DNA of 64,000 nucleotides from Candidatus Manganitrophus noduliformans. Lineage in GTDB: Bacteria; Nitrospirota; Nitrospiria; SBBL01; Manganitrophaceae. Positions 1 to 64,000 of this stretch are shown piece after piece. The notes under the pieces are model-generated. The model did no database searches. It had not been told where the DNA came from and worked only from the letters and a program-made list of their open reading frames with translations. Position 1 is the stretch's first letter; the number at the start of each line of letters is the position of its first letter. The position numbers and the translations under genes were made by a program. The DNA lies in contig NZ_VTOW01000001.1 in assembly GCF_012184425.1 (NCBI RefSeq), positions 124,001-188,000 on the forward strand, read 5' to 3'.

Positions 1-341
1 TCGCCGGTGGAGCGGTTTTCAAAATAGGAGATCGAAAGCCGCTGCGTCGCCCGGTAGACCGTGTTCCGAATATCGTAGATCACCTTCTGCTCGAAGACGT
101 TGTTCAGGCGAATCCGGGCGGTGTTCGAAAGGGCTTTGACGGAAAAGACGCCGATCATCCCCAACGTTAGGAAGAGGATCAACCGCGTGTTTCCGGAGCC
201 GACCCCTTCGTCGATGACCACCTTGATCAGCCAGGGGGGAATCAGATCCATGAGAGTGGTCAAGATTGCAGCGCCCAGGGTCAGCGCCGCGAGTCCCTTG
301 TACGGCTTGATAAAAGCCAAAACGCGAAGTATAAATTTCAA
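1..341 (-). CDS. ABC exporter, N-terminal membrane part (cut by window edge)
   Basis: This is the 5' part of a minus-strand gene that continues beyond base 1. It begins at a TTG codon (341-339) preceded by a GAAAGGA ribosome site. The translation starts MKFILRVLAFIKPYKG and continues with hydrophobic helices and the motif PPWLIKVVIDEG, typical of the first transmembrane helices of MsbA-type half-transporters that flip lipids, lipid A or drugs. The last visible residues (SYFENRSTGE) match the conserved loop before helix 3 of this family. No ATG occurs in this frame, so the start is easy to miss. Substrate unknown; the ATP-binding domain lies outside the window. Confidence 0.8.
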   Translation of the reverse strand, partial: MKFILRVLAFIKPYKGLAALTLGAAILTTLMDLIPPWLIKVVIDEGVGSGNTRLILFLTLGMIGVFSVKALSNTARIRLNNVFEQKVIYDIRNTVYRATQRLSISYFENRSTG

Positions 342-358
342 ATCTATCCTTTCTTAAA

Positions 359-468
359 ATCAATGAGGAATCTGAGAATTAGGAATGAAGGTCTGAGAGA
401 AGAGCAATGGGTGAAAGATTCTTTTTGATTCCTAATCGAACAATTCCTCATTCCTCATTGTACTTTAT
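359..468. repeat. inverted repeat of AATGAGGAAT type between two genes
   Basis: The gap between the ABC exporter and the BrkB gene holds AATGAGGAAT near 361-370 and its complement ATTCCTCATT near 456-465, with related TAGGAATGA/TCCTAAT copies between. It may fold and act as a transcription barrier or be an intergenic repeat. No T-run was seen. Confidence 0.35.
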
Positions 469-469
469 A

Positions 470-1555
470 TCATGCTTCTGAAGATCGGCGACGTCGCCGG
501 AGGAAATAAAAAGTCGTGGCCGAAAGGGCGGCGAGGCCGCCGAGCGACCAAGGGGAGAAGAGCAATTTCCTAATTCTACCTGAGACAGGCGCTTTGGCGC
601 GGGCCTGGAGAAGAAGATCTCCCGGATGTTTGTGGGCCAGCCGTTTCTCGCCGTTACTCTTCCCTTCCGGGAGCGAGCGTTCGATTTCGGAGTTGATCTC
701 CGCTCCCAAGAGAATCATCAGCGCGCTCAGATACATCCAGGTCAGCAGAATGATCACGGCGCCGATCGCCCCGTAGGTTTTATTGTAGTTGCCGAAATGG
801 CTGACATAATAAGAGAAGGCGAGCGAGACGGCGATCCAGCCGAGCACGGCGAGGACCGATCCGGGGGTCACCCACCGCCACTCCTGCTCGACATCGGGCC
901 CGAAGTAGTAAATGGCCGCGACCACCGTGATCATGATGAGCGTGGCGAGAAAAAGCCGAAGGAGGTTCCATCCGATCAGAAAAGAGGCGCCGAGTCCGGT
1001 CCAATTCGCGAGCCACTCTCCGATCGCGCCGCCGAAGATCATCAGGACCGCCGAGAAAATGATGAAAACAGAAAGGGAGACGGTCAATCCCAGGGCCGTC
1101 GCCTGAACCTTCCACCAGGGACGCTCCTCTTTCACTCCGTACGCTTTGTTGAGCGCATTGATTATAGCGGCCATTCCCCGCGAGGCGGCCCAAAGGGTGA
1201 CGGCCAGTCCGATCGAAAGGAGCCCGCCGCGCTGTTCTCGAACGATCTGATTGAGGGTTTTTTGAACCAGCGCCATCGCCTCTGCCGGGAGGACCTGCTG
1301 GAGATAGCCGAGAAGCTCCTGATAAAGGTTTTCGACCGGCAGGTAACCGATCAACGTCACAAGAAAGAGAAGGAGGGGAAAAAGGGCAAAGAGAGAAAAG
1401 TAGGCGAGTTCGGCGGCAACGGAAAAGATATCGTCTTCGTTGATCTGTTTCCAAACGTCGGCCGCAAGCTGCCGCGGGGTCAGCGTTCCCAGCGCCCACC
1501 GGCGGAAACGTTCCCGCCAGGTGAGCCGGTTCTGATTGTTTCCTTTTACTTCCAA
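470..1555 (-). CDS. YihY/BrkB family inner-membrane protein
   Basis: A 361-residue protein with about six membrane segments, matching the YihY/virulence factor BrkB family. Recognisable parts are the amphipathic N-terminus with LAYFSLFALFPLLLFLVTLIG (about residues 50-70), the stretch LWAASRGMAAIINALNKAYG, and YYFGPDVEQEWRWVTPGS. The family's biochemical role is unsettled; it was once called ribonuclease BN in error. The C-terminus ends in a basic RRRRRR tail after a last hydrophobic stretch. The gene starts 16 bp after the ferredoxin-like gene at 1572-1898, so the two are probably co-transcribed. The family call is secure, the function is not. Confidence 0.88.
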   Translation of the reverse strand: MEVKGNNQNRLTWRERFRRWALGTLTPRQLAADVWKQINEDDIFSVAAELAYFSLFALFPLLLFLVTLIGYLPVENLYQELLGYLQQVLPAEAMALVQKTLNQIVREQRGGLLSIGLAVTLWAASRGMAAIINALNKAYGVKEERPWWKVQATALGLTVSLSVFIIFSAVLMIFGGAIGEWLANWTGLGASFLIGWNLLRLFLATLIMITVVAAIYYFGPDVEQEWRWVTPGSVLAVLGWIAVSLAFSYYVSHFGNYNKTYGAIGAVIILLTWMYLSALMILLGAEINSEIERSLPEGKSNGEKRLAHKHPGDLLLQARAKAPVSGRIRKLLFSPWSLGGLAALSATTFYFLRRRRRSSEA

Positions 1556-1571
1556 AATGAAATCCTAAAAG

Positions 1572-1898
1572 CTACCCCCACATCTCCTCCGGGATCGCCA
1601 GGCGCTTCACCGGGCGGCCGTTCGAGATATGCTCTTCCATAATCTCGGCGACATCGGCCGGCTTGACCCCTTTATACCAGGTGCCGTCGGGGTAGACGAC
1701 GACGGTCGCGCCGATCGGGCAAGGGCCGAGGCAGCTCGACTCGGTGACTAAAATTTGTCCGAAGAGCTCCCGCTTTTCCATTTCGGCGAAAAAGGCCGGT
1801 ACGAGTTCTTTGCTCCCCTTCTCGCCGCACGATCCGCGGGGATTTCCCGGAGGGCGGGTGGTTGTGCAAACGATAACATGATATTTCGGCTTCGGCAT
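1572..1898 (-). CDS. thioredoxin-like [2Fe-2S] ferredoxin
   Basis: A 108-residue protein starting at ATG 1898 after an AAGGAG ribosome site. Four cysteines at 11, 24, 56 and 60 fit the pattern of thioredoxin-fold [2Fe-2S] ferredoxins (C-x12-C...C-x3-C), as in the NuoE-like 'Shethna'/(2Fe-2S) ferredoxin domain. The motif SSCLGPCPIGATVVVYP surrounds the second cysteine pair. It likely carries electrons in the cytoplasm; its partner is not evident. It is followed 16 bp later by the BrkB gene. Confidence 0.88.
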   Translation of the reverse strand: MPKPKYHVIVCTTTRPPGNPRGSCGEKGSKELVPAFFAEMEKRELFGQILVTESSCLGPCPIGATVVVYPDGTWYKGVKPADVAEIMEEHISNGRPVKRLAIPEEMWG

Positions 1899-2059
1899 AA
1901 CGTCTCCTTTGTGATCGGTTTTTCGAGAAAGATCTTTAGTTTTATCACAGGGAGACGGTTCTCTTCAAGAAAAACAGGTGAGGCGCAAGGCGTTAGGGGT
2001 AAAGACAAATTCTTTGAATCTTTATGAACCTCACGCCGAACGTCTCCTTCCTTGTCGCC

Positions 2060-2857
2060 TTACGGCATCTTCGCCGCGCCGCCGTCGATCCGAACGGTCG
2101 ACCCGGTCATCCAGGTGACGTTCGGCGAGGCGAGAAAGACGACCAGCCGGGCCACCTCTTCCGGGCTTCCCATCCCCAGCGGGATGGCGGCGCCGGTCTC
2201 CCGCTTGAGCATCTTCTCGACCTCTTTCGCCGGTTTTCCCATCCGCTCCGCCAGGAGAGAGGCTTCCACCTCCCAGGAGGGGGTCCAGACCGCCCCGGGA
2301 GAGACGGTGTTGACGACGATCTTATCCCTGGCAAATTCCATGGAGAGATACTTCCCCAGCGCGATCAAGGCCGCCTTGGCCACCCGGTAGTCGGGAAATT
2401 TCTCCTCCATCTCGGTCCCGGAGGTCGAGGCGATATTGATGATCCGGCCTCCTCCCTGCCGCTGCATTGCGGGGATCGCTTCGCGGCAGCTCCGCACCGC
2501 CGCCATCAGATCGAGATGAAACGTCGCCTCCCACTCCGAATCGGTCAGGTCGAGAAAGCTCTTAAAATGGAGCGGCCCGCCGAGGTTGTTGATGAGGAGG
2601 TCGATCCGGCCGAAGCGCTTGATGGTTTTTTTGATCAATTGGCGGGGCCCGTCCGGTTTCGTGAGGTCAACGGGGACGGCAAGTACGCCGACCCCTCTCT
2701 TCTCGACCTCGGCCGCCGTTTGAGAGAGTTCCTCTTTTCCCCGCGCACAAAGCGCAATCTCGGCCCCCTCATCCGCCAGAGCCAGGGCGATCGCTTTTCC
2801 GATCCCCTTGCTCCCGCCGGTGACCACCGCGATCTTCCCTTTCAGTCCGAGATCCAT
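2060..2857 (-). CDS. SDR family oxidoreductase
   Basis: Short-chain dehydrogenase/reductase of 265 residues. The NAD(P)-binding motif TGGSKGIG is at residues 13-20, followed by LLINNLGG and the catalytic YRVAK. I chose ATG 2857 because a GAGGAAAGG ribosome site lies just upstream and the protein then begins at the normal Rossmann strand (MDLGLKGKIAVVTGG); an upstream in-frame ATG at 2986 would add 43 unconvincing residues. The C-terminus (TGSTVRIDGGAAKMP) is typical. Substrate unknown; similar proteins are often annotated as 3-oxoacyl-ACP reductase-like. The complete gene contrasts with the deleted SDR at 20427-20579. Confidence 0.88.
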   Translation of the reverse strand: MDLGLKGKIAVVTGGSKGIGKAIALALADEGAEIALCARGKEELSQTAAEVEKRGVGVLAVPVDLTKPDGPRQLIKKTIKRFGRIDLLINNLGGPLHFKSFLDLTDSEWEATFHLDLMAAVRSCREAIPAMQRQGGGRIINIASTSGTEMEEKFPDYRVAKAALIALGKYLSMEFARDKIVVNTVSPGAVWTPSWEVEASLLAERMGKPAKEVEKMLKRETGAAIPLGMGSPEEVARLVVFLASPNVTWMTGSTVRIDGGAAKMP

Positions 2858-3041
2858 CCTTTCCTCCAATTGTTTCCAATTGTAAGACAGTTTCATTCCC
2901 CCTGTCCAGCCTGGGTTTGGCGGCGAAGCGCCGCTCGTCCCTATGCCAAACCCGATTCGATCACCTTTTGACTTGTTTCCCTCCAAAACAATAGAATAAA
3001 ATTATAGAAGTTGTTTGAGTTCATTTTCATGGGTCTCAAAA

Positions 3042-3392
3042 ATGATCAATAGCGCTGAAATCTGGCAAAAGGTATCCGAGGCGATCCAATCGACCCGGAC
3101 GGTCCGCCTCTCCTACATCAAGCAGCGTGGGCAGATCGTCGGGCATGAGATTGTTCCACTGGACATCCTGGTCAAAATCCGCCCGGAGGGAAAACGGGTT
3201 GAGTATCTCTTCGGCCATCGGCTCGACTTCGGCTGGTGGGAAGATCGGGAGCAGACCCACCGCCAATTCCTCCTCGACCGGATCCTCTCCCTGCAGGTGA
3301 CCGATCACCGTTTCAATCCCGCCGATTACCTCGATCTCTCCCGCTCGCAACCCCGCTGGTGCATTCCCCGAAACTGGGCCAAGGCCGCGTAG
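3042..3392 (+). CDS. small stand-alone WYL-like domain protein
   Basis: About 116 residues from ATG 3042 (a TTG at 3015 would add nine residues; neither has a strong ribosome site). The pattern I-x-Y-I-K-Q-R-G...HEIVPLDILVK...YLFGHRLDFGWWEDREQTHRQFLLDRILSLQVTDHRFNP resembles the beta-barrel WYL domain: a Y-x-G start, a central YL...G, then R-x-F-x-x-D-R-I and a terminal x-x-x-F-x-P. WYL domains bind ligands or nucleic acid in regulators, normally beside an HTH, which is absent here. Its stop codon directly touches the ATG of the Kelch gene, so they form one transcript. Moderately confident. Confidence 0.6.
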   Translation: MINSAEIWQKVSEAIQSTRTVRLSYIKQRGQIVGHEIVPLDILVKIRPEGKRVEYLFGHRLDFGWWEDREQTHRQFLLDRILSLQVTDHRFNPADYLDLSRSQPRWCIPRNWAKAA

Positions 3393-4370
3393 ATGAAAAC
3401 AGGTCGACTGCTGGCTTTTATCGTCATCGCCGGTTCTCTCGGCTACTCCCTCTCTTTGCTTCGTCCGGTGGCGGCGGAGAAAGTCGCTTGGGAGATGCGC
3501 GCCCCGGCGCCGATGCCTCGCACGGAGGTGTCGGCCGCCGTCCTCGATGGAAAGATTTATCTGGTCGGCGGCTTCACAAAAGAAGGGGTCACGTCGCGGG
3601 TCGAAATGTATGATCCGGCGACCGACCGGTGGACTTCCCGGGCGTCGATGCCGGTCGCCCTTCATCATGCCGGCGCGGCGGTGTTGAACGGAAAGCTCTA
3701 CATCGTCGGCGGCCTGGAGGGGGGGCGGTCATGGAAACCCTCCAGCGGTCTCTGGGAGTACGATCCCCGGACCGACCGATGGACCGCCAAGCGGGAGATG
3801 CCGACGGCGCGAGGGGCGCTGGGGGTCGGCGTGTCGGAAGGGAAGCTCTATGCCGTCGGCGGATTGGGGGCGACCCGGCCGTTTGAGCTGCTCGGCAATA
3901 CCGGCGCAAACGAGGCCTACGATCCGGCGACCGACCGATGGGAGAAGAAAGCGCCGCTGCCGACGCCGCGCGACCACCTGGCCGTGGCGGTCGTGAACGG
4001 AAAAATTCATGCGATCGGCGGGCGCTTCAACAGCGACTACTCCGAAAACCTCGCCCTCCACCATATTTATGATCCGGCCGCGAACCGCTGGGGCGAAGCA
4101 GCCCCTCTTCCCAAACCCCGGAGCGGAATCGCCGCGGCGGTTCTCAACGGGAAGATTTATCTCTTCGGCGGCGAGGCCCCCCAAGGAACGTTCGCCGACA
4201 ATGATGTCTACGATCCGGCCACCCAGCAGTGGGAATCGGCCCCGCCGATGCCGACCCCTCGCCACGGTCTCGGCGCCGCGACCATTGGAAATCAAATCTT
4301 CGTGATCGCCGGCGGACCCAGACCCGGCGGCTCCGTCAGCAGTACGAATGAGGTATTCCGGGCGGAATAA
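3393..4370 (+). CDS. exported Kelch-repeat beta-propeller protein
   Basis: A 325-residue protein with an N-terminal hydrophobic signal segment (residues about 5-28, ending ...PVAAEK) and six Kelch repeats of about 48 residues. Each has a small-hydrophobic stretch with GK(I/L)Y, a double glycine, then YDPATDRW. Six repeats suit one closed propeller. Kelch propellers bind proteins or sugars, or form sialic acid/galactose-oxidase-like scaffolds; there is no catalytic domain here. The start codon follows the previous stop with no gap. Periplasmic or surface location inferred from the signal. Confidence 0.88.
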   Translation: MKTGRLLAFIVIAGSLGYSLSLLRPVAAEKVAWEMRAPAPMPRTEVSAAVLDGKIYLVGGFTKEGVTSRVEMYDPATDRWTSRASMPVALHHAGAAVLNGKLYIVGGLEGGRSWKPSSGLWEYDPRTDRWTAKREMPTARGALGVGVSEGKLYAVGGLGATRPFELLGNTGANEAYDPATDRWEKKAPLPTPRDHLAVAVVNGKIHAIGGRFNSDYSENLALHHIYDPAANRWGEAAPLPKPRSGIAAAVLNGKIYLFGGEAPQGTFADNDVYDPATQQWESAPPMPTPRHGLGAATIGNQIFVIAGGPRPGGSVSSTNEVFRAE

Positions 4371-4508
4371 GGTTGCACCTCTCAACGGGATCGATCCCTC
4401 TTTCGCGCCCATTCCGACCGTTCGCTTCGCAGCAGGAGACCGGGACATGTTGATCCCCCCTGCGCCCGGTCGACTCATTAAAGTTAAATGCATTTCGTAG
4501 GAGGAAGA

Positions 4509-5651
4509 ATGGATTTCGCCGTGAATCATTATCCGATCGGGCTCTTGGATTCTTATGAGCCGCCGTGCCTCTCGCTCTACCAACCGACGAACCGGCATCA
4601 TCCGGACAACCGGCAGGACCCGATCCGGTTTCGGAACCTGGTCGATTCCATGGAGGAATCGTTGCGTCAGAAGTACCCGGCGCGCGAGATTCAACCGCTC
4701 CTGGAGCCGTTTCGCGCGTTGGCCGGCGATCACGACTTCTGGAATCACACGCTGGACGGACTCGCCGTGCTCGGCACCACCGGCCTGTTTCGCGTCTACC
4801 GGCTCCAGCGGCCGGTCCCCGCGCGGGCGGTCGTGGCCGACAGCTTTCATATCAAGCCGCTGCTGCGCATCGTTCAGTCGGCCGACCGCTATCAAATCCT
4901 CGGCCTGAGCCGGGAGAAGATCAGACTCTTCGAGGGAAACCGCGACACCCTCGACGAGATCGCGCCAGCCGAGGGGGTCCCGCGGACGATCACCGAGGCG
5001 CTGGGCGAGGAGCTGACCGAGCCGCACCAGACCGTCGCCTCCTACGGGGGGGCCGGGGGGCCGGCGATGCACCATGGCCACGGCTCGAAGAAGGAGGAGG
5101 TCGATATCGACGCGGAGCGATTTTTCCGGGCGGTCGACCGGGCGGTCCTGGAGCGCCACTCGAAGCCGTCGGGGCTGCCGCTGATTCTGGCGGCGCTGCC
5201 GGAACACCACACCCTCTTCCGCCGGGTCAGCCATAATCCGTTCCTCGTCGCCGAAGGAATCGATATCCATCCGGATGCCCTGTCGGGCGAGGCGCTGCGC
5301 GACCGCGCTTGGCAGGTGATCCTACCGCAGTATCTTGCGCGGTTGGCCCGGCTGGTTGCGGCGTTCGGGGAGGCGAAGTCGAAGGGGCTCGGCGCCGACG
5401 CGCCGGCGCAGGTCGCCGAAGCGGCCGCGTCGGGGCGGGTCGCGACGCTGCTCATTGAAGCCGACCGTCAGATTCCCGGCCGGATCAGCGCGAGCGGCCG
5501 GATCGAGCGTGCTGACCCGGCCGATCCGGAGGTGGACGATCTGCTCGACGACCTGGGAGAGCGGGTCCTGAAGAAAGGGGGCGAGGTCGTGATCGTCCCC
5601 GCCGACCGGATGCCGACATCGACCGGAATCGCCGCGATTTACCGGTTTTGA
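4509..5651 (+). CDS. baeRF-type (bacterial release-factor-like) protein
   Basis: A 380-residue protein starting at ATG 4509, chosen for the strong TAGGAGGA site just upstream (an ATG at 4488 adds seven residues). The N-terminus contains PCLSLYQPTNRHHPDNRQDPIRF, the hallmark of the bacterial archaeo-eukaryotic release factor (baeRF) families 3/7, whose fold is shared with eRF1/Pelota. The rest has alternating alpha/beta character and a C-terminal release-factor-like segment (GEVVIVPADRMPTSTGIAAIYRF). The His-rich loop PAMHHGHGSKKEE is notable. Fourteen bases downstream starts an HPF-like ribosome-binding protein, suggesting a joint role in ribosome rescue or hibernation. Such proteins are often left as hypothetical. 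Confidence 0.75.
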   Translation: MDFAVNHYPIGLLDSYEPPCLSLYQPTNRHHPDNRQDPIRFRNLVDSMEESLRQKYPAREIQPLLEPFRALAGDHDFWNHTLDGLAVLGTTGLFRVYRLQRPVPARAVVADSFHIKPLLRIVQSADRYQILGLSREKIRLFEGNRDTLDEIAPAEGVPRTITEALGEELTEPHQTVASYGGAGGPAMHHGHGSKKEEVDIDAERFFRAVDRAVLERHSKPSGLPLILAALPEHHTLFRRVSHNPFLVAEGIDIHPDALSGEALRDRAWQVILPQYLARLARLVAAFGEAKSKGLGADAPAQVAEAAASGRVATLLIEADRQIPGRISASGRIERADPADPEVDDLLDDLGERVLKKGGEVVIVPADRMPTSTGIAAIYRF

Positions 5652-5664
5652 GGAGGATCAACCG

Positions 5665-6018
5665 ATGCAAATTCAGACGAATACCGACAGCAGCATCAAA
5701 GGGAACAATACCCTCTCCCAACAGGTCGAGGCGGTGGTGGAGGGGGCCTTGGGCCGGTTCGGCGACCGGATCACCCGGGTGGAGGTTCATCTCAGCGACC
5801 TGAATCGCAACAAATCGGGCGATGATGATAAACGCTGCCTGATGGAAGCCCGCCTTGCGGGACTCCAGCCGATCGCAGTGAGCCATCAGGCGGCGACCCT
5901 GCAGCAGGCGATCGACGGCGCCGCCGAGAAGTTGGAAAGGTCGCTCGACAGCACCCTCGGACGCCTGGACGACCGAAGGACGCCTCCTCCGGCCGGAGAG
6001 GCGGGGCCGTTGGACTAG
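5665..6018 (+). CDS. HPF/RaiA-like ribosome-associated protein
   Basis: A 117-residue protein with features of the ribosome hibernation (HPF/YfiA, sigma-54 modulation) fold: a segment GRFGDRITRVEVHLSDLNRNKSG followed by an EARLAG strand and an amphipathic helix (LQQAIDGAAEKLERSLDSTLGRL). It lacks the long C-terminal dimerisation domain of long HPF, so it is the short type. It begins 14 bp after the baeRF stop, preceded by GAGGA, and so very likely shares its transcript. Predicted to bind the 30S decoding region. Confidence 0.8.
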   Translation: MQIQTNTDSSIKGNNTLSQQVEAVVEGALGRFGDRITRVEVHLSDLNRNKSGDDDKRCLMEARLAGLQPIAVSHQAATLQQAIDGAAEKLERSLDSTLGRLDDRRTPPPAGEAGPLD

Positions 6019-6127
6019 TCCTTGTCACATGTACATCGGGGTCGCACCGCCTCCGTAAAATAGCGACGAAGACTGGGGGGGAACCGCTAAAGCGCAGGTG
6101 ATCTCTCTCACTCATCCATATCAGTTA

Positions 6128-6155
6128 TTGACTCGGCTCCCCTCCTGTCTACAAA
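6128..6155 (+). promoter_or_regulatory. sigma-70-type promoter for DUF2267 gene
   Basis: TTGACT (6128-6133), a 16-bp spacer, then TACAAA (6150-6155), 31 bp before the ATG at 6186, with an AAGGAGGAG ribosome site between. Confidence 0.6.
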
Positions 6156-6185
6156 ATAGCGGTACAAACACAAGGAGGAGACGCC

Positions 6186-6632
6186 ATGAGCACAACGGGT
6201 CTGGACGTTTTCGACACGACGGTACATAAAACCAACCACTGGCTCAACAACTTGGAAAATCTGCTCGGCTGGAACGACAAGCATAAAGCCTATCTCGCCT
6301 TGAGATCCACGCTGCAAGCGTTGAGGGACCGTCTTACGGTAGAGGAGGTGGCGCAGCTCGGAGCGCAACTTCCCATGCTGATCCGCGGCTTTTACTACGA
6401 AGGCTGGGATCCGACACACACACCTCAGAGAATAAGAGACAGAGAACAATTCTTACTCCGCATCAAGCAGCAATTCAGAGGGGATGAGATCAATCCCGAG
6501 GGGGTTGCCCGCGCCGTCTTCGCGTTGCTTGAACATCGGATCACGGAAGGCGAGATCGAAGATGTGAAGAACATATTGCCGGCCGAGATCCGGGACCTTT
6601 GGCCGAATATTCCGCGCTCGCGCGCCGCATAA
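6186..6632 (+). CDS. DUF2267 domain protein
   Basis: A 148-residue, soluble, mostly helical protein. The pattern TTVHKTNHWLNNLENLLGWNDKHKAYLALRSTLQALRDRLTVEEVAQLGAQLPMLIRGFYYEGWDP matches the DUF2267 family (N-terminal helix pair with W...L...L, then a conserved ALRDRL-x(6)-LGAQLP). The function of the family is not known; it is often found with stress and redox genes. A strong ribosome site (AAGGAGGAG) precedes ATG 6186, and a TTGACT promoter precedes that. It stands alone between the ribosome pair and Dps. Confidence 0.82.
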   Translation: MSTTGLDVFDTTVHKTNHWLNNLENLLGWNDKHKAYLALRSTLQALRDRLTVEEVAQLGAQLPMLIRGFYYEGWDPTHTPQRIRDREQFLLRIKQQFRGDEINPEGVARAVFALLEHRITEGEIEDVKNILPAEIRDLWPNIPRSRAA

Positions 6633-6811
6633 CGGGCCCCTATAGCGACCCACTTCTCCAAAACGCTCCGTGCGAATCAGTGCGACCCGACTCATCTAAC
6701 CGCGTCTGACGAACGGTCTGCACCCTTTTGCACGTTTTGCACGTTCAATACGACGATAGAAAGAGATCGCCCTTACACCTTCCTCGTCCGCTACCCGCTT
6801 CGCTGCAGCTG

Positions 6812-6840
6812 TTGACTCCGCGAAAGAATTGGAATATACA
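6812..6840 (+). promoter_or_regulatory. TTGACT-17-TATACA promoter for dps-like gene
   Basis: TTGACT (6812-6817), spacer 17, TATACA (6835-6840). It lies 59 bp ahead of the Dps start at 6899 and belongs to the group of near-identical promoters found throughout this window. Confidence 0.75.
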
Positions 6841-6898
6841 AAAGAGTCATGCGCGCAAAGTTAAACACCCTATTTTCAACTCTCTCACGGAGGGCTTC

Positions 6899-7369
6899 AT
6901 GGAAATGGATATGGGCATGAAAGAAGAAGACCGCGCAAAAGTGGCCGAAGGGCTGTCCAAGATGCTCGCCGACACCTATACGCTTTACCTTAAGACACAC
7001 AATTTTCATTGGAACGTGACCGGCCCCATGTTCCAGACGCTTCACCTCCTTTTCGAAACCCAATACAACGAACTGGCCCTCGCCGTTGATCTCATTGCCG
7101 AGCGGATTCGGGCCCTGGGATTCCCGGCCCCCGGCACCTACAGCGAGTTTGGCAAACTCGGTTCCATCAAAGAAACCCCGGGGGTGCCGAAAGCGGAGGA
7201 GATGATCCGCCTGCTTGTGGAAGGTCAAGAAGCGGTGGTGCGAACCGCGCGCGCCGCCTTCCCGGCCGCGGAAAAAGCGGGCGATGAAGCGACGGCCGAT
7301 CTGTTGACGCAGCGGATGCAAGCGCACGAGAAAGCCGCCTGGATGCTGCGAAGCCACCTGGAAAAATAA
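6899..7369 (+). CDS. dps: Dps family DNA-binding ferritin-like protein
   Basis: A 156-residue protein; I chose ATG 6899 because an ACGGAGGG ribosome site is just upstream and the promoter at 6812-6840 would place the transcript start inside any longer reading frame. The signature [26 protein letters not shown] carries the His/Glu ferroxidase ligands of Dps. Dps dodecamers oxidise and store iron and protect DNA from peroxide in stationary phase. The C-terminus ([19 protein letters not shown]) is usual. Cytoplasmic. The promoter is a strong sigma-70-like one; no OxyR or Fur box was evident. Confidence 0.93.
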
Positions 7370-7474
7370 ACCCAGGCCGATTGTTTCAGAGAGAGACGGT
7401 CCACGAACAATGGAGACCAGACCCGCTCGCTGTGCGGAGGCCCATGAAGGCGCCCCGTGTCCCAGGAAGAGATA

Positions 7475-8644
7475 ATGCCCGTTAGCCCCCCTTCTCGGAC
7501 AAGGTCGAACCCGAAAGTCTCGGTCCGTCTCACCGCCTTGTTCTTGGGAATCCTATTTTCCGTTCTGGTGGTCGAGGGGGTTTTTCGGTTACTGCCGGTC
7601 GCCAAGGGTCCTACAGCCGGGCCGATCAATGCAGAACACCCCATCTTTCGGTTTACGCCGAATAGCGAGTATCAATGGTCGGTGGGGTGGCGTTTCGCTC
7701 TCGTGAATCACGGCCGGACCAATAACGCGGGGTTCGTCAACGATCAGGACTATGATGCAAAAGATCCCCGGCCGTTGCTCGCCGTCATCGGTGACTCTTA
7801 CGTGGAGGCGTTAATGCTGCCTTACCCTGAGACATTACACGGGCGGGTCCAAAAATTTCTCGGGGAGCAGGGGCGCGTCTACAGCTTTGCGGCTTCGGGA
7901 GCCCCCTTGAGCCAGTATCTTGCCTGGGCCGACGATGCCCGCGCGCGATACGCTCCTCAGGGAATGATTTTTGTCGTGGTCGGCAACGACTTTGACGAGA
8001 GCGTCGCAAAATACAAAACGGCTCCGGGGTTTCATCATTTTATTGAAAACAACGACGGGGGGCTCTCCTTGCAGCTTTATGATTACGCGCCGACGCTTCT
8101 ACGCAAGACCTTGCGTCATTCTGCGCTGGCGCGGTACCTCGTCTCCAACCTACATGCGGATACGGCGCTGAAGATGTTATGGCAGCGCCGGATGCGTTCG
8201 ACGCCGGCGGGCGAGACGGAGCGGTACGTGGGCAACACGGCCGCCGATGTTGCGGACGACCGTCTGCGGGACTCGGAACGGGCCATCCGCGCTTTTTTTG
8301 ATGAATTGCCGCGACGCACGGCCCTCCCCCCAGGGCGGATATTTTTCCTCCTGGACGGGGTTCGGCCCGAACTGTACGGGAGCGACGAAGACCTCAATGC
8401 GGTCAACGGGAACTACTTCCCGCGCATGCGTCGCAGGTTCATGGAGGAAGCCCGGAGCCGGGGTTATTCGGTGGCAGATTTGCAACCGCTGTTCATTGCG
8501 GATTACCGAAAAAACGGAGCCCGCTTTGAATTTTCGGAAGATGCCCATTGGAATGCCCTTGGGCACCAGGTGGCTTCGGAAGCGATCATGAGGAGTCGTC
8601 TCTTTAAGGCGCTTTTTACAAATATCGCGAAACCTTTAAATTGA
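7475..8644 (+). CDS. membrane-anchored SGNH/GDSL-like hydrolase
   Basis: About 389 residues from ATG 7475 (an in-frame GTG at 7457 is possible). An N-terminal transmembrane anchor (LTALFLGILFSVLVVEGVF) is followed by a periplasmic domain with the SGNH block I motif VIGDSYVEAL and the block V motif DAHWNALGH, supplying the Ser, Asp and His of the triad. The GND in VVVGNDFDES may be block III. It resembles AlgX/DltD-type proteins that acylate or deacylate surface polymers. No polysaccharide genes adjoin it, so the substrate is open. The AlkC gene follows 17 bp later. Confidence 0.7.
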   Translation: MPVSPPSRTRSNPKVSVRLTALFLGILFSVLVVEGVFRLLPVAKGPTAGPINAEHPIFRFTPNSEYQWSVGWRFALVNHGRTNNAGFVNDQDYDAKDPRPLLAVIGDSYVEALMLPYPETLHGRVQKFLGEQGRVYSFAASGAPLSQYLAWADDARARYAPQGMIFVVVGNDFDESVAKYKTAPGFHHFIENNDGGLSLQLYDYAPTLLRKTLRHSALARYLVSNLHADTALKMLWQRRMRSTPAGETERYVGNTAADVADDRLRDSERAIRAFFDELPRRTALPPGRIFFLLDGVRPELYGSDEDLNAVNGNYFPRMRRRFMEEARSRGYSVADLQPLFIADYRKNGARFEFSEDAHWNALGHQVASEAIMRSRLFKALFTNIAKPLN

Positions 8645-8661
8645 AAGGGAACTGATCTTCG

Positions 8662-9789
8662 ATGGCCGAACCGCTCAAAAGTCACTTTGGCCCCGAGATC
8701 CCCCGGCGGATCGCCGGGATGATTTCGGCGGTGTTCCGGCGTTTTGACACGAACGCCTTCCTCGCAGAAGTACTCAACGGTTACGAAGCGCTCGATCTGA
8801 CCCCGCGCGGACGGCAGATCGCCAAAGCGCTGCGCCGCCATCTGCCGGATGACTATGCCGAAGCCGCTGAAATCCTAATCGCTTCCCTCGGTCCAAAACT
8901 CGACCGGACCGAAGCGCTGGGGATGGCCCCTTTTCTCTACCTTCCGCACGTTTTCTTCGTCGCGGAATATGGCCTCGACCACTTCGAGATTTCGATGCAA
9001 GCCCAATACGAGCTGACACAGCGATTCACCGCCGAGTTCAGCATTCGCCCCTTCCTCGTCCGCTACCCGGAGCAGACGCTCGATCACCTCGAAAGATGGA
9101 CGAAAGATTCCAGTCCCCATGTCCGCCGGCTCGTCTCCGAGGGAACACGACCACGCCTGCCCTGGGCGCCGCGGCTGCGCGCATTCCAGAAAGAGCCGCG
9201 CCCGGTCCTCGCGCTGCTGGAGTTGCTGAAGGATGACCCGGAGCTTTATGTCCGCCGCTCCGTGGCAAACAACCTCAACGACATCGGTAAAGACCACCCG
9301 GCCCTGCTGGTGGAAACGGTCCGGCGCTGGATGACCGATGCAACGGAAGAGCGTCGCCGGCTGATTCGTCACGCACTCCGTTCGGCGATCAAACGGGGCG
9401 AGCCGGGCGCGCTCGGCGTTCTGGGCTTCGGCAAGAAGGTCAACGTGGCGATTCGCAACGCCACCATCAGACCGAAACGTCCCCGAACAGGCGGCTCGGT
9501 CACGATCGGTTTTGAAGTGGTGAACAAGGGCTCGCGGCGGCAACGGGTGCTGGTTGATTTCCGCGTCCACTTCGTGAAGGCCGACGGCAAAACCAGCCCG
9601 AAAGTTTTTAAACTCAAAACAATCGAGCTCGCCCCGAAAGAAACCCTCCCGCTCGGAAAGACAATCTCGTTGACGGAGATGACGACGCGGAAGCACTATC
9701 CCGGAACGCACCGGGTGGAGGTCATGTTGAATGGTGCGGTGAACCTGCTGGGATCGTTTGAGTTGGTAAAACGTATCGATTATAAATAG
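8662..9789 (+). CDS. AlkC-type DNA alkylation-repair glycosylase with Ig-like domain
   Basis: A 375-residue protein. Residues 1 to about 250 are HEAT-like repeats (LVRYPEQTLDHLERWTKDSSPHVRRLVSEGTRPRLPW is the family signature). Residues about 255-370 form an Ig-like beta domain (VNVAIRNATIRPKRPRTGGSVTIGFEVVNKGSRRQRVLVDFRVHF). HEAT glycosylases of the AlkC group remove N3-methyladenine and N3-methylcytosine without base flipping, and AlkC is known to carry an Ig-like domain. The weak spacer to the upstream SGNH gene suggests read-through transcription. Together with Ada at 57.3 kb this gives two alkylation-repair routes. Confidence 0.83.
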   Translation: MAEPLKSHFGPEIPRRIAGMISAVFRRFDTNAFLAEVLNGYEALDLTPRGRQIAKALRRHLPDDYAEAAEILIASLGPKLDRTEALGMAPFLYLPHVFFVAEYGLDHFEISMQAQYELTQRFTAEFSIRPFLVRYPEQTLDHLERWTKDSSPHVRRLVSEGTRPRLPWAPRLRAFQKEPRPVLALLELLKDDPELYVRRSVANNLNDIGKDHPALLVETVRRWMTDATEERRRLIRHALRSAIKRGEPGALGVLGFGKKVNVAIRNATIRPKRPRTGGSVTIGFEVVNKGSRRQRVLVDFRVHFVKADGKTSPKVFKLKTIELAPKETLPLGKTISLTEMTTRKHYPGTHRVEVMLNGAVNLLGSFELVKRIDYK

Positions 9790-9869
9790 ATCTGTCCCCT
9801 TTTCTAATGAACATCCTGATCAACATAAGTCGCCTAACAAGGCGCCAACCCTAAATAAGGAGAACCGCC

Positions 9870-10172
9870 ATGGCCAAAGTCGCGCTGTTGGTTCGACTGG
9901 AAGCAAAACCCGGAAAAGAAAAAGAAGTGGAAGATTTCCTTCGCGGAGGCTTGTCGATCGTCCAAGAAGAGCCGGCCACAACTGCATGGTTTGCCATCCG
10001 ATTGGGGCCGTCGACATTCGGCATTTTCGACGCCTTCCCGGATGAGGCGGGGCGGCAGGCGCACCTCTCGGGCCGCGTCGCCGCGGCGCTGATGGCCAAG
10101 GCGCCCGAGCTTTTGGCGAAGCCCCCCGACATCCAGAAGGTCGATGTCCTTGCGGCCAAGCTTCCGGGATAG
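9870..10172 (+). CDS. antibiotic biosynthesis monooxygenase (ABM) domain protein
   Basis: A 100-residue dimeric ferredoxin-like barrel. The opening KVALLVRLEAKPGKEKEVEDFL and the central TTAWFAIRLGPSTFGIFDAFPDEAGRQAHLSGRVAAAL match the ABM/putative quinol monooxygenase family (YgiN-like). TAAGGAGA precedes the ATG. Small ABM proteins often act on quinones or as stress proteins; the substrate cannot be read from the sequence. It lies 75 bp ahead of the PEBP gene. Confidence 0.85.
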   Translation: MAKVALLVRLEAKPGKEKEVEDFLRGGLSIVQEEPATTAWFAIRLGPSTFGIFDAFPDEAGRQAHLSGRVAAALMAKAPELLAKPPDIQKVDVLAAKLPG

Positions 10173-10247
10173 ATCGAGAGCATCAAACGAAAAGTCGGTC
10201 GATTTATAGGGACGAACACTCTGAAGCACAGGGAGGAGGAAAATCCG

Positions 10248-10871
10248 ATGAAAGTGACCAGCCGCTCCATTCAGAACAACAAACGTATTCCCGAAGCGAA
10301 CGCCGCGGGCGTTCCGGGACCGAGCGGTCCCGTTCCGGGACAGAACAAGAGCCCGCATATCTCTTGGTCCGACTTTCCGGAAAATACCAAGTCATTCGCA
10401 ATTATCGCCCACGACCCCGACGTGCCGTCGAAGCCCGACGACGTCAACAAGCCGGACCGAACCGTGCCGTACGATTTGCCCCGCGTCGATTTCTATCACT
10501 GGGTCCTCGTCGACATTCCGGCGAACGTGACCGAGCTGGCCGAAGGGCAAGACTCCGACGGCTTCACCCCCAAGGGAAAGAAGCCGGGAAAAGTCGCCTA
10601 CGGCGCGCGCGGGATCAACAGCTACAAAGACTGGTTTGGCGAGGACCCTCAGATGGGCGGTGACTATGGCGGCTACGATGGGCCGTGGCCCCCCTTCAAC
10701 GACGAGCGGCTTCATCACTACCACTTTACCGTTTATGCGCTCAACGTCCCGTCGCTCGAGATGCCGGAGCGGTTCAACGGGCCCGACGCGCTCAAGGCGA
10801 TGCAAGGCCATATCCTCGATAAAGCCACGCTGATGGGAACCTACGCCCTCAATCCGAACGCTCGGGAGTAG
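10248..10871 (+). CDS. YbhB/YbcL-type PEBP (Raf kinase inhibitor-like) protein
   Basis: A 207-residue protein with the PEBP signatures NKSPHISWSDFPENTKSFAIIAHDPDVP and HYHFTVYALNVPSLEMP, plus DFYHWVLVDIP. The bacterial members have a phosphate/anion pocket formed by Asp and His; no catalytic function is established. The ribosome site GGAGGAGGAAAA precedes the ATG. No signal peptide, so cytoplasmic. It sits downstream of the ABM protein and ends 110 bp before the convergent methyltransferase. Confidence 0.9.
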   Translation: MKVTSRSIQNNKRIPEANAAGVPGPSGPVPGQNKSPHISWSDFPENTKSFAIIAHDPDVPSKPDDVNKPDRTVPYDLPRVDFYHWVLVDIPANVTELAEGQDSDGFTPKGKKPGKVAYGARGINSYKDWFGEDPQMGGDYGGYDGPWPPFNDERLHHYHFTVYALNVPSLEMPERFNGPDALKAMQGHILDKATLMGTYALNPNARE

Positions 10872-10896
10872 ATCCGGCAGATCCCGTCCACACAAA

Positions 10897-10934
10897 TTCG
10901 CCGTCGAGTCGTTCGAATGAGACTCGACGGCGAA
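10897..10934. terminator. perfect 14-bp hairpin between convergent genes
   Basis: TTCGCCGTCGAGTC (10897-10910) and its exact complement GACTCGACGGCGAA (10921-10934) face each other around a 10-base loop, between the PEBP gene and the minus-strand methyltransferase. Probably a bidirectional terminator, though the T-run is missing. Confidence 0.6.
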
Positions 10935-10982
10935 CCTGACCCGCCTCGCGGACCCTTGATCTTCATCCTTTACGGAAAAAAG

Positions 10983-11726
10983 TCAGGCTTTGACCCCCGC
11001 GATATAGTCGAAATGATCGGTGAACTCCAAGACGGTTCGATCGGCGTATCTTTTTTCCATCTCGGCCAGCCCTTCCTGGATCTCTTCTTTGCTGAAGCTG
11101 GACAACACAGACATGTAACAGCTTTCGACCATCTGGAAATATTTCTCTTTGGGAATCGCATGCGGATAGTCGAGCGCGTCCCGCTCGACCCGAAAGCCGG
11201 CCTCGCCGAGCAGCCGGACGAGATCGTCGGGATCGGCGTGCCAACGCTCGCATTTCTGAAGCGCTTTCTGGAAAAGCGGGTATTGGACCTTCGGCGGCAC
11301 ATGGACCAGAAGAAGAATGCCCCCGGGGGTGAGGCGCTGGTGCAGATTGCGGAAGAGCCTCTCCTTGTCCTGGATGTGGTGAACCGTCTCTTTGATCAGA
11401 ACCTTATCGTAGCTTCCGGGGCGCTCGGAGAAAACGACCGCGTCGAGCGGATGGCGCTCCATCGGCGCCTCTTGCGGAATCTGGGCGAGCATTTCGGCGA
11501 ACGGATCGACGCCGATAATCTTATTTTTCAACGGGACCTGCTTAAGAATATCGAGCGAGTACATTCCGGTCCCGCAGCCGAGATCGACGAAGGTGTCCGA
11601 TTCCCGAAGGCGGAGCTTGTCGATCATTTTCTCCGTCAGAGCGCGGACAAAACCGGGCGAGTAGTAGAGAAACCCGTCGTACTTTTGCGCCAACCTCCGG
11701 TAATGGATCTGGACAACATCCTGCAT
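10983..11726 (-). CDS. class I SAM-dependent methyltransferase
   Basis: A 247-residue methyltransferase. Motif I is VDLGCGTGMYSLDILKQV (residues about 47-64), followed by IGVDPFAEML and the HHIQDKERLFRNLHQRLTPGGILLLVHVPP block. ATG 11726 has a TAGGAGG site. It starts 38 bp after ehuA stops, in the same direction, so it may be the last gene of the ectoine operon. The substrate is unknown and no known ectoine step needs a methyltransferase, so it may simply be read through. Confidence 0.85.
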   Translation of the reverse strand: MQDVVQIHYRRLAQKYDGFLYYSPGFVRALTEKMIDKLRLRESDTFVDLGCGTGMYSLDILKQVPLKNKIIGVDPFAEMLAQIPQEAPMERHPLDAVVFSERPGSYDKVLIKETVHHIQDKERLFRNLHQRLTPGGILLLVHVPPKVQYPLFQKALQKCERWHADPDDLVRLLGEAGFRVERDALDYPHAIPKEKYFQMVESCYMSVLSSFSKEEIQEGLAEMEKRYADRTVLEFTDHFDYIAGVKA

Positions 11727-11764
11727 CAGTAATCCTCCTATTTATTGGTTGATCGCCCGCTGTT

Positions 11765-12580
11765 TTATCGGGGCGGTTCCAGAGGCCGAAGAACTCTTTT
11801 GAGAAATTCCCGGGTCCTCTCGTGCTTCGGTTCGGAGAAGATCTTCTCGGGAAGATCGTCCTCCACGATGCGGCCTTCATCCATGAAGATGACGCGGTCG
11901 GCGATCTCCCGCGCGAACCCCATTTCATGGGTGACGATCAGCAGCGTCATTTCCGTCTCCAGGGCCAATCGCCGGATCACCGCCAGCACCTCTCCGACCC
12001 GCTCCGGGTCGAGCGCCGACGTCACCTCGTCGAAGAGCATGATTTTGGGTCGCATCGCCAGGGCGCGGGCGATGGCGACCCGCTGCTTTTGCCCGCCCGA
12101 GAGCTGCGCCGGATAGGCCTCCGCCTTGTCGGGCAATCCGACCTGTTCGAGCAGCGCCATGGCGTTTTTCACCGCCTCCTCGCGGGGAAGACGAAGGACA
12201 TGGATCGGCGCCTCGGTGACGTTGCGCAGGACCGTCATATGCGGAAAAAGGTTGAATTGCTGAAAAACCATATCGACCTTGCTCCGGATCTTGCGCAGAT
12301 GCGCGGCGTTCGCCGGGACCTCCCGGCCGTTCTTCACCAGGGTCCAGATCGGGTCGCCGTCGATCTCGATGGTTCCCGAATCGATCTTCTCCAGCGTCAT
12401 CAAAGCGCGCAGGACGGTCGATTTTCCCGAGCCGCTCGGACCGATCAGGGCGACTTTTTGAGACGGGGGAATCTCCAGATCCAAGCCGCGCAGCACCGCC
12501 AGATCCCCGAACGACTTCCGGACGTCCCGCATCCGGATGATCGGAGGGGGCGCGCCGCGCTCGCGGTCAGCGGCTTCCAA
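11765..12580 (-). CDS. ehuA: ectoine/amino acid ABC transporter ATPase, EhuA-like
   Basis: A 271-residue polar-amino-acid type ATPase. Walker A is GPSGSGKST, the signature [15 protein letters not shown], and Walker [15 protein letters not shown]. The start is TTG 12580 with GGAGG six bases upstream, overlapping the ehuD 3' end by 14 bp. The insert between Walker A and the Q-loop ([45 protein letters not shown]) is typical of EhuA. It powers uptake of ectoine/hydroxyectoine, as inferred from the adjoining ect genes. Confidence 0.88.
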
Positions 12581-13217
12581 ACCGCACCTCCAGTCTTCGA
12601 ACCAGCCTCGACGCGACCAGGCTGACGGCGAGGAAGAGCAGGCCGACGAGGGTCAGCGGCTCGAGATAACGGAACGTCTGCGCCCCGATGATCTTCGCCG
12701 TCTGCAGCAGCTCCATGACGGTGATCGCGGCCAGCAGCGGCGTCTCCTTGAACATCGCCACCAGGTAGTTGCCGAGGGCGGGAATCACCGGCGGAATCGC
12801 CTGAGGGAGAATGACCGACCGCCAGGTGAGAAACCGGCCCATGTTCAAGGAGAGCGCGGCCTCCCACTGTCCCGAAGGAACCCCCTCGATCCCCGCCCGG
12901 TAAACTTCCGCGGTATAGGCGCTGTAGTGGAGGCCGAGGGCGAGGGTCCCCGCCGAAAAGGGGGACAAGGTCAGGCCGAAATTCGGCGCCACATAAAAGA
13001 GAAAATAGATCTGCACCAGCAGCGGCGTGCTCCGGATGAACTCCACCGAGGCGGCCGTCACTTTGGCCGGCAAGCCCCGTCCGGAATGGCCGAGAAAGGC
13101 CCAAACCAGGCCGAGCAGCAGGGCGATGGAGATCCCGACCAGGGTCGCCTGAAGGGTGACCCGGAGCGCCTTCAACAGCGCCGGCAGAATCGAGATTGCA
13201 AATTCCCAGTCAAACAT
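12567..13217 (-). CDS. ehuD: ectoine ABC transporter permease, EhuD-like
   Basis: A 216-residue His/Glu/Gln/Arg/opine-family permease with five membrane helices. The core [44 protein letters not shown] includes the EAA loop that docks on the ATPase. ATG 13217 overlaps the ehuC stop by 8 bp (ATGTTTGA), implying coupled translation; a longer frame would add ten residues inside ehuC. Works with EhuC as a heterodimeric channel. Confidence 0.87.
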
Positions 13218-13887
13218 CGGCCGCGACCATCGGGCGCCGCCGGACACGGCCGACGGCGAGTCTCCGCTCCAATCGTCTTACGCCGAACGAGATCGACAGC
13301 GCCAGCATAAAATAGAGCAAAAGGACCAGGGTGAAAATTTCTCCCGAGCGAAGCGTGGCGGCCCGCAGGATCTGCCCCTGGAAGGTCAGGTCGCCCAGGG
13401 TGATCATCGAGACCAGCGCCGTGCTCTTGAGAAGCTCGATCAACAGATTGCCGAACGGAGGAAGCATCGCCGGCAGCGCCTGCGGCAGGATGATCCGCCA
13501 CAACGTCTGACGCTCCGTAAAATTGAGCGCGGCGGCCGCTTCATATTGGGGCCTGGGAACCGCCTGGACGGCACCGCGGACCACTTCGGCCCCGTAGGCG
13601 CCGTGGTTCAGCCCCAGGACCACGATGCCAGCGGTCATGGCGTCCAATTCAACCCCCCAAAAGGGGAGGGCGAAGTAGACCCAAAAGAGCTGCACCAGCG
13701 CCGAGGTGCCGCGGAAAAAATCGGTATAGGCCGTGGCGGCGATCCGCAACCCGGCCTTTCGTGAGAGTCGCAACAAACCGACCGCAAAGGCGGCCAGGAC
13801 CGCCAAGATGGAACCCCCGAAGGCGAGCTGGATCGTCACCCAAAGGCCGGAGAGCAGGGGGGGCAAGAAGTGAAAAAGCTCAAGCAC
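13210..13887 (-). CDS. ehuC: ectoine ABC transporter permease, EhuC-like
   Basis: A 225-residue permease, start GTG 13887 after GGAGGAAG. The EAA loop is EAAAALNFTERQTLWRIILPQALPAMLPPFGNLLIELLKSTALVSMITLGDL. About five helices. It follows the binding-protein gene by about 50 bp and overlaps ehuD by 8 bp. The gene order B-C-D-A differs from the A-B-C-D order known in Sinorhizobium. Confidence 0.87.
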   Translation of the reverse strand: MLELFHFLPPLLSGLWVTIQLAFGGSILAVLAAFAVGLLRLSRKAGLRIAATAYTDFFRGTSALVQLFWVYFALPFWGVELDAMTAGIVVLGLNHGAYGAEVVRGAVQAVPRPQYEAAAALNFTERQTLWRIILPQALPAMLPPFGNLLIELLKSTALVSMITLGDLTFQGQILRAATLRSGEIFTLVLLLYFMLALSISFGVRRLERRLAVGRVRRRPMVAADV

Positions 13888-13938
13888 GCTCTTTCTTCCT
13901 CCGGGTTGCGCGTTTCATTAAACGGGCACGGTGGGAAC

Positions 13939-14826
13939 TTACGGCCTGCAGAGCGCCTCCGCCGTGATCTCTCCGGGCAGATCGGCTTCGGTGAACCCGA
14001 ACGGCGCCACGACCGCCAGATGCCGCGGCGAGCCGATGAACCGCTCCAAATGCGCGTTGAATTCGTTCAACAGCGCCGTATCTTCTTTGCGGAGGCCGAA
14101 CGCCCCGTAGCCGATCACGGTTTTGCCGTCGATGATCGGATCTCTGAACGGCTCCGCCCGCTCAATGCCTGGATCGCGCGCTTTGCTGAGGAGATTCTGA
14201 ATCGTCAAGCTGGTTCCGGCGTAGGCGTCGACCCGACCCGCCTGGACCGCCGCGACGGCGCTCGGCGCATCGGGGAGCACCGCAATCCGGCTTTCGGGGA
14301 CACCGGTCGCCTGCGCATATCGACGCTCCACGGCCCCGGCGACCACCCCCAATCGCGCGGTCGGGTGGGCCGCCGCCTCCTCGTAGCTGTGCAGGCCAAG
14401 CGGGTTTCCCGCTTTGACGAGAAAGGCCTCGCCGAGTCCATAGGTCGGGTTTGAAAAGGCGATCTCCCGGCAGCGCGCGGGGGTGATATACATCCCGGCC
14501 GCGATGATGTCGAATCGGCCGGCCTTAAGGCCGGGAATCAGCGCCCCGAATTCGGTCAGAACCCCTTCCACTTCGGTCACCCCCATCTCGCCGAGCACCG
14601 CCCGCGCGATCTCCGGCGCCTCGCCGGTCAGCTTCCCCGCCGCGGTGTCGTAGTAGGCGTACGGCGCCTCGTTGGCGTAGCCGAGGCGGATCTTCCCCTG
14701 ACTCCGGACCCGCTCCAGCGTCGTCGAGAAAGAGGCCGACTCCTGCCGGCCGCGGTCGCAGCCGGTCGCGAGGAGCAGCCCGACCAGAACCATCCATCCC
14801 GCGGCGGATCTCCCGACGATCTTCAT
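13939..14826 (-). CDS. ehuB: ectoine-binding lipoprotein, EhuB-like
   Basis: A 295-residue solute-binding protein; start ATG 14826, 7 bp after the ectD stop (an upstream in-frame ATG at 15012 lies inside ectD). It has a lipoprotein signal ending LLLATGC (Cys about 24), so it is membrane-tethered. The segment GKIRLGYANEAPYAYYDTAAGKLTGEAPEIARAVLGEMGV and FDIIAAGMYITPARCREIAFSNPTY closely matches EhuB rather than generic amino acid binders. It captures ectoine or hydroxyectoine in the periplasm. Confidence 0.9.
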   Translation of the reverse strand: MKIVGRSAAGWMVLVGLLLATGCDRGRQESASFSTTLERVRSQGKIRLGYANEAPYAYYDTAAGKLTGEAPEIARAVLGEMGVTEVEGVLTEFGALIPGLKAGRFDIIAAGMYITPARCREIAFSNPTYGLGEAFLVKAGNPLGLHSYEEAAAHPTARLGVVAGAVERRYAQATGVPESRIAVLPDAPSAVAAVQAGRVDAYAGTSLTIQNLLSKARDPGIERAEPFRDPIIDGKTVIGYGAFGLRKEDTALLNEFNAHLERFIGSPRHLAVVAPFGFTEADLPGEITAEALCRP

Positions 14827-14833
14827 GATCCGC

Positions 14834-15778
14834 TCATGAGGCGGTTGATCCGGCGGCCTGCCCGGAAGGAACCGGCGTGAAATCGCGGCTGGCGATGAAA
14901 TCGGGCCGGGGGGTCGTTCCGCCGTAAGGGGCTCCCAGGGCGTTCTCGACGCTGTTGTAGACGAAGAAGACGTTGCTCCGCGGCCAGGGGGTGATGTTCG
15001 AGTTCGATCCATGCATCATGTTGCACTCGAAGAGGACCAGCGAGCCGGGGGGGCCGGTCGGCGCGACGATTCCCCCCAGATCGACCAGACGGCGAAGGCT
15101 CTCGCGATCGGGCACCCCGTAATCCTGCTTTCTGAGCGACTGTTTGTAGTGGTCGTCCGGGGTCTCGCCGACGCACGAGACATAATGCCTGTGGGAGCCG
15201 GGAATCAGCATCAGCGGGCCGTTGTACGGGTTGTTTTCGGTCAGGTTTACGGAGCAGCTGATCGCCCGCATTCCCGGCATGCCGTCCTCGACGTGCCAGG
15301 TTTCGAAATCGGAGTGCCAGTCGAACTCTTTGCCCCGGAAGCCCGGCTTGTAGTTGATCCGGGACTGATGCATGTAGACGGCCCCCCCCAGCAGCTGGAT
15401 CATGATCTCCACGATCCGCCGGTCGCACGCCAACCGCCGCAGCAGCGGGTTGCTCCGGTGCACGTTGAAGATGGAGCGGACCGCTTCGCTGTCGGGCTCC
15501 AGGACCGTCTCGGCGGCCCCTTTGACCTCCGGGCTGAGAGAGAGCCGGCGCAGCTCCTCCAGATAGGTCGCCGCCTCTTCGGAAGAGAAGACCCCCTGAA
15601 AAGAGAGGTAGCCGTTTTTCTCGAAGAAGGCGACTTCCTCCGGCGTCAGCGGGCCGGCGGCGGTTCCGTGGACGACCGGGTCGGTCCGCTCCGTCATCCG
15701 AGGGGTTTCATAGACGCGCGAGGGATAGCGATCCTCCCGGGTCTCTTGCGGTTTCGTTGCGCTTTCGGATCTCATCAA
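14834..15778 (-). CDS. ectD: ectoine hydroxylase
   Basis: A 314-residue non-haem Fe(II)/2-oxoglutarate dioxygenase that converts ectoine to 5-hydroxyectoine. Iron ligands are visible in FDWHSDFETWH (H-x-D) and in MMHGSNSN (distal His). The start overlaps the ectC stop by ATGA, so the four ect genes are translationally coupled. The N-terminal 30 residues (YPSRVYETPRMTERTDPVVHG) also resemble EctD. Its presence means the strain can make 5-hydroxyectoine, which helps against heat and desiccation. Confidence 0.96.
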   Translation of the reverse strand: MMRSESATKPQETREDRYPSRVYETPRMTERTDPVVHGTAAGPLTPEEVAFFEKNGYLSFQGVFSSEEAATYLEELRRLSLSPEVKGAAETVLEPDSEAVRSIFNVHRSNPLLRRLACDRRIVEIMIQLLGGAVYMHQSRINYKPGFRGKEFDWHSDFETWHVEDGMPGMRAISCSVNLTENNPYNGPLMLIPGSHRHYVSCVGETPDDHYKQSLRKQDYGVPDRESLRRLVDLGGIVAPTGPPGSLVLFECNMMHGSNSNITPWPRSNVFFVYNSVENALGAPYGGTTPRPDFIASRDFTPVPSGQAAGSTAS

Positions 15779-16218
15779 TGACCTCCTTTCTTTTCCATCG
15801 CAATTTCAGAGAACGACTCGGAGCGCAATTGCTCCTCCTGCAGAAGCGGATAGGTCCCTTCGTGATCGTGGACCTCCCGGCCGGTGAGGGCCGGGGTGAA
15901 GACGCAGATCATCCGCAGATCGGTTTTCGCGCGAAGAAGATGTTTTTCGTGGCCGTTTAGGGTGTACATCGTCCCCGGCCCGATCCGGAACGACGGCCCT
16001 TCCGGAACGACCTCCAGCTCCCCCTCTCCTTCGATGCAGTAGACCGCCTCCAGATGATGTTTGTACCAGATGACCGTCTCCGTTCCGGCATAAAGGATCG
16101 TATCGTGCAGCGAGAAGCCGGTCCCGTCCCTTTTGAGCAGGAAGCGCCGGCTCGTGAAGGTCGGCGCCTTCACCTCTCTTTCCGTCCCCTCGATTTCATG
16201 CAATCTGCGAACGATCAT
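15775..16218 (-). CDS. ectC: ectoine synthase
   Basis: A 147-residue cupin enzyme that cyclises N-gamma-acetyl-diaminobutyrate to ectoine. The sequence MIVRRLHEIEGTEREVKAP and RDGTGFSLHDTILYAGTETVIWYKHHLEAVYCIEGEGELE is diagnostic; the metal ligands lie in the HHLEAVYCIEGEGE region. The start overlaps the ectB stop by 4 bp, and the stop overlaps the ectD start by 4 bp. Confidence 0.97.
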   Translation of the reverse strand: MIVRRLHEIEGTEREVKAPTFTSRRFLLKRDGTGFSLHDTILYAGTETVIWYKHHLEAVYCIEGEGELEVVPEGPSFRIGPGTMYTLNGHEKHLLRAKTDLRMICVFTPALTGREVHDHEGTYPLLQEEQLRSESFSEIAMEKKGGH

Positions 16219-17525
16219 ATCGTCTCCCTCCGTTCCGCTGCCGAGCCGAGGGCGACCGTGTTCGAAGAAGGCGCCGCTCGGCCCACGACCTCCTCGATGC
16301 TTTCTACGGCGATCTCCAGGCCCCGCGTGAGGGTTTCTTCATCGATAATCAGCGGCGGCATGAACTTGAGGACGTTGTCTTCGGGGCCGGCCGTCTCCAT
16401 GATCAGGCCGCGGTCGAACGCCGTGCGGGTGATCTTTTTGGCCAAACCGGCCTGAGAGCAGGGGAGCCCTTGAATCATCCCGCGGCCCCGGGGAGGCTGA
16501 AAAACCCGGGAATATTGGTCGGCGATCTCTTGCAGGCGCCGGTGAACCGCCTTCCCCTTTTTCTGTATCTCCTCCGTGAAGCGGTCGGATTTCCAATAGG
16601 TCAACGCCTCGGCCGCCGTGATGAACGCAAGATTGTGCCCGCGGAAGGTGCCGTTGTGCTCGCCCGGCTCCCACTGGTCCCACGCCGGCTTGATCAGGGT
16701 GAGCGCCATCGGCAGACCGTATCCGCTGATCGACTTGGAGAGGCAGACAATGTCGGGCTCCAGGCCCGCCGGCTCGAAGCTGAAGAAGGGCCCCGTCCGG
16801 CCGCAGCCGACCTGAATTTCATCGAAGATCAACAGCATGCCGTGGCGCCGGCAAAGCTCGGCCAGACGCTGCAGCCAATCGAACGCCGCCACGTTGATCC
16901 CCCCCTCGGCCTGCACGCTCTCCACGATGACCGCCGCGGCCAGATCGACGCCGCTTCCGGTGTCGCTGAGGAAACGCTCCATGTAGTCGATGGTGTCGAG
17001 CTCTTCGCCGAAATAACCGCAGAACGGCATGGTGTCCGACAGCATCAAGGGAATGCCGGCCCCGTTGCGTTTGAATGCATTGCCTGTGACCGAGAGCGAC
17101 CCGAGGCTCATCCCATGGAACGCATTGGTGAACGAGATGATTTTTTTTCTTCCGGTGATCTTGCGGGCCAGTTTGAGCGCGGCTTCGACGGCGTTGGTGC
17201 CGGTGGGGCCGGGGAACTGGATTTTATACTCCAGACCGCGCGGCTCGAGAATGGTCGATGAGAATTGACCGAGCAGCCGCTCTTTCGCGGTGGAGACCAT
17301 ATCGAGGCTGTGGGTCAGTCCGTTTCGCTCGATATATTCGAGCAGTTTCTCTTTCATGTGGGGCGGATTGTGTCCGTAGTTCAGCGCTCCCGCGCCGCTG
17401 AAAAAGTCGACATATTCCCGGCCCTGGGTGTCGTACATGAAGCATCCCTCCGCTTTGTCGAAAACGGCCGGAAAACTGTGACAGTAGCTCCGCACTCTCG
17501 ATTCGATACGTTCGGTTATCTCCAT
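16215..17525 (-). CDS. ectB: diaminobutyrate-2-oxoglutarate transaminase
   Basis: A 436-residue class III PLP aminotransferase that makes L-2,4-diaminobutyrate from aspartate semialdehyde, the first committed ectoine step. GTNAVEAALKLARKITGRKKIISFTNAFHGMSLGSL binds PLP, and the Schiff-base lysine lies in CLSKSISGYGLPMAL. Length and sequence fit EctB. No aspartokinase (ask) gene accompanies the cluster, so the precursor must come from the general pathway. Confidence 0.96.
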   Translation of the reverse strand: MEITERIESRVRSYCHSFPAVFDKAEGCFMYDTQGREYVDFFSGAGALNYGHNPPHMKEKLLEYIERNGLTHSLDMVSTAKERLLGQFSSTILEPRGLEYKIQFPGPTGTNAVEAALKLARKITGRKKIISFTNAFHGMSLGSLSVTGNAFKRNGAGIPLMLSDTMPFCGYFGEELDTIDYMERFLSDTGSGVDLAAAVIVESVQAEGGINVAAFDWLQRLAELCRRHGMLLIFDEIQVGCGRTGPFFSFEPAGLEPDIVCLSKSISGYGLPMALTLIKPAWDQWEPGEHNGTFRGHNLAFITAAEALTYWKSDRFTEEIQKKGKAVHRRLQEIADQYSRVFQPPRGRGMIQGLPCSQAGLAKKITRTAFDRGLIMETAGPEDNVLKFMPPLIIDEETLTRGLEIAVESIEEVVGRAAPSSNTVALGSAAERRETI

Positions 17526-17537
17526 AACGCTCCTTTC

Positions 17538-18113
17538 TCAGTCTAGTTTGAGTGGATCAAACGGACCCACCCGGATCAGGTCTTCCGCTTGATGGTTCCC
17601 TTCCGGAAAAAGACTTTCTGGAAACCCTTTCTCCTCGACATAGGGGGTATTCAGGCTGCGCGCGAGGGAAGCGAAAAGGGCCTTGGAGGGATGGTTCGAA
17701 GGGGTGATCGTCGTTTCCAGAAAAGAGACTCCTCGGCTCGCTTCCCGCCGCAACAGATCCTTCAGCAACGCGCGGCCGAGCCCCTGCCGCCGCATCGCGC
17801 CCGCGACGCCGATCTGCCAGATGAAAAGAACGTCGGGGGAAGCAGGGGGACGGAAGGCGGTGACGAAGCCGGCGAGGCGGCCGCCCGATTCGGCGACCAC
17901 GCAGGTCTCGGAAAAATGTTTGCAGAGCAGGAGATAGCAGTAAGCCGAGTTGAGGTCCAAGATTTCGGAATCCTTCGCCAATTTCCAGATGTCGGATCCG
18001 TCTTCGATCGTCGGCTTTCGAAAAAAAATAGTTCTCCCCCCTTCGTTTTCACGGCGGCGATGCGCGGGCGGTGATGAGTGATAAATAAATATTCCGGCGA
18101 AGAGAAGGTCCAT
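17538..18113 (-). CDS. ectA: diaminobutyrate acetyltransferase
   Basis: A 191-residue GNAT enzyme that acetylates diaminobutyrate. TIFFRKPTIEDGSDIWKLAKDSEILDLNSAYCYLLLCKHFSETCVVAE is the EctA signature, and MRRQGLGRALLKDLL is the acetyl-CoA binding loop. The ATG at 18113 has only a weak GCGAGAGA site; about 20 residues before TIFF are not conserved, so a shorter start is conceivable. It is the first gene of the minus-strand ectoine operon, 12 bp ahead of ectB. No EctR (MarR) gene is next to it. Confidence 0.95.
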   Translation of the reverse strand: MDLLFAGIFIYHSSPPAHRRRENEGGRTIFFRKPTIEDGSDIWKLAKDSEILDLNSAYCYLLLCKHFSETCVVAESGGRLAGFVTAFRPPASPDVLFIWQIGVAGAMRRQGLGRALLKDLLRREASRGVSFLETTITPSNHPSKALFASLARSLNTPYVEEKGFPESLFPEGNHQAEDLIRVGPFDPLKLD

Positions 18114-18789
18114 TGATTCTCTCGCGGACGATGATTCGGTTTTTGCGTGCTGATTGTTGCTACGGTTCTCGACGAGGCGCCGTCGCGGAGGATAGAGATG
18201 TTGTGCGGCGGCAGTCCTTATTACGGGACATTATTGGCGTCGAGCAAGGATCATGACCGACGGTTTTTCAGGAACGACGGACCGACCCCGGCGCTTTATC
18301 TCGCAAGGAGAATTGCAAGCCTTTATGCCTCTTCTGCGCGTTCGACAGATTTCTATTTCGGCGGCGGAGGCCGATGCCCTGGGGGATCGGCATAAAAGCG
18401 TTCAGCGCCCGGATTGCGACCTTGACGCGTTTTGAATCGCGCTTCACTCAGGGCGGTATATCCCATTTAAGAATACACCGACCGAGGCAATCGCAAGCCA
18501 GGATTTCAACCTAGCACAGGAACGGAAGAGCTGTCAAGCCGTTTGTGCCCGTTCGGCCCGATTCGATGCGACGCGGGACCGCTCTTCGAGATCCTCTCTT
18601 CGTTGAAGTCGTTGACTCTATGGGAGATTGGGGCGATATAAAACGCCGTCCGAAAGAGAAATTTTTTTGAGGCGTCTTGGTTGTTTTTCGCTCGCCCGAA
18701 GAAGAACGCCTGTCTGGGGTTGACCCGAGCGGCACAGACCGGTATGCTGCGAGGACAGGGCGGACCGTCTTGAACATCGAGGGACAAAG
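18114..18789. other. 676-bp intergenic region between ectA and marC
   Basis: This divergent gap must contain the ectoine operon promoter (minus) and the MarC promoter (plus). Two short plus-strand reading frames (18147-18395 and 18253-18435) resemble nothing I know and overlap each other. I saw no convincing consensus promoter for ectA. A TTGACT...TATAAA pair with a long 19-bp spacer lies at 18612-18642. Confidence 0.5.
18720..18748 (+). promoter_or_regulatory. promoter for MarC gene
   Basis: TTGACC (18720-18725), 17-bp spacer, TATGCT (18743-18748), 41 bp before the ATG at 18790. Confidence 0.55.
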
Positions 18790-19413
18790 ATGGACACATT
18801 TTCCAGATCGCTTCTTCTTCTTTTCGTTCTTTTAAACCCGTTTATCATGAGCGTCTATTTGATGGAGCTGGTGAAAGGGCTGACGTTCTCCTATTTTGCA
18901 AGACAGTTGATCCGCGCCGGGATGATCAGCTTTACGATCTTCCTGCTTTTTGCATGGACGGGGGACGCCGTGTTCGAAAACGTCATGCAGGTTCGCTTCT
19001 CGTCGTTTCTCATCTTCGGCGGGATCACCTTCCTGATCGCCGGCATCCGGCTGATTCTCGGCGTCGGGCCGCCGATCCAGGCGCTCCGTCCCGAGTCGGG
19101 CCAGGTCTCGGCGGCGATCGCGATGCCGTTTATGGTCGGACCGGGGACGATCAGCGCGAGCGTCGTCATCGGCAGCCGCCTGAACTTCCCCATGGCCGCG
19201 AGCGCCATCGGGCTCGCCCTTTTGTTTTCGATCGCCGCGATCCTGCTGATCAAAATTTTCCACGATTTTTTCCGGAATCGAAACGAGCCCCTGGTCCAAC
19301 GGTACAGCGAGATCGCCGGGAGGGTGACGGCGCTCTTCGTCGGCTCGTTTGCCGTCGAGATGATTTTCACCGGCATTGAACGCTGGCTTACCCGGCTTCA
19401 GGGCGTCGGCTGA
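18790..19413 (+). CDS. MarC family integral membrane protein
   Basis: A 207-residue protein with six predicted membrane helices. The motifs LLLLFVLLNPFIMSVYL and SAAIAMPFMVGPGTISASVVIG are the two repeated conserved blocks of the MarC/UPF0056 family (N-P and G-P-G-T). Despite the historical name, involvement in multiple antibiotic resistance has not held up and the transported substrate is unknown. Probably monocistronic. It is followed by a fragment of an antiporter gene. Confidence 0.88.
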   Translation: MDTFSRSLLLLFVLLNPFIMSVYLMELVKGLTFSYFARQLIRAGMISFTIFLLFAWTGDAVFENVMQVRFSSFLIFGGITFLIAGIRLILGVGPPIQALRPESGQVSAAIAMPFMVGPGTISASVVIGSRLNFPMAASAIGLALLFSIAAILLIKIFHDFFRNRNEPLVQRYSEIAGRVTALFVGSFAVEMIFTGIERWLTRLQGVG

Positions 19414-19450
19414 CGTTCTCCATGAAAACAGCCGGACAGAGATCGCACCA

Positions 19451-19582
19451 ATGAGCGCAACCGAAGCGGAACCGGTTCACGCACAAAACTCATTGAAAGA
19501 CACTGCCGTAAGCGCACGATTGATCCTCGCGGGCGCGCTGCTTTCGATCATCCTCAATCCTCTCACTCATTCCTTTCAGTGA
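19451..19582 (+). pseudogene. C-terminal remnant of a Kef/YbaL-like cation antiporter
   Basis: A 43-residue open frame (MSATEAEPVHAQ...) whose end, AVSARLILAGALLSIILNPLTHSFQ, resembles the last transmembrane helix of CPA2-type K+/H+ antiporters (YbaL/KefB group, 'AGALISIxLNP'). The remaining helices are absent, so only a fragment is left. Alternatively it is a genuine single-helix small protein; the weak start favours a remnant. Confidence 0.45.
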
Positions 19583-19612
19583 TTGACTCGGTGTGGAGGG
19601 TTGGATTATACA
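19583..19612 (+). promoter_or_regulatory. TTGACT-18-TATACA promoter
   Basis: TTGACT (19583-19588) and TATACA (19607-19612), spacer 18, overlapping the end of the antiporter remnant. It drives the tiny frame at 19656 and then the DsbA-like gene. Confidence 0.6.
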
Positions 19613-19655
19613 GAACCAAACGACGCCGCCACGTCTTCATCAGGAGGGAAATGAG

Positions 19656-19700
19656 ATGGCCGTCAAACTAAATAAAAGCGCCTTTGAAGGACCCGGCTGA
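19656..19700 (+). pseudogene. 14-residue N-terminal remnant of a small conserved protein
   Basis: After an excellent AGGAGGGA ribosome site comes MAVKLNKSAFEGPG and a stop. The first eleven residues resemble the opening of a widespread small hypothetical family that begins 'VKLN-x-x-AFEHAKRLI'. The remainder is missing, so this looks like a gene cut by deletion, leaving its promoter and ribosome site in front of the DsbA-like gene. A leader peptide is the alternative. Confidence 0.4.
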
Positions 19701-19713
19701 ACCTTGGAACAGA

Positions 19714-20373
19714 ATGACTGTTGAACCTCAGATTCACATCGACGTCTGGAGCGACTATGTCTGCCCGTTCTGCTATCTGGAGGTCCCGGTGCTCGACCGG
19801 CTTCAAGAAGCGTTCGGGCCGGCCCTTCAGATCCATTGGCGCGCGTTCGAGTTGCGGCCCGAGCCGGTTCCCACCCTCGACCCGGCCGGCGATTATTTAA
19901 AAACGACCTGGGCCCGTTCGGTCTACCCGATGGCGGAGCGGCGCGGCATGATCCTTCATCTTCCGCCGGTGCAACCCCACAGCCGAAAAGCGTTCGAAGC
20001 GGCGGCGCATGCGCGCGACGAAGGGAAATTCGATCCGATGCACCGGGCGATTTTCCGCGCCTTTTTTGAGGAAGGCCGGAACATCGGACAGATGGAAATT
20101 CTGCTGGAGATCGCCGCCTCGGCCGGGATAAAAGAAGAACCGCTTCGGCGCGCCCTGGAAACGGGCCGCTACACCGAACCGGTTTTGGAGGACGAGCGGC
20201 TTGCGCAGGCGCTCGGGATTTCCGCCGTCCCAACGATGCTTCTTCGCCGAAGGGACGCGGCCTTGTCCGATGCAACGGCCGTGAGGGGCGCGCTTGCGTA
20301 TGAGCAGGTTCATGCGGTGGTGGAAAACTTGCTCCGGGGAGAAGAACCCTTCATGACGGCATCGGAAGAATAA
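19714..20373 (+). CDS. DsbA-family oxidoreductase (FrnE-like)
   Basis: A 219-residue cytoplasmic thioredoxin-fold protein without a signal peptide. CPFC is the active-site motif in IDVWSDYVCPFCYLEVPVLDRL. A helical insertion and the cis-Pro loop GISAVPTMLLRR follow. FrnE-like DsbA proteins act on polyketides or as stress-induced disulfide isomerases. I chose ATG 19714 because it directly precedes the first strand; the ribosome site is weak and the upstream promoter and leader belong to the remnant at 19656. Confidence 0.86.
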   Translation: MTVEPQIHIDVWSDYVCPFCYLEVPVLDRLQEAFGPALQIHWRAFELRPEPVPTLDPAGDYLKTTWARSVYPMAERRGMILHLPPVQPHSRKAFEAAAHARDEGKFDPMHRAIFRAFFEEGRNIGQMEILLEIAASAGIKEEPLRRALETGRYTEPVLEDERLAQALGISAVPTMLLRRRDAALSDATAVRGALAYEQVHAVVENLLRGEEPFMTASEE

Positions 20374-20426
20374 ACCTTTCCTGATGACCTCTCCATATCG
20401 ACTGAAAAAGAAATGAAAGGAGATTC

Positions 20427-20579
20427 ATGGACCTGGGGCTTTATGGAAAACGCGTCCTGGTGACCGGATCGACCGCCGGCATTGGATTGGCGGCGGGATG
20501 CAATCGGCTGATCGAGCAGGCGCCGGCGGTCGGCGCCGCCCTTCGGGTCGACGGCTGTGTGGTGCGGTCGATCTTCTAG
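20427..20579 (+). pseudogene. SDR gene with a large internal deletion
   Basis: An in-frame 50-residue product that begins like an SDR enzyme, MDLGLYGKRVLVTGSTAGIG, and ends like one, [25 protein letters not shown]. The middle of about 190 residues, including the catalytic Tyr-Lys, is gone; the joint is at about 20498-20502. AAAGGAGATTC precedes the ATG, so it may still be translated, but cannot be an active enzyme. Confidence 0.75.
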
Positions 20580-20655
20580 ACGGATCACTTTGGTTGTCGG
20601 CCGGCAGGTGTCACAACATCTTTTCACATTCACCGAGAAAGGAGAATATCCACAG

Positions 20656-21087
20656 ATGGAAACACGACCCCCGCTTCCCCCGTTTACCCTGGAGTCGGCA
20701 AAGAAAAAAGTCCAGGCGGCCGAAGATGCCTGGAACAGCCGCGATCCGGAGCGGGTCGCTGGTGCTTACACCGAAGACTCACAGTGGCGGAATCGATCGG
20801 AATTTTTCAGCGGCCGAGAGAAGATCAAAGAATTTCTCAAACGGAAATGGGAAAAGGAGCTCGATTATCGCCTCAAGAAAGAACTCTGGAGCTTTACCGA
20901 TAATCGAATTTCGGTTCGTTTTGAATATGAATGGCATGACAATGCCGGATGCTGGTATCGCTCTCATGGAAATGAGCAGTGGGAATTCGCCGACAATGGC
21001 TTGATGAGAAGACGCGAGGCGAGCATCAACGATGTTCCAATCAGAGAATCGGAGCGGAAATTCCGGTGGGATCGGAAGCCGGCCTGA
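20656..21087 (+). CDS. NTF2-like protein, DUF1348 family
   Basis: A 143-residue protein starting at ATG 20656 after AAAGGAG (an upstream in-frame ATG at 20557 lies in the SDR remnant). The run [50 protein letters not shown] and [26 protein letters not shown] is the DUF1348 (SnoaL/NTF2-like) pattern. The family is uncharacterised. Probably cytoplasmic. It follows a deletion scar but is itself intact. Confidence 0.85.
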
Positions 21088-21172
21088 TCACCGCATGAAT
21101 GAACGTGCAGCGTCGATGCATCAGCAGAGAAGACACCCCGTCTGATCAACTGCGTCGAAAAAAGAAGAATGA

Positions 21173-21673
21173 ATGATGGCGATCCTGCGTCGAATTTTAA
21201 TGGCAACCGACTTTTCGGATTATTCAAAAGAGGCCCTCGACCATGCCGTTTATTTGGCAAAAAAAATCGGGGCGGAGATCTATCTGTTCCATGTGTTCGA
21301 GCAACCGGTCTACAATCCGGCCGCGTCGAGCCGTATCGGCGCCGGGAACATCGTGGTCCTCGAATGGATTAAAGCGGTCAGGGAGAAGGAGCGCCGGAAG
21401 CTGATGGCCCTTGCCAAAGAGGTCGGTCGCAAAGGGATCAAGGTTCATCCGATTTTGAAAGAAGGGATTCCGTTCTACGAAATTCTCAGATCCGCCGAAG
21501 AAACCTCGGCCGATCTGATCGTGCTCGGCACGCAAGGCCGGACCGGCCTCGACCGCTTCATGATGGGGAGCGTGGCCGAGCGGGTGGCGCAAAAGGCCCC
21601 CTGCCCGGTGTATGTCGTCAGGCCCAAGGCCCGCGCGGCAATAAAAAAGAGGAAACGCGCAGGCCCGGATTGA
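21173..21673 (+). CDS. universal stress protein (UspA family)
   Basis: A 166-residue single Usp domain. The ATP-binding type signature GTQGRTGLDRFMMGSVAERVAQKAPCPVYVVRP (G-x2-G-x9-G-S) is complete, so it should bind ATP. The N-terminus MAILRRILMATDFSDYSKEALDHAVYLAKKIGAEIYLFHVFE is canonical. Start is one of two adjacent ATG codons (21173/21176). A short basic tail ends the protein. Usually induced by growth arrest. Confidence 0.92.
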   Translation: MMAILRRILMATDFSDYSKEALDHAVYLAKKIGAEIYLFHVFEQPVYNPAASSRIGAGNIVVLEWIKAVREKERRKLMALAKEVGRKGIKVHPILKEGIPFYEILRSAEETSADLIVLGTQGRTGLDRFMMGSVAERVAQKAPCPVYVVRPKARAAIKKRKRAGPD

Positions 21674-21860
21674 ATCCTGCGTCTCAAAAAAGGAGTTCGC
21701 CCTTGCCTTTTTCGGCGTCATATTTTAACATTTCGAGTGATTTCCCGACATAAGAAATCGATCGACGTTTTCCTTTCCCTCTCACTTCTTCGATCATTCC
21801 TTATAGAAGATAGAAGGCCGGCGTTTCCCGCCGAAGCCGTAAAAGAAAGACGTTTGCGCA

Positions 21861-23357
21861 ATGATCTCTGATTTCCACATTGAATACATTCTCGTCGGAG
21901 CCTCTGTTCTCATTCTGATCAGCGTCTTCGCCAGCAAAGCATCGGGGAGATTGGGGGTTCCCTCTCTTCTCCTCTTCATCCTCATCGGCATGCTCGCCGG
22001 ATCGGACGGCCCCGGGGGGATCGAATTTGCCGATTTCCGGCTGGCCCAGTCGCTCGGCGTTATCGCCCTCTCCTTTATTCTCTTTGCCGGCGGTCTCGAT
22101 ACCGATTGGAGAAGGGTCCGTCCGGTCCTCGGAAAAGGCCTCGTTCTCTCCACGCTCGGCGTCCTGATCACGGCGGTGCTGGTCGGCCTCTTTGCCATGC
22201 TGATCCTCGATCTCTCATTTATTCAAGGGATGCTTCTCGGGGCGATCGTCTCCTCGACCGATGCGGCGGCGGTTTTCGCGGTCCTCCGGTCGAAGAATGT
22301 CAGCTTGCGGGGAAATTTAAAGCCGCTGCTGGAGCTCGAATCGGGAAGCAACGATCCGATGGCGGTCTTCCTCACCATCGGACTGATTCGCCTCTTGTCC
22401 GATCCAACCGCCTCCATGTTCGATCTGATCCCGATGTTCGTTCAACAGATGGCGGTCGGCGCCCTGCTCGGGTATGCCATGGGGAAGGGGATGACCTATC
22501 TGGTCAACCGGATGCGGCTGGAGTATGAAGGGCTCTATCCGGTGCTGACCCTCTCTTTGGTTCTCCTCACGTATGGGGCGACCGCCTCGCTTGGAGGAAA
22601 TGGGTTCTTGGCGGTTTATGTCGCCGGCCTGATGATGGGGAACAGCGACTTCATCCATAAGAAGAGCTTGATGCGCTTTCAGGACGGGGTCGCTTGGCTG
22701 ATGCAGATTACGATGTTCTTGACCCTGGGGCTGCTGGTCTTTCCATCGCAGCTCGTTCCGGTCATCGGGGCCGGCCTCTTCATTTCGGCCTTTCTGATTT
22801 TCATCGCCCGGCCGCTCGCCGTCTTTTTAACCCTCTCTCCATTCAAAATGGACATTAAAGAGAAACTTTTGATGGCCTGGGTGGGACTGCGCGGCGCGGT
22901 TCCGATCGTTTTAGCGACCTTCCCGCTGCTGGCCGGTGTTCCCCAGGCCGATACCCTCTTCAACCTCGTCTTTTTTATCGTCCTGACCTCCGCCCTTTTG
23001 CAAGGATCGTCGATCCCCTGGGTCGCAAGAAAACTCGGGGTCGAAGCCCCCCTTCCCGACCGGTCTCCCTATCCGATCACCTATGGCCCCAATGAAAGGG
23101 TCAAGGGGGAGCTGATTGAGATAAAAATCCCGAGCCGTTCTCCCGTGGTCGGCAAACAGATCGTGGATGTCGGCTTTCCCAGAGAGGCCTTGATCGTTTT
23201 AATCAGGAGAAAGGATGAATTCCTCGTCTCCACCGGCGGGACGGTCCTTGAGCCGGAGGATACGTTGTTGATCTTAGGCGATCAGGAAGCCCTCTCCAAG
23301 GTCCGCGCTTTTATCGAAGGGGATTCCTCCCCGGAAAAGGAAAGACGCTTCGCCTGA
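21861..23357 (+). CDS. K+/H+ antiporter, NhaP2/CvrA type
   Basis: A 498-residue CPA1-family antiporter. Residues 1 to about 390 form about 12 membrane helices with [54 protein letters not shown], including the Asp pair of the transport site. Residues about 410-490 form a TrkA-C domain ([58 protein letters not shown]). It exports K+ in exchange for protons and supports volume regulation, matching the ectoine system at 11-18 kb. Confidence 0.92.
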
Positions 23358-23404
23358 TCTTTCTCCATAGACCCCTTTATGAGATCCAGGATTTTTACAT
23401 CCCC

Positions 23405-23447
23405 TCATTGCAATCTCTTCTCTTCTGAATTAAGATATCCCCGTTCA
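23405..23447 (+). promoter_or_regulatory. promoter-like repeat, copy 1 (before activator gene)
   Basis: TTGCAA (23408-23413), spacer 17, TAAGAT (23431-23436), lying 27 bp before ATG 23474. The whole 43-bp segment is closely repeated at 25212-25256, ahead of the NmrA-like gene. The block could be a shared promoter or operator. Confidence 0.5.
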
Positions 23448-23473
23448 TTTCCGCACGAGAAAGCGCCCCGCTG

Positions 23474-25015
23474 ATGAACCATCACTTAACCCAAACATCC
23501 GATCGCCAGGCCCGGCGATACCGCTCTTTACTGGAGGTCGCGGAGGTGATCTCCCTTCGCCGGGATCTGGACGAATTGTTCCGAGAGTTGGCGCAGCGAC
23601 TTCCCGCGGTCGTTCATGTGAATTATGTGGCCCTCTCGCTCTATGATCCCGATCGCAATCTGATGCGGCTGCACACCCTTCAGGCCAATGTTCCCGCCGA
23701 GATCGTCGGGGGCCTCGAAGCCCCGATCGAAGCGTGTCCGGACGGGTTCGTCTGGAAAAACCAGCGGTCTGTTCTTGTTCCCGATCTTTCCAAAGAAGTG
23801 CGTTGGTCCAGGGTCATTCAGCTGATGCGGGAAGACGGCGCCCGCTCCTGTTGTTTCGTCCCATTGACGACCGCCCTTCGCAAGCTGGGGGCGATGGGAT
23901 TCACCAGCTCGAAAAGCGAAGCATGGGATCGGGAAGATCTGGAATTCTTGGAGCAGGTGGGAAGACAGGTCGCCGTGGCCGTCGAGAACGTCCTGGCCTA
24001 CCAAGAAATCAGCCGGCTCAAAGACAAGCTGGCGCAGGAAAAACTCTACTTAGAAGACGAAATTCACACCGAGCATAATTTTACGGAGATCATCGGAGAG
24101 AGCAAGGCGCTGAAGCGTGTTTTGAAGCAGGCGGAGACGGTCGCCTCGACCGACTCGACGGTGCTGATCCAGGGAGAAACCGGCACCGGCAAGGAGCTGA
24201 TCGCGCGCGCGATTCACAACTTAAGCGGGCGGCGCGAGCGGACCTTCGTGAAGATCAACTGCGCGGCGATCCCGATGGGCTTGTTGGAGAGCGAGCTCTT
24301 CGGCCATGAACGGGGGGCCTTCACCGGCGCCATCGCACAGAAGATCGGCCGGTTCGAGCTGGCCCATCAGGGAACCTTGTTTATGGATGAAGTCGGAGAC
24401 ATTCCGCTGGAACTGCAGGCAAAATTGTTGCGGGTGCTCCAGGAACAAGAGTTCGAGCGGCTCGGAAGCACCAAAACCATCAAGGTCAACGTCCGCCTGG
24501 TGACGGCGACGAACCGCGACCTGCCCCGGATGATTTCCGATAAAGCGTTCCGAAGCGACCTCTACTATCGCCTGAATGTCTTTCCGATCTTATTGCCGCC
24601 GCTGCGCGAGCGGCGCGAAGACATCCCTTTACTGGTGAGATACTTTGCCCAGAAATATTCGAGACGGATGAACAAACAGATCGAGGCGATCTCCGCCGAG
24701 ACGATGGAAGCGCTGACATGGTATGACTGGCCCGGTAATATCCGGGAGCTTGAGAATATGATCGAACGTGCGGTGATCCTCTCGCAAGAATCGACCCTTT
24801 TCGTTCCTTTGACGGAACTGAACCTCTCTACAGAAACCGGTCCCCACTCCCGCGTCTCCACGCTTGAGAGCGCCGAGAGAGAACATATCCTCCGGATTTT
24901 GAACGAAACAAACTGGGTCATCGCCGGCCCTTCCGGCGCGGCCGCCCGCCTCGGAATGAAACGGACCACCCTTCAACATAAAATGAAAAAGCTGAACATC
25001 TCCCGCCCCTCTTAG
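23474..25015 (+). CDS. GAF-domain sigma-54-dependent activator (NorR/FhlA type)
   Basis: A 513-residue enhancer-binding protein. Residues about 15-180 form a GAF domain, then a short coiled linker (ISRLKDKLAQEKLYLEDEI). The AAA+ domain has Walker A GETGTGKE, a canonical GAFTGA loop in HERGAFTGA, and Walker B TLFMDEVG. The C-terminus is a Fis-type HTH (GAAARLGMKRTTLQHKMKKLNI). It activates RNA polymerase-sigma-54 after sensing a small ligand. A sigma-54 promoter lies 133 bp downstream of its stop, ahead of the NmrA-like gene, its most likely target. Confidence 0.93.
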   Translation: MNHHLTQTSDRQARRYRSLLEVAEVISLRRDLDELFRELAQRLPAVVHVNYVALSLYDPDRNLMRLHTLQANVPAEIVGGLEAPIEACPDGFVWKNQRSVLVPDLSKEVRWSRVIQLMREDGARSCCFVPLTTALRKLGAMGFTSSKSEAWDREDLEFLEQVGRQVAVAVENVLAYQEISRLKDKLAQEKLYLEDEIHTEHNFTEIIGESKALKRVLKQAETVASTDSTVLIQGETGTGKELIARAIHNLSGRRERTFVKINCAAIPMGLLESELFGHERGAFTGAIAQKIGRFELAHQGTLFMDEVGDIPLELQAKLLRVLQEQEFERLGSTKTIKVNVRLVTATNRDLPRMISDKAFRSDLYYRLNVFPILLPPLRERREDIPLLVRYFAQKYSRRMNKQIEAISAETMEALTWYDWPGNIRELENMIERAVILSQESTLFVPLTELNLSTETGPHSRVSTLESAEREHILRILNETNWVIAGPSGAAARLGMKRTTLQHKMKKLNISRPS

Positions 25016-25071
25016 TGCCCGCCGGTCGGCATCTGCCGGCATGTCGGCAGATCCGGATGGGCACTTTCTCC
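25014..25071 (+). terminator. long hairpin terminator after the activator gene
   Basis: AGTGCCC (25014-25020) pairs with GGGCACT (25059-25065), and an inner ATCTGCC/GGCAGAT pair extends the stem; TTTCTCC follows. Confidence 0.7.
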
Positions 25072-25147
25072 TTCAAAGATCCCCTCTCAATTTACAACGC
25101 TTTGTTTTAAATTGTTTTATCCGCTCGATCTCAGAGTTCAGTTTTCC

Positions 25148-25163
25148 TGGTATGGGCTTTGCT
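25148..25163 (+). promoter_or_regulatory. sigma-54 promoter before NmrA-like gene
   Basis: TGGTATGGGCTTTGCT matches the -24/-12 pattern TGG(C/T)A(C/T)G-N4-TTGCT. The invariant GG (25149-25150) and GC (25161-25162) are exactly 10 bases apart. It lies about 160 bp ahead of ATG 25321, immediately downstream of a sigma-54 activator gene. Confidence 0.65.
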
Positions 25164-25211
25164 ATTCTTTACCGCCGAAACCGGCAACCGAAGAGAGTCT
25201 CAAACATCGAC

Positions 25212-25256
25212 TCATTTGCAATCGCTTCTTTTCCTGAATTAAGATAACTCGATTCA
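25212..25256 (+). promoter_or_regulatory. promoter-like repeat, copy 2 (before NmrA-like gene)
   Basis: TTGCAA (25216-25221), spacer 18, TAAGAT (25240-25245), in a 45-bp segment nearly the same as 23405-23447. It may be a second, sigma-70-type promoter for the gene at 25321. Confidence 0.45.
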
Positions 25257-25320
25257 GTTTCGAAAGAAGTATTTTCTCGTTGCTCACTTTGTTTCTTAAA
25301 CTCATATGGAGGAGGATATC

Positions 25321-26271
25321 ATGGCCAATAAAAAAATCATCGCAGTGGTCGGCGCCACCGGCGCACAGGGGGGCGGCTTGGTCCGCGCGATCTTGAATGA
25401 TAAAGAGAGCGGCTTTGCAGCGCGGGCGCTGACCCGAAACGTCAACTCCGATAAAGCGAAAGCGCTGGCGCAACAAGGGGTCGAGGTCGTCGCGGCCGAT
25501 ATCGACGATGTGGAAAGTGTGAAGAAGGCATTCGACGGCGCCTACGGCGCATTCTGCCTCACCAATTTCTGGGAGCACTTTTCGGCCGAAAAAGAAATTG
25601 CCCAGGCCAAGAACATGGCCGAGGCGGCCAAACAAACCGGCGTTCAGCACGTCATCTGGTCGACCCTCGAAGACACCCGCAAATGGGTCCCGCTCTCGGA
25701 CAACCGGATGCCGACCCTCCACGGCAAATACAAAGTCCCCCATTTCGACGGCAAGGGGGAGGCCGATCCGCTCTTCGCCCGGGCCGGCGTCCCAACGACG
25801 ATTCTGTTGACGTCGTTCTACTGGGACAACATGATCTACTTCGGAATGGGACCCAAGAAAGGGCCGGACGGAAAGCTTGCGATCACCATGCCGATGGGAG
25901 ACAAAAAACTCCCGGGGATCGCCGCCGAAGATATCGGCAAGTGCGCCCTCGGCATCTTCAAGAAAGGGCCGGAGTATATCGGCAAAACAGTCGGCATCGC
26001 CGGCGAGCATTTGACCGGCGCCCAGATGGCCGCTTCCCTGACCAAAGCCCTCGGCCGGGAAGTCCGCTACAACGACGTGCCGCCGGAAGTTTATCGCAGC
26101 TTCGGTTTTCCGGGGGCCGACGATCTCGGCAACATGTTCCAGTTCAAGCGCGATTTCAACGACGACTTCTGCGCCGCGCGCAACCTCGCCGTTTCCCGGG
26201 CGCTTAATCCGGAGCTGCAGACGTTCGACCAGTGGCTTGCACAAGCGAAGAACCGCATCCCGCTGGAGTAA
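25321..26271 (+). CDS. NmrA/HSCARG-like NAD(P)-binding protein
   Basis: A 316-residue atypical SDR. ATG 25321 has GGAGGAGG upstream. The dinucleotide motif is VVGATGAQGGGLVRAIL. NmrA/HSCARG proteins sense the NADPH/NADP ratio or reduce unsaturated aldehydes; they lack the usual SDR Tyr-Lys pair. FWEHFSAEKEIAQAKNMAEAAKQTGVQHVIWSTLEDTRKW is a typical HSCARG stretch. A sigma-54 promoter and a repeat promoter lie upstream. A cytochrome c gene follows 58 bp later and may share its transcript. Confidence 0.87.
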   Translation: MANKKIIAVVGATGAQGGGLVRAILNDKESGFAARALTRNVNSDKAKALAQQGVEVVAADIDDVESVKKAFDGAYGAFCLTNFWEHFSAEKEIAQAKNMAEAAKQTGVQHVIWSTLEDTRKWVPLSDNRMPTLHGKYKVPHFDGKGEADPLFARAGVPTTILLTSFYWDNMIYFGMGPKKGPDGKLAITMPMGDKKLPGIAAEDIGKCALGIFKKGPEYIGKTVGIAGEHLTGAQMAASLTKALGREVRYNDVPPEVYRSFGFPGADDLGNMFQFKRDFNDDFCAARNLAVSRALNPELQTFDQWLAQAKNRIPLE

Positions 26272-26329
26272 CAATGTCTGCGATCACCGATTCCACTATT
26301 CCGGCAAGCGCCAAGGGGGGAGGAGAGCA

Positions 26330-26944
26330 ATGAATAAATTTTCAGAAAAAGTTGATTTCTTCAAAAACCATCGCAAGCGGATCGGCCTGTTGATCCTGAC
26401 GTCCCTCCTCATCGGGACGGTTTACAACGGCCTTGGCATCGCAAAAGATCCGGCTTCGCCGCAATCCAAGCGGGTCAAACGGGGAGAGTACCTGGTCAAT
26501 ACGGCGGGCTGCCACGATTGCCATACGCCGTGGGTCATGAAAGACGGCGGCCCCGGTCCGGACATGCCCCGGGCGCTGTCGGGCCACCCGGAAAAGATCG
26601 TCATGCCCCCGCCGCCCAAGCTGGAAGGTCCCTGGGTCTGGATCGGCGCCGGCACGAACACCGCCTTTGCCGGACCGTGGGGAATCAGCTACGCCAAGAA
26701 CCTCACGCCTGATCGGACCGGCCTTGGGACCTGGACGGAGAAGGAGTTTATCACCGCGATCCGGACCGGGAGAGACCGAGACACCGGCCGTCCCATCCTC
26801 CCGCCGATGCCTTGGCCGGTTTATCGGAATCTGACGGATGAAGATTTGAAATCGATCTTCGCTTATCTTCAGACGATTTCTCCGATTGAAAATACGCCGC
26901 CGCCCGTCCAAGCGCTTGCCGCTCCCGTCGCCGCAGCGCCTTAA
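26330..26944 (+). CDS. membrane-anchored or exported monohaem cytochrome c
   Basis: A 204-residue protein starting at ATG 26330, with AGGGGGGAGGAGAG upstream. An uncleaved-type hydrophobic segment (RIGLLILTSLLIGTVYNGL) is followed by a single haem site CHDCH within GEYLVNTAGCHDCHTPW. A Met ligand may be in PPMPWPVY. The family resembles alcohol/aldehyde dehydrogenase cytochrome subunits, but only one haem is present. It may take electrons in the periplasm. The 3' end is Pro/Ala-rich. Confidence 0.85.
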   Translation: MNKFSEKVDFFKNHRKRIGLLILTSLLIGTVYNGLGIAKDPASPQSKRVKRGEYLVNTAGCHDCHTPWVMKDGGPGPDMPRALSGHPEKIVMPPPPKLEGPWVWIGAGTNTAFAGPWGISYAKNLTPDRTGLGTWTEKEFITAIRTGRDRDTGRPILPPMPWPVYRNLTDEDLKSIFAYLQTISPIENTPPPVQALAAPVAAAP

Positions 26945-26968
26945 ATTTATCCCGCGACGTCTGTGCAC

Positions 26969-26994
26969 CCGGCCGCCCGTAAACGGGCGGCCGG
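26969..26994 (+). terminator. strong GC hairpin after cytochrome gene
   Basis: CCGGCCGCCCG (26969-26979), loop TAAA, CGGGCGGCCGG (26984-26994), then ACCGGTTTTG. A perfect 11-bp stem 24 bp after the stop. Confidence 0.75.
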
Positions 26995-27129
26995 ACCGGT
27001 TTTGAGCATCCCGATCTTATTTCTCTCCGTTGCAGTCATCTTCCCTTCTCGGATAAGCTAAATTGTAGGCCTCTTTAAACCATGCTCGAATGGGGGCGAA
27101 GAGGTTCATTCTCAAGCGGACAATTTGAC

Positions 27130-28176
27130 ATGAAAGCGGCTTTAATCCTTCTCGGTTCCTTCACCCTCCTCGCGACCCTCCTTCCCCTTCTCCGGATGGA
27201 GGTCTGGTGGATTCGCATTTTCGATTTTCCGCGCCTGCAGATCACCCTTTTGGCCGTCGCCGTGTTGATCCTCTATCCGCTTGTTTGGGAGTCGGGCTCC
27301 GTTTGGGAAGCGCTTTTTATAGTCCTTCTGGCCGCTTCGACCCTCTATCAAATCGGACGAATGCTCCCCTACACCCCCCTCTGGAAAAAGCAGGTCCAAC
27401 AGAGCCGGCAACCTTCGAAGGGACCGTCGTTGCGCCTTCTGATCGCGAACGTCTGTATGCCCAACCGGAACGGGCCGCGGCTCCTTGAGATCATCCGGCA
27501 GACCGATCCCGATTTGATCCTGATCATCGAGGCCGATCGGTGGTGGCAGAGCGAGTTGGATCTTTTGGAAAAGAGCCATCCCTTCATGGGCCGTCATCCT
27601 CTTGAGAACACCTATGGGATGCTCCTCTACTCTCGATTTGAATTATCCGGTCCTCAGGTCCGTTTCCTTGTTCAAGAAGACGTTCCCTCGATCCATACCG
27701 GCGTGCGGCTTCCGTCGGGCCGGGAGATCGCGCTCCACTGTCTTCACCCGCGCCCTCCGGCGCCGACGCAGCATCCCCGCTCGACGGAGCGGGACGTGGA
27801 GTTGCTGATCGTCGGAAAAGAGGTTCGCGGATCTGAGAAGCCGGTGATTGTTGCGGGGGACCTCAACGATGTCGCCTGGTCGCGGACCACCCGGCTCTTC
27901 CGGAAGATCAGCGGCCTTCTCGATCCGCGGATCGGGCGGACATTCCTCAACACCTTTCACGCAAAGTATCCATTCATGAGATGGCCGCTCGATCATGTCT
28001 TTCATTCGCCGCATTTTCGCTTGATCGAGTTGAAGCGGCTCCCTTACTTCGGGTCGGACCACTTTCCGATCCTTGCCGCATTGAACTTGGAGCCGGAGGC
28101 CGCCGCCGAGCAGGAAAAACCGCAGCCCCATCCGGGCGATCGAAAAGAAGCCGAGGAGAAGATCAAACGAAATTGA
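27130..28176 (+). CDS. endonuclease/exonuclease/phosphatase-family membrane protein
   Basis: About 348 residues (ATG 27130; a start at 27082 is possible). The N-terminus carries about three membrane helices (residues 1-90), and the rest is an EEP domain. Motifs LLIANVCMPNRNGPRLLEII...DLILIIEAD, VIVAGDLNDVAWS and GSDHFPI supply Asn, Glu, Asp-Asn and the His of the EEP active site. The Glu-rich tail (EPEAAAEQEKPQPHPGDRKEAEEKIKRN) is cytoplasmic or disordered. The true substrate (nucleic acid, phosphoinositide-like lipid) cannot be told. The following SMR promoter overlaps its stop. Confidence 0.8.
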   Translation: MKAALILLGSFTLLATLLPLLRMEVWWIRIFDFPRLQITLLAVAVLILYPLVWESGSVWEALFIVLLAASTLYQIGRMLPYTPLWKKQVQQSRQPSKGPSLRLLIANVCMPNRNGPRLLEIIRQTDPDLILIIEADRWWQSELDLLEKSHPFMGRHPLENTYGMLLYSRFELSGPQVRFLVQEDVPSIHTGVRLPSGREIALHCLHPRPPAPTQHPRSTERDVELLIVGKEVRGSEKPVIVAGDLNDVAWSRTTRLFRKISGLLDPRIGRTFLNTFHAKYPFMRWPLDHVFHSPHFRLIELKRLPYFGSDHFPILAALNLEPEAAAEQEKPQPHPGDRKEAEEKIKRN

Positions 28177-28201
28177 CTCCGGCGATGAATTCGACTATAC
28201 A
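28173..28201 (+). promoter_or_regulatory. TTGACT-17-TATACA promoter for SMR gene
   Basis: TTGACT (28173-28178), spacer 17, TATACA (28196-28201). The -35 box overlaps the TGA stop of the preceding gene. ATG of the SMR gene is at 28258. Confidence 0.75.
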
Positions 28202-28257
28202 AGAGGAAGTCCGCTTGGATCGCGGCTCGAATCAATCATCCCGGAGGGAAATGCACG

Positions 28258-28578
28258 ATGGATTGGTTTTATCTTTTTATCGCCGGCCTTTTCGAGGTGG
28301 CCTGGGCGGTCGGCCTGAAATATACGGAGGGATTTACCCGTCTCCGGCCGAGCGTCTTTACCGTCATCGCGATGGCCTTTAGCTTCATCCTTCTCGCCCA
28401 AGCGTTGAAAACGATTCCGGTCGGCACCGGCTATGCCGTCTGGACCGGAATCGGGGCGACCGGCACGGCGCTGATCGGCATCCTCCTCTTCGGGGAGTCG
28501 CGCGACATCGGCCGGATCGTCAGCCTGATCCTGATTATCGCCGGAATTCTAGGGCTCAAGCTGACCGCTTCCCACTGA
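28258..28578 (+). CDS. SMR-family exporter, SugE/Gdx type
   Basis: A 106-residue four-helix small multidrug resistance protein. The essential membrane Glu is residue 13 ([16 protein letters not shown]). The W-A-V-G-L-K motif is that of the SugE/Gdx branch, which exports guanidinium or quaternary ammonium as a dimer; the classic EmrE-type motif differs. GGAGGGAAATGC precedes the ATG. I looked for a guanidine riboswitch in the short leader and saw none. Typical for a homodimer-forming single SMR gene. Confidence 0.9.
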
Positions 28579-28617
28579 AAGCAGCCTATTCTCGTCGCCG
28601 GATTTCCCGGCGGAGAA

Positions 28618-28646
28618 TTGACTTCTCCCCTGAAATAGAATATACA
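28618..28646 (+). promoter_or_regulatory. TTGACT-17-TATACA promoter for LapA-like gene
   Basis: TTGACT (28618-28623), spacer 17, TATACA (28641-28646), 101 bp before GTG 28747. Confidence 0.7.
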
Positions 28647-28746
28647 AAAAAGGAAAGGACTGCTCCCCTTCGTCCTAACTTCCTCCCGTTTAAGATTCAA
28701 CGCGGAGGAAATCGCGTTCCACCCTCTTCAGTGAGTCGATTTCTCT

Positions 28747-28950
28747 GTGAAACAAATCAAGGTCTTCATCGGAATCACCCTTCTTTTTCTGGTCATCCTC
28801 TTTGTGCTTCAAAATGTGGAACCGGTGACCCTCCAGTTCCTCCTCTGGAGTTTTTCACTCTCCCGCGCGTTGATGTTCTTCATCATCTTTGCGCTCGGGA
28901 TCATCGTCGGGTGGGCGCTCGGGAGCCTCTCCCGGGGCCGGCCCGGATAA
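28747..28950 (+). CDS. LapA (DUF1049) family small membrane protein
   Basis: A 67-residue protein starting at GTG 28747. Two membrane helices, LFLVILFVLQNVEPVTLQFLLWSFSLSRALMFFIIFALGIIVGW, carry the QN..P motif and G-x2-V-G-W end of LapA. E. coli LapA helps coordinate lipopolysaccharide assembly with LapB; no lapB is present in this window. It lies between the SMR gene and the HAD-HerA fusion. Confidence 0.82.
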   Translation: MKQIKVFIGITLLFLVILFVLQNVEPVTLQFLLWSFSLSRALMFFIIFALGIIVGWALGSLSRGRPG

Positions 28951-29057
28951 TCTCCATTCGATCACGGTTGTCTTTTTCATTTAAAGAGGGATGCGATAGG
29001 CGCCCCTCTGGTATTCAAACGAGCGAATACGTTACAATTTTATTCGAAAGGATTTGG

Positions 29058-30770
29058 ATGCGCTATTACGCACTTGCGACCGATTACGACGGAACACTCG
29101 CCACGGAAGGCCGGGTAGACGAAGCGACATTGGCGGCGCTGGAACGATTGCGGAACTCCGGCCGGCGGTTGATTCTCGTCACCGGCCGGGAGCTGGACGA
29201 GCTCCTTCAGGTCTTCCCGCAGGTCGATCTTTTTGAAAGCGTGGTCGCCGAAAACGGCGCCTTGCTTTATCGCCCGGCGACCCGCGAGATCAAACTTCTC
29301 GCCGAAGCGCCGCCGGCGCGTTTTGCCGAGACCCTGCGCGCTCGGGGAGTCGGTCCCCTCTCGGTCGGACGGGTCATCGTGGCGACCTGGACGCCGCACG
29401 AGACCGCGGTCCTCGAAACGATCCGCGAGCTGGGGCTGGAGCTTCAGGTGATCTTCAACAAAGGGGCGGTGATGGTTCTTCCCTCCGGGGTGAACAAGGC
29501 GACCGGGCTCGCCGCCGCCCTCGAAGCGCTCGGTCTCTCACCGCACAACACCGTCGGCGTCGGCGACGCGGAGAACGACCATGCTTTTCTCCATCTCTGT
29601 GAAGCCTCCGTGGCGGTCGCGAACGCCCTCCCGTCGTTGAAAGAACAGGCCGACTGGGTGACCCAAGGGAGCCGCGGCGCCGGGGTGACCGAGCTGATCG
29701 ATCATCTCCTGGCCGCCGATCTGGCCGATCTGGAGCCGCGTCTGACGCGGCATGAGGTCCCCCTCGGCCGGCGCGAAGGGGAAGAGACGGTTCAACTGAA
29801 GCCGTATGGCGTGAGCGTCCTTCTCGCCGGCACCTCGGGCGGGGGCAAATCGACGCTGGCGACCGGTTTCCTCGAGCGGCTCTCGGAAAAAGGATACCAA
29901 TTTTGCATCATCGACCCGGAGGGAGATTACCAGAACCTGGAGGGGGCGGTGGTCCTCGGAACCCCCCAGCGCGCGCCGACGGTGGCGGAGGCGATCCAGC
30001 TCATCGAAGCGCCGGATCAAAATGTGGCGATCAACCTCCTGGGGATCACGATGGAGGATCGGCCCGCTTATTTCGAAGGGCTGCTGACCGCCGTGATGGA
30101 ATTGCGGGCGCGGACCGGCCGGCCGCATTGGATCGTGATCGACGAGACCCATCACCTCCTTCCCGCCGCTTGGGCCCCCGCCCTCCTGACCGTCCCGAAA
30201 GAGCTCCAGGGGTTCCTGCTGATCACCGTTCATCCCGACCGCATATCGCGCGCCGTCCTCGCCTCGATCGACCTGATTATCGCGATCGGATCGAACCCGG
30301 AAGAGACGATTCGCACCTTCAGCGAAACGCTCGGGGAGCCCGCGCCGTCGGTCCCGCCGGTCTCGCTGGAGCCGGGGGAGGCGATCGCCTGGTGGCGGCG
30401 GCCGAAGAGCGAGCCGTTCTGGTTCCGCAGCATTCCCCCCCGCGGCGAGCGGCTCCGCCACCTGCGCAAATATGCCGAGGGAGAGCTCGGCGCCGACAAG
30501 AGTTTCTACTTCCGCGGGCCCGAGGGAAAACTCAATTTGCGGGCGCAGAATCTCACCCTCTTTCTCCAATTGGCGGACGGGGTGGACAACGAGACCTGGA
30601 TGCATCATCTCCGGCAGGGGGATTACTCCCGCTGGTTCCGGGAGGCGATCAAAGACGATCCGCTCGCCGACGAAGCGGCGCAGATCGAGGCGGCGCGCGA
30701 TCTCTCCGCCGAAGAGAGCCGCGCCCGGATTCGGGAGAGGATTGAGGCGCGTTATACCCACCCCGCCTGA
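29058..30770 (+). CDS. HAD-IIB hydrolase fused to a HerA/DUF87-like ATPase
   Basis: A 570-residue two-domain protein, ATG 29058, with GAAAGGA upstream. Residues 1 to about 225 are a HAD-IIB phosphatase: DYDGT (DxDGT nucleophile), TGR and the acidic GVGDAENDHAFL. Residues about 245-500 are a P-loop ATPase of HerA/VirB4 type: Walker A GTSGGGKST, DPEGDYQNLEG, and Walker B HWIVIDETHHLLP. The last 70 residues are helical, acidic and end RIRERIEARYTHPA. HAD-IIB enzymes hydrolyse sugar phosphates such as trehalose-6-phosphate or glucosyl/phosphoglycolate substrates; HerA-type ATPases pump DNA or drive complexes. The joined role is unknown. Not in an operon with its neighbours. Confidence 0.82.
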   Translation: MRYYALATDYDGTLATEGRVDEATLAALERLRNSGRRLILVTGRELDELLQVFPQVDLFESVVAENGALLYRPATREIKLLAEAPPARFAETLRARGVGPLSVGRVIVATWTPHETAVLETIRELGLELQVIFNKGAVMVLPSGVNKATGLAAALEALGLSPHNTVGVGDAENDHAFLHLCEASVAVANALPSLKEQADWVTQGSRGAGVTELIDHLLAADLADLEPRLTRHEVPLGRREGEETVQLKPYGVSVLLAGTSGGGKSTLATGFLERLSEKGYQFCIIDPEGDYQNLEGAVVLGTPQRAPTVAEAIQLIEAPDQNVAINLLGITMEDRPAYFEGLLTAVMELRARTGRPHWIVIDETHHLLPAAWAPALLTVPKELQGFLLITVHPDRISRAVLASIDLIIAIGSNPEETIRTFSETLGEPAPSVPPVSLEPGEAIAWWRRPKSEPFWFRSIPPRGERLRHLRKYAEGELGADKSFYFRGPEGKLNLRAQNLTLFLQLADGVDNETWMHHLRQGDYSRWFREAIKDDPLADEAAQIEAARDLSAEESRARIRERIEARYTHPA

Positions 30771-30821
30771 TCCTGCGATCTTCACCGAATGCACGGCTCC
30801 TCTCTTGATAGGAAGACGAAG

Positions 30822-31991
30822 ATGCCTTTTCAAGGGGTCGATTTCCTCCACCTGGACGACGAGCTGAAACCGGAAGAGCGGATGATCCGCGACGAAGTCC
30901 GGCGGTGGGTCGAAGCGCAGGTGCTTCCGATCATCGTCCCCCACTATGAGGCGGGGACCTTTCCGATGACGCTGATCCCGCAGATGGCCGCGATGGGGCT
31001 CCTCGGCGCCAACCTCGATCCGAAATACGGCTGCGCGGGGCTCAACAGCGTCGCCTACGGCTTGATCAATCAAGAATTGGAGCGGGGCGATTCCGGCCTG
31101 CGGAGTTTCGTCTCGGTTCAATCGGGCCTGGTGATGTGGCCGATCGCGGAGTACGGATCGGAAGCGCAGAAAGATCGCTGGCTCCCGAAGATGGCGCGGG
31201 GCGAGACGATCGGCTGCTTCGGCCTGACCGAGCCCGATTTCGGCTCGAACCCGGAGGGGATGATCACCCGCGCCGAGAAACGCGGCGCCGAATATATTCT
31301 CAATGGGACCAAGATGTGGATCACCAATGGGACGATCGCCGACGTGGCGCTGATCTGGGCCAAGGACGATCAGGAGATCATCCGCGGTTTTCTGGTGGAG
31401 AAGGGAACCCCGGGCTTCCAACAAAACAAGGTGACCGATAAATTTTCTCTTCGCGCCTCCGACACCGGCGAGTTGGTCCTCCAGGACGTCCACATTCCGG
31501 AGGCGAATCGCCTTCCGGGAACCGACGGGATCAAATCGACCCTCCGCTGCCTGAATCAAGCCCGATACGGGATCGCCTGGGGGGCGATCGGCGCGGCGGC
31601 GGCCTGTTACGATCGGGCGTTGACCTACGCCAAGGAGCGGGTCCAGTTCACCCGCCCGATCGCCGGCTACCAACTCGTCCAGCAAAAGCTGGTCGAGATG
31701 CTCACCGAGATCACGAAGATGCAGCCGCTCGCCCTTCGTCTCGGGCGGCTCAAAGATCAAGGCCGGTTGAGCCACGTCCAGATCTCGATGGGAAAGCGGA
31801 ACAATGTGTTTCATGCCCTCCGGATCGCGCGGGTCGCCCGCGACATCCTCGGCGCCAACGGCATCATGTACGAGCACCAAATCGCGCGGCACCTCTGCAA
31901 TCTGGAGTCGGTCTACACCTATGAAGGGACGCACGACATCCACACGCTTATCCTCGGCGAGCACATCACGGGACTGTCGGCGTTTACGTAG
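30822..31991 (+). CDS. acyl-CoA dehydrogenase, glutaryl-CoA dehydrogenase type
   Basis: A 389-residue flavoprotein. I chose ATG 30822 after AGGAAGACGA. The conserved blocks GCFGLTEPDFGSNPEGM, WITNGTIADVALIWAK and the catalytic YEGTHDIHTLILGEHITG (Glu before G-T) are present. The pattern IGCFGLTEPDFGSNP and RYGIAWGAIGAAAACYDRAL is close to glutaryl-CoA dehydrogenase, which converts glutaryl-CoA to crotonyl-CoA; substrate choice within the family is uncertain. No beta-oxidation partners adjoin it. Confidence 0.88.
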   Translation: MPFQGVDFLHLDDELKPEERMIRDEVRRWVEAQVLPIIVPHYEAGTFPMTLIPQMAAMGLLGANLDPKYGCAGLNSVAYGLINQELERGDSGLRSFVSVQSGLVMWPIAEYGSEAQKDRWLPKMARGETIGCFGLTEPDFGSNPEGMITRAEKRGAEYILNGTKMWITNGTIADVALIWAKDDQEIIRGFLVEKGTPGFQQNKVTDKFSLRASDTGELVLQDVHIPEANRLPGTDGIKSTLRCLNQARYGIAWGAIGAAAACYDRALTYAKERVQFTRPIAGYQLVQQKLVEMLTEITKMQPLALRLGRLKDQGRLSHVQISMGKRNNVFHALRIARVARDILGANGIMYEHQIARHLCNLESVYTYEGTHDIHTLILGEHITGLSAFT

Positions 31992-32050
31992 ACCGAATCC
32001 AATTCTTTTTAAGTTCGAATCTTGCGCAATGACGCATCCCACCTCCGGGG

Positions 32051-32080
32051 TTGACTCGTTTCCTCTGAAATGACTATGTT
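32051..32080 (+). promoter_or_regulatory. TTGACT promoter for membrane protein gene
   Basis: TTGACT (32051-32056), spacer 18, TATGTT (32075-32080). An open frame with ATG at 32070 would begin before the expected transcript start, so the real start is lower down (32106). Confidence 0.5.
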
Positions 32081-32105
32081 GAGGGGAATGGTATCGGAGG
32101 CGGCG

Positions 32106-32711
32106 ATGGGGCCCGACGGCGGCGCGATTCCTCTCTGGATCAAGATCGCTTACACCGTTTTTGTGATCGTTCTGGTGCCGGTCTACTGGGCGCATTACGG
32201 CCCGGCCAACTTCCTCTGGTTCTCGGACATCGCCCTGCTGGCCGCCGTCGCCGCCCTCTGGCTGGAGAGCCGATTCCTCGCTAGCACGATGGCGGTGGGG
32301 GTTCTCCTTTTGGAGTTGACGTGGAATATCGATTTCTTCGTCCGGCTCCTTAGCGGCGCCGAGCCGATCGGCCTCGCCGTCTACATGTTCGATTCGTCCA
32401 AACCGCGCTACCTCCGGGGACTCTCCCTCTTTCACATCTTCCTTCCGATCCTCCTCGTCTGGATGGTGGCGCACCTCGGCTACGACCGCCGCGCTTTTCT
32501 CGCGCAAACGCTGCTGGCCTGGATCGTCCTACCGGTCTCCTACTTCTTCACCGATCCCTCTAAAAACATCAACTGGGTCTTCGGCCCCGGAAGCGAGCCG
32601 CAGACATGGATGCCGCCGATCCTTTATCTCGTCCTGTTGATGCTCTTTCTCCCGGTCGTTGTCTATCTTCCGACCCACCTGCTGCTGGAAAAGCTGTTCG
32701 GCAAGCTTTAA
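32106..32711 (+). CDS. polytopic membrane protein of unknown function
   Basis: A 201-residue protein with about five to six hydrophobic helices (IAYTVFVIVLVPVYWAHYG; SDIALLAAVAALWLE; VGVLLLELTWNIDFFV; SLFHIFLPILLVWMVAHLG; LLAWIVLPVSYFFT; PILYLVLLMLFLPVVVYLP). ATG 32106 was chosen for its GGAGG site and because the promoter at 32051-32080 rules out the upstream ATG. The DP-x-KNINWVFGPGSEPQTWMPP loop is likely conserved. I do not recognise the family; similar proteins are called membrane-associated protein. Confidence 0.75.
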   Translation: MGPDGGAIPLWIKIAYTVFVIVLVPVYWAHYGPANFLWFSDIALLAAVAALWLESRFLASTMAVGVLLLELTWNIDFFVRLLSGAEPIGLAVYMFDSSKPRYLRGLSLFHIFLPILLVWMVAHLGYDRRAFLAQTLLAWIVLPVSYFFTDPSKNINWVFGPGSEPQTWMPPILYLVLLMLFLPVVVYLPTHLLLEKLFGKL

Positions 32712-32831
32712 CAAATGTAATCGAGATGACATTCCCAAGCTCATCGGTCTTGGTATAGTGATCGTAGAACGTTGCGGGTTCGCCCGCGCCCGCGTTCACC
32801 TCCTTTACGAATCCTCAACGAAGAGTTTCCC

Positions 32832-33470
32832 ATGAACAGAAAATGTCGACGGGACCGGTTTCAACATCTTCTCGATTTCATACGATGGCCGATTCTATTC
32901 CTCTCCCTTTTCATCGTCGTCGGGTGCGCCTCCTCCGCGGAGAAGAAAAGACAAGCTTCCCAACCCCTCCCTTCCGAGCTTGCAAAGATGCGCGCCGCGT
33001 TGGAGAAATATAAAGATCCGATCGCGGCGGTCCGCGAAGGCTATCTCTCGATGGTCGGGTGTATCGAGTATCCCTCCGGCGGCGTCGGGATCCGCTTTCT
33101 CAATACCAGCCTGATGAGCACGGTGGCCAACCCCGATTACCCGCCGATCCTGATTTACGAGCCGAAGGGAGGACAGCTCCGATTGGCTGCGGCGGAGTGG
33201 CTGATTCCGGTGGCGATGGGGGTCAACGAGCCTCCCACGCTCTTCGAGCAGCCGCTCGATGGACCGATGGAGGGGCTGCATCCGTTGATGCCGAAAGAGA
33301 TGGTCCACTACAATCTGCGGATGTGGCTCTTCAAAAGGAATCCGGCCGGCCTCTACAGCCCGACCCACCCGGACGTCGAGTGCCCTCGAACACTCACCTA
33401 TCGCTTCGAGGAAAAACCGCCCCGGTTGGTCAAAGAGGAGCCCCCTTCCCCTGAGCCCCCCCCATCGTGA
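32832..33470 (+). CDS. lipoprotein of unknown function
   Basis: A 212-residue protein from ATG 32832. The lipoprotein signal ends LSLFIVVGC (Cys about 30) followed by ASSAEKK, so it should be lipidated and sent to the outer membrane. The body (KYKDPIAAVREGYLSMVGCIEYPSGGVGIRFLN...PPILIYEPKGGQLRLAAAEWLIP...GMHPLMPKEMVHYNLRMWLFKRNPAGLYSP-like stretch) looks like a small enzyme-like or metal-binding domain, but no known motif is sure. The C-terminus is Pro-rich (EEPPSPEPPPS). Confidence 0.78.
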   Translation: MNRKCRRDRFQHLLDFIRWPILFLSLFIVVGCASSAEKKRQASQPLPSELAKMRAALEKYKDPIAAVREGYLSMVGCIEYPSGGVGIRFLNTSLMSTVANPDYPPILIYEPKGGQLRLAAAEWLIPVAMGVNEPPTLFEQPLDGPMEGLHPLMPKEMVHYNLRMWLFKRNPAGLYSPTHPDVECPRTLTYRFEEKPPRLVKEEPPSPEPPPS

Positions 33471-33483
33471 GAAAAACCTGCGA

Positions 33484-33512
33484 TTGACTCCTTTTACGAA
33501 TTGGCTTATACA
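33484..33512 (+). promoter_or_regulatory. TTGACT-17-TATACA promoter for glutathione peroxidase
   Basis: TTGACT (33484-33489), spacer 17, TATACA (33507-33512), 79 bp before ATG 33591. Confidence 0.75.
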
Positions 33513-33590
33513 CAAGTGCAGCGCCGGCCTTTGAAATCGCCTTCATGAGGGCCGGCGCCGAAAACCGTCGCATGAAAAGGAGAGGATCGA

Positions 33591-34073
33591 ATGGCAGCGT
33601 CCGTCCATGAATTCAAGGCCCGCGCGATCACCGGCGAGGAAATCCCGCTCGACCGGTACAAGGGGAAAGCGCTTCTGATCGTCAATACCGCCAGCGCGTG
33701 CGGCTACACCCCGCAATACGCGGGGCTCGAGGCGCTTCACAAAAAATATCAAGACCGGGGCTTTGCGGTCCTCGGCTTCCCCTGCAACCAGTTCGGAAAA
33801 CAAGAGCCGGGGAGCGAGGCGGAGATCCAAGCGTTCTGCAAGAAAAACTACGGGGTGACCTTCCCGATGTTCGCCAAGGTCGATGTCAACGGCGATCAGG
33901 CGCATCCCCTTTTTGATTATCTCAAAAAGGCGCTTCCCGGCCTCCTCGGCACCGAGCCGATCAAATGGAACTTCACCAAATTCTTGATCGACAAGGGGGG
34001 CAAGCCGATCGAGCGCTTCGCGCCGGCAACCAAGCCGGAGTCGATCGAAAAAGAGGTCGAGAGGCTTCTTTAA
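33591..34073 (+). CDS. glutathione/thioredoxin peroxidase (Gpx type)
   Basis: A 160-residue peroxidase with the family signatures NTASACGYTPQY (peroxidatic Cys rather than selenocysteine), FPCNQFGKQEPGS (Gln and second Cys region) and WNFTKFLID (Trp-Asn). It reduces H2O2 or lipid peroxides. There is no signal peptide, so it is cytoplasmic. AAGGAGAGGATCG precedes the ATG. It probably relies on thioredoxin, as in most bacteria. Confidence 0.93.
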   Translation: MAASVHEFKARAITGEEIPLDRYKGKALLIVNTASACGYTPQYAGLEALHKKYQDRGFAVLGFPCNQFGKQEPGSEAEIQAFCKKNYGVTFPMFAKVDVNGDQAHPLFDYLKKALPGLLGTEPIKWNFTKFLIDKGGKPIERFAPATKPESIEKEVERLL

Positions 34074-34134
34074 TCGGGAGGGAGGAATCGGAGATGGAAC
34101 GGCTGTTGAGGGTTGAAGACAGGTTCAACCGAAC

Positions 34135-34626
34135 ATGAGAAAAATCATCATCGGGGTGATGGGGCCGGGGGAGCGGGCGCGGGAGGATCACGTTCGGAAC
34201 GCCTTTGAACTGGGACGGCTCATTGCGCAAGAAGGGTGGGTGACGCTCACCGGCGGCCGAAACGCCGGGGTGATGGAGGCCGCCAGCCTCGGGGCGAAAG
34301 AGGCCGGCGGACTCACCCTTGGGATTCTACCGACGCGGGATCGGAACCTGATTTCAGTCGCCGTCGACATTCCGATCATCACCGACATGGGGAGCGCGCG
34401 AAACAACATCAACGCTCTCACCAGCGACCTGATCATCGCCTGCGGCCTGGGAACCGGGACCGCTTCCGAAGTCGCGCTCGCGCTGAAAGCGAACACGCCG
34501 GTGATCCTCCTGACCGAGAACGAGGAGGGAAAGCGCTTCTTCAAAGCGCTGAAGCCGAAGTTGGTCTTTATCGCGAAGGAGCCGTCCGAGGCGATTCAGA
34601 TGGCCAAAGAGATTCTCTCCCCGTAA
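34135..34626 (+). CDS. TIGR00725/LOG-like nucleotide-binding protein
   Basis: A 163-residue Rossmann-like protein. KIIIGVMGPGERAREDHVRNAFELGRLIAQEGWVTLTGGRNAGVMEAAS and GTGTASEVALALKANTPVILL match the TIGR00725 group, related to LOG phosphoribohydrolases and DprA. The usual PGGxGTxxE is altered to GLGTGTASE, so enzyme activity is less certain. Ends 62 bp before the convergent Hsp20 gene. Confidence 0.86.
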   Translation: MRKIIIGVMGPGERAREDHVRNAFELGRLIAQEGWVTLTGGRNAGVMEAASLGAKEAGGLTLGILPTRDRNLISVAVDIPIITDMGSARNNINALTSDLIIACGLGTGTASEVALALKANTPVILLTENEEGKRFFKALKPKLVFIAKEPSEAIQMAKEILSP

Positions 34627-34647
34627 GCCTCTCCTTCTCTTCGAATA

Positions 34648-34676
34648 GCGATTGGGCCTTCGCGAGACCCAATCGC
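34648..34676. terminator. hairpin between convergent LOG-like and Hsp20 genes
   Basis: GCGATTGGG (34648-34656) and CCCAATCGC (34668-34676) form a perfect 9-bp stem with an 11-base loop. Bidirectional terminator likely; T-run weak. Confidence 0.5.
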
Positions 34677-34688
34677 CACCGGAGCTCC

Positions 34689-35180
34689 TCATTTCTGAGA
34701 TTCGACCTTGATCTCTTTCGGCATCGCTTCCTTCGACTTGGGCAACTCGATCGTCAAGACGCCGTTTTTCACCGTGGCGCGGACCTGATCCGCATTCACC
34801 GCCGAAGGGAGGGGGATGTCGCGGGAGAAAGCCCCGTAGACCCGTTCGCTGTAAATAAAGTTCCGATCCTCTCTCTCTTCTTCTTGTTTGACCTCTCCTC
34901 TGAGCTGAAGGGTATTGTCGGCAATCGAAATTCGGATGTCTTCCTTCTCCATGCCGGGGGTGTCGACCTTCACGATATACTTGTCCTTCTCTTCAACCAT
35001 TTCGACCGTCGGAAAAGCCGAGGCCAATGAAAGCATCGACCGCGGATTCCATGAAGCAAGATCTCTAAAATCTCTGAAGAAATCCTGAAAGATCCGCTCC
35101 ATCTCGGTCCGCGGGCTCCATTGACTGACCGCGCGCGATCGCTGCTGCTGCCGGGGCGCCACTTGTTGTCCTGTAGCCAT
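34689..35180 (-). CDS. small heat shock protein (Hsp20/alpha-crystallin)
   Basis: A 163-residue chaperone. The crystallin domain runs from about residue 55 (FPTVEMVEEKDKYIVKVDTPGMEKEDIRISIADNTLQLRGE) to the G-x-L motif VKNGVLTIELPK near 145. A short Arg/Gln-rich N-terminus (ATGQQVAPRQQQRSRAVSQW) precedes it. It binds unfolded proteins under heat or osmotic stress. No ROSE thermometer or CIRCE element was recognised in the leader. Confidence 0.92.
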   Translation of the reverse strand: MATGQQVAPRQQQRSRAVSQWSPRTEMERIFQDFFRDFRDLASWNPRSMLSLASAFPTVEMVEEKDKYIVKVDTPGMEKEDIRISIADNTLQLRGEVKQEEEREDRNFIYSERVYGAFSRDIPLPSAVNADQVRATVKNGVLTIELPKSKEAMPKEIKVESQK

Positions 35181-35323
35181 AGAACACCTCCTCGTTTGTT
35201 TTGGTTGCTTTGGATCGATAACGAATGTGAGAGTACCACCAATGAAAAAGGGGTTCCGTGGGCGTCCTTACACAAGAGACATGGTTCAAAAAGGCTCAAC
35301 CTGATGAAGCGTGGACTGGGTTC

Positions 35324-36118
35324 TTACTCGGTTCCGCTCCTGAGCAAGAGCCCTTTTTCTTTAACGATCCTCAAATTTCGATAGAAGAAGGAAAGGGCCA
35401 AAAAGAGATAGAGGAGATTCAGAATAACCGCCTTCACCAGCGCCTCGACCGGAAAAGCGCCGGTTTCTACCACCGCCCGCATCCCTTCGAAGACGTGAGA
35501 CGACGGCATCATCCAGGCGATCGGCTGGACCCAGCCGGGCATGACGGAGACCGGATAAAAGACGGCGGAGATCGGCTGGACGAGGAAGGCGAGTCCCCAG
35601 GCCATTACCTCGGCCTCCTGTCCATATCGCAGAATCGCCGCCATCGTTACAATGCCGATCGACCATCCCATCACCATCAGGTTGAGGACGAAAGGAATCA
35701 GCGAAATTCCCAGGACAAAAAGGTTGAACGAATAGAGAAACCACGCCAACAGGACGCTGGCGGTCCCCGCGGTGAGGAGTTTTAAGACGCTGATCGACAT
35801 GAGCGCCGCCAGAAACTCGCTCGCCCTCATCGGGGTGACGAAGAGGTTCAGAAGATTTTTCGACCAGACCTCTTCCAGAAACGAGACGGAGATCCCCTGC
35901 TGCGCCCGATAAAGGATATCCCAGAGGATCAAGGCCCCCAGGAAAAAGGCGACGAACTTCGGAAGGTTTTCTTGAAAGCGCTGGAGATAAAGGGTGACGA
36001 ACCCCCAGAGGAGGAGATCGATCAGCGGCCAGAAAAAAACCTCCGTCATTCGGGGAAGGCTTCTCTGGTAGAGATAAAGATGCCGCTGGATGATCGCCGC
36101 CACCCGATGGAGCTTCAT
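35324..36118 (-). CDS. ABC-2 type permease
   Basis: A 264-residue membrane protein with six helices in the ABC-2 pattern, e.g. AFFLGALILWDILYRAQQGISVSFLEEVWSKNLLNLFVTPMRASEFL and IAWMMPSSHVFEGMRAVVETG. The motif NLFVTP-x-R is a known conserved loop. It overlaps the ATPase gene by 4 bp (ATGA type), so the two form an exporter for an unknown substrate. Confidence 0.87.
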   Translation of the reverse strand: MKLHRVAAIIQRHLYLYQRSLPRMTEVFFWPLIDLLLWGFVTLYLQRFQENLPKFVAFFLGALILWDILYRAQQGISVSFLEEVWSKNLLNLFVTPMRASEFLAALMSISVLKLLTAGTASVLLAWFLYSFNLFVLGISLIPFVLNLMVMGWSIGIVTMAAILRYGQEAEVMAWGLAFLVQPISAVFYPVSVMPGWVQPIAWMMPSSHVFEGMRAVVETGAFPVEALVKAVILNLLYLFLALSFFYRNLRIVKEKGLLLRSGTE

Positions 36119-36873
36119 GGCGCGATCTCCGGCCGCTCCGTTGGGTGGCTCCCCCGCGCCACCTTGAGGAAAACATCTTCCAGGTTTTTCTCCGCGAAGC
36201 GCCGCACGATCTCGGCGGGGGTCCCGCTCGCGAGAATGCGCCCTTGGTGCAAAAAGAGAATCCGGTCGGAGATCTCCTCCATCTCTTTCATATTATGCGA
36301 CGTGTAGAGAAGGGTCAGCCGGCTTTGATCCCGGATCGATTTCAGCAGCCGCCGGGTCTTGTCGGCAATATCGGGATCGAGGCTCGCCGTCGGCTCATCC
36401 AGGAAGAGGACCTTCGGATGATTGAGCAGTGCTTTGGCCAGCGAGAGGCGCGTCAATTGGCCCGAGGAGAGATGGCGGGTAAGGGTCTTCTTGAGCCGTT
36501 TGATCTCGAAGATCTCAAGCAGCTCGTCGATCCGGCGCTCCGGCTTTCGGATGCCGTAGAGCTTGGCGAAGACGGTCAGGTTTTCACGGACCGTCAGCGA
36601 CGTCGGCAAAGAGACATAGGTTGAAGAGAAATTGACCTGGGAGATGATCTCCTCCCGATGCCGCCTGAGATCGAGCCCGAGAATGCGGATCTCGCCCGCG
36701 GTCGGCGTAATGAGGCCGAGGAGCATCTGAATGAGGGTGGTTTTGCCCGCGCCGTTCGGCCCGAGCAGACCGAGGATCTCCCCCGCTTCGATCGAGAAGG
36801 AGAGGTCGTTGACGGCGACGAACCCGTTGAACGCTTTGGTGAGGCGGCTGACTTCGACGACCGGATAACCCAT
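36115..36873 (-). CDS. ABC exporter ATPase
   Basis: A 252-residue ATPase: Walker A GPNGAGKTT, signature LSSGQLTRLSLAKAL (an altered LSGGQ, with S for the first G), and Walker B VLFLDEPTASLDP. It pairs with the ABC-2 permease at 35324-36118. The N-terminal YPVVEVSRLTKAFNGFVAVNDLSF is standard. Substrate unknown (drug, lipid or polysaccharide). Confidence 0.9.
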   Translation of the reverse strand: MGYPVVEVSRLTKAFNGFVAVNDLSFSIEAGEILGLLGPNGAGKTTLIQMLLGLITPTAGEIRILGLDLRRHREEIISQVNFSSTYVSLPTSLTVRENLTVFAKLYGIRKPERRIDELLEIFEIKRLKKTLTRHLSSGQLTRLSLAKALLNHPKVLFLDEPTASLDPDIADKTRRLLKSIRDQSRLTLLYTSHNMKEMEEISDRILFLHQGRILASGTPAEIVRRFAEKNLEDVFLKVARGSHPTERPEIAP

Positions 36874-36949
36874 GAACCGATTCTACGTTCTTTTTTGTTG
36901 TCTTCGACGCGATCCTTCTTTACTATAACACACTCAACGGGGGCGACAC

Positions 36950-37936
36950 ATGCCGCGCTACTACTACAACGCCTACAGCCGCGCGCTGAAAGAGCGCTTT
37001 CCCTGGAAGGTTTATAAGCTGCCGCTCGACGCCGGCTTCAACTGTCCCAACCGGGACGGACGGGTCGCCTTCGGCGGCTGCACCTTTTGCAGCAACGCCA
37101 GCTTCAGCCCCAACAGCGGCGGGCCCTTGAAATCGATTCGCGAACAGGTGGAAGAAGGGATCGCCGTCTACCGAAAGCGGCGGTTCGGCGGAGAAAAGTT
37201 CATCGCCTACTTTCAGGCGTTCACCAACACCGACGCCCCGCCCGCTCGCCTGGCGAGCATTTACGATGAGGCGCTTTCTCATCCCGATGTGGTCGGTCTG
37301 GCGATCGCGACCCGTCCCGACTCCCTCCCGGAGCCGGTCCTCGATCTGCTCAGTGACCTTCAGAAGAGAACGGCGCTCTTTTTGGAGGTCGGGCTCCAAT
37401 CGATCCACGATGAGACCCTTCGGCGGGTGAATCGGGGCCACACCTTCGCCGATTTCGTCAGTGCGGTCGCGCGGATCAAGGAAAGAGGTCTCTATCTCTC
37501 AACCCATCTGATTCTGGGATTGCCGGGGGAGGATCGCGGAATGATGATGGCGACGGTCGAGCGGGTTGCGCCCCTGCCGATCGACGCCGTCAAGCTGACC
37601 CATCTTTATATTCCGAAACAGGCCCCGCTGGCGCAGGCGTATCGACGGGGAGCGCTCTCGCTCCTGACCCTTTCCGATTATATTCAACGGGTCTGCGATG
37701 CGCTGGAGCGCCTGCCGGAGCGGCTTATCATTGAAAGGTTGATGGGGGAGCTCGACGGAGAAGATATTCTCGCCCCCCGATGGGGAAAACATAAAGGGGA
37801 GATCCTGGAGATGATCGAGGCGGAGTTCGCCCGGCGCGGAACCTGCCAGGGGATTCTCTTCCGAGAGCGTCAGGGGTGCGATCCGGCGCAGGTGCAGCGG
37901 TGCATCCCTCCCATGACGGCCCCCATCAAATCATAG
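36950..37936 (+). CDS. TIGR01212-family radical SAM protein
   Basis: A 328-residue radical SAM protein (YtqA/TIGR01212). The cluster motif is unusual in spacing: NCPNRDGRVAFGGCTFC, i.e. C-x11-C-x2-C, as in this family. LFLEVGLQSIHDETLRRVNRGHTFADF and LILGLPGED follow. The substrate is not established. Its last 67 bases overlap the 3' end of the opposing lipoprotein gene (37870-38322). The C-terminus contains CDPAQVQRCIPP. Confidence 0.92.
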   Translation: MPRYYYNAYSRALKERFPWKVYKLPLDAGFNCPNRDGRVAFGGCTFCSNASFSPNSGGPLKSIREQVEEGIAVYRKRRFGGEKFIAYFQAFTNTDAPPARLASIYDEALSHPDVVGLAIATRPDSLPEPVLDLLSDLQKRTALFLEVGLQSIHDETLRRVNRGHTFADFVSAVARIKERGLYLSTHLILGLPGEDRGMMMATVERVAPLPIDAVKLTHLYIPKQAPLAQAYRRGALSLLTLSDYIQRVCDALERLPERLIIERLMGELDGEDILAPRWGKHKGEILEMIEAEFARRGTCQGILFRERQGCDPAQVQRCIPPMTAPIKS

Positions 37937-38322
37937 AGATACTCCCGCTCCCCCTCATCGACACGACTGAAGTAGGCCCCCTCCCATCCCTTTAGATAAA
38001 CACTCTGCAAGAAGAGAAAGACCGGCGCCGATTCTTCGATCCCCTCCCGCTTCATCGCGCGCCGGATCCAGGAGACGACCCCGGCATGTGTTTTGGTGGA
38101 ATCGGTTTGAAGGACGTTGTCGGCTTCGGTGAGGATTTTGGAAAATTTATCGAAATGGTCGGGGTGGGCATCCAGATGCTGCGTCGCGATCATCTCCAGA
38201 CCCAAGAGGTTGAGCCTTCGGTCCGGAATGGGGAGATGATCGTAAGACGGCCCCGACCGGCAGGCGGCAAGAATCAGGAGGAGAAAGAAGAGGAGCGATT
38301 GTTTGGATAGAAAAGCGGTCAT
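37870..38322 (-). CDS. lipoprotein of unknown function
   Basis: A 150-residue protein; ATG 38322 (an in-frame ATG at 38409 would add unlikely residues). The signal LFFLLLILAAC is a lipobox with Cys about 18. It contains ADNVLQTDSTKTHAGVVSWIRRAMKREGIEESAPVFLFLQSVYLKGWEGAYFSRVDEGEREYLYDL. No family recognised. The 3' end overlaps the radical SAM gene on the other strand by 67 bp and shares codons for its C-terminus. Confidence 0.72.
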   Translation of the reverse strand: MTAFLSKQSLLFFLLLILAACRSGPSYDHLPIPDRRLNLLGLEMIATQHLDAHPDHFDKFSKILTEADNVLQTDSTKTHAGVVSWIRRAMKREGIEESAPVFLFLQSVYLKGWEGAYFSRVDEGEREYLYDLMGAVMGGMHRCTCAGSHP

Positions 38323-38472
38323 CGGGTCCTCATGCGGCCTTAGAATACATCGATTGCGGGCTGGAATCAACCTCAAGCTGAGCCGTGGTCTTGCATCAAC
38401 CGATTTCAATGTGCTAAGTTTTTTTTATCTCACTTTCACACGACGCAATCAACCATCGAACGGAGGTTTAGG

Positions 38473-39126
38473 ATGAAGCGATTCCAGTTCATGTTCTTTT
38501 TGGTCACCGTTTTCATTGCAACAATGGCGACTTCGCTCTCTGCGGCGCCGATCGGCGTGCCGGGGGCGACCGCCGGCGCCAACAAATCGGTCATCAGCGC
38601 CGAGTTGAACCTTCTCACCGATCGGGATCTCACCGGCGGCGGCGAGGTGGAAAGCACGCAGGCCTTTGCAAAAGGAGAGGTCGGATTGACCGACCGGGTC
38701 GATCTGATCATCCGGCTCGGGGTCGGTGATTTCGAGGGAGGGGGGGTCGATACCGACTTCGGACCCGCTTTCGGCGTCGGATTTAAGACCACCTGGGCGG
38801 AGATCTCCGATGTCAACTTAAAGATCGGCACGGTCTTCCAGACAACGCGCATCCGGGCAGAGGATGATTCTACCCGTTTCGGCTGGGCCGAATACGACGC
38901 TGCTTTGGGCGCTTTCCTCGACAGCCGCGGTTCCAGACAAGCGGTGATCCCTTACGGCGGGGTGGCCTGGTCGGCCCTCGATGTGGAAGGGAGAGCCTCA
39001 GAAGATGATGCCTTCGGGTTCTTCTTGGGGGCTCTGGCGAGGCTCGGCGGGAATTTCCAGGTCGGGGTCGAGTTTCGCATTGTCGATCAGACGGCGATTT
39101 CGGCCAATGCCGGTTTTGTATTCTAA
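38473..39126 (+). CDS. outer-membrane beta-barrel-like protein
   Basis: A 217-residue protein with a cleavable signal peptide (MFFLVTVFIATMATSLSAAP). The rest alternates strands (AELNLLTDRDLTGGGEVEST...LTDRVDLIIRLGVGDFEGGG...FGVGFKTTWAEISD...ALGAFLDSRG) and ends with Phe (GFVF), the usual C-terminal signature for BAM recognition. About eight strands are likely. GGAGG before the ATG. Function unknown. Confidence 0.78.
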   Translation: MKRFQFMFFLVTVFIATMATSLSAAPIGVPGATAGANKSVISAELNLLTDRDLTGGGEVESTQAFAKGEVGLTDRVDLIIRLGVGDFEGGGVDTDFGPAFGVGFKTTWAEISDVNLKIGTVFQTTRIRAEDDSTRFGWAEYDAALGAFLDSRGSRQAVIPYGGVAWSALDVEGRASEDDAFGFFLGALARLGGNFQVGVEFRIVDQTAISANAGFVF

Positions 39127-39147
39127 ATACAAACGCATCTATTCTGT

Positions 39148-39199
39148 GTAGGGCGGCCCTGCGTGGCCGCCCTGGGCGCACACATGGGTGCGCCCCTAC
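39148..39199. repeat. palindromic intergenic repeat
   Basis: GTAGGGCGGCC...GGCCGCCC followed by GGGCGCAC..GTGCGCCCCTAC: two nested GC-rich hairpins back to back, bounded by GTAG/CTAC. It includes the TAG stop of the minus-strand DUF62 gene. It looks like a dispersed REP-type element or bidirectional terminator. Confidence 0.6.
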
Positions 39200-39984
39200 A
39201 AATCGATCTCGATCAAGGCGCCGACCGGCGGCTTTCCAAAAGCTTCCCAGGCGCTCCCGCCGCGGAGAAAGAGCTCCATCCAGCGGAGCTCTTTCCCGCT
39301 CCCTTCCCGCCAGCCGCTGCTGCCGGGGGCGAGCGCCATCTCTCCGATCGGGACCTCAAAGCTGGCAGGAGCCGCCGCGGCCTTGTGTTGATGCTTTCCG
39401 ATTCTAATTTCGACGGAGGCCCCGGACGGAAAAGGGAGGCTCTCCCGGTCGAGGGTCGTCTTCAAATTGCCGTAGCCGTCGATATAGGCGATCCGGTTTT
39501 TCGGTATTTCAGGGATTTGATCCGGCGGGATTTTCTCCCCCAGGATGGCGGCATGTCCCTGCGCGATCTCTCCGATCGCCTCCGGGAAGAGATCCCGCGA
39601 ACGGAACTGGGAGCCCTCCGCCGGAACGGAGACCCACCGAAGCTCCTCCGAAGCGCCCCGAACGAACGAGAAGGCGTACCCTGCATTCACGCCGACGACA
39701 CGAACCCCGGTGATCAAACGGGCAAACGCCAACCGCTCTCCGGCATTCCCGGCGCGGACCCGTTTGTCGTCCATTCGGGGTGCGACGTTATGGAAAATGA
39801 GGGTCCCGGCGGGGGGATCGTTTAATCCCAGCTGCGCCACGCAGAACCCGGCCGCCAGCGTCGAGAAGGGGGGAACGGGGGTCAGGATGATCTCCGCGTC
39901 CGGGAGGTGGCGCTTGATCCGCTGCGCCACCTCCGCGAAGGCGAGATCTCCGTGGCCGTAATCGGCAATCAGATGAACGAGCAT
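39196..39984 (-). CDS. SAM hydroxide adenosyltransferase-like (DUF62) protein
   Basis: A 262-residue protein of the S-adenosyl-L-methionine hydroxide adenosyltransferase/fluorinase-like family, which cleaves SAM to adenosine and methionine using water. HLIADYGHGDLAFAEVAQRIKRHLPDAEIILTPVPPFSTLAAGF and RIAYIDGYGNLKTTLDRE are typical, though the N-terminal sequence is diverged (YGHGDLAF in place of the common TDFG). Stop lies inside the palindromic repeat at 39148-39199. Confidence 0.8.
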   Translation of the reverse strand: MLVHLIADYGHGDLAFAEVAQRIKRHLPDAEIILTPVPPFSTLAAGFCVAQLGLNDPPAGTLIFHNVAPRMDDKRVRAGNAGERLAFARLITGVRVVGVNAGYAFSFVRGASEELRWVSVPAEGSQFRSRDLFPEAIGEIAQGHAAILGEKIPPDQIPEIPKNRIAYIDGYGNLKTTLDRESLPFPSGASVEIRIGKHQHKAAAAPASFEVPIGEMALAPGSSGWREGSGKELRWMELFLRGGSAWEAFGKPPVGALIEIDL

Positions 39985-40033
39985 GCGTGAAAGATCGGGA
40001 TGCGGTGAAGTAAGGATGAATAAAGAGGAGCCG

Positions 40034-40360
40034 TTATTCCTTTCCGAACACCTTTTTCAGAAGCGGTTCGATCTCCCCCTTTTTCGCCATCTCATCAAGG
40101 ATGTCGGTATCGCCGTAGAACTCCCCGCCGATGAAAACCTTCGGGAGGGTCGGCCAGTTGGTCATCTTGGAGAGGGTCTCCCGCTTTTCCATGTTTCTTA
40201 ACACATCGACCACTTCAAAAGGAAAGCCGTATTTGTTGAAGAACTGAATGGTCTCCATCGTAAAACCGCACATCGGCATCGCCTTGGTGCCTTTCCCGTA
40301 GATCAAAATCTTATTGTCCGCCACTTCCTTCTTGATTTCTTCCTCAATGGGATTGCTCAT
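40034..40360 (-). CDS. Grx4-type monothiol glutaredoxin
   Basis: A 108-residue monothiol glutaredoxin with the CGFT active site and KGTKAMPMCGFTMETIQFFNKYGFPFEVVDVL; TLPKVFIGGEFYGDTDIL is the glutathione-binding region. Grx4 proteins hold and deliver [2Fe-2S] clusters, often with BolA. AGAGGAGAAATG precedes it. The BolA gene is 54 bp upstream on the same strand. Confidence 0.95.
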   Translation of the reverse strand: MSNPIEEEIKKEVADNKILIYGKGTKAMPMCGFTMETIQFFNKYGFPFEVVDVLRNMEKRETLSKMTNWPTLPKVFIGGEFYGDTDILDEMAKKGEIEPLLKKVFGKE

Positions 40361-40414
40361 CGTTCATTTCTCCTCTGGTTCTGTTAATAATGACACCCAT
40401 CGCCCGGAGAGGCG

Positions 40415-40660
40415 CTACGCAGGGGCCTCTTCGTGCGTGTATGATTTAATCTCCAAAGCATGGATCCGTCCATCCTTCATCGGCTCATCCAGCGCCTGGT
40501 AGACGAAGCGTTGACGGTCGAGGAGGTTTTTCCCCCGGAAGGCTTCGGAGATGATTTGAAGGCGATAGTGGTCCATGGTGCCGGTCCGATCAACCACCGT
40601 GACCAGGGCATCCGGCATCGCTTTTTTGATGTAACTAATCAACATTTCCTGACTGATCAT
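40415..40660 (-). CDS. BolA-like protein
   Basis: An 81-residue BolA; I chose ATG 40660 with GGAG nearby (the longer frame from 40723 is not conserved). ISYIKKAMPDALVTVVDRTGTMDHYRLQIISEAFRGKNLLDRQRFVYQALDEPMKDGRIHALEIKSYT is a full BolA fold, with the conserved His of MDHYRL and the IHALEIK end. It forms a cluster-binding heterodimer with the glutaredoxin coded next to it. Confidence 0.92.
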   Translation of the reverse strand: MISQEMLISYIKKAMPDALVTVVDRTGTMDHYRLQIISEAFRGKNLLDRQRFVYQALDEPMKDGRIHALEIKSYTHEEAPA

Positions 40661-40758
40661 CTGTTTCGACTCCGTGCATCGGCTGTGTGAAGAATTCCTC
40701 ACAGAAAGGAGATTATACCTCATTTCATGCCGATCTTAAAGTGGAAAGAGGGAGACGC

Positions 40759-40787
40759 TTGACAGCGGATCGAGGTTGATTTATATA
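40759..40787 (+). promoter_or_regulatory. consensus promoter for metallopeptidase-like gene
   Basis: TTGACA (40759-40764), spacer 17, TATATA (40782-40787), with ATG 40847 60 bp on. The best consensus match in the window. Confidence 0.75.
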
Positions 40788-40846
40788 GACGAGGGCCCGA
40801 TCGTGCCGGCGTCCGAACGCCTCAACCGCCTAGGGGGAAAACCGAT

Positions 40847-41269
40847 ATGGAATATGTTCCGGAACCTGACATCGATAAAGAGGTCGCCCGCATCATCGCC
40901 TTCTTCGAATGGGACCACCTCGATCCGAAGCGGGTCCGGACGATCCGAAGCCGGGGGTCGCGGAGCCGAAGGATTCTGGCCCGCTGCCATGCCCTCCCGA
41001 AAGCGATGCAGACCGGCCTGGCCCTTCCGGCGCATTATGTGATCGAGCTGGTGTCGGAAAATTACGATCGTCTCTCGGAGATGGAAAAAACGAAGACCCT
41101 CATCCATGAGCTTCTGCACATCCCCGCCACGTTCGGCGGCGGGTTTCGGCATCATGACTATGTCCATGGCCGCCGGGTGAACAAGCTCTATGAAGAATAT
41201 GCCCGGCACCTTTCCGCTCCCCCGCCGGCGCCGGAAACCATTCCCGCCCAGGTCACGATCGCTTTCTGA
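40847..41269 (+). CDS. putative metallopeptidase (HExxH)
   Basis: A 140-residue protein with an HELLHIP zinc motif (LIHELLHIPATFGG), plus downstream His residues in FRHHDYVHGRRVNKLY, consistent with a gluzincin-like or phage-type putative metallopeptidase. There is no signal peptide. AGGGGGAAA precedes the ATG. Family members are small and uncharacterised; some occur in phages. Substrate not known. Confidence 0.8.
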   Translation: MEYVPEPDIDKEVARIIAFFEWDHLDPKRVRTIRSRGSRSRRILARCHALPKAMQTGLALPAHYVIELVSENYDRLSEMEKTKTLIHELLHIPATFGGGFRHHDYVHGRRVNKLYEEYARHLSAPPPAPETIPAQVTIAF

Positions 41270-41277
41270 AGACTGTT

Positions 41278-41748
41278 TTAGAGAAGGGCTTCAATCTTTC
41301 TGCAGACCACCTCCGGGTCGCGGATGCCCCGCAACCGCTCGGCCTGTTCTCCCCCTTTTAAATTGAGGACGACGGTCCCGATCCCGAAGAGGCGATCGAG
41401 CGGACCCTGCTCCGCCCCGGCGGCGGCGATTTTTTGCAGAGGGATGATCTTTTCGTCTCGACCGAGAAATCCGGCCGCGCGGTGAACGGCGGCCCGGGTG
41501 ACGGCATAACGGCTGGTGCGGCGAAGAAAAAGGGCGAGCCCGATGAAGAGACCGGCGCCGAGCCCATAAATCGCCCCGGTGCCGGGGTCCCCCACCGGCA
41601 AGAAGAAAATAAAAAGGGCTCGGACCGCCGAGATCAGGGCGAAGAACCAGAGGAAGACATATTCACCCCAGGCAGGCCGCCCCTCCCAAACGACGCGCCG
41701 ATCTTCCTCCGTGGGAAAATTGTGAGAGGTCATTCCGTCGGCTTTCAT
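41278..41748 (-). CDS. membrane PH-domain (bPH2-like) protein
   Basis: A 156-residue protein with two membrane helices (YVFLWFFALISAVRALFIFFL; AIYGLGAGLFIGLALFLRR), then a bacterial PH-like domain (TSRYAVTRAAVHRAAGFLGRDEKIIPLQKIAAAGAEQGPLDRLFGIGTVVLNLKGGEQ), as in the YdbS/bPH2 group. GGAGGTCCAA precedes ATG 41748. Function unknown. Its stop is close to the convergent metallopeptidase stop. Confidence 0.85.
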   Translation of the reverse strand: MKADGMTSHNFPTEEDRRVVWEGRPAWGEYVFLWFFALISAVRALFIFFLPVGDPGTGAIYGLGAGLFIGLALFLRRTSRYAVTRAAVHRAAGFLGRDEKIIPLQKIAAAGAEQGPLDRLFGIGTVVLNLKGGEQAERLRGIRDPEVVCRKIEALL

Positions 41749-41808
41749 TTGGACCTCCGAAGGAGGTGATGGTGACGGGACGTGAGCAGGGAAAAGACGG
41801 CCGGAGGT

Positions 41809-42363
41809 TCAACCGCCGGCTTGCAATGTTTTGAGCACCTGATGGATCTCTCGGGCATGATCTTCCGGCTCGACGGAGGGGAAGAGCTTCCGGATGGTTC
41901 CCTTCGGATCGATCAGGACGGTGCTGCGGCGCGCGATCGACATCCCCATGAAACGGGTGAGGGTGCCGTATTGCCGGGTCACTTTGAATTGGTCGTCGGC
42001 CAAGATTTGAAAGTTGAGGTTGTGTTTGTCGGAAAATTTCTTGTGCGAGGCGACCGAATCGACGCTGACCCCGAGGACCGTGGCATTGAGATGTTGAATG
42101 GCGACGATGTTGTCCCGGAAGGAGCAGGCCTCTTTGGTGCAGCCGGGGGTATCGTCTTTGGGATAAAAATAAAGGACCACCCATTTTCCGCGCAACGCGG
42201 AGAGGGTGACCGGCTTTCCTTCCTGATCGGGCAGGGTGAAATCGGGGGCGGGCTCCCCCTCCCGGACGGCAAAAACCGGTTCGGCAAAGACCGGCCGGGT
42301 CTCGCTGATGCCGAGAACGGCGACGACGATCAACAGGCTTACACCAAGGATAAGCTTTTTCAT
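41809..42363 (-). CDS. exported PrxQ/BCP-type peroxiredoxin
   Basis: A 184-residue peroxiredoxin with a signal peptide (MKKLILGVSLLIVVAVLGISETRPVFAEP), so periplasmic. PDDTPGCTKEACSF-like sequence (PKDDTPGCTKEACSF) holds the peroxidatic Cys and, five residues later, the resolving Cys, the mark of the PrxQ class. GGAGGACATT precedes the ATG. It reduces peroxides outside the cytoplasm; a periplasmic electron donor is not in the window. Confidence 0.93.
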   Translation of the reverse strand: MKKLILGVSLLIVVAVLGISETRPVFAEPVFAVREGEPAPDFTLPDQEGKPVTLSALRGKWVVLYFYPKDDTPGCTKEACSFRDNIVAIQHLNATVLGVSVDSVASHKKFSDKHNLNFQILADDQFKVTRQYGTLTRFMGMSIARRSTVLIDPKGTIRKLFPSVEPEDHAREIHQVLKTLQAGG

Positions 42364-42497
42364 TGGAATGTCCTCCCGGCCTCAAGGTTAGCATAATAGG
42401 TGAGAAAAAGGGAAGTAAGGAAGGCGGAATGAAACAAAAAGCCCGTTCCTCCGCTTCGACGCCCCGACGGCCGACCGGAACGGAGCCAGGAAGGGGT

Positions 42498-42581
42498 CGA
42501 TGTAATTTGACACCCTCATTGAATCAGCTAGAATTCTATCTATAATCGCTCCAAATTATAATACAAACTCAAATTACATCG
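42498..42581. repeat. 13-bp inverted repeat flanking a promoter
   Basis: CGATGTAATTTGA (42498-42510) and its exact complement TCAAATTACATCG (42569-42581) are 58 bases apart. The left arm overlaps the -35 box. Possible repressor site or remnant of a small mobile repeat. Confidence 0.55.
42507..42534 (+). promoter_or_regulatory. promoter of the broken zinc-ribbon gene
   Basis: TTGACA (42507-42512), spacer 16, TAGAAT (42529-42534). About 160 bp ahead of ATG 42693, with a 13-bp repeat arm over the -35. Confidence 0.55.
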
Positions 42582-42692
42582 CTGATATGTGATTCCTTTG
42601 TGAAGCCGAAACTCGAGTTGTCTCAAATACGTCCAATACGGGTTGAAACGATATGAATGATGAATAAGGTAGGCTTTACAAGGAGGAAATAA

Positions 42693-43764
42693 ATGGGCGT
42701 TGAGAAAAAAAACAGAAGCGAAACCCTTCACCGAATCGCCGCCGATCTCTTTTCGAAATCGGAGGGGGGCGAAGAGCTGTCGTTCAAAATCGATCTTCTC
42801 CGCAATGAAGTAAAAAAATAATCGAAGGTGAGAATACAATATTCGGAAAATTCCGCGAACTTGTGGAGTCATCATCCCGGAGGAGAACCAGCGTTATCAC
42901 GCCGCGATCAAAGCGTTGTCGACGACTTCGAAGCTAAGCCGGCAAGAGATCGTTAAGGCCGTCAACATTCAGCTTGAGGAGCTTAAACCGCTCGAGAAGA
43001 GCTTGATGTCCGCCCTCCCCGGCTAGCGCGACGAGTTTAAGGCCATGAAAGCCAATTCGCTGGAGATTAAAGACGAGATATCGAGACTGCGCGAAAAAAT
43101 AGGGCGGCTTGAGAGTGAAGAAAAAAGGATTCTCAATGAGATGGTGGCGCGGGAAACGGAAATGGAACTCGTCGAGAGGGCCGTGGGGGAACTCTTCGCC
43201 GATCTCGGGGCGGAGATAACCTATATCAAAAAAAAGGTTGAGGAAGTTACTTCTGAAAGCGCGGCCGCTCAGCCCGTCCCGCCCGGGGCTTCTATTCATA
43301 AAAGCGATCTTCCCGGCGAGGAAAAGGGAGGCGGCGAGCAGAAAAACGAAACCCGTGGGTCTTCTGCGCCGCAGGATACGGAATGGGAGAAAAAATGCCC
43401 TATGTGTGGGGGTCGAATGAGTTTCCTCACGAAGGATGAAATGTGGCAGTGTTATACCTGCGCATATGAAGAATCAAGAACGGACGAAGATCGGGGTAAG
43501 AGCGAAAAGAAAAGTGAACATCCGAATGCGCCTAAACCCACTCCCGCTTCGAAGCCGATTTTCGATCCATCTCCGCCCCTTGCCATCCCTTTGTCACCCC
43601 CGTCTTCCAACGAAATCCAGAAATCAAAAAAGGGATTATCGCCGTCCAATAACCAGCCCTCGGGCAAAAAAAAGACCTGCCCGGCCTGCCGTGAGAAAAT
43701 GGATTGGTACCAGACGGAGAAAGCCTGGCGATGCTCCTTCTGCGGATACTCGAGAAGTATTTAA
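42693..43764 (+). pseudogene. coiled-coil, double zinc-ribbon gene broken by three lesions
   Basis: A strong AAGGAGG site and ATG 42693 begin MGVEKKNRSETLHRIAADLFSK. The first 42 codons end at TAA 42819-42821 in an A-run of seven; one more A would keep the frame open into IIEGENTIFGKFRELVES. A second one-base loss near 42870 is needed to continue with IIPEENQRYHAAIKALSTTSK. An in-frame TAG at 43024-43026 (perhaps once TGG) then interrupts before RDEFKAMKANSLEIKDEI. From ATG 43045 the rest (239 residues) is open: a coiled coil, a Pro/Ser/Lys-rich linker, and two zinc ribbons (CPMC...CYTC and CPAC...CSFC). The N-terminal helical part is unknown. Sequencing error cannot explain the stop together with two shifts very easily. 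Confidence 0.75.
43045..43764 (+). CDS. remaining open part: coiled-coil plus two zinc ribbons
   Basis: The 239-residue intact 3' portion of the broken gene above. Residues 1-75 form a heptad-rich coiled coil (LEIKDEISRLREKIGRLESEEKRILNEM), residues 115-145 a zinc ribbon with CPMCGG and CYTC, and residues 210-238 a second with CPAC and CSFCGY. The middle is low-complexity. No ribosome site is evident before ATG 43045, so translation may depend on the upstream fragments. The family is not recognised. Confidence 0.45.
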   Translation: MKANSLEIKDEISRLREKIGRLESEEKRILNEMVARETEMELVERAVGELFADLGAEITYIKKKVEEVTSESAAAQPVPPGASIHKSDLPGEEKGGGEQKNETRGSSAPQDTEWEKKCPMCGGRMSFLTKDEMWQCYTCAYEESRTDEDRGKSEKKSEHPNAPKPTPASKPIFDPSPPLAIPLSPPSSNEIQKSKKGLSPSNNQPSGKKKTCPACREKMDWYQTEKAWRCSFCGYSRSI

Positions 43765-43895
43765 ATCGCGCACAAGGGGTCGTCGCTTTACTTTTGACTT
43801 TTACTGAATTGATGGTATTCCCCCTCTCTTTCCTACTCATCGTGAATTCTCAGGCAAACGAGTTTCGACCATTTGAAGCGGCTTTGTTGCCCCTC

Positions 43896-44073
43896 TGAAT
43901 TCAATCTTCCTTTGAAAAATATAGCATCCCGCAGAAGCAAGCTGGTTCGAATCCTATTTGGGATTGAGAATGTTTTGTGAACATCGGAAGGGGCAATTGG
44001 ATTCGGCTATGAGATCAAAAATGAGGGGAGCCGTTGGAATCTTCTCCAACGGCTCCCTCGAGCGTGGCTCCCC
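43896..44073. repeat. 178-bp direct repeat, left copy
   Basis: Diverged copy of 52433-52610, of identical length. Shared blocks in order: TGAATT..TCTTCCTTTG, GGTTCGAATCC, TTGTGAA, the hairpin GGAGCCGTTGGA/TCCAACGGCTCC, and TGGCTCCCC (the tRNA-Asn 3' end on the plus strand). The two copies enclose the kinase/sigma-54 region. Confidence 0.7.
44024..44060 (-). terminator. hairpin copied from the tRNA-Asn terminator
   Basis: GGAGCCGTTGGA and TCCAACGGCTCC form a 12-bp stem, followed on the minus strand by CCCTCATTTTTG. It may end transcription of the FG-GAP gene. Confidence 0.6.
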
Positions 44074-44248
44074 TTCATTAATACGTGCTGAATGCTCTCC
44101 GAGTCTCACCGGGACAGCGGCGATAGAATTCAGAGATACAAAAAAGTAACGGAGAGGAATCTCGCCGGGATCGCAGGGTTGACGTCGTGGCTGAAGCGTT
44201 CATCCCGCTCGGTTGCTTACTCCTCCATGGTCCAATTGTTAATAATTG

Positions 44249-46723
44249 TTAATAGAGATAAACGGCACCGATCCTCATCATCGCGTCGTCATCTTGGTTG
44301 CCATCGATGCCGGTAGCGGCGCTAGACTCGAATCTCGCTCCCGCTGCGAGCGTGGCTCCATCTCCGCTGAGTGCAACAGAGTGGCCGAACCAATCGCCTG
44401 CATCCGTATTGGACGCTTTGATATAAGCCTCTTGGCTCCAGCTCTCCCCGTTTCGGACAAAGAAGTAAACCGCTCCGGAGTCGTCGGCGGAATTGTCGGT
44501 CTGGTTACCGTGGATGCCGGCGGCCGCGCTCGCTTCATTCAGTGCTCCCACAGCCAATGTATTTCCGTCCGCACCGAGAGCGACAGAAAAACCGAACCAA
44601 TCGCCTGCATCCGTATTGGACGCTTTGATATAAGCCTGCTGACTCCAGTTCCCCCCGCTTCGGACAAAGAGGTAAACGGCCCCGGCCTGGCGGGCGGAAG
44701 TGTCGGCTTGATTCCCATTGATACCGGTGGCTGAGCTCGGTTCCGCATAGGCCCCCACAGCAAGGGTGTTCCCATCGCCGCTGAGCGTCACAGCGTAGCC
44801 AAACAGGCCGCCCTCACTTCCTCCAAACGGATTGAACCCGTGTGTGATGGAGGGCTTGATATAGGCTTGTTGGCTCCAGCTCTCGCCATCGCGAATAAAG
44901 AGATAAACCGCACCCGCGTTCTGAGCGGAATTGTCGGCCTGGTTTCCATTGATCCCGGTCGCCGCGCTCGCCTCCCCCCATGCCCCGACGGCCAGTGCGC
45001 TTCCATCGGTGCTGAGGGCAACAGACCAGCCGAATTTATCCGACGCGCCTGTATTGGAGCCTTTGATATAGGCTTGCTGGGTCCAGCTTCCGTTCCGAAA
45101 GAAAAGGTAAACGGCGCCGGAATCTTGACCACCCGAATCTTCGTACGGTGCTCCCACGGCGAGCGTATTTCCATCTCCGCTGAGGGCAACCGAGTCGCCA
45201 AACTCGTCGCCGATATTCGTATTGGACGATTTAATATAAGCCTCTTGGCTCCAACTCTCCCCACTTCGGATAAAGAGGTAAACCGCACCCGCGTTATTAG
45301 CGGAATTGTCGGCCTGGTTGCCGTTGATGCCGGTGGCTGCGCTCGCTTCGTATCGCGCTCCTACGGCGAGCGTATTCCCATCTGCGCTGAGTGCAACAGA
45401 GTAGCCGAACCCATCGCCTGCATCCGTATTGGACGCTTTGATATAAGCCTGCTGACTCCAGTTCCCCCCGCTTCGGGCAAAGAGGTAAACCGCCCCGGAG
45501 TCGGCGGCGGAATTGTCGGCCTGGTTGCCGTTGATGCCGGTGGCCGCGCTCGCTTCATTCAGTGCTCCCACGGCGAGCGTGTTCCCATCCCCGCTGAGGG
45601 CAACCGAGAAACCAAAAGAGAGACCAAAATCGTCGGAGGGCCCTTTGTTAGAGGATTTGAAATAGCCGATGGTCTGGAGCATGCCATCGAGGACGTCAAT
45701 CTCATTGGAATCGATGCAACCTCTCTGGTCGCAAGCGGATAAACGGTAGCGCGCCTTCCCCCAGTTGTGGCGATAAACGACAATGTCGCGCGTGACCGCT
45801 GTCGTGCCGGCCGGGATGTCTCCCCCGATTTGTGAAAAACCGGAAACGCCATCCGGGTTCTCAAAGAGCCGGTAGAAAGTGTCATCGCCGATTTTGGGCC
45901 AATCGAACTGCAGTTGTTTGATTCCGAAAGTCACTGTGAGAGGGAATGATCCTGGAGGAATGACCGTCATTTCAATAGTACCGGAAAGGTGGGTCTCCGT
46001 ATGGACGGCGGTGATGACGACAGTGCCGGGAGAGACAGCGCTGACAAGGCCGGTGTCGCTGACGGTCGCAACGGCATCGCCGGATGACTGCCAATTCATG
46101 AAGGAAGTCAGATCCTGCTCTGCTCCCGTATTGAACGAGCCGGAGACTTTTAACTGCATGGTGGCGCCGACCCCCAAATCCGTATCAGACGCCGTGACAT
46201 GAATTGAGAGCAGCCGCACGGGAGAGCGGGGGTCTTTGGGATCGGTTCCATCCAAGAGCTCCTGGAGGTTCGAGAGACCGTCCTGATCGTCATCCGGGTA
46301 CTGCAAAACGGAGGAGTCGATGGCCACCAAGCTCGTCTCCCCCGCTTTCACTTCGACCTCCGAGCTCCAGATTGCAACGATCAGATCGTTCATCCGATAG
46401 GTAATCGTCAGGGTATGTTGGCCGGGTGCCAGGCCGTCGATCCGACCTGCTACTGTTTTGTTCTCAAGATCGACCGTCAGTTGCATGGGAGCCCCCCCGT
46501 CCACGCTGACCTCGGCCGTGAGCGGGATCTGTGAGGGAGCCGTCCGTACCAGCGGCTCGGCTAAGGGCACCGACAACTGCTGGGCGGACCCTCCCGGCTG
46601 CAGGGTCGACGAGGAGGTCCCCGAGCCACACCCGAAGGCAGAGAGGAGAATCGAAGCCCATATGAAAAGCAGAAGGGAGGATTCCGGCAAAGATCGCCTG
46701 GTGGATGGGGTGAAGGTATTCAT
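44249..46723 (-). CDS. lipoprotein with seven FG-GAP-like repeats
   Basis: About 824 residues; start ATG 46723 (AGAGGAAG upstream; a longer frame to 46888 would run through the upstream gene). The signal ends LLLSAFGC, a lipobox. Then a region with VPLAEPLVRTAPSQIPLTAEVSVDGG, a dockerin-like calcium loop (DDDQDGLSNLQELLDGTDPKD), a BIG2-type Ig domain (LLSIHVTASDTDLGVGATMQLKVSGSF), an Fn3-like segment, and seven near-identical repeats of about 62-66 residues. Each repeat has F-G-x-SVALSxDGNTLAVGA, most have an insert GINGNQADNSA, and each ends GAVYLF. The last ends IGAVYLY. Likely a surface beta-propeller for adhesion or ligand sensing. It follows the Ig-like protein by 11 bp and lies under a sigma-54 promoter. 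Confidence 0.85.
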   Translation of the reverse strand: MNTFTPSTRRSLPESSLLLFIWASILLSAFGCGSGTSSSTLQPGGSAQQLSVPLAEPLVRTAPSQIPLTAEVSVDGGAPMQLTVDLENKTVAGRIDGLAPGQHTLTITYRMNDLIVAIWSSEVEVKAGETSLVAIDSSVLQYPDDDQDGLSNLQELLDGTDPKDPRSPVRLLSIHVTASDTDLGVGATMQLKVSGSFNTGAEQDLTSFMNWQSSGDAVATVSDTGLVSAVSPGTVVITAVHTETHLSGTIEMTVIPPGSFPLTVTFGIKQLQFDWPKIGDDTFYRLFENPDGVSGFSQIGGDIPAGTTAVTRDIVVYRHNWGKARYRLSACDQRGCIDSNEIDVLDGMLQTIGYFKSSNKGPSDDFGLSFGFSVALSGDGNTLAVGALNEASAATGINGNQADNSAADSGAVYLFARSGGNWSQQAYIKASNTDAGDGFGYSVALSADGNTLAVGARYEASAATGINGNQADNSANNAGAVYLFIRSGESWSQEAYIKSSNTNIGDEFGDSVALSGDGNTLAVGAPYEDSGGQDSGAVYLFFRNGSWTQQAYIKGSNTGASDKFGWSVALSTDGSALAVGAWGEASAATGINGNQADNSAQNAGAVYLFIRDGESWSQQAYIKPSITHGFNPFGGSEGGLFGYAVTLSGDGNTLAVGAYAEPSSATGINGNQADTSARQAGAVYLFVRSGGNWSQQAYIKASNTDAGDWFGFSVALGADGNTLAVGALNEASAAAGIHGNQTDNSADDSGAVYFFVRNGESWSQEAYIKASNTDAGDWFGHSVALSGDGATLAAGARFESSAATGIDGNQDDDAMMRIGAVYLY
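44270..45670 (-). repeat. tandem DNA repeats coding for seven FG-GAP-like units
   Basis: About 190-bp units, visible as repeated blocks such as TTGATATAAGCCT, CAGTTCCCCCCGCTTC and GGAATTGTCGGCCTGGTT. Two units carry shorter or longer inserts (one loses the GINGN insert, one gains FNPFGGSEGG). Suited to recombination between units. Confidence 0.8.
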
Positions 46724-46734
46724 CTTCCTCTTGC

Positions 46735-47409
46735 TCACTGTCCGACCGCCGGTCCGACGATGGCGACGGAGCCGGTCGTCGGCGCGCCCCCTCCTTCGCC
46801 ATCGTCCCTTCCATCGGTTCCTCCATGTCCCGCGACAGCAACCCCGCCCGCAATCACGGCGGCACCCACAATCGTCCAGACCCACCATTTTTTATACCAG
46901 GGGGGTGAGGCATCCTCCCGCCGCAGGGTGATCCGCTCCAATGCAGCGCTGCTCGGCTCAGAAGGGGCTGCATCCTGTCTCAAAGGAGGTGCAGCCACAA
47001 TGGCGACCGTCAGGGGGGTGAAGGAGAAGCCCCGAAAGGAGATGTTCCCGGAAGGGTCGTTGGTTTGAATATAGTATTCAATCTGCCCGGAGGAGACCTC
47101 TTGGCTCGGAAGCGCGACCGCGAAGAGATCCTGACTGACGCGCTTCATCTGAAGCGGGGAGTACTCCTCCGTCCCCTTCAGTCGATAGTAGAGCGTGACT
47201 TCTTCCACCCCGACATTATCGGTGATGACGGCTTGAAGGACGAAAGGGAGTCCCGCGACGACTGCTTGATCGGGAGGCTCATGTCGAATGGAGGGAGCGA
47301 TCGTATCCGAAGCGGGATCACCCCCCTCCTCGGCGAACAGGGGGGACAGGGGAAGGAGAACGAAAGCGTAGAGGGCGACAATCGGAAGCAGGATCCCATT
47401 CGGTTTCAT
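46735..47409 (-). CDS. exported Ig-like protein with C-terminal membrane anchor
   Basis: A 224-residue protein: signal peptide (LLPIVALYAFVLLPLSPLFAEE), an Ig/cadherin-like domain of about 100 residues (IAPSIRHEPPDQAVVAGLPFVLQAVITDNVGVEEVTLYYRLKGTEEYSPLQMKRVSQDLFAVALP...IEYYIQTNDPSGNIS), a linker, a helix WWVWTIVGAAVIAGGVAVAGHGG, then a Gly-rich tail with GGTDGRDDGEGGG. It is first behind the sigma-54 promoter at 47453-47468 and precedes the FG-GAP lipoprotein by 11 bp. It probably presents the Ig domain in the periplasm or anchors the partner. Confidence 0.75.
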   Translation of the reverse strand: MKPNGILLPIVALYAFVLLPLSPLFAEEGGDPASDTIAPSIRHEPPDQAVVAGLPFVLQAVITDNVGVEEVTLYYRLKGTEEYSPLQMKRVSQDLFAVALPSQEVSSGQIEYYIQTNDPSGNISFRGFSFTPLTVAIVAAPPLRQDAAPSEPSSAALERITLRREDASPPWYKKWWVWTIVGAAVIAGGVAVAGHGGTDGRDDGEGGGAPTTGSVAIVGPAVGQ

Positions 47410-47452
47410 GCGCGGCTCTCCCTGGACGACTCAATCTGAGGAACGAACACTA

Positions 47453-47468
47453 GCAAGAAACGCGCCAA
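47453..47468 (-). promoter_or_regulatory. near-consensus sigma-54 promoter for the exported-protein operon
   Basis: On the minus strand: TTGGCGCGTTTCTTGCTA. The GG (47466-47465) and GC (47454-47453) are exactly 10 bases apart and the flanks match TGGCACG-N4-TTGCT with one mismatch. Expected transcript start near 47441, about 32 bp before ATG 47409. It lies between the FHA activator gene and its likely targets. A sigma-70-like TTGACA-TAGTGT pair overlaps it. Confidence 0.75.
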
Positions 47469-47487
47469 CCTGTCAAGGCGGAATATG

Positions 47488-48879
47488 TCAGGAGGGGATC
47501 GTCCCATCTTTCAACGGTGATTCATCTTTCTTGGAGAGTCCCGGGATCTGAATTCCATACTTCTTCATTTTGTAATAAATGGTGCCCCGGCTCACCTTCA
47601 ATACCTTGGCGGCCTTGATGGCATTCCACTCATGCGCCTCCAGCGTGCGGAGGAGAAGCTGCCGCATGCTCTCTTGTAAAGGAGCGGTTTCGGCCGGTGA
47701 TTGAAATTCCTCCAGGGATTGTCCCGGCCACGCGGCGCTGGAAAATAGGGCGGCTTCATCAAGGGAGTAAGGCGGGCGGGCGCGGATGAGCGCGCCGTAG
47801 ATAAAATTTTCAAGTTGGCGGGTGTTCCCCGGCCATGGCGCGCGCTGAAGGCGATGCCGAGCCTCGGGGGTGAGGAGAGGGCAGGCCGGGAGCCCCAGTT
47901 CCTGAGAAAAGGCTTGGAGGAAGTGGGCCGCCAGCAACGGGATATCTTCCGGGCGCTCCCTGAGTGGCGGAAGAAAAATCTCGGCGACCTTCAGCCGATA
48001 GTAAAGATCGGGCCGGAACACTTCTTCCTCGACCGCACGTTCAAGGTCCTTGTTTGTCGCGGCAATCACCCGGACATCCACGGGGATTTCATACGCGCTT
48101 CCAAGGCGATTGATCTTCTTTCCCTGTAGAAAGCGGAGGAGCTTCGCCTGTGCCGCCGGGCTCAACTCCCCGATTTCGTCCAAAAAGAGCGTGCCTCCAT
48201 CGGCCTCTTCGGTCTTTCCCTTCTTTGCCGTCTGCGCCCCGGTGAAGGTCCCCTTTTCATACCCGAAGAGCTCGCTTTCAATCAGCTCCAAGGGGATGGC
48301 GGCGGCGTTCACCGGGAGAAACGGTTTTTGCCTTCGTGGGCTTGCCTCATGAATGGCGCGCGCCACCAGCTCTTTTCCGGTTCCATGCTCGCCGCGAATC
48401 AGAACGGTCGCCGTGCTCTTCGCCACATCTTGAATCATCTGATAGATTTGCTGCATCGGCGGGCTCTCGCCGATCAAAATTCCGAAGTGGTAAATCAAAG
48501 CAGAGGAGGGCGGGGAAAAAGCAGGAGAGGGTGCTTCGCCCCCTCTTTTTTCCCCGGATCGTCTATGGGAAAGGGGGGCCGTTTCTTCCTCACCTTCATA
48601 GAAACACTCGAGCTCAAATGGATAGATCTCTACGCGGCAGCGGGGAGCGAGCGGCGCGACGCCCGAAACCTTCTTCCCGTTCACAAAGACGCCGTTGGAG
48701 CTTCGATCCTCCAGAAGAAATTCCTCCCCTCTTCGCGCGATGATCGCGTGCAGCCGTGAGACGTGCTCGTCGGGAAGGATGAGGTCATTGTCCGCCGACC
48801 GTCCGACGGTGATCTCTCTTTTCGAGAGAACCACCTTTTGGATCAATTTTTTATCCTGAAATATCTTCAGTTCCAGCAT
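47488..48879 (-). CDS. FHA-domain sigma-54-dependent activator
   Basis: A 463-residue enhancer-binding protein. Residues 1-100 form an FHA domain with GRSADND, S41-x-x-H44, N62-G and N67-G, which bind phosphothreonine. A linker leads to the AAA+ domain: Walker A GEHGTGKE (163-170), the sigma-54 loop GTFTGA (in place of GAFTGA, 210-215), and Walker B TLFLDEIG. The Fis-type HTH (NAIKAAKVLKVSRGTIYYKMKKYGI) is C-terminal. It begins 4 bp after the Ser/Thr kinase stop, so kinase and activator are co-transcribed; phosphorylated kinase is the obvious FHA ligand. The sigma-54 promoter at 47453 is its likely target. Confidence 0.94.
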   Translation of the reverse strand: MLELKIFQDKKLIQKVVLSKREITVGRSADNDLILPDEHVSRLHAIIARRGEEFLLEDRSSNGVFVNGKKVSGVAPLAPRCRVEIYPFELECFYEGEEETAPLSHRRSGEKRGGEAPSPAFSPPSSALIYHFGILIGESPPMQQIYQMIQDVAKSTATVLIRGEHGTGKELVARAIHEASPRRQKPFLPVNAAAIPLELIESELFGYEKGTFTGAQTAKKGKTEEADGGTLFLDEIGELSPAAQAKLLRFLQGKKINRLGSAYEIPVDVRVIAATNKDLERAVEEEVFRPDLYYRLKVAEIFLPPLRERPEDIPLLAAHFLQAFSQELGLPACPLLTPEARHRLQRAPWPGNTRQLENFIYGALIRARPPYSLDEAALFSSAAWPGQSLEEFQSPAETAPLQESMRQLLLRTLEAHEWNAIKAAKVLKVSRGTIYYKMKKYGIQIPGLSKKDESPLKDGTIPS

Positions 48880-48883
48880 CCGT

Positions 48884-50884
48884 TCACCAGATCAGTTTTC
48901 CCCACCGCTCCCCCTTTTTTCGAATGATCGCCCGGCTCTTCTTCCACTCTTTATGAGGGGAAACGGGATCGCCTTCCCGATCAATCAGCTTGTAAACCTC
49001 AATGGTTAAGGCGGTGGCGTCGCGGGTGAGGGATAAATCGGAGTAGGAGATTTTGACGATCGGATAGGTCCGGAACATCTCTTCCAGAATCCGGCTGCGC
49101 TCCGGCGACATCTCGCTGATTTGCAGAAGCGCGGCCATGTCTTGCGCCTCGAAGGCGGTCTTGAATTCGGCCAGAAGATCGCTGATCACTTCCAAGTCGG
49201 GCCGAGGAGCCGAAAGGGAGGAGGACGGCGGAGGCACGGTCTCGTTCGCAATCTCTTGGAGAGCGGGGGAAGAAGCGATTTCCTCTCCCTGAACCGCTTT
49301 GCCGGGAAGTTCCTCCGTGGAGGGGAGGGAGACCGCCGACGGTTCTGTGACCGCCTCTGCAGGGAAGGGCCGTATCTGCTCCTGCTCCAGGGGGCCCGGC
49401 GCTGAATGCAACGAAGGAGGTAAGTTGTCATTGATCGGTTGTACCGGTATCTCCTCTCGAGTAATGCCGTCTTGAATCGGCTCTTCCCGGTTTAAAACGA
49501 TTTCCACTTGTTTCTCCCTCTTCTCCGAAATCGTGGATGGAACCCGGTTTCCCTCCGGTGTAGAAGGGATTGGAGGGGCCAAGATCACGGCGATCTCAGG
49601 GGGAGCGGGCAATGTCGGAGCTTCAGCCGTGGTCACTGTCGCTTTAATTGGGCCCTCTTCATTCCGAAAGGGATTCTCTGTCGCTTGTTGCTGCAGATGG
49701 ACTTCAATCGATTTTACGGTTGTCTTCGGATCAGGGAGGGATGTTGTTTCGGTTAAAGCTGAAAAAATGAACTGAGAGAGAAAAAGGTAAATCGCTCCGA
49801 TGATAAAAAAAACGATCACTCCCGCCAGGAAAATAGAGAATGTCCCGCTTTGGCGCCTTGCATCGTTTTTTCCGATCGGCGTCGTGATGCAAGGGGAAAG
49901 GTCTAAGAGAGGGGTCGAGATCCGGATCGAGGATGCTTCGTCGCGGACGAGGGAATCCTTTTCAAGCGTGTGGACGGCGGGGAGCGGTGATCCCTCCTTT
50001 TTCGAAGGGGTACACTCCTTTATCTCTTTTGCGATCGTTGCAATCTCGGCCGCAAGCGTCCGCGCATCGGGGATCCGTTCCCGAGCTTGCTTCCTCAAAA
50101 GAGATCGGACCAATTCCTGAATAGTAGAAGGGACTGCGGAGGAGAACAATAGGACAAATTCATTCTGGTCGGAGATTAATTTCCCGAGGACGGATGGCCG
50201 CGAGATTCCCTCGAAAGGGGTTCTGCCGGTGAGCATTTTGTAAAAGACCATTCCAAGAGAATAGAGATCGCTCCGGCCGTCGATCGGCTCACCCTGCGCC
50301 TGCTCGGGCGACATATACTCCGGGGTCCCGAGGATTTCTCCCGTCGGAGTCGCCGAGAGTTCGTCCGCAGCGGCCACAATTCCGAAGTCGGTAATTTTCA
50401 CATGCCCGCCGCGATCGACGAGAATATTTCCCGGCTTTATATCCCGATGAATAATTCCCTTGCCGTGTGCGAAGGAGAGCGCCTCCGCCGCCTGAAGAAC
50501 CATTGCGCAGGCCTCTAAGGGGGGAAAAGACCGCCTCTCTAAAATAAGTTGTTTGAGGTCCCTGCCGGGGAAGAGCTCCATGACGATATAGTATGGGTCT
50601 TGTGCCTCGGATACGTCATAGATCCGAATGATGTTCGGATGATCGAGGCGGGCGAGGGCCCGCGCTTCTCGTTCAAAGCGCTTCAGGAAAGAAACATCAC
50701 TTCGATATTCGGGATAGAGGACTTTGACGGCGACCGGGCGGTTGAGGGCCGTATGAATCGCCCTATAGATCACCCCCATCCCCCCCCGGGCGATTTCCTC
50801 TTGAATTTCATATTTCGCCGAGAGGAGGGGCTTCTGGGGTGATAATGAAAGCATCGTTTGAGGCAGGCGAATGGACTCTTTCAC
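48884..50884 (-). CDS. transmembrane Ser/Thr protein kinase
   Basis: A 666-residue PknB-like kinase, start GTG 50884 after TGGAGAGAA. Kinase domain residues 25-290: glycine loop IARGGMGVIY, K54 in VAVKVL, E73, HRDIKPGN (146-152), DFG (166-168), and GTPEYMSPEQ. A single membrane helix spans about 348-372 (FSIFLAGVIVFFIIGAIYLFLSQF). The outer half is a Pro/Glu-rich linker followed by a C-terminal region (PDLEVISDLLAEFKTAFEAQDMAALLQISEMSPERSRILEEMF...) that resembles an NTF2/SnoaL-type sensor, though this is uncertain. It should phosphorylate the FHA activator, receive an external signal, or both. Confidence 0.92.
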   Translation of the reverse strand: MKESIRLPQTMLSLSPQKPLLSAKYEIQEEIARGGMGVIYRAIHTALNRPVAVKVLYPEYRSDVSFLKRFEREARALARLDHPNIIRIYDVSEAQDPYYIVMELFPGRDLKQLILERRSFPPLEACAMVLQAAEALSFAHGKGIIHRDIKPGNILVDRGGHVKITDFGIVAAADELSATPTGEILGTPEYMSPEQAQGEPIDGRSDLYSLGMVFYKMLTGRTPFEGISRPSVLGKLISDQNEFVLLFSSAVPSTIQELVRSLLRKQARERIPDARTLAAEIATIAKEIKECTPSKKEGSPLPAVHTLEKDSLVRDEASSIRISTPLLDLSPCITTPIGKNDARRQSGTFSIFLAGVIVFFIIGAIYLFLSQFIFSALTETTSLPDPKTTVKSIEVHLQQQATENPFRNEEGPIKATVTTAEAPTLPAPPEIAVILAPPIPSTPEGNRVPSTISEKREKQVEIVLNREEPIQDGITREEIPVQPINDNLPPSLHSAPGPLEQEQIRPFPAEAVTEPSAVSLPSTEELPGKAVQGEEIASSPALQEIANETVPPPSSSLSAPRPDLEVISDLLAEFKTAFEAQDMAALLQISEMSPERSRILEEMFRTYPIVKISYSDLSLTRDATALTIEVYKLIDREGDPVSPHKEWKKSRAIIRKKGERWGKLIW

Positions 50885-51227
50885 TTCTCTCCAGAAATAA
50901 AGGCGAACAGTACTAAGGAGCCGAATGCAAAGACGGCCGAAGATGTTTTGACCTAGTATGTTGTGCTGTATTCATACCGGAACTCGATACACTTTTCAAC
51001 TCTTTTCCCCGCCTAAGCAATATTACCGACCCTCCTTAGCGGCATCTCTCTTGCTCCATGAAAACCTGTTTGTTAAAGAAACCAGATCCCTTCCGGGCTT
51101 GTGGTTTTTCCCATCCACGGGAGGGCGATCCCATTGTAAAGGGATGAATCTTTAGGAACGGTACACGCCTAAAAGTCGTTGTCTGAAAAACTCCGCCGGA
51201 ATGTGCGCCAATGTTCGTTGAGCATGA
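50885..51227. other. 343-bp divergent intergenic region
   Basis: It separates the kinase gene (minus) from the receiver gene (plus). A sigma-70 promoter for the kinase is at 50971-50999. A GG-N10-GC pair at about 51154-51168 is too poor at -12 for a sigma-54 call. Confidence 0.5.
50971..50999 (-). promoter_or_regulatory. sigma-70-like promoter of the kinase/FHA operon
   Basis: Minus strand: TTGAAA (50999-50994), spacer 17, TATGAA (50976-50971). About 87 bp before the GTG at 50884. Confidence 0.5.
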
Positions 51228-51602
51228 ATGAAAACCATCCTGATCGTTGACAATCACCCTGAGTTCTTGATTGCGGTAAGTCACTTGGTCGCCGACCTGC
51301 TTCAAGATTTGCAGAAAGGACCGGTGAAAATCTTGAGAACGACTTCTGCGATCGCAGCCTTCAATGCAAGCCGCAGTCAGCGCATTGACCTGTTGATCAC
51401 CGATTATCAAATTCCGAATGAGATGAATGGATTTCAACTGATCTCTCGCCTTCGCGACAGGCCCGAAATGCGCAAAGTTCTGATGACGTTTGGGTCTTTG
51501 GAGCTTCTTGAGGCATTGGCGGCAGAGCAGGGGGTCGATGATGTCCTCCGAAAACCGATCGAGGAGAACGAATTAAGGACGATTCTTGAAAAATACATCT
51601 GA
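51228..51602 (+). CDS. stand-alone response regulator receiver domain
   Basis: A 124-residue single receiver domain without an output domain. TILIVDNHPEF supplies the N-terminal acidic pocket (with N in place of a second D), D59 in LLITDYQIP the phosphate acceptor, and LRKP the conserved Lys. It is divergent from the kinase operon inside the repeat-bounded island. No histidine kinase is near, so it is an orphan; it may be a phosphate sink or a link to Ser/Thr signalling. Confidence 0.85.
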   Translation: MKTILIVDNHPEFLIAVSHLVADLLQDLQKGPVKILRTTSAIAAFNASRSQRIDLLITDYQIPNEMNGFQLISRLRDRPEMRKVLMTFGSLELLEALAAEQGVDDVLRKPIEENELRTILEKYI

Positions 51603-52601
51603 AATGATGAAGATAACATCGGAGGGACGCCGCCGTCCTCTACCGTGTGCGGGTCTAAAATCGATCTTCATGAATTTAAAAATGGGCGAGCAAGCAAGAT
51701 GATTGAAGAGGTCTCTGTTTAAATTTTTAAACGATTGAGAGATTGATGTTGAAGAATTTGAACAAGTGAGATCCAAATATTCCATTCAGAAGTAATGGGG
51801 GCCGAGCCACTCTCGGCCCGACCCCAAGGATGAAGCGCCGAGCAACATCTTCCGCCATTAACCTGTCTTATTTATCCGGTGCGAGGTACCCGCGCACCAG
51901 AATGTGCCGTATTCCAAATGGAGGACCAGAAGGACCTGGAGAAACATCAGGACAAAGACACGCCTTGGATGAAACAACAAACCCGCTTGTCATCCGTTCG
52001 CTGATACCCTGTCCGACACCACTGAGCGTGATTGTAGAATCAATAACCCTCTGTCCCCCCAACGGATCTGCCAGATTTTGTACTCTCCTGGCAGATTCCA
52101 CCCCTCCACTGACTCAAAGTCCATTCCTTTCCAATGCCTTTTTTCACAAATTCCAGACAACGATTCTCTGCCTCGCCTCTGCAGTATCGTTGACCCCGTA
52201 TTTCGTAGGTCGCATCGCATAGCCGACGGACCCGGCGGAAAGGCTAATAAAGAAAATGCAACGTCAAGAAAATAAATTTAAATATGGGATAACTTAAAAT
52301 CGGAACAGCGATTAGTGAGAGGACTCAGTGATTACGATCATTCGCTAGGCTGGCATTGTAGATTACCATTACGATTCTTAAAATGAGAGTTTTCCCAATT
52401 GAGAGATTTACGGGTGTACTTTCCGACCTTCCTGAATTTGGTCTTCCTTTGTATATAATTCTTCAGGGAAAAGGGGGTTCGAATCCGATCTGGGGCGATA
52501 GAGAAAGGGTTGTGAATGTCATAAAACAAGTTGAGATTTCTGTTGTGAAATGAAAAAGGAAAGGAGCCGTTGGAATGATCTCCAACGGCTCCTTCTAGAC
52601 C
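51603..52601. other. about 1 kb without a recognisable gene
   Basis: Overlapping frames on both strands (51830-52222 plus; 51868-52101 and 51990-52220 minus) resemble no family and have unlike codon use. The base composition is more AT-rich than in surrounding genes. A hairpin (GGGGGCCGAG...CTCGGCCCGACCCC) is at about 51798-51826. The right direct repeat begins at 52433. Possible decayed DNA. Confidence 0.5.
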
Positions 52602-52610
52602 TGGCTCCCC
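52433..52610. repeat. 178-bp direct repeat, right copy
   Basis: Same length and block order as 43896-44073, and adjoins tRNA-Asn, sharing TGGCTCCCC with its 3' end. Includes the tRNA-Asn terminator hairpin. Confidence 0.7.
52560..52597 (-). terminator. tRNA-Asn terminator
   Basis: A 12-bp stem (GGAGCCGTTGGA/TCCAACGGCTCC at 52563-52592) just after the tRNA 3' end, followed on the minus strand by TTTCCTTTTTC. Confidence 0.85.
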
Positions 52611-52677
52611 AGGCCGGATTCGAACCAGCGACCCGACGGTTAACAGCCGTCTGCTCTGCCAGCTGAGCTACTGGGGA
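52602..52677 (-). tRNA. tRNA-Asn (GTT)
   Basis: A 76-nt cloverleaf on the minus strand. Acceptor TCCCCAG pairs with CTGGGGA, discriminator G, encoded CCA. D-arm AGCTCAGCTGGCAGAGC, anticodon stem GACGG/CCGTC with loop CTGTTAA giving anticodon GTT, and T-arm GCTGGTTCGAATCCGGC. Flanked downstream by its terminator and by the right-hand direct repeat. Confidence 0.96.
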
Positions 52678-52819
52678 ATAAAGGGAAAATAAGGAAAGCG
52701 GGGTGTATTTTATCCGCACCCAGGCAGAAAGTCAATCTCTTTGAGCGGATGAACCCGCTTGAAGAGCCCGATTTCTCCCTCGAAAAACCTTCTTTTCCCC
52801 TCTCCCGCGATCGCGCGGC

Positions 52820-53131
52820 TCAAGCGGCTTTTTGAGTGAGCCGATCCTGGACCGCCTTCACCTCATCTTCGAGATGAATCGCTTTGTCCCGGCGGTCGTC
52901 GATCGTCAGATGCGTGAGGACCCGGGAAATGCCGCGGTTAAATGGAAGCTCGTGGAGCATCTTGGCCGCGGAGAAAATCGTATCGGCATCCCCCTCGATG
53001 ATCGTTCCCATGTCGGTTAAATTGTATTTAAGCCCATGCTGATCGCAGACTTTGACCACCTCGGCGACGTAGTCGCCGATGCTGGGGGAGTCGGTTCCGA
53101 TCGGAACGATGCTGATTTCTAAAAGCGCCAT
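52820..53131 (-). CDS. MTH1187/YqgV-family thiamine-binding protein
   Basis: A 103-residue protein with LEISIVPIGTDSPSIGDYVAEVVKVCDQHGLKYNLTDMGTIIEGD and the terminal helix DEVKAVQDRL, as in the MTH1187 (thiamine/HMP-binding) family. Ferredoxin-like fold; forms oligomers. Binds thiamine pyrimidine in relatives. A GGAGGGTAAAATG site precedes it. Single gene. Confidence 0.9.
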   Translation of the reverse strand: MALLEISIVPIGTDSPSIGDYVAEVVKVCDQHGLKYNLTDMGTIIEGDADTIFSAAKMLHELPFNRGISRVLTHLTIDDRRDKAIHLEDEVKAVQDRLTQKAA

Positions 53132-53265
53132 TTTACCCTCCTTTTTTTACAATTTTACAGATCAAACCGCTTGCGCCTGCGTCGAGTTCGCAAGATCATC
53201 TTTTTATTTTAAGAGAAATCGTCGGCGAAAATCTAGGCGGCGCTTTACATGGGTCGTGCAGCGAT

Positions 53266-53916
53266 TTATTTCGTGCAGGGTTCTTTCAACGGAATCGATG
53301 CGAGGGCCGATTCCGGGATCGATGGGAACGGTCCGGGGAAAGGAACCGCCGCCTGCTCGAACGCGTCTTTGAGAGAGGCATTCAGCGCATCGATGGCGTG
53401 GTTCAATCCTTGCGCGGGGGAGGGAGGGGCGTAGAGAAGAAGATCGTAGCCGGGGATCAGACCCAGGGCCGGGTAGATGGCGTTTTGAAAGGCGACCCGG
53501 CCGACTTCACTGAGCTCTTCGGAAAGCCGCTCCGAAAAATCGTCGAGCGCCCGGTCCTGAACCAGCGCAATCATCGGAAGGATGCCGAGCTGGGGCGCTC
53601 CCTCCAGATCATTATCGGCGGCAAGTCCCATCGGAAGGACGCCTGAATTTGAGAACATCTCCGCCAACCGCGCCGGGCGCGATTTGAACCCCCATGAAAG
53701 ATACTCGGCCAGCGAAAGAGGCCGGTCGGCCAGGATCAGCGTCTGTCCCAGATGGAGTTGAAGGGTGCTTCGAATGGCGTCGGCCCCTTCGAGCAGATGG
53801 CGGAAATCCTTCCCCTCCCGACGGGGACCGTGGAGGGCGGTGAGGGCCATCACCAGCGGAACGGCATAAGTCGCTTTGGGGCCCTTCTGAATTTTCTTTT
53901 TGATTTTTTTTACCAC
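53266..53916 (-). CDS. conserved hypothetical protein, possibly channel- or GTPase-associated
   Basis: About 216 residues from GTG 53916 (VVKKIKKKIQKGPKATYAVPLVM). A longer frame to 54168 only reads the opposite frame of the lipoprotein gene. It has a lysine-rich opening, helical body (LTALHGPRREGKDFRHLLEGADAIRSTLQLHLGQTLILADRPLSLAEYLSWGF), and a later segment FQNAIYPALGLIPGYDLLLYAPPSPAQG. I do not recognise the family. It starts 41 bp after the lipoprotein stop, so co-transcription is likely. Confidence 0.6.
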   Translation of the reverse strand: MVKKIKKKIQKGPKATYAVPLVMALTALHGPRREGKDFRHLLEGADAIRSTLQLHLGQTLILADRPLSLAEYLSWGFKSRPARLAEMFSNSGVLPMGLAADNDLEGAPQLGILPMIALVQDRALDDFSERLSEELSEVGRVAFQNAIYPALGLIPGYDLLLYAPPSPAQGLNHAIDALNASLKDAFEQAAVPFPGPFPSIPESALASIPLKEPCTK

Positions 53917-53956
53917 GGTGCGATTCCAGGCGGAAGGAGGGTCGTTCTGAAAAGTG

Positions 53957-54364
53957 TCAGGGGGCCGCAGCCGGCGTCCCTTCGGAGGTGGAGACCGTCC
54001 GAGGGACCAGGTCGGGGGAATAGGGGTTGACGGGGTCCAGAGCGACCATCGTTCCGTTGCTGAAGACAAGAAGGCGGATGGTCGGGTAGAGATGGTTCTG
54101 GGGATTGAGGTTCTTGACGTGATAGACCCAGACTTCTCTGAGCTCATCTTCCGTTTGGCGGCGGGCAATTTCGGCGGGTGTGCCGATCAGCTCCGTGACC
54201 GCCTCCCGCGACATCCCCGGTTTCAACTTGCCGAACCAGGTCGCCTTGTAAAATTTGTAGGAGGGCCCGCCGCAGCCGACGGCCCCAAGCAGCATCAGGC
54301 CGACGAGGGCCCATGCTCCGCGTCTGATCAATCGGACCTGATTCAAGTTTGTCTCGCCGTTCAT
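53957..54364 (-). CDS. BamE-like (SmpA/OmlA) lipoprotein
   Basis: A 135-residue protein from ATG 54364. The signal ends LMLLGAVGC, a lipobox. TWFGKLKPGMSREAVTELIGTPAEIARRQTEDELREVWVYHVK is the BamE/OmlA pattern (G-x-L-x-x-G-M-x-x-x-x-V-x-x-x-x-G-x-P). BamE-type proteins act in outer-membrane protein assembly, but many paralogues exist, so this is a domain call only. The tail (TVSTSEGTPAAAP) is disordered. Confidence 0.8.
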   Translation of the reverse strand: MNGETNLNQVRLIRRGAWALVGLMLLGAVGCGGPSYKFYKATWFGKLKPGMSREAVTELIGTPAEIARRQTEDELREVWVYHVKNLNPQNHLYPTIRLLVFSNGTMVALDPVNPYSPDLVPRTVSTSEGTPAAAP

Positions 54365-54509
54365 GAAGGGAATTCTATCCCGATCTCGATTCTTTTTCAA
54401 CCAAAATGTGGCTCCCTTCAGGAAGGATCGACCTCTTGGAAAGCGGCCCTCATTCTTGACGAAGGAAATCAAAACGTGTTACAAGGAAGTGGTTTTTCCG
54501 CGCTGTAAC

Positions 54510-54598
54510 GCCGGAGTGGCGGAATTGGTAGACGCAAGGGACTTAAAATCCCTCGCTCCGCAAGGGGCGTGCCGGTTCGATTCCGGCCTCCGGCACCA
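54510..54598 (+). tRNA. tRNA-Leu (TAA)
   Basis: An 89-nt class II tRNA: acceptor GCCGGAG/CTCCGGC, discriminator A, encoded CCA, anticodon loop CTTAAAA (anticodon TAA) in stem GGGA/TCCC, a long variable arm (TCGCTCCGCAAGGGGCG), and T-arm CCGGTTCGATTCCGG. D-arm GGAATTGGTAGAC. Confidence 0.96.
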
Positions 54599-54946
54599 GG
54601 AAATCTCTTCGTAAATTGAATCCTTTTAGAAATGGTCTGTATCCCTCCCCTTTCCCCCTTGCAAAAGAAGATCGTGTTGTTTAGAATGACGTGCGGTCTC
54701 CTCAGACCGTGATTCGGATCGGCTCCAGTCGGTTACATGGTATGGACCCTGGGGCCGGTCTTATTTCTTCCCCTTCTTGCCTTTCGTTCTCCTTCATACT
54801 GTTCAAGCCTTTCGATCGGCCGATCATGCGTCTTTATTTAATTCCATAAAATCTCTCTTTCTTCTCCCGGATTTCCAATTGCTTCGTCGGCGTTTCTAGT
54901 ATATAAGAGTAACTCTATTTCACTTTATCGAAGGATGGTTCACCGC
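54599..54946. other. 348-bp gene-free stretch before tex
   Basis: AT/pyrimidine-rich sequence with no supported gene; contains a predicted promoter near 54879-54907. Confidence 0.5.
54879..54907 (+). promoter_or_regulatory. promoter of tex
   Basis: TTGCTT (54879-54884), spacer 17, TATAAG (54902-54907), 40 bp before ATG 54947. Confidence 0.5.
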
Positions 54947-57277
54947 ATGGACATTTCGCAACGGATCGCCGAAGAATTAAACGCCCGCACCGCCCAGGTG
55001 GAGGCGGCCGTCCGCTTGCTGGACGAGGGGGCGACCGTCCCCTTTATCGCCCGTTACCGCAAAGAGGTCACGGGAGGGTTGGACGACACCCAGCTTCGCA
55101 CCCTCGAAGAGCGGCTGATTTATCTGCGCGAGATGGAAGAGCGCCGCGCGACCATCTTAAAGAGCATCGAGGAGCAGGGAAAGCTGACCCCCGAGCTGAA
55201 TACGGCGATCCTCGCCGCGGGGACGAAGACCCGGCTGGGAGATCTCTATGCTCCCTATCAACCGAAGCGCCGCACCAAGGCGCAGATCGCGCGGGAGGCG
55301 GGGCTGGAGCCGGTGCTGAACGCATTGTTGGAAGATCCGAATCAAATCCCGGAGAGCGTGGCGGCCGGATCGCTCAACCCGGAAAAAGGTTTCGCCGACG
55401 CGGCGGCGGTGCTGGACGGCGCCCGGCAGATCTTCATGGAAAAAGCGGCGGAAGAGGCCGATCTGGTCGGGGCGCTCCGCGACCTGATCTGGGAGAAGGG
55501 GCGCCTCCTCTCGACGGTCGTCCCCGGAAAGGAGCAGGAAGGGGCCAAGTTCTCCGACTACTTCGAGTTCTCCGAGCCGCTCAAGCAGATTCCCTCGCAC
55601 CGCGCGCTGGCCCTCTTCCGCGGCCGGGCCGAGGGGATGCTGCGCCTGGTGATTCAGCTGCCGGGGCAGGATGATCTGGAATCGACGACCGCGTTCGGTG
55701 TTTGTGATGCGATGATCGCCCGGCGGTTTTCCATCCGCGACGAAGGCCGCCCGGCCGACCGGTGGCTCGCCGACGCCGTCCGCTGGGCCTGGCGCATCAA
55801 GCTCAAATCGCAGCTCGATACCGAATCGTTCCTGCGGCTGCGGGAGATGGCCGAGGAAGAAGCGATCCGCGTTTTCGGAGAGAATCTGCGCGATCTGCTC
55901 CTTGCCGCCCCCGCCGGTTCCCGCCCGACGATGGGGCTCGATCCCGGTCTGCGGACCGGGGTGAAGGTCGCGGTGGTCGGCGCCACCGGAAAGGTGCTCG
56001 ATCATACGGCGATCTTTCCGCATCCCCCTAAAAATCAGTGGGAGGAATCGCTGGCCGCACTGGCCGCGCTGGCGCGCAAACATCAGGTGGAGTTGATCAG
56101 CATCGGAAACGGCACCGCCTCGCGCGAGACCGACAAGCTGGCGAAGGAGCTGATCAAGCGTCACCCCGAATTGAAGCTGACCTGCCTGGTGGTCAGCGAG
56201 GCCGGGGCGTCGGTCTACTCCGCCTCGGCAATCGCGGCGAAGGAGTTTCCCGATCTCGATGTCTCTTACCGGGGGGCGGTCTCGATCGCCCGGCGCCTGC
56301 AAGACCCGCTGGCCGAACTGGTGAAGATCGAGCCGAAGGCGATCGGCGTCGGCCAATACCAGCACGACGTCAACCAGACACGCCTGACGCGCAAGCTGGG
56401 GGCGGTGGTGGAGGACTGCGTGAATACCGTGGGGGTCGATGTCAACACCGCCTCCGCGCCGCTGATGGCGCGGGTCGCCGGCTTGACCGAAACGACCGCC
56501 GCCAACATCGTCGCCTACCGCGAGGAGAAGGGGGCCTTCCGCGGACGGCGGCAGCTGCTGGAGGTCGCGCGTCTGGGGCCGAAGGCCTTCGAGCAGAGCG
56601 CCGGCTTTCTGCGGATCATGAACGGCGAGAATCCGCTCGACGGCTCCGCCGTCCATCCCGAGGCCTATCCGGTGGTGGAGCGGATTCTCAGCGCCACCGG
56701 CCGCGCGCTGCGCGAGGTCATCGGCAACAAGCCGTTCTTATCGTCGCTGTCGGTGCAGGATTTCATCGATGAAAAATTCGGCGAAATGACCGTGCGCGAC
56801 ATTCTCCGCGAGCTGGAGAAGCCGGGGCGCGATCCCCGGCCGGAGTTTAAAACCGCCGCCTTCCGTGAAGGGGTCGAAACCCTGGCCGACCTGGTCCCCG
56901 GCAGCGTGCTGGAGGGGGTCGTCACCAACGTCACCAACTTCGGCGCTTTTGTCGATATCGGCGTTCATCACGACGGCCTGGTGCACATCTCGGCGATGTC
57001 GGAGCGTTTCATCAAGGACCCGCGCGAGGTAGTGAAGGCGGGCGACGTCGTAAAGGTGAAGGTGATGCAGGTCGATTTGGAGCGAAAGCGGGTTTCCCTC
57101 ACCATGCGCTTGAGCGAGGGAGCGGTGCCGCCGACCGAAAAAGAAAAAAGCGGCGAGAACGCCGGCGGGAAAAAATCGGCCCCAAAATCGTCCTCCGGGA
57201 AGAAACAACCTTCCGCTCCCGCCCCCATGACGACGATGGCGGATGCGTTTGCACGGTTCAAGGAGCGGAAGCCGTAA
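54947..57277 (+). CDS. tex: Tex RNA-binding transcription accessory protein
   Basis: A 776-residue protein matching Tex in full. The N-terminus ([55 protein letters not shown]) is highly conserved. The YqgF-like domain ([22 protein letters not shown]), the HhH2 motif ([41 protein letters not shown]), and the S1 domain ([33 protein letters not shown]) are in order, followed by a Lys/Ser/Pro-rich tail. Tex binds RNA and RNA polymerase. ATG 54947 fits the family start; ATG 54935 is four codons upstream. Confidence 0.97.
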
Positions 57278-57324
57278 CCTGTTCGAGCCGTGTGATCCAA
57301 TCCAAGAGGACCGGCTCAGACAGG
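57278..57324. terminator. hairpin between convergent tex and ada
   Basis: CCTGTTCGAGCCG and CGGCTCAGACAGG form an imperfect stem with a 21-base loop between the two stops. Weak candidate for a bidirectional terminator. Confidence 0.4.
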
Positions 57325-57342
57325 TTGAAACCGAGAGTGCGA

Positions 57343-58440
57343 TCAACTTTGATCAGGATGGCGCTCCCGGGAGAGCAGCGCCCGTTTGCGCTCCACCCCC
57401 CATCGGTATCCGGAGAGCGCGCCGTCATTGCGGACCACCCGATGGCAAGGGATCGCAACGGCAATCAGGTTGGCAGAGCAGGCCTGCGCCACCGCGCGCA
57501 CCGTTTCCGGGGAGCCGATCCGTTCTGCGATTTCGGCATAACTCACCGTCGCGCCGGCGGGGATCTCGCGCAACGCCTTCCACACCCGCTGCTGGAAAAC
57601 GGTGCCCCGGACGTGGAGCGGCAGATCGAGACCGATCGCCGGCGCTTCGACGAAGGCGATGACGCGAGCGATCCATTGTTCAAACGCCGCATCACCGCCG
57701 ATCAATTCCGCCTTGGAAAAGCAATCCTGAAGATCGCGCAGCAGCAGGTTCGGGTCGTCCCCGAGCAGAATGGCGCAGATCCCCTTGTCGGTGGCCGCAA
57801 CTAAAACCGAACCCAACGAACATTCTCCGACAGCGAAGCGGATCGAGGCGCCCCGGCCGCCGGCGCGAAAGTCGGAGGGGGTCATCCCCAGCACTTCCGA
57901 AGAGATCTCATAAAACCGCCCGCTGGAATGAAACCCCGCCCCAAAGATCGCCTCGGTGACCGTGTCGCTCCGGAACAACGCGTCCCGCACCCGCTCTGCG
58001 CGGTAGGCCGACGCGTAGGCTCTGGGTGTCACGCCGGTGATTGTCTTGAAGACACGATGGAAATGAAACCGGCTCATTCCGGCCGCTTCCGCGAGCAGAT
58101 CGAGGTTCGGCAGCACTTCGGCGGCTTCGATGAGTCGGCATGCTTTCGCCACCGCCGCGGCGTGTTGTTCGGCGAGCGGAGGCGCGTCGGGCCGGCACCG
58201 TTTGCACGGACGGAAACCGGCCCGGACCGCCGCTTCGCGCGTCGAATGGAACCGGACATGCTCCCGTCGCGCCGATCGCGCCGGGCAGGAGGGCCGGCAA
58301 TAAACCCCGGTGGTCCGCACGGAAAAGTAAAAAACGCCGTCCGCAGTCCGGTCTCGGCGCAGCACGGCGGCCCAACGATCGTCGTCGCTTCGAAAAGTCT
58401 GCGGAGCCCTTTCATTTTTTGTCAATGGAACGTCCATCAT
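57343..58440 (-). CDS. ada: bifunctional Ada regulator/O6-methylguanine-DNA methyltransferase
   Basis: A 365-residue Ada. The zinc-binding methyl-phosphotriester acceptor has C48, C52, C79 and C82 (VYCRPSCP...FRPCKRC). An AraC-type HTH (LAEAAGMSRFHFHRVFKTITGVTPRAYASAYRAERVRDAL) follows. The C-terminal methyltransferase has the AIPCHRVV active site and helix-turn RVWKALREIPAGATVSYAEIAERIG. It repairs O6-alkylguanine and phosphotriesters and, when methylated, activates its regulon. ATG 58440 or 58437; GAGGAGACG upstream. No alkB or alkA gene adjoins it. Confidence 0.97.
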   Translation of the reverse strand: MMDVPLTKNERAPQTFRSDDDRWAAVLRRDRTADGVFYFSVRTTGVYCRPSCPARSARREHVRFHSTREAAVRAGFRPCKRCRPDAPPLAEQHAAAVAKACRLIEAAEVLPNLDLLAEAAGMSRFHFHRVFKTITGVTPRAYASAYRAERVRDALFRSDTVTEAIFGAGFHSSGRFYEISSEVLGMTPSDFRAGGRGASIRFAVGECSLGSVLVAATDKGICAILLGDDPNLLLRDLQDCFSKAELIGGDAAFEQWIARVIAFVEAPAIGLDLPLHVRGTVFQQRVWKALREIPAGATVSYAEIAERIGSPETVRAVAQACSANLIAVAIPCHRVVRNDGALSGYRWGVERKRALLSRERHPDQS

Positions 58441-58666
58441 CGTCTCCTCTTCAGATTTCTACGAGCGGAATGGCTCGTTGAAACCAGCCTAGACGAAAAA
58501 GCACCCGCCGGCACTCCGTTTGTTGCTTTCAAATCCATTCAATATTTGACCTAATTTCATTAAAAAATTCAAGTTCCGGCTGTGCACAACTAAACCACGA
58601 ACAGTGCTCATTCCGGACTGTTTCTATTAGGAGGGTTTTTACGAAGCTTCGGAAGGAATGCCGTTC

Positions 58667-59038
58667 TTAAGGAGCGACCGTGATCGTTCCACGCATTTCC
58701 ATGTGGATGGCGCAAAAAAATTCGTAGGTGTTCGGTGTGTCGAACTTCATTTGAAACGTTTCTCCGGGGGGGAGAAGGTGGTGGATCAAAAGATCATCGA
58801 CGACTTTGGCAGGCTCTTTGCGATTCGGATCGGCCGCGGTGAGAAAGTGGGTCCGCTTATCTTCATTGACCCAGGTGACCTGCGCTCCGCTCTTGATCTG
58901 TTGGGCCTTCGGCGAAAACTCGGTTTTTCCATCCGGGATCTTGAATTCCGCCGCATCGGCCCCCTGTCCATTTCCCAGGCCGATGAGGATCATGAATAAA
59001 AGAAAACTGAATCGAGATAAAAAAACCTTTTTCATCAT
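58667..59038 (-). CDS. exported plastocyanin-like cupredoxin
   Basis: A 123-residue protein with a signal peptide (MMKKVFLSRFSFLLFMILIGLGNGQGADAAE). The type I copper ligands are a His in KRTHFLT and Cys-His-Met in FFCAIHMEM. FKIPDGKTEFSPKAQQIKSGAQVTWVNEDKRTHFL matches small plastocyanin/azurin-like domains. Periplasmic electron carrier; partner unknown. Confidence 0.9.
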   Translation of the reverse strand: MMKKVFLSRFSFLLFMILIGLGNGQGADAAEFKIPDGKTEFSPKAQQIKSGAQVTWVNEDKRTHFLTAADPNRKEPAKVVDDLLIHHLLPPGETFQMKFDTPNTYEFFCAIHMEMRGTITVAP

Positions 59039-59210
59039 TTCCGATCCTCACTGATTGCGCGGGCATCTCTGCCGATAAACCCCGATTAGATTAATTTTAA
59101 CCGGCAGGGGCGAATAAAGCAATATTGCGGGAACGGGAAGGAGACCCTATGCCAAGAGAAATTCTCCCGATGAACACCAAGCGAAAGGACCCTAGGAAAT
59201 GCGAGCGAAT

Positions 59211-59249
59211 AAAAAAGCCCCGCCGGAAAATATTCCGACGGGGCTTTTG
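59211..59249 (-). terminator. terminator of cold shock gene
   Basis: AGCCCCGCCGG/CCGACGGGGCT stem (59216-59226 and 59235-59245) with a T-rich run after it on the minus strand (CTTTTTTATTC). Also has TTTTGG on the plus side. Confidence 0.9.
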
Positions 59250-59265
59250 GATTAAAAAATTTTTG

Positions 59266-59472
59266 TTAGGAGATCAATCGGACGTTCGTCGCTTGCGGAC
59301 CCTTCTGGCCTTGGGTAACTTCGAACTCGACCGCATTTCCCTCTTCGAGAGATTTGTATCCCTCACCGGCAATGGCAGAAAAGTGGACAAACACATCCGC
59401 TCCTCCATCTTCACGCGTGATGAATCCATACCCTTTGCTGCCGTTAAACCACTTGACGGTTCCTTTGATCAT
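59266..59472 (-). CDS. cold shock protein (CspA family)
   Basis: A 68-residue single cold shock domain from ATG 59472 (AGAGGAG upstream). RNP1 is KGYGFIT and RNP2 VFVHF, within [39 protein letters not shown]. Binds single-stranded nucleic acid. The leader between the ATG and about 59600 is AT-rich and may act as a cold-responsive UTR, but no cold box was proven. Confidence 0.95.
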
Positions 59473-59756
59473 TGAGTGTTTCTCCTCTTTTTTATCAGCG
59501 ATTCGCTGACGGAATGTCCACTGTCCCCTAAGTCGAGAAAATAAAAAAAAGGCCACAGCGAGTTGTAATAGCTGCAGCCGATCAGTTCTTCCACTCAACT
59601 TTTACAATGGACTCCCGTCCTTTTTACCATGACTATTTGGAAAAGGTCAATGAAAAATTAACCCCTTATTGTCCGGTCGAGATCCCCCCTTCTCCCCTAT
59701 TTCAGCGGGGAGGTGTATAATCGCAGACGTTTTCACCCGGCTCACTTGAGAGGTCG

Positions 59757-62291
59757 ATGTCCTCACTCCCGATCGATGAAGTCCTCCCCTCCTTGCGGCA
59801 AGCGCTTGCGGCGCACCCCTCCGCCGTGCTTCAGGCGCCGCCCGGCGCCGGCAAAACCACCCAGGTTCCATTGGCCCTGCGAGACGAACCCTGGCTGAAA
59901 CATCGGTCGATTCTGATTTTGGAGCCCCGCCGGCTGGCGGCGCGCGCCGCGGCGGCGCGAATGGCGTTTCTCCTCGGCGAGTCGGTGGGGGAGACCGTCG
60001 GCTATCGGATCCGCTTCGAGAGCAAGGTCTCAAAAAAGACGCGGATTGAGGTGCTGACCGAAGGGATCCTCACCCGGCGCTTGCAATCCGATCCCGCGCT
60101 GGAGGGGGTGGGGCTGGTGATTTTCGATGAATTCCACGAGCGGCATCTGCATGCCGACCTGGCGCTGGCCCTCTGCCTCGACAGCCGGCGGGTTTTGCGA
60201 GAGGACCTCAAGCTTCTGGTGATGTCGGCCACGCTGAAGGGGGCGGCCGTGTCGGCGCTCCTCGGCGATGCGCCGGTGGTAACGAGTCAAGGACGGAGCT
60301 TTCCGGTGGAGGTGCGCTACGCCCCGGCCGATCCGGAACCGGGAAACCGGCTGCCGCAGGCGGTCCGTCAGGCGATCGTGCAGGCGCTCGAGCACGACCG
60401 GGGGGATCTTCTTGTTTTCCTTCCCGGCGCCTGGGAAATACGCCGGACGCAGGCGCTGTTGGGAAACCTCTCGACGCAAGGTCCACAAAGTCCGGTCGAC
60501 GTCTATCCGCTTTACGGCGATCTCCCCTGGGAGGCGCAAGACCGGGCGATCAAACCATCCGGGGAAGGACGGCGGAAGGTGGTGCTGGCGACGCCGATCG
60601 CGGAGACCAGCTTGACGATTGAAGGGATCGGCGTCGTCATTGATGCGGGGTTTGCGCGGGTTCCCGAGTTCGATCCCCGCAGCGGCCTCACCCGGCTGAC
60701 CACCAAGCGAATTTCCCGCGCCTCGGCCGAACAGCGCACCGGCCGCGCCGGGCGGCTCGGTCCCGGCGTCTGCTACCGGCTCTGGAGCGAGGCGACACAG
60801 CGCGGGCTGATGGCCCAGCCGATCCCGGAAATCCGCGCCGCCGACCTGGCGCCGCTGGCGCTGGAGCTGGCGCAATGGGGGGTGCGCGACGCGGGGACGC
60901 TTGCTTGGCTCGACCCGCCTCCCCCTTCGGCGCTGGCCCAGGCGCGTCAATTGCTCGTCCAGCTCGGTGCAATCGAAGAGGATGGTTCGATCACCCCTTC
61001 GGGCCGGGCGATGGCCCCCTTCCCCATGCATCCGCGTCTGGCCCATATGTTGGATCGGGCCGAGGCGCGGGGTCTCGGGCCCCTGGCTTGCGACATCGCG
61101 GCACTGCTTTCGGAAAGAGATATTTTCATCGGCGAGCGCCGGCGCTCCACCAGCCTTGTCGAACGGATGGAAGCGCTCCGCGCCTTCCGGAAGGAGGGGA
61201 AAGGACGAGCGCAACCCTCGGGGGTGGACCCGGCCGCCTGTCTGCGTGTCGACCAGGCGGCCCGCCAGTATCAACGGCTGTTGCGAAGCAATGAACCGGA
61301 AAGCGGAAAGGATCTGGAAAAAACCGGTCTTCTCCTTGCGTTTGCCTATCCCGACCGGATCGCGCAGCAACGCGCGCCGGGCGAGATCCGCTACCTCCTC
61401 GCTTCGGGCCGGGGGGCGCGCCTGCCGGAGCATGAACAGCGGATGCGCCTCCCCTATCTTGTCGTCGCAAGCGTCGACGCGGGCGAAGTAGAGGGAGCCA
61501 TCTATTTGGCGGCCGCCATCGATGTCGATACGCTCCGCCGGGAACTCGCCCCCGAGATCCGGACCGAAGCGGTCATTCGCTGGGACGCTCGGCAGCAGCG
61601 GGTGATTGCGCTGGGTGAAGAGCGCCTCGGGGAGCTGCTCATCGACAGCGCCCCCCTTTCGCGCCCTGATCCGGAGAAATGTCTCGCGTCGATGCTGGAG
61701 GGGATTCGCCAGCTCGGCATCGCGGCGCTTCCCTGGTCCCCCGAAGCCCGCGACTGGCAAGCGCGGGTGCTCTCTCTGCGCCATTGGTTTCCGGAGGAAG
61801 GGTGGCCCGATCCCTCCGATGCCGCGCTGCAAGAGCGCCTCGAAGAATGGCTCGGGCCTTTTTTAACCGGCATCACCCGCCGGGAGCATCTGAAGCGACT
61901 CGATCTGCTCGCAGCGCTGAAGGCCCGGCTCGACTGGAATCAAAACCGGCGGTTGGAGGAAGGGGCGCCGACCCATCTGACCGTTCCGAGCGGCTCCCAA
62001 CTTCGGCTGGAATACCGGCCCGGCGACTCGCCGGTATTGGCGGTGAAACTGCAAGAGATGTTCGGACTGGCCGAAACGCCCCGGGTGGGGTGGGGAAGGG
62101 TCCCGGTGACGCTCCATCTTCTCTCCCCCGCCCGGCGTCCGATTCAGGTGACGCAGGACCTGCGCGGCTTCTGGGAACGGACCTATGCCGAGGTGAAGAA
62201 GGAGCTGAAGGGACGTTATCCGAAACATCCCTGGCCCGATGATCCATGGAATGCGCCGCCGACGGCGCGCACGAAGCGGCGGTCGTCTTAA
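59757..62291 (+). CDS. hrpB: ATP-dependent helicase HrpB
   Basis: An 844-residue DEAH/RHA helicase. Walker A APPGAGKTT (27-35), DEFH box in VIFDEFHERHLHAD, SAT motif LLVMSATLKG, and motif VI SAEQRTGRAGRLGPG. The C-terminal HrpB-specific region (TEAVIRWDARQQRVIALGEERLGELLIDSAPL) and OB-like segment are present. Likely role in RNA processing; phenotype in E. coli is mild. It ends 7 bp before the convergent msrB stop. Confidence 0.97.
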   Translation: MSSLPIDEVLPSLRQALAAHPSAVLQAPPGAGKTTQVPLALRDEPWLKHRSILILEPRRLAARAAAARMAFLLGESVGETVGYRIRFESKVSKKTRIEVLTEGILTRRLQSDPALEGVGLVIFDEFHERHLHADLALALCLDSRRVLREDLKLLVMSATLKGAAVSALLGDAPVVTSQGRSFPVEVRYAPADPEPGNRLPQAVRQAIVQALEHDRGDLLVFLPGAWEIRRTQALLGNLSTQGPQSPVDVYPLYGDLPWEAQDRAIKPSGEGRRKVVLATPIAETSLTIEGIGVVIDAGFARVPEFDPRSGLTRLTTKRISRASAEQRTGRAGRLGPGVCYRLWSEATQRGLMAQPIPEIRAADLAPLALELAQWGVRDAGTLAWLDPPPPSALAQARQLLVQLGAIEEDGSITPSGRAMAPFPMHPRLAHMLDRAEARGLGPLACDIAALLSERDIFIGERRRSTSLVERMEALRAFRKEGKGRAQPSGVDPAACLRVDQAARQYQRLLRSNEPESGKDLEKTGLLLAFAYPDRIAQQRAPGEIRYLLASGRGARLPEHEQRMRLPYLVVASVDAGEVEGAIYLAAAIDVDTLRRELAPEIRTEAVIRWDARQQRVIALGEERLGELLIDSAPLSRPDPEKCLASMLEGIRQLGIAALPWSPEARDWQARVLSLRHWFPEEGWPDPSDAALQERLEEWLGPFLTGITRREHLKRLDLLAALKARLDWNQNRRLEEGAPTHLTVPSGSQLRLEYRPGDSPVLAVKLQEMFGLAETPRVGWGRVPVTLHLLSPARRPIQVTQDLRGFWERTYAEVKKELKGRYPKHPWPDDPWNAPPTARTKRRSS

Positions 62292-62298
62292 GGTCGCT

Positions 62299-62784
62299 TT
62301 AGGCCGACACGAACGTCAACGCCGCCGAGTTGATGCAATACCGCAACCCGGTCGGCGGCGGACCGTCATCGAAAACATGTCCCAGATGGCCGCCGCACCG
62401 CCGGCAGTGGACCTCCGTCCGAGAGAAGAAAAGCCTCCAATCGGTCCTGGTTCCGACCGCCGTCGGTTCGATCGGCTCCCAAAAGCTCGGCCAGCCGGTT
62501 TTGCTGTCATATTTGGTCTTCGATGAAAAGAGGGGAAGGTCGCACCCCGCGCAGTGGTAAATACCGGGGGCCTTGTGATCATGGTAGGCGTTCTTAAAAG
62601 GAGCCTCCGTTTTCTCTTTTCGTAAAACGCCATACTGCTCCGCCGTGAGAATGGCCCGCCATTCCTCGTCGGTTTTCGTAATCTCGAAGCCCCCTTCCGG
62701 CTCCTCCGCCCCGGCCGGCCAAAGATCAAGAAGATAGGCGAGGATGCCGACCGTCCCGGCTTTTAATACGTTTCTCCGATTCAT
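62299..62784 (-). CDS. msrB: exported methionine-R-sulfoxide reductase
   Basis: A 161-residue MsrB. I chose ATG 62784 (AAGGAG upstream), giving a Tat-like leader MNRRNVLKAGTVGILAYLLDLWPAGA (twin Arg followed by hydrophobic core). Zinc is bound by CAGC and CRRCGGHLGH, and the catalytic Cys lies in LRYCINSAAL. It repairs oxidised methionine in the periplasm. Together with PrxQ and cupredoxin it points to extracytoplasmic oxidant stress. Confidence 0.94.
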   Translation of the reverse strand: MNRRNVLKAGTVGILAYLLDLWPAGAEEPEGGFEITKTDEEWRAILTAEQYGVLRKEKTEAPFKNAYHDHKAPGIYHCAGCDLPLFSSKTKYDSKTGWPSFWEPIEPTAVGTRTDWRLFFSRTEVHCRRCGGHLGHVFDDGPPPTGLRYCINSAALTFVSA

Positions 62785-63046
62785 CGGTTCTCCTTCGTAT
62801 TCCGGTTCTGTCAAAAACCATATGCCCTATTTGCCGCTTATCCATTCGTCGCACGGGCACGATATTCCTTACAGAGGGATTGGGAAAAATGGGAAGAAGG
62901 GGAGATCTCAAATAGACGTAGTGGTGACAACCATAAGGACCCTGGTGGGGGGCCGGACAATCGGTTCGCTCCGGTTGCCGGCACGAATCATGTCTACCGG
63001 CTAAAACCCCGGGTCCCTTTGGTTCAAGAGCGTTGTTGAGCCGTGG

Positions 63047-63481
63047 TTACTCTTCTTTTTGCTTGTTGTTCTTTCCGGTCAGCCGATCGGACAACGCCTG
63101 AATCCTGGCCTGATAGCGCGGATCATTTAAGCCCATTTCATCGTAGGCCTCCAGCTCCTTGAAGAGCTCGTCTACCTTCGCTTCGATCTCTTTCAACGTC
63201 GTCGGGTCGTCGACCACCTTTACCATCATATCGGTCGCAACCAGCCGCATCGAATCGACCCGCCTGCGGCTGCTGCATTCGGCCGCTTTTTCCAGAAGAA
63301 GGAGCTCCACCATCCGGGTGGTGATCCAATCCCCATCTTCCCGGAACCGGAGCCGGTCCGGATTCTCATCGACCCAATTGATAAACGCTTGCTGGAGTCG
63401 ATACGCTTTCTCTTCAAAGGTCCTCGGTAATTCTCGGTCCTGCCAAGATTTCGCCTTTTCCGCGGCCTTCTCTTTTGCCAT
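63047..63481 (-). CDS. small helical hypothetical protein
   Basis: A 144-residue charged, helical protein (PRTFEEKAYRLQQAFINWVDENPDRLRFREDGDWITTRMVELLLLEKAAECSSRRRVDSMRLVATDMMVKVVDDPTTLKEIEAKVDELFKELEAYDEMGLND). No signal or membrane helix. A GAGAGGAGGCAAG site precedes ATG. I do not know the family. Stands alone. Confidence 0.7.
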   Translation of the reverse strand: MAKEKAAEKAKSWQDRELPRTFEEKAYRLQQAFINWVDENPDRLRFREDGDWITTRMVELLLLEKAAECSSRRRVDSMRLVATDMMVKVVDDPTTLKEIEAKVDELFKELEAYDEMGLNDPRYQARIQALSDRLTGKNNKQKEE

Positions 63482-63828
63482 TCCTTGCCTCCTCTCGTTA
63501 GGACCTTTAATTAAAGAGGAAATCCCTTCCCCTTGAAGTCATTCATCGGCGGTGAGCGGCCGATCGATGCAGGCTGAATGCGAATCTGTCATTTGAGTGT
63601 TTTGTAAAGATAACATATCCTAAATAGAAATGGGGATCATTTTTTAATTTTCAGATTGATACAGTATATACACCCTCGATCCATCTGTCATCCCCCGCCG
63701 TCGCAACGCGCTTGTAGCGAACCTCTTTACAAATAAAATATATGTGGCCCTTGCCGTGGGCGATTTGTTAAAATCTTGCCAGATCCGATCAGGATGTTTG
63801 GTCTACCACATTTATGGGAGGAGACATC
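63482..63828. other. 347-bp intergenic region
   Basis: No gene seen. AT-rich; contains TTGTAG (63712-63717), spacer 16, TAAAAT (63734-63739), a fair promoter for the gene at 63829. Confidence 0.45.
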
Positions 63829-64000
63829 ATGGCTACTTCGATCTCTCAGGAGACCGTCCCGGTTCGTCAATCCGTCCCGGCCGATCTTATTTTTTTCGGC
63901 GTCTTGATGATCCTCTCCGGAATCATGGATACCTACATCATTCTTGCGAATCCGGCGTATGGGCTTCCTGTCTTTGGAATGAAGCTGACCGGGGGAGTCG
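63829..64000 (+). CDS. membrane protein, N-terminal part (cut by window edge)
   Basis: ATG 63829 with GGGAGGAG upstream. The visible 57 residues begin MATSISQETVPVRQSVPADLIFFGVLMILSGIMDTYIILANP and contain one hydrophobic helix and the start of another. The family cannot be told. Confidence 0.65.
   Translation, partial: MATSISQETVPVRQSVPADLIFFGVLMILSGIMDTYIILANPAYGLPVFGMKLTGGV

Follow-up and report, generated by a model that had tools for sequence, protein, structure and literature searches.

The window analysed here, a 64,000-nucleotide stretch of the genome of Candidatus Manganitrophus noduliformans (Nitrospirota), very probably contains a real sigma-54 promoter, situated in the short gap between the gene for an FHA-domain activator and an operon for exported proteins (Table 1). 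Judging from the sequence and from homologous loci, we put at roughly 0.8 the probability that this is a functional sigma-54 core driving the exported operon (47409-44249) as the output of an accessory Ser/Thr-kinase/FHA-activator module. Direct control of the core by the adjacent FHA activator appears plausible and is only partly supported.

Genes around the promoter

The domain content of the activator (bEBP) was established with Pfam, which recovered FHA (PF00498, E = 2.1 × 10−16) at the N terminus, Sigma54_activat and HTH_8, and invariant alignment columns indicate that the Walker motifs, the R fingers and the Fis-type HTH are all kept. The GAFTGA motif, intact in the other nine aligned homologs, reads GTFTGA in the window protein, a form unique among the activators covered by our motif survey; Thr at the second position of this motif has been listed as putatively functional (PMC3162934). 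The kinase gene directly precedes the activator gene, as in a kinase - FHA-bEBP - PP2C cassette, and the two genes, separated by a 4-bp gap, are probably co-transcribed. For the first gene behind the promoter, the encoded protein had no Pfam match, and inspection by eye revealed a signal peptide, an Ig-like region, a C-terminal WYKKWWVW membrane segment and a Gly-rich tail. The start of the second gene was set at MNTFTPSTRRS..., 11 bp past the first gene, as inferred from the lipobox LSAFGC. Open frames are intact for the kinase, the activator and the two exported genes, and catalytic motifs are retained.

Table 1 Features of the kinase-activator module and the exported operon in the window
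Feature	Position	Strand	Basis
Predicted sigma-54 core promoter, TGGCGCG-TTTC-TTGCT	47452..47467	-	Sequence match, matrix scan, position behind activator
FHA - AAA+ (Sigma54_activat) - Fis-type HTH activator (bEBP), 463 aa	47488..48879	-	Pfam, alignment, motif survey
Transmembrane Ser/Thr protein kinase	48884..50884	-	Pkinase domain 25-271, E = 2.5 × 10−55; HRDIKPGN and DFG present
Exported 224-aa protein, first gene behind promoter	46735..47409	-	Features by eye
Putative lipoprotein, Big_2 domain and FG-GAP repeats, second operon gene	44249..46723	-	Pfam; start inferred

Promoter core and its position

The −24/−12 core is the 16-mer TGGCGCGTTTCTTGCT, which departs from TGGCACG-N4-TTGCW by one mismatch and has the GG-N10-GC spacing that an earlier, sequence-only reading of the window had reported. 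That reading had set the core one base too high, at 47453-47468, and was otherwise accurate about its surroundings: counting from the C of the −12 element at 47453, transcription would be expected to start at approximately 47441, which gives a leader of 32 nt up to the ATG at 47409, a distance and strand that suit the downstream gene, and 78 bp (47410-47487) do separate the activator stop (47488) from that ATG. A scan with a sigma-54 matrix, which the same reading had proposed, returned the core as the top match on both strands of the window, with 15.9 bits against 14.6 for the runner-up; this matrix is approximate, with weights modelled on published consensus tables and a maximum of 19.3 bits. 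A consensus scan of the 78-bp gap found no sigma-70-like promoter and no terminator. The genome has a single rpoN match (Sigma54_DBD at G000:C2:119087-119569, E = 5.7 × 10−57).

The possibility that a GC-rich gap had produced GG-N10-GC by chance was weighed with randomised windows and genome-wide statistics, the latter comprising pattern searches and the activator loci. When the whole window was randomised 100 times with an order-1 Markov model, 10 of the resulting sequences had an equally good match somewhere (approximately 0.1 per 128 kb of strand), and exact matches to TGGCRCGN4TTGCW are not enriched in the 5.17-Mb genome (2 found, with approximately 3.5 expected from base composition), both of which favour an accident. 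When up to one mismatch was allowed, the motif set likewise showed no enrichment (61 genome-wide versus 81 for the reversed control). Motif rarity was dropped as proof of a promoter, given an exact count no higher than composition predicts and a one-mismatch count below the reversed control, and the promoter claim rests on position because the motif is not enriched genome-wide. Position, however, makes a chance match very improbable: scaled from the randomisations, the chance of an equally good core falling in the 78-bp gap on the correct strand is approximately 5 × 10−5, and homologous cassettes have a core at the equivalent position.

Cores behind activator genes across the genome

A core directly behind an activator gene is a general habit of this genome (G000), which holds 39 activator matches, counting the window activator itself and a few fragments. 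Among 30 activator loci (L002-L031), 16 have a same-strand core of at least 12 bits within 300 bp past the activator stop, compared with a shuffle mean of 0.2 for those 30 loci and 0 on the opposite strand. At 21 bp, the window core lies nearest to its activator stop; for the 17 other loci where a core reaches at least 11.5 bits, this distance is 113-304 bp.

The second-best match in the window, TGGTATGGGCTTTGCT at 25148-25163 (+), belongs to locus L023 and is among the 16 activator-linked cores. It is found 133 bp past another activator gene (approximately 24074-25012 +, ending at approximately 25012-25015), with the palindrome ATCTGCCGGCATGTCGGCAGAT between that gene and the core, and the next gene is NmrA-like in appearance.

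Homologous kinase-activator cassettes

The window activator has a paralog on contig C3 of the same genome (62% identity) and further homologs in other Nitrospirota. Among the closer homologs, the kinase gene is followed by the FHA activator gene, a gap of approximately 200 bp, a small exported gene in some cassettes, a PP2C-like phosphatase gene, a gene for an exported protein homologous to 46735-47409 and then genes for further exported proteins. The PP2C-like gene, identified by motif, is present in the C3 paralog cassette and in G002, G003, G005, G034 and G015; behind the window activator it is absent, and the exported-protein genes come next.

We inspected the gap and core at nine homologous loci, seven of which have a good core behind the FHA activator, with CGGCATAGGCTTTGCT in the C3 paralog cassette and TGGCATGTGCTTTGCT, CGGCATATCCTTTGCT (two genomes), TGGCATACCGATTGCA, TGGCATATGAAATGCA and TGGCAAATCTCTTGCA in cassettes of other genomes; two distant loci have weak cores (AGGTATGCATCTTGCT and TAGCAAGGCTCTTGCA). 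Because the sister cassettes carry a core in the matching place, the window core is very probably genuine, and it outscores the cores of most of them. In the C3 paralog cassette, the likely PP2C ATG is at +31 relative to the predicted start, matching the window ATG. The homologous cassettes tested lack a core ahead of their exported-protein gene, as would fit the window core being the output promoter of the cassette, brought near that gene.

Candidate enhancer palindromes in relatives

At ten Nitrospirota loci, the C3 paralog included (L101, L102, L103, L104, L105, L107, L111, L112, L113 and L212), the FHA-activator gene is followed by one or two copies of the palindrome TTTCAAAnnTTTGAAA, mostly paired at 20-21 bp (approximately two helical turns). 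Eight gaps, and a ninth in G089 where the contig ends before a core, were scored for tandem copies, and none of 1,000 Markov shuffles per gap equalled them. Measured start-to-start, the nearer palindrome (up to three mismatches) precedes the core by 134, 135, 136, 135, 139, 134 and 135 bp (the 135 bp of G027 being taken from its first, better palindrome), and at two loci by 112 and 109 bp, approximately two turns shorter; typical sigma-54 enhancers lie approximately 100-150 bp upstream (PMC7057263). Even in G022, where an opposite-strand gene intervenes between the activator gene and a single palindrome, the core is again 134 bp from the palindrome. In G005, the cassette palindrome is one of two sites with up to one mismatch. 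The homologs at L130 and L213, which have no core or PP2C gene behind them, have no palindromes close to the activator. From this position and conservation we infer that the FHA activator binds the TTTCAAAnnTTTGAAA palindromes, which would make them candidate enhancers.

A second conserved core, TGGCATGYCTTTTGCG, was observed at L101, L103 and L104, approximately 4.4-5.9 kb past the activator and before a small lipoprotein gene (MSLGV.RKFTSILVGIAALLVLSGCG). At L103, the G003 activator matches in two reading frames, with an apparent frameshift near the FHA domain.

The window promoter and the family enhancer

The sequence-only reading had suggested looking for activator-binding sites within the 3′ end of 47488-48879. 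Searches for the family pattern and for tandem spacing, and open scans for palindromes, returned nothing above background there, and this check came out negative because the whole 64-kb window contains no TTTCAAAnnTTTGAAA family palindrome at up to two mismatches, nor its tandem form, and open scans of the 430 bp before the core gave no palindrome above background. An imperfect or unknown site may be present. The family-specific absence is the stronger statement; absence of any palindrome is weak evidence, because only 3 of 18 other activators have palindromes behind them that reach P ≤ 0.05, and palindromes were accordingly rejected as a general enhancer detector. The direct repeat CATCTTTC, with 18-bp spacing (47505/47523), was considered as an enhancer and found unconvincing, being a two-copy 8-mer. 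The lack of both the PP2C gene and tandem TTTCAAAnnTTTGAAA makes the window cassette a divergent relative of the family and not a typical member, and with the enhancer missing, direct activation by the neighbouring activator should not be taken for granted. The earlier proposal of a core next to its presumed activator thus stands as regards the promoter, on the strength of rpoN, the activator domains, the activator-core habit of the genome and the sister cores, and only partly as regards direct control by the neighbour, the family palindromes being absent.

These observations also bear on which activator serves the promoter. Another activator, possibly the C3 paralog, might switch a real sigma-54 promoter at this site, with the adjacent activator either no longer in control or acting in trans at the enhancer of the paralog. 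The recognition helices of the two activators are near-identical in alignment (VSRGTIYYKMKKYGI versus VSRGTVYYKLKKYGI), genome-wide the TTTCAAAnnTTTGAAA sites with up to one mismatch are confined to the tandem pair of the C3 cassette, and the window promoter has no family site of its own. The C3 enhancer, however, is equally absent from the window promoter, which leaves nothing to link that promoter with the paralog, and an activator gene with a core beside it is the normal arrangement in this genome; we therefore regard service by another activator as possible but unlikely.

Origin and distribution of the cassette

The whole cassette lies within an 8.7-kb segment (43825..52542) that is missing from the corresponding site in G003 and G005, two genomes of the same genus. 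The flanks of the segment are collinear and 91-95% identical in G003 and G005, where other short content fills the place, and 43825-52542 is a variable site. In the activator tree, the window protein is unplaced, apart from the C3 group, and this, together with the absence of the segment from the sister genomes, identifies the window cassette as an accessory, diverged copy, either acquired or an old paralog. A window-type cassette was found neither in 58 relatives nor in 396 genomes of the phylum nor among the retained genome-scan loci, so the window core cannot be footprinted directly.

An acquired or duplicated cassette could also have become a relict, having lost its enhancer and phosphatase, with a core that is silent or leaky and exported genes that, if transcribed at all, are read through from the kinase promoter. 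The missing enhancer and PP2C gene, the altered GAFTGA, the accessory nature of the segment and the lack of a terminator in the gap on consensus scanning speak for a relict. Against this, the four genes of the module and operon remain intact with catalytic motifs retained, and the core scores above those of most sister cassettes, and we consider a relict quite improbable.

Proposed mechanism and known systems

For a functional core serving the exported operon, we infer a course of kinase-FHA signalling, phosphorylation, direct activation and expression, in which the transmembrane kinase (48884-50884) would sense a signal and phosphorylate a target, phospho-threonine would be read by the activator's FHA domain and the AAA+ ring would remodel sigma-54 RNA polymerase at the core. 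Compared with its relatives, the window copy is trimmed, without the PP2C gene, without the tandem enhancer and with the core 21 bp past the activator stop, so the activator would have to work without the candidate enhancer of the family, from solution or via an unrecognised site, unless another activator serves the promoter. More specifically, and only tentatively, the window may hold an enhancer-less derivative of a kinase-gated sigma-54 circuit, in which a bEBP with an HTH and GTFTGA activates its neighbour from solution or from a new site, an interpretation that we still consider doubtful. If true, the window module and the enhancer-bearing paralog would constitute a natural with/without-enhancer pair in one cell, a single genome having one copy with the enhancer and one without. 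With the core, kinase, phosphatase and exported targets all named, along with a candidate enhancer that is specific to the family and keeps a fixed spacing, a sigma-54 circuit driven by eukaryote-type phosphorylation in Nitrospirota, here in a probably manganese-oxidising Ca. Manganitrophus, becomes concrete enough to test.

FHA-domain bEBPs occur in Myxococcus and in type VI secretion loci, and are thought to read the output of Ser/Thr kinases. The window activator resembles them in placing an FHA sensor on a sigma-54 AAA+ activator (41% identity to the Myxococcus homolog L132), but differs in belonging to a Nitrospirota subfamily whose cassettes include a kinase of their own, and usually PP2C, and whose targets are exported Ig-like/FG-GAP proteins. 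The locus is also like sigma-54 promoters with an adjacently encoded bEBP, sharing the −24/−12 core, the Fis-type HTH bEBP and the adjoining target operon, and unlike them in having no recognised enhancer between bEBP and core. Exported and envelope proteins as sigma-54 targets are a theme of earlier work (PMC3162934), which the window targets fit. Finally, FlgR and CtcC, the group 5 bEBPs, act without DNA binding (PMC7175178), and a window activator acting from solution would possibly resemble them, although, unlike FlgR and CtcC, it retains a well-conserved HTH.
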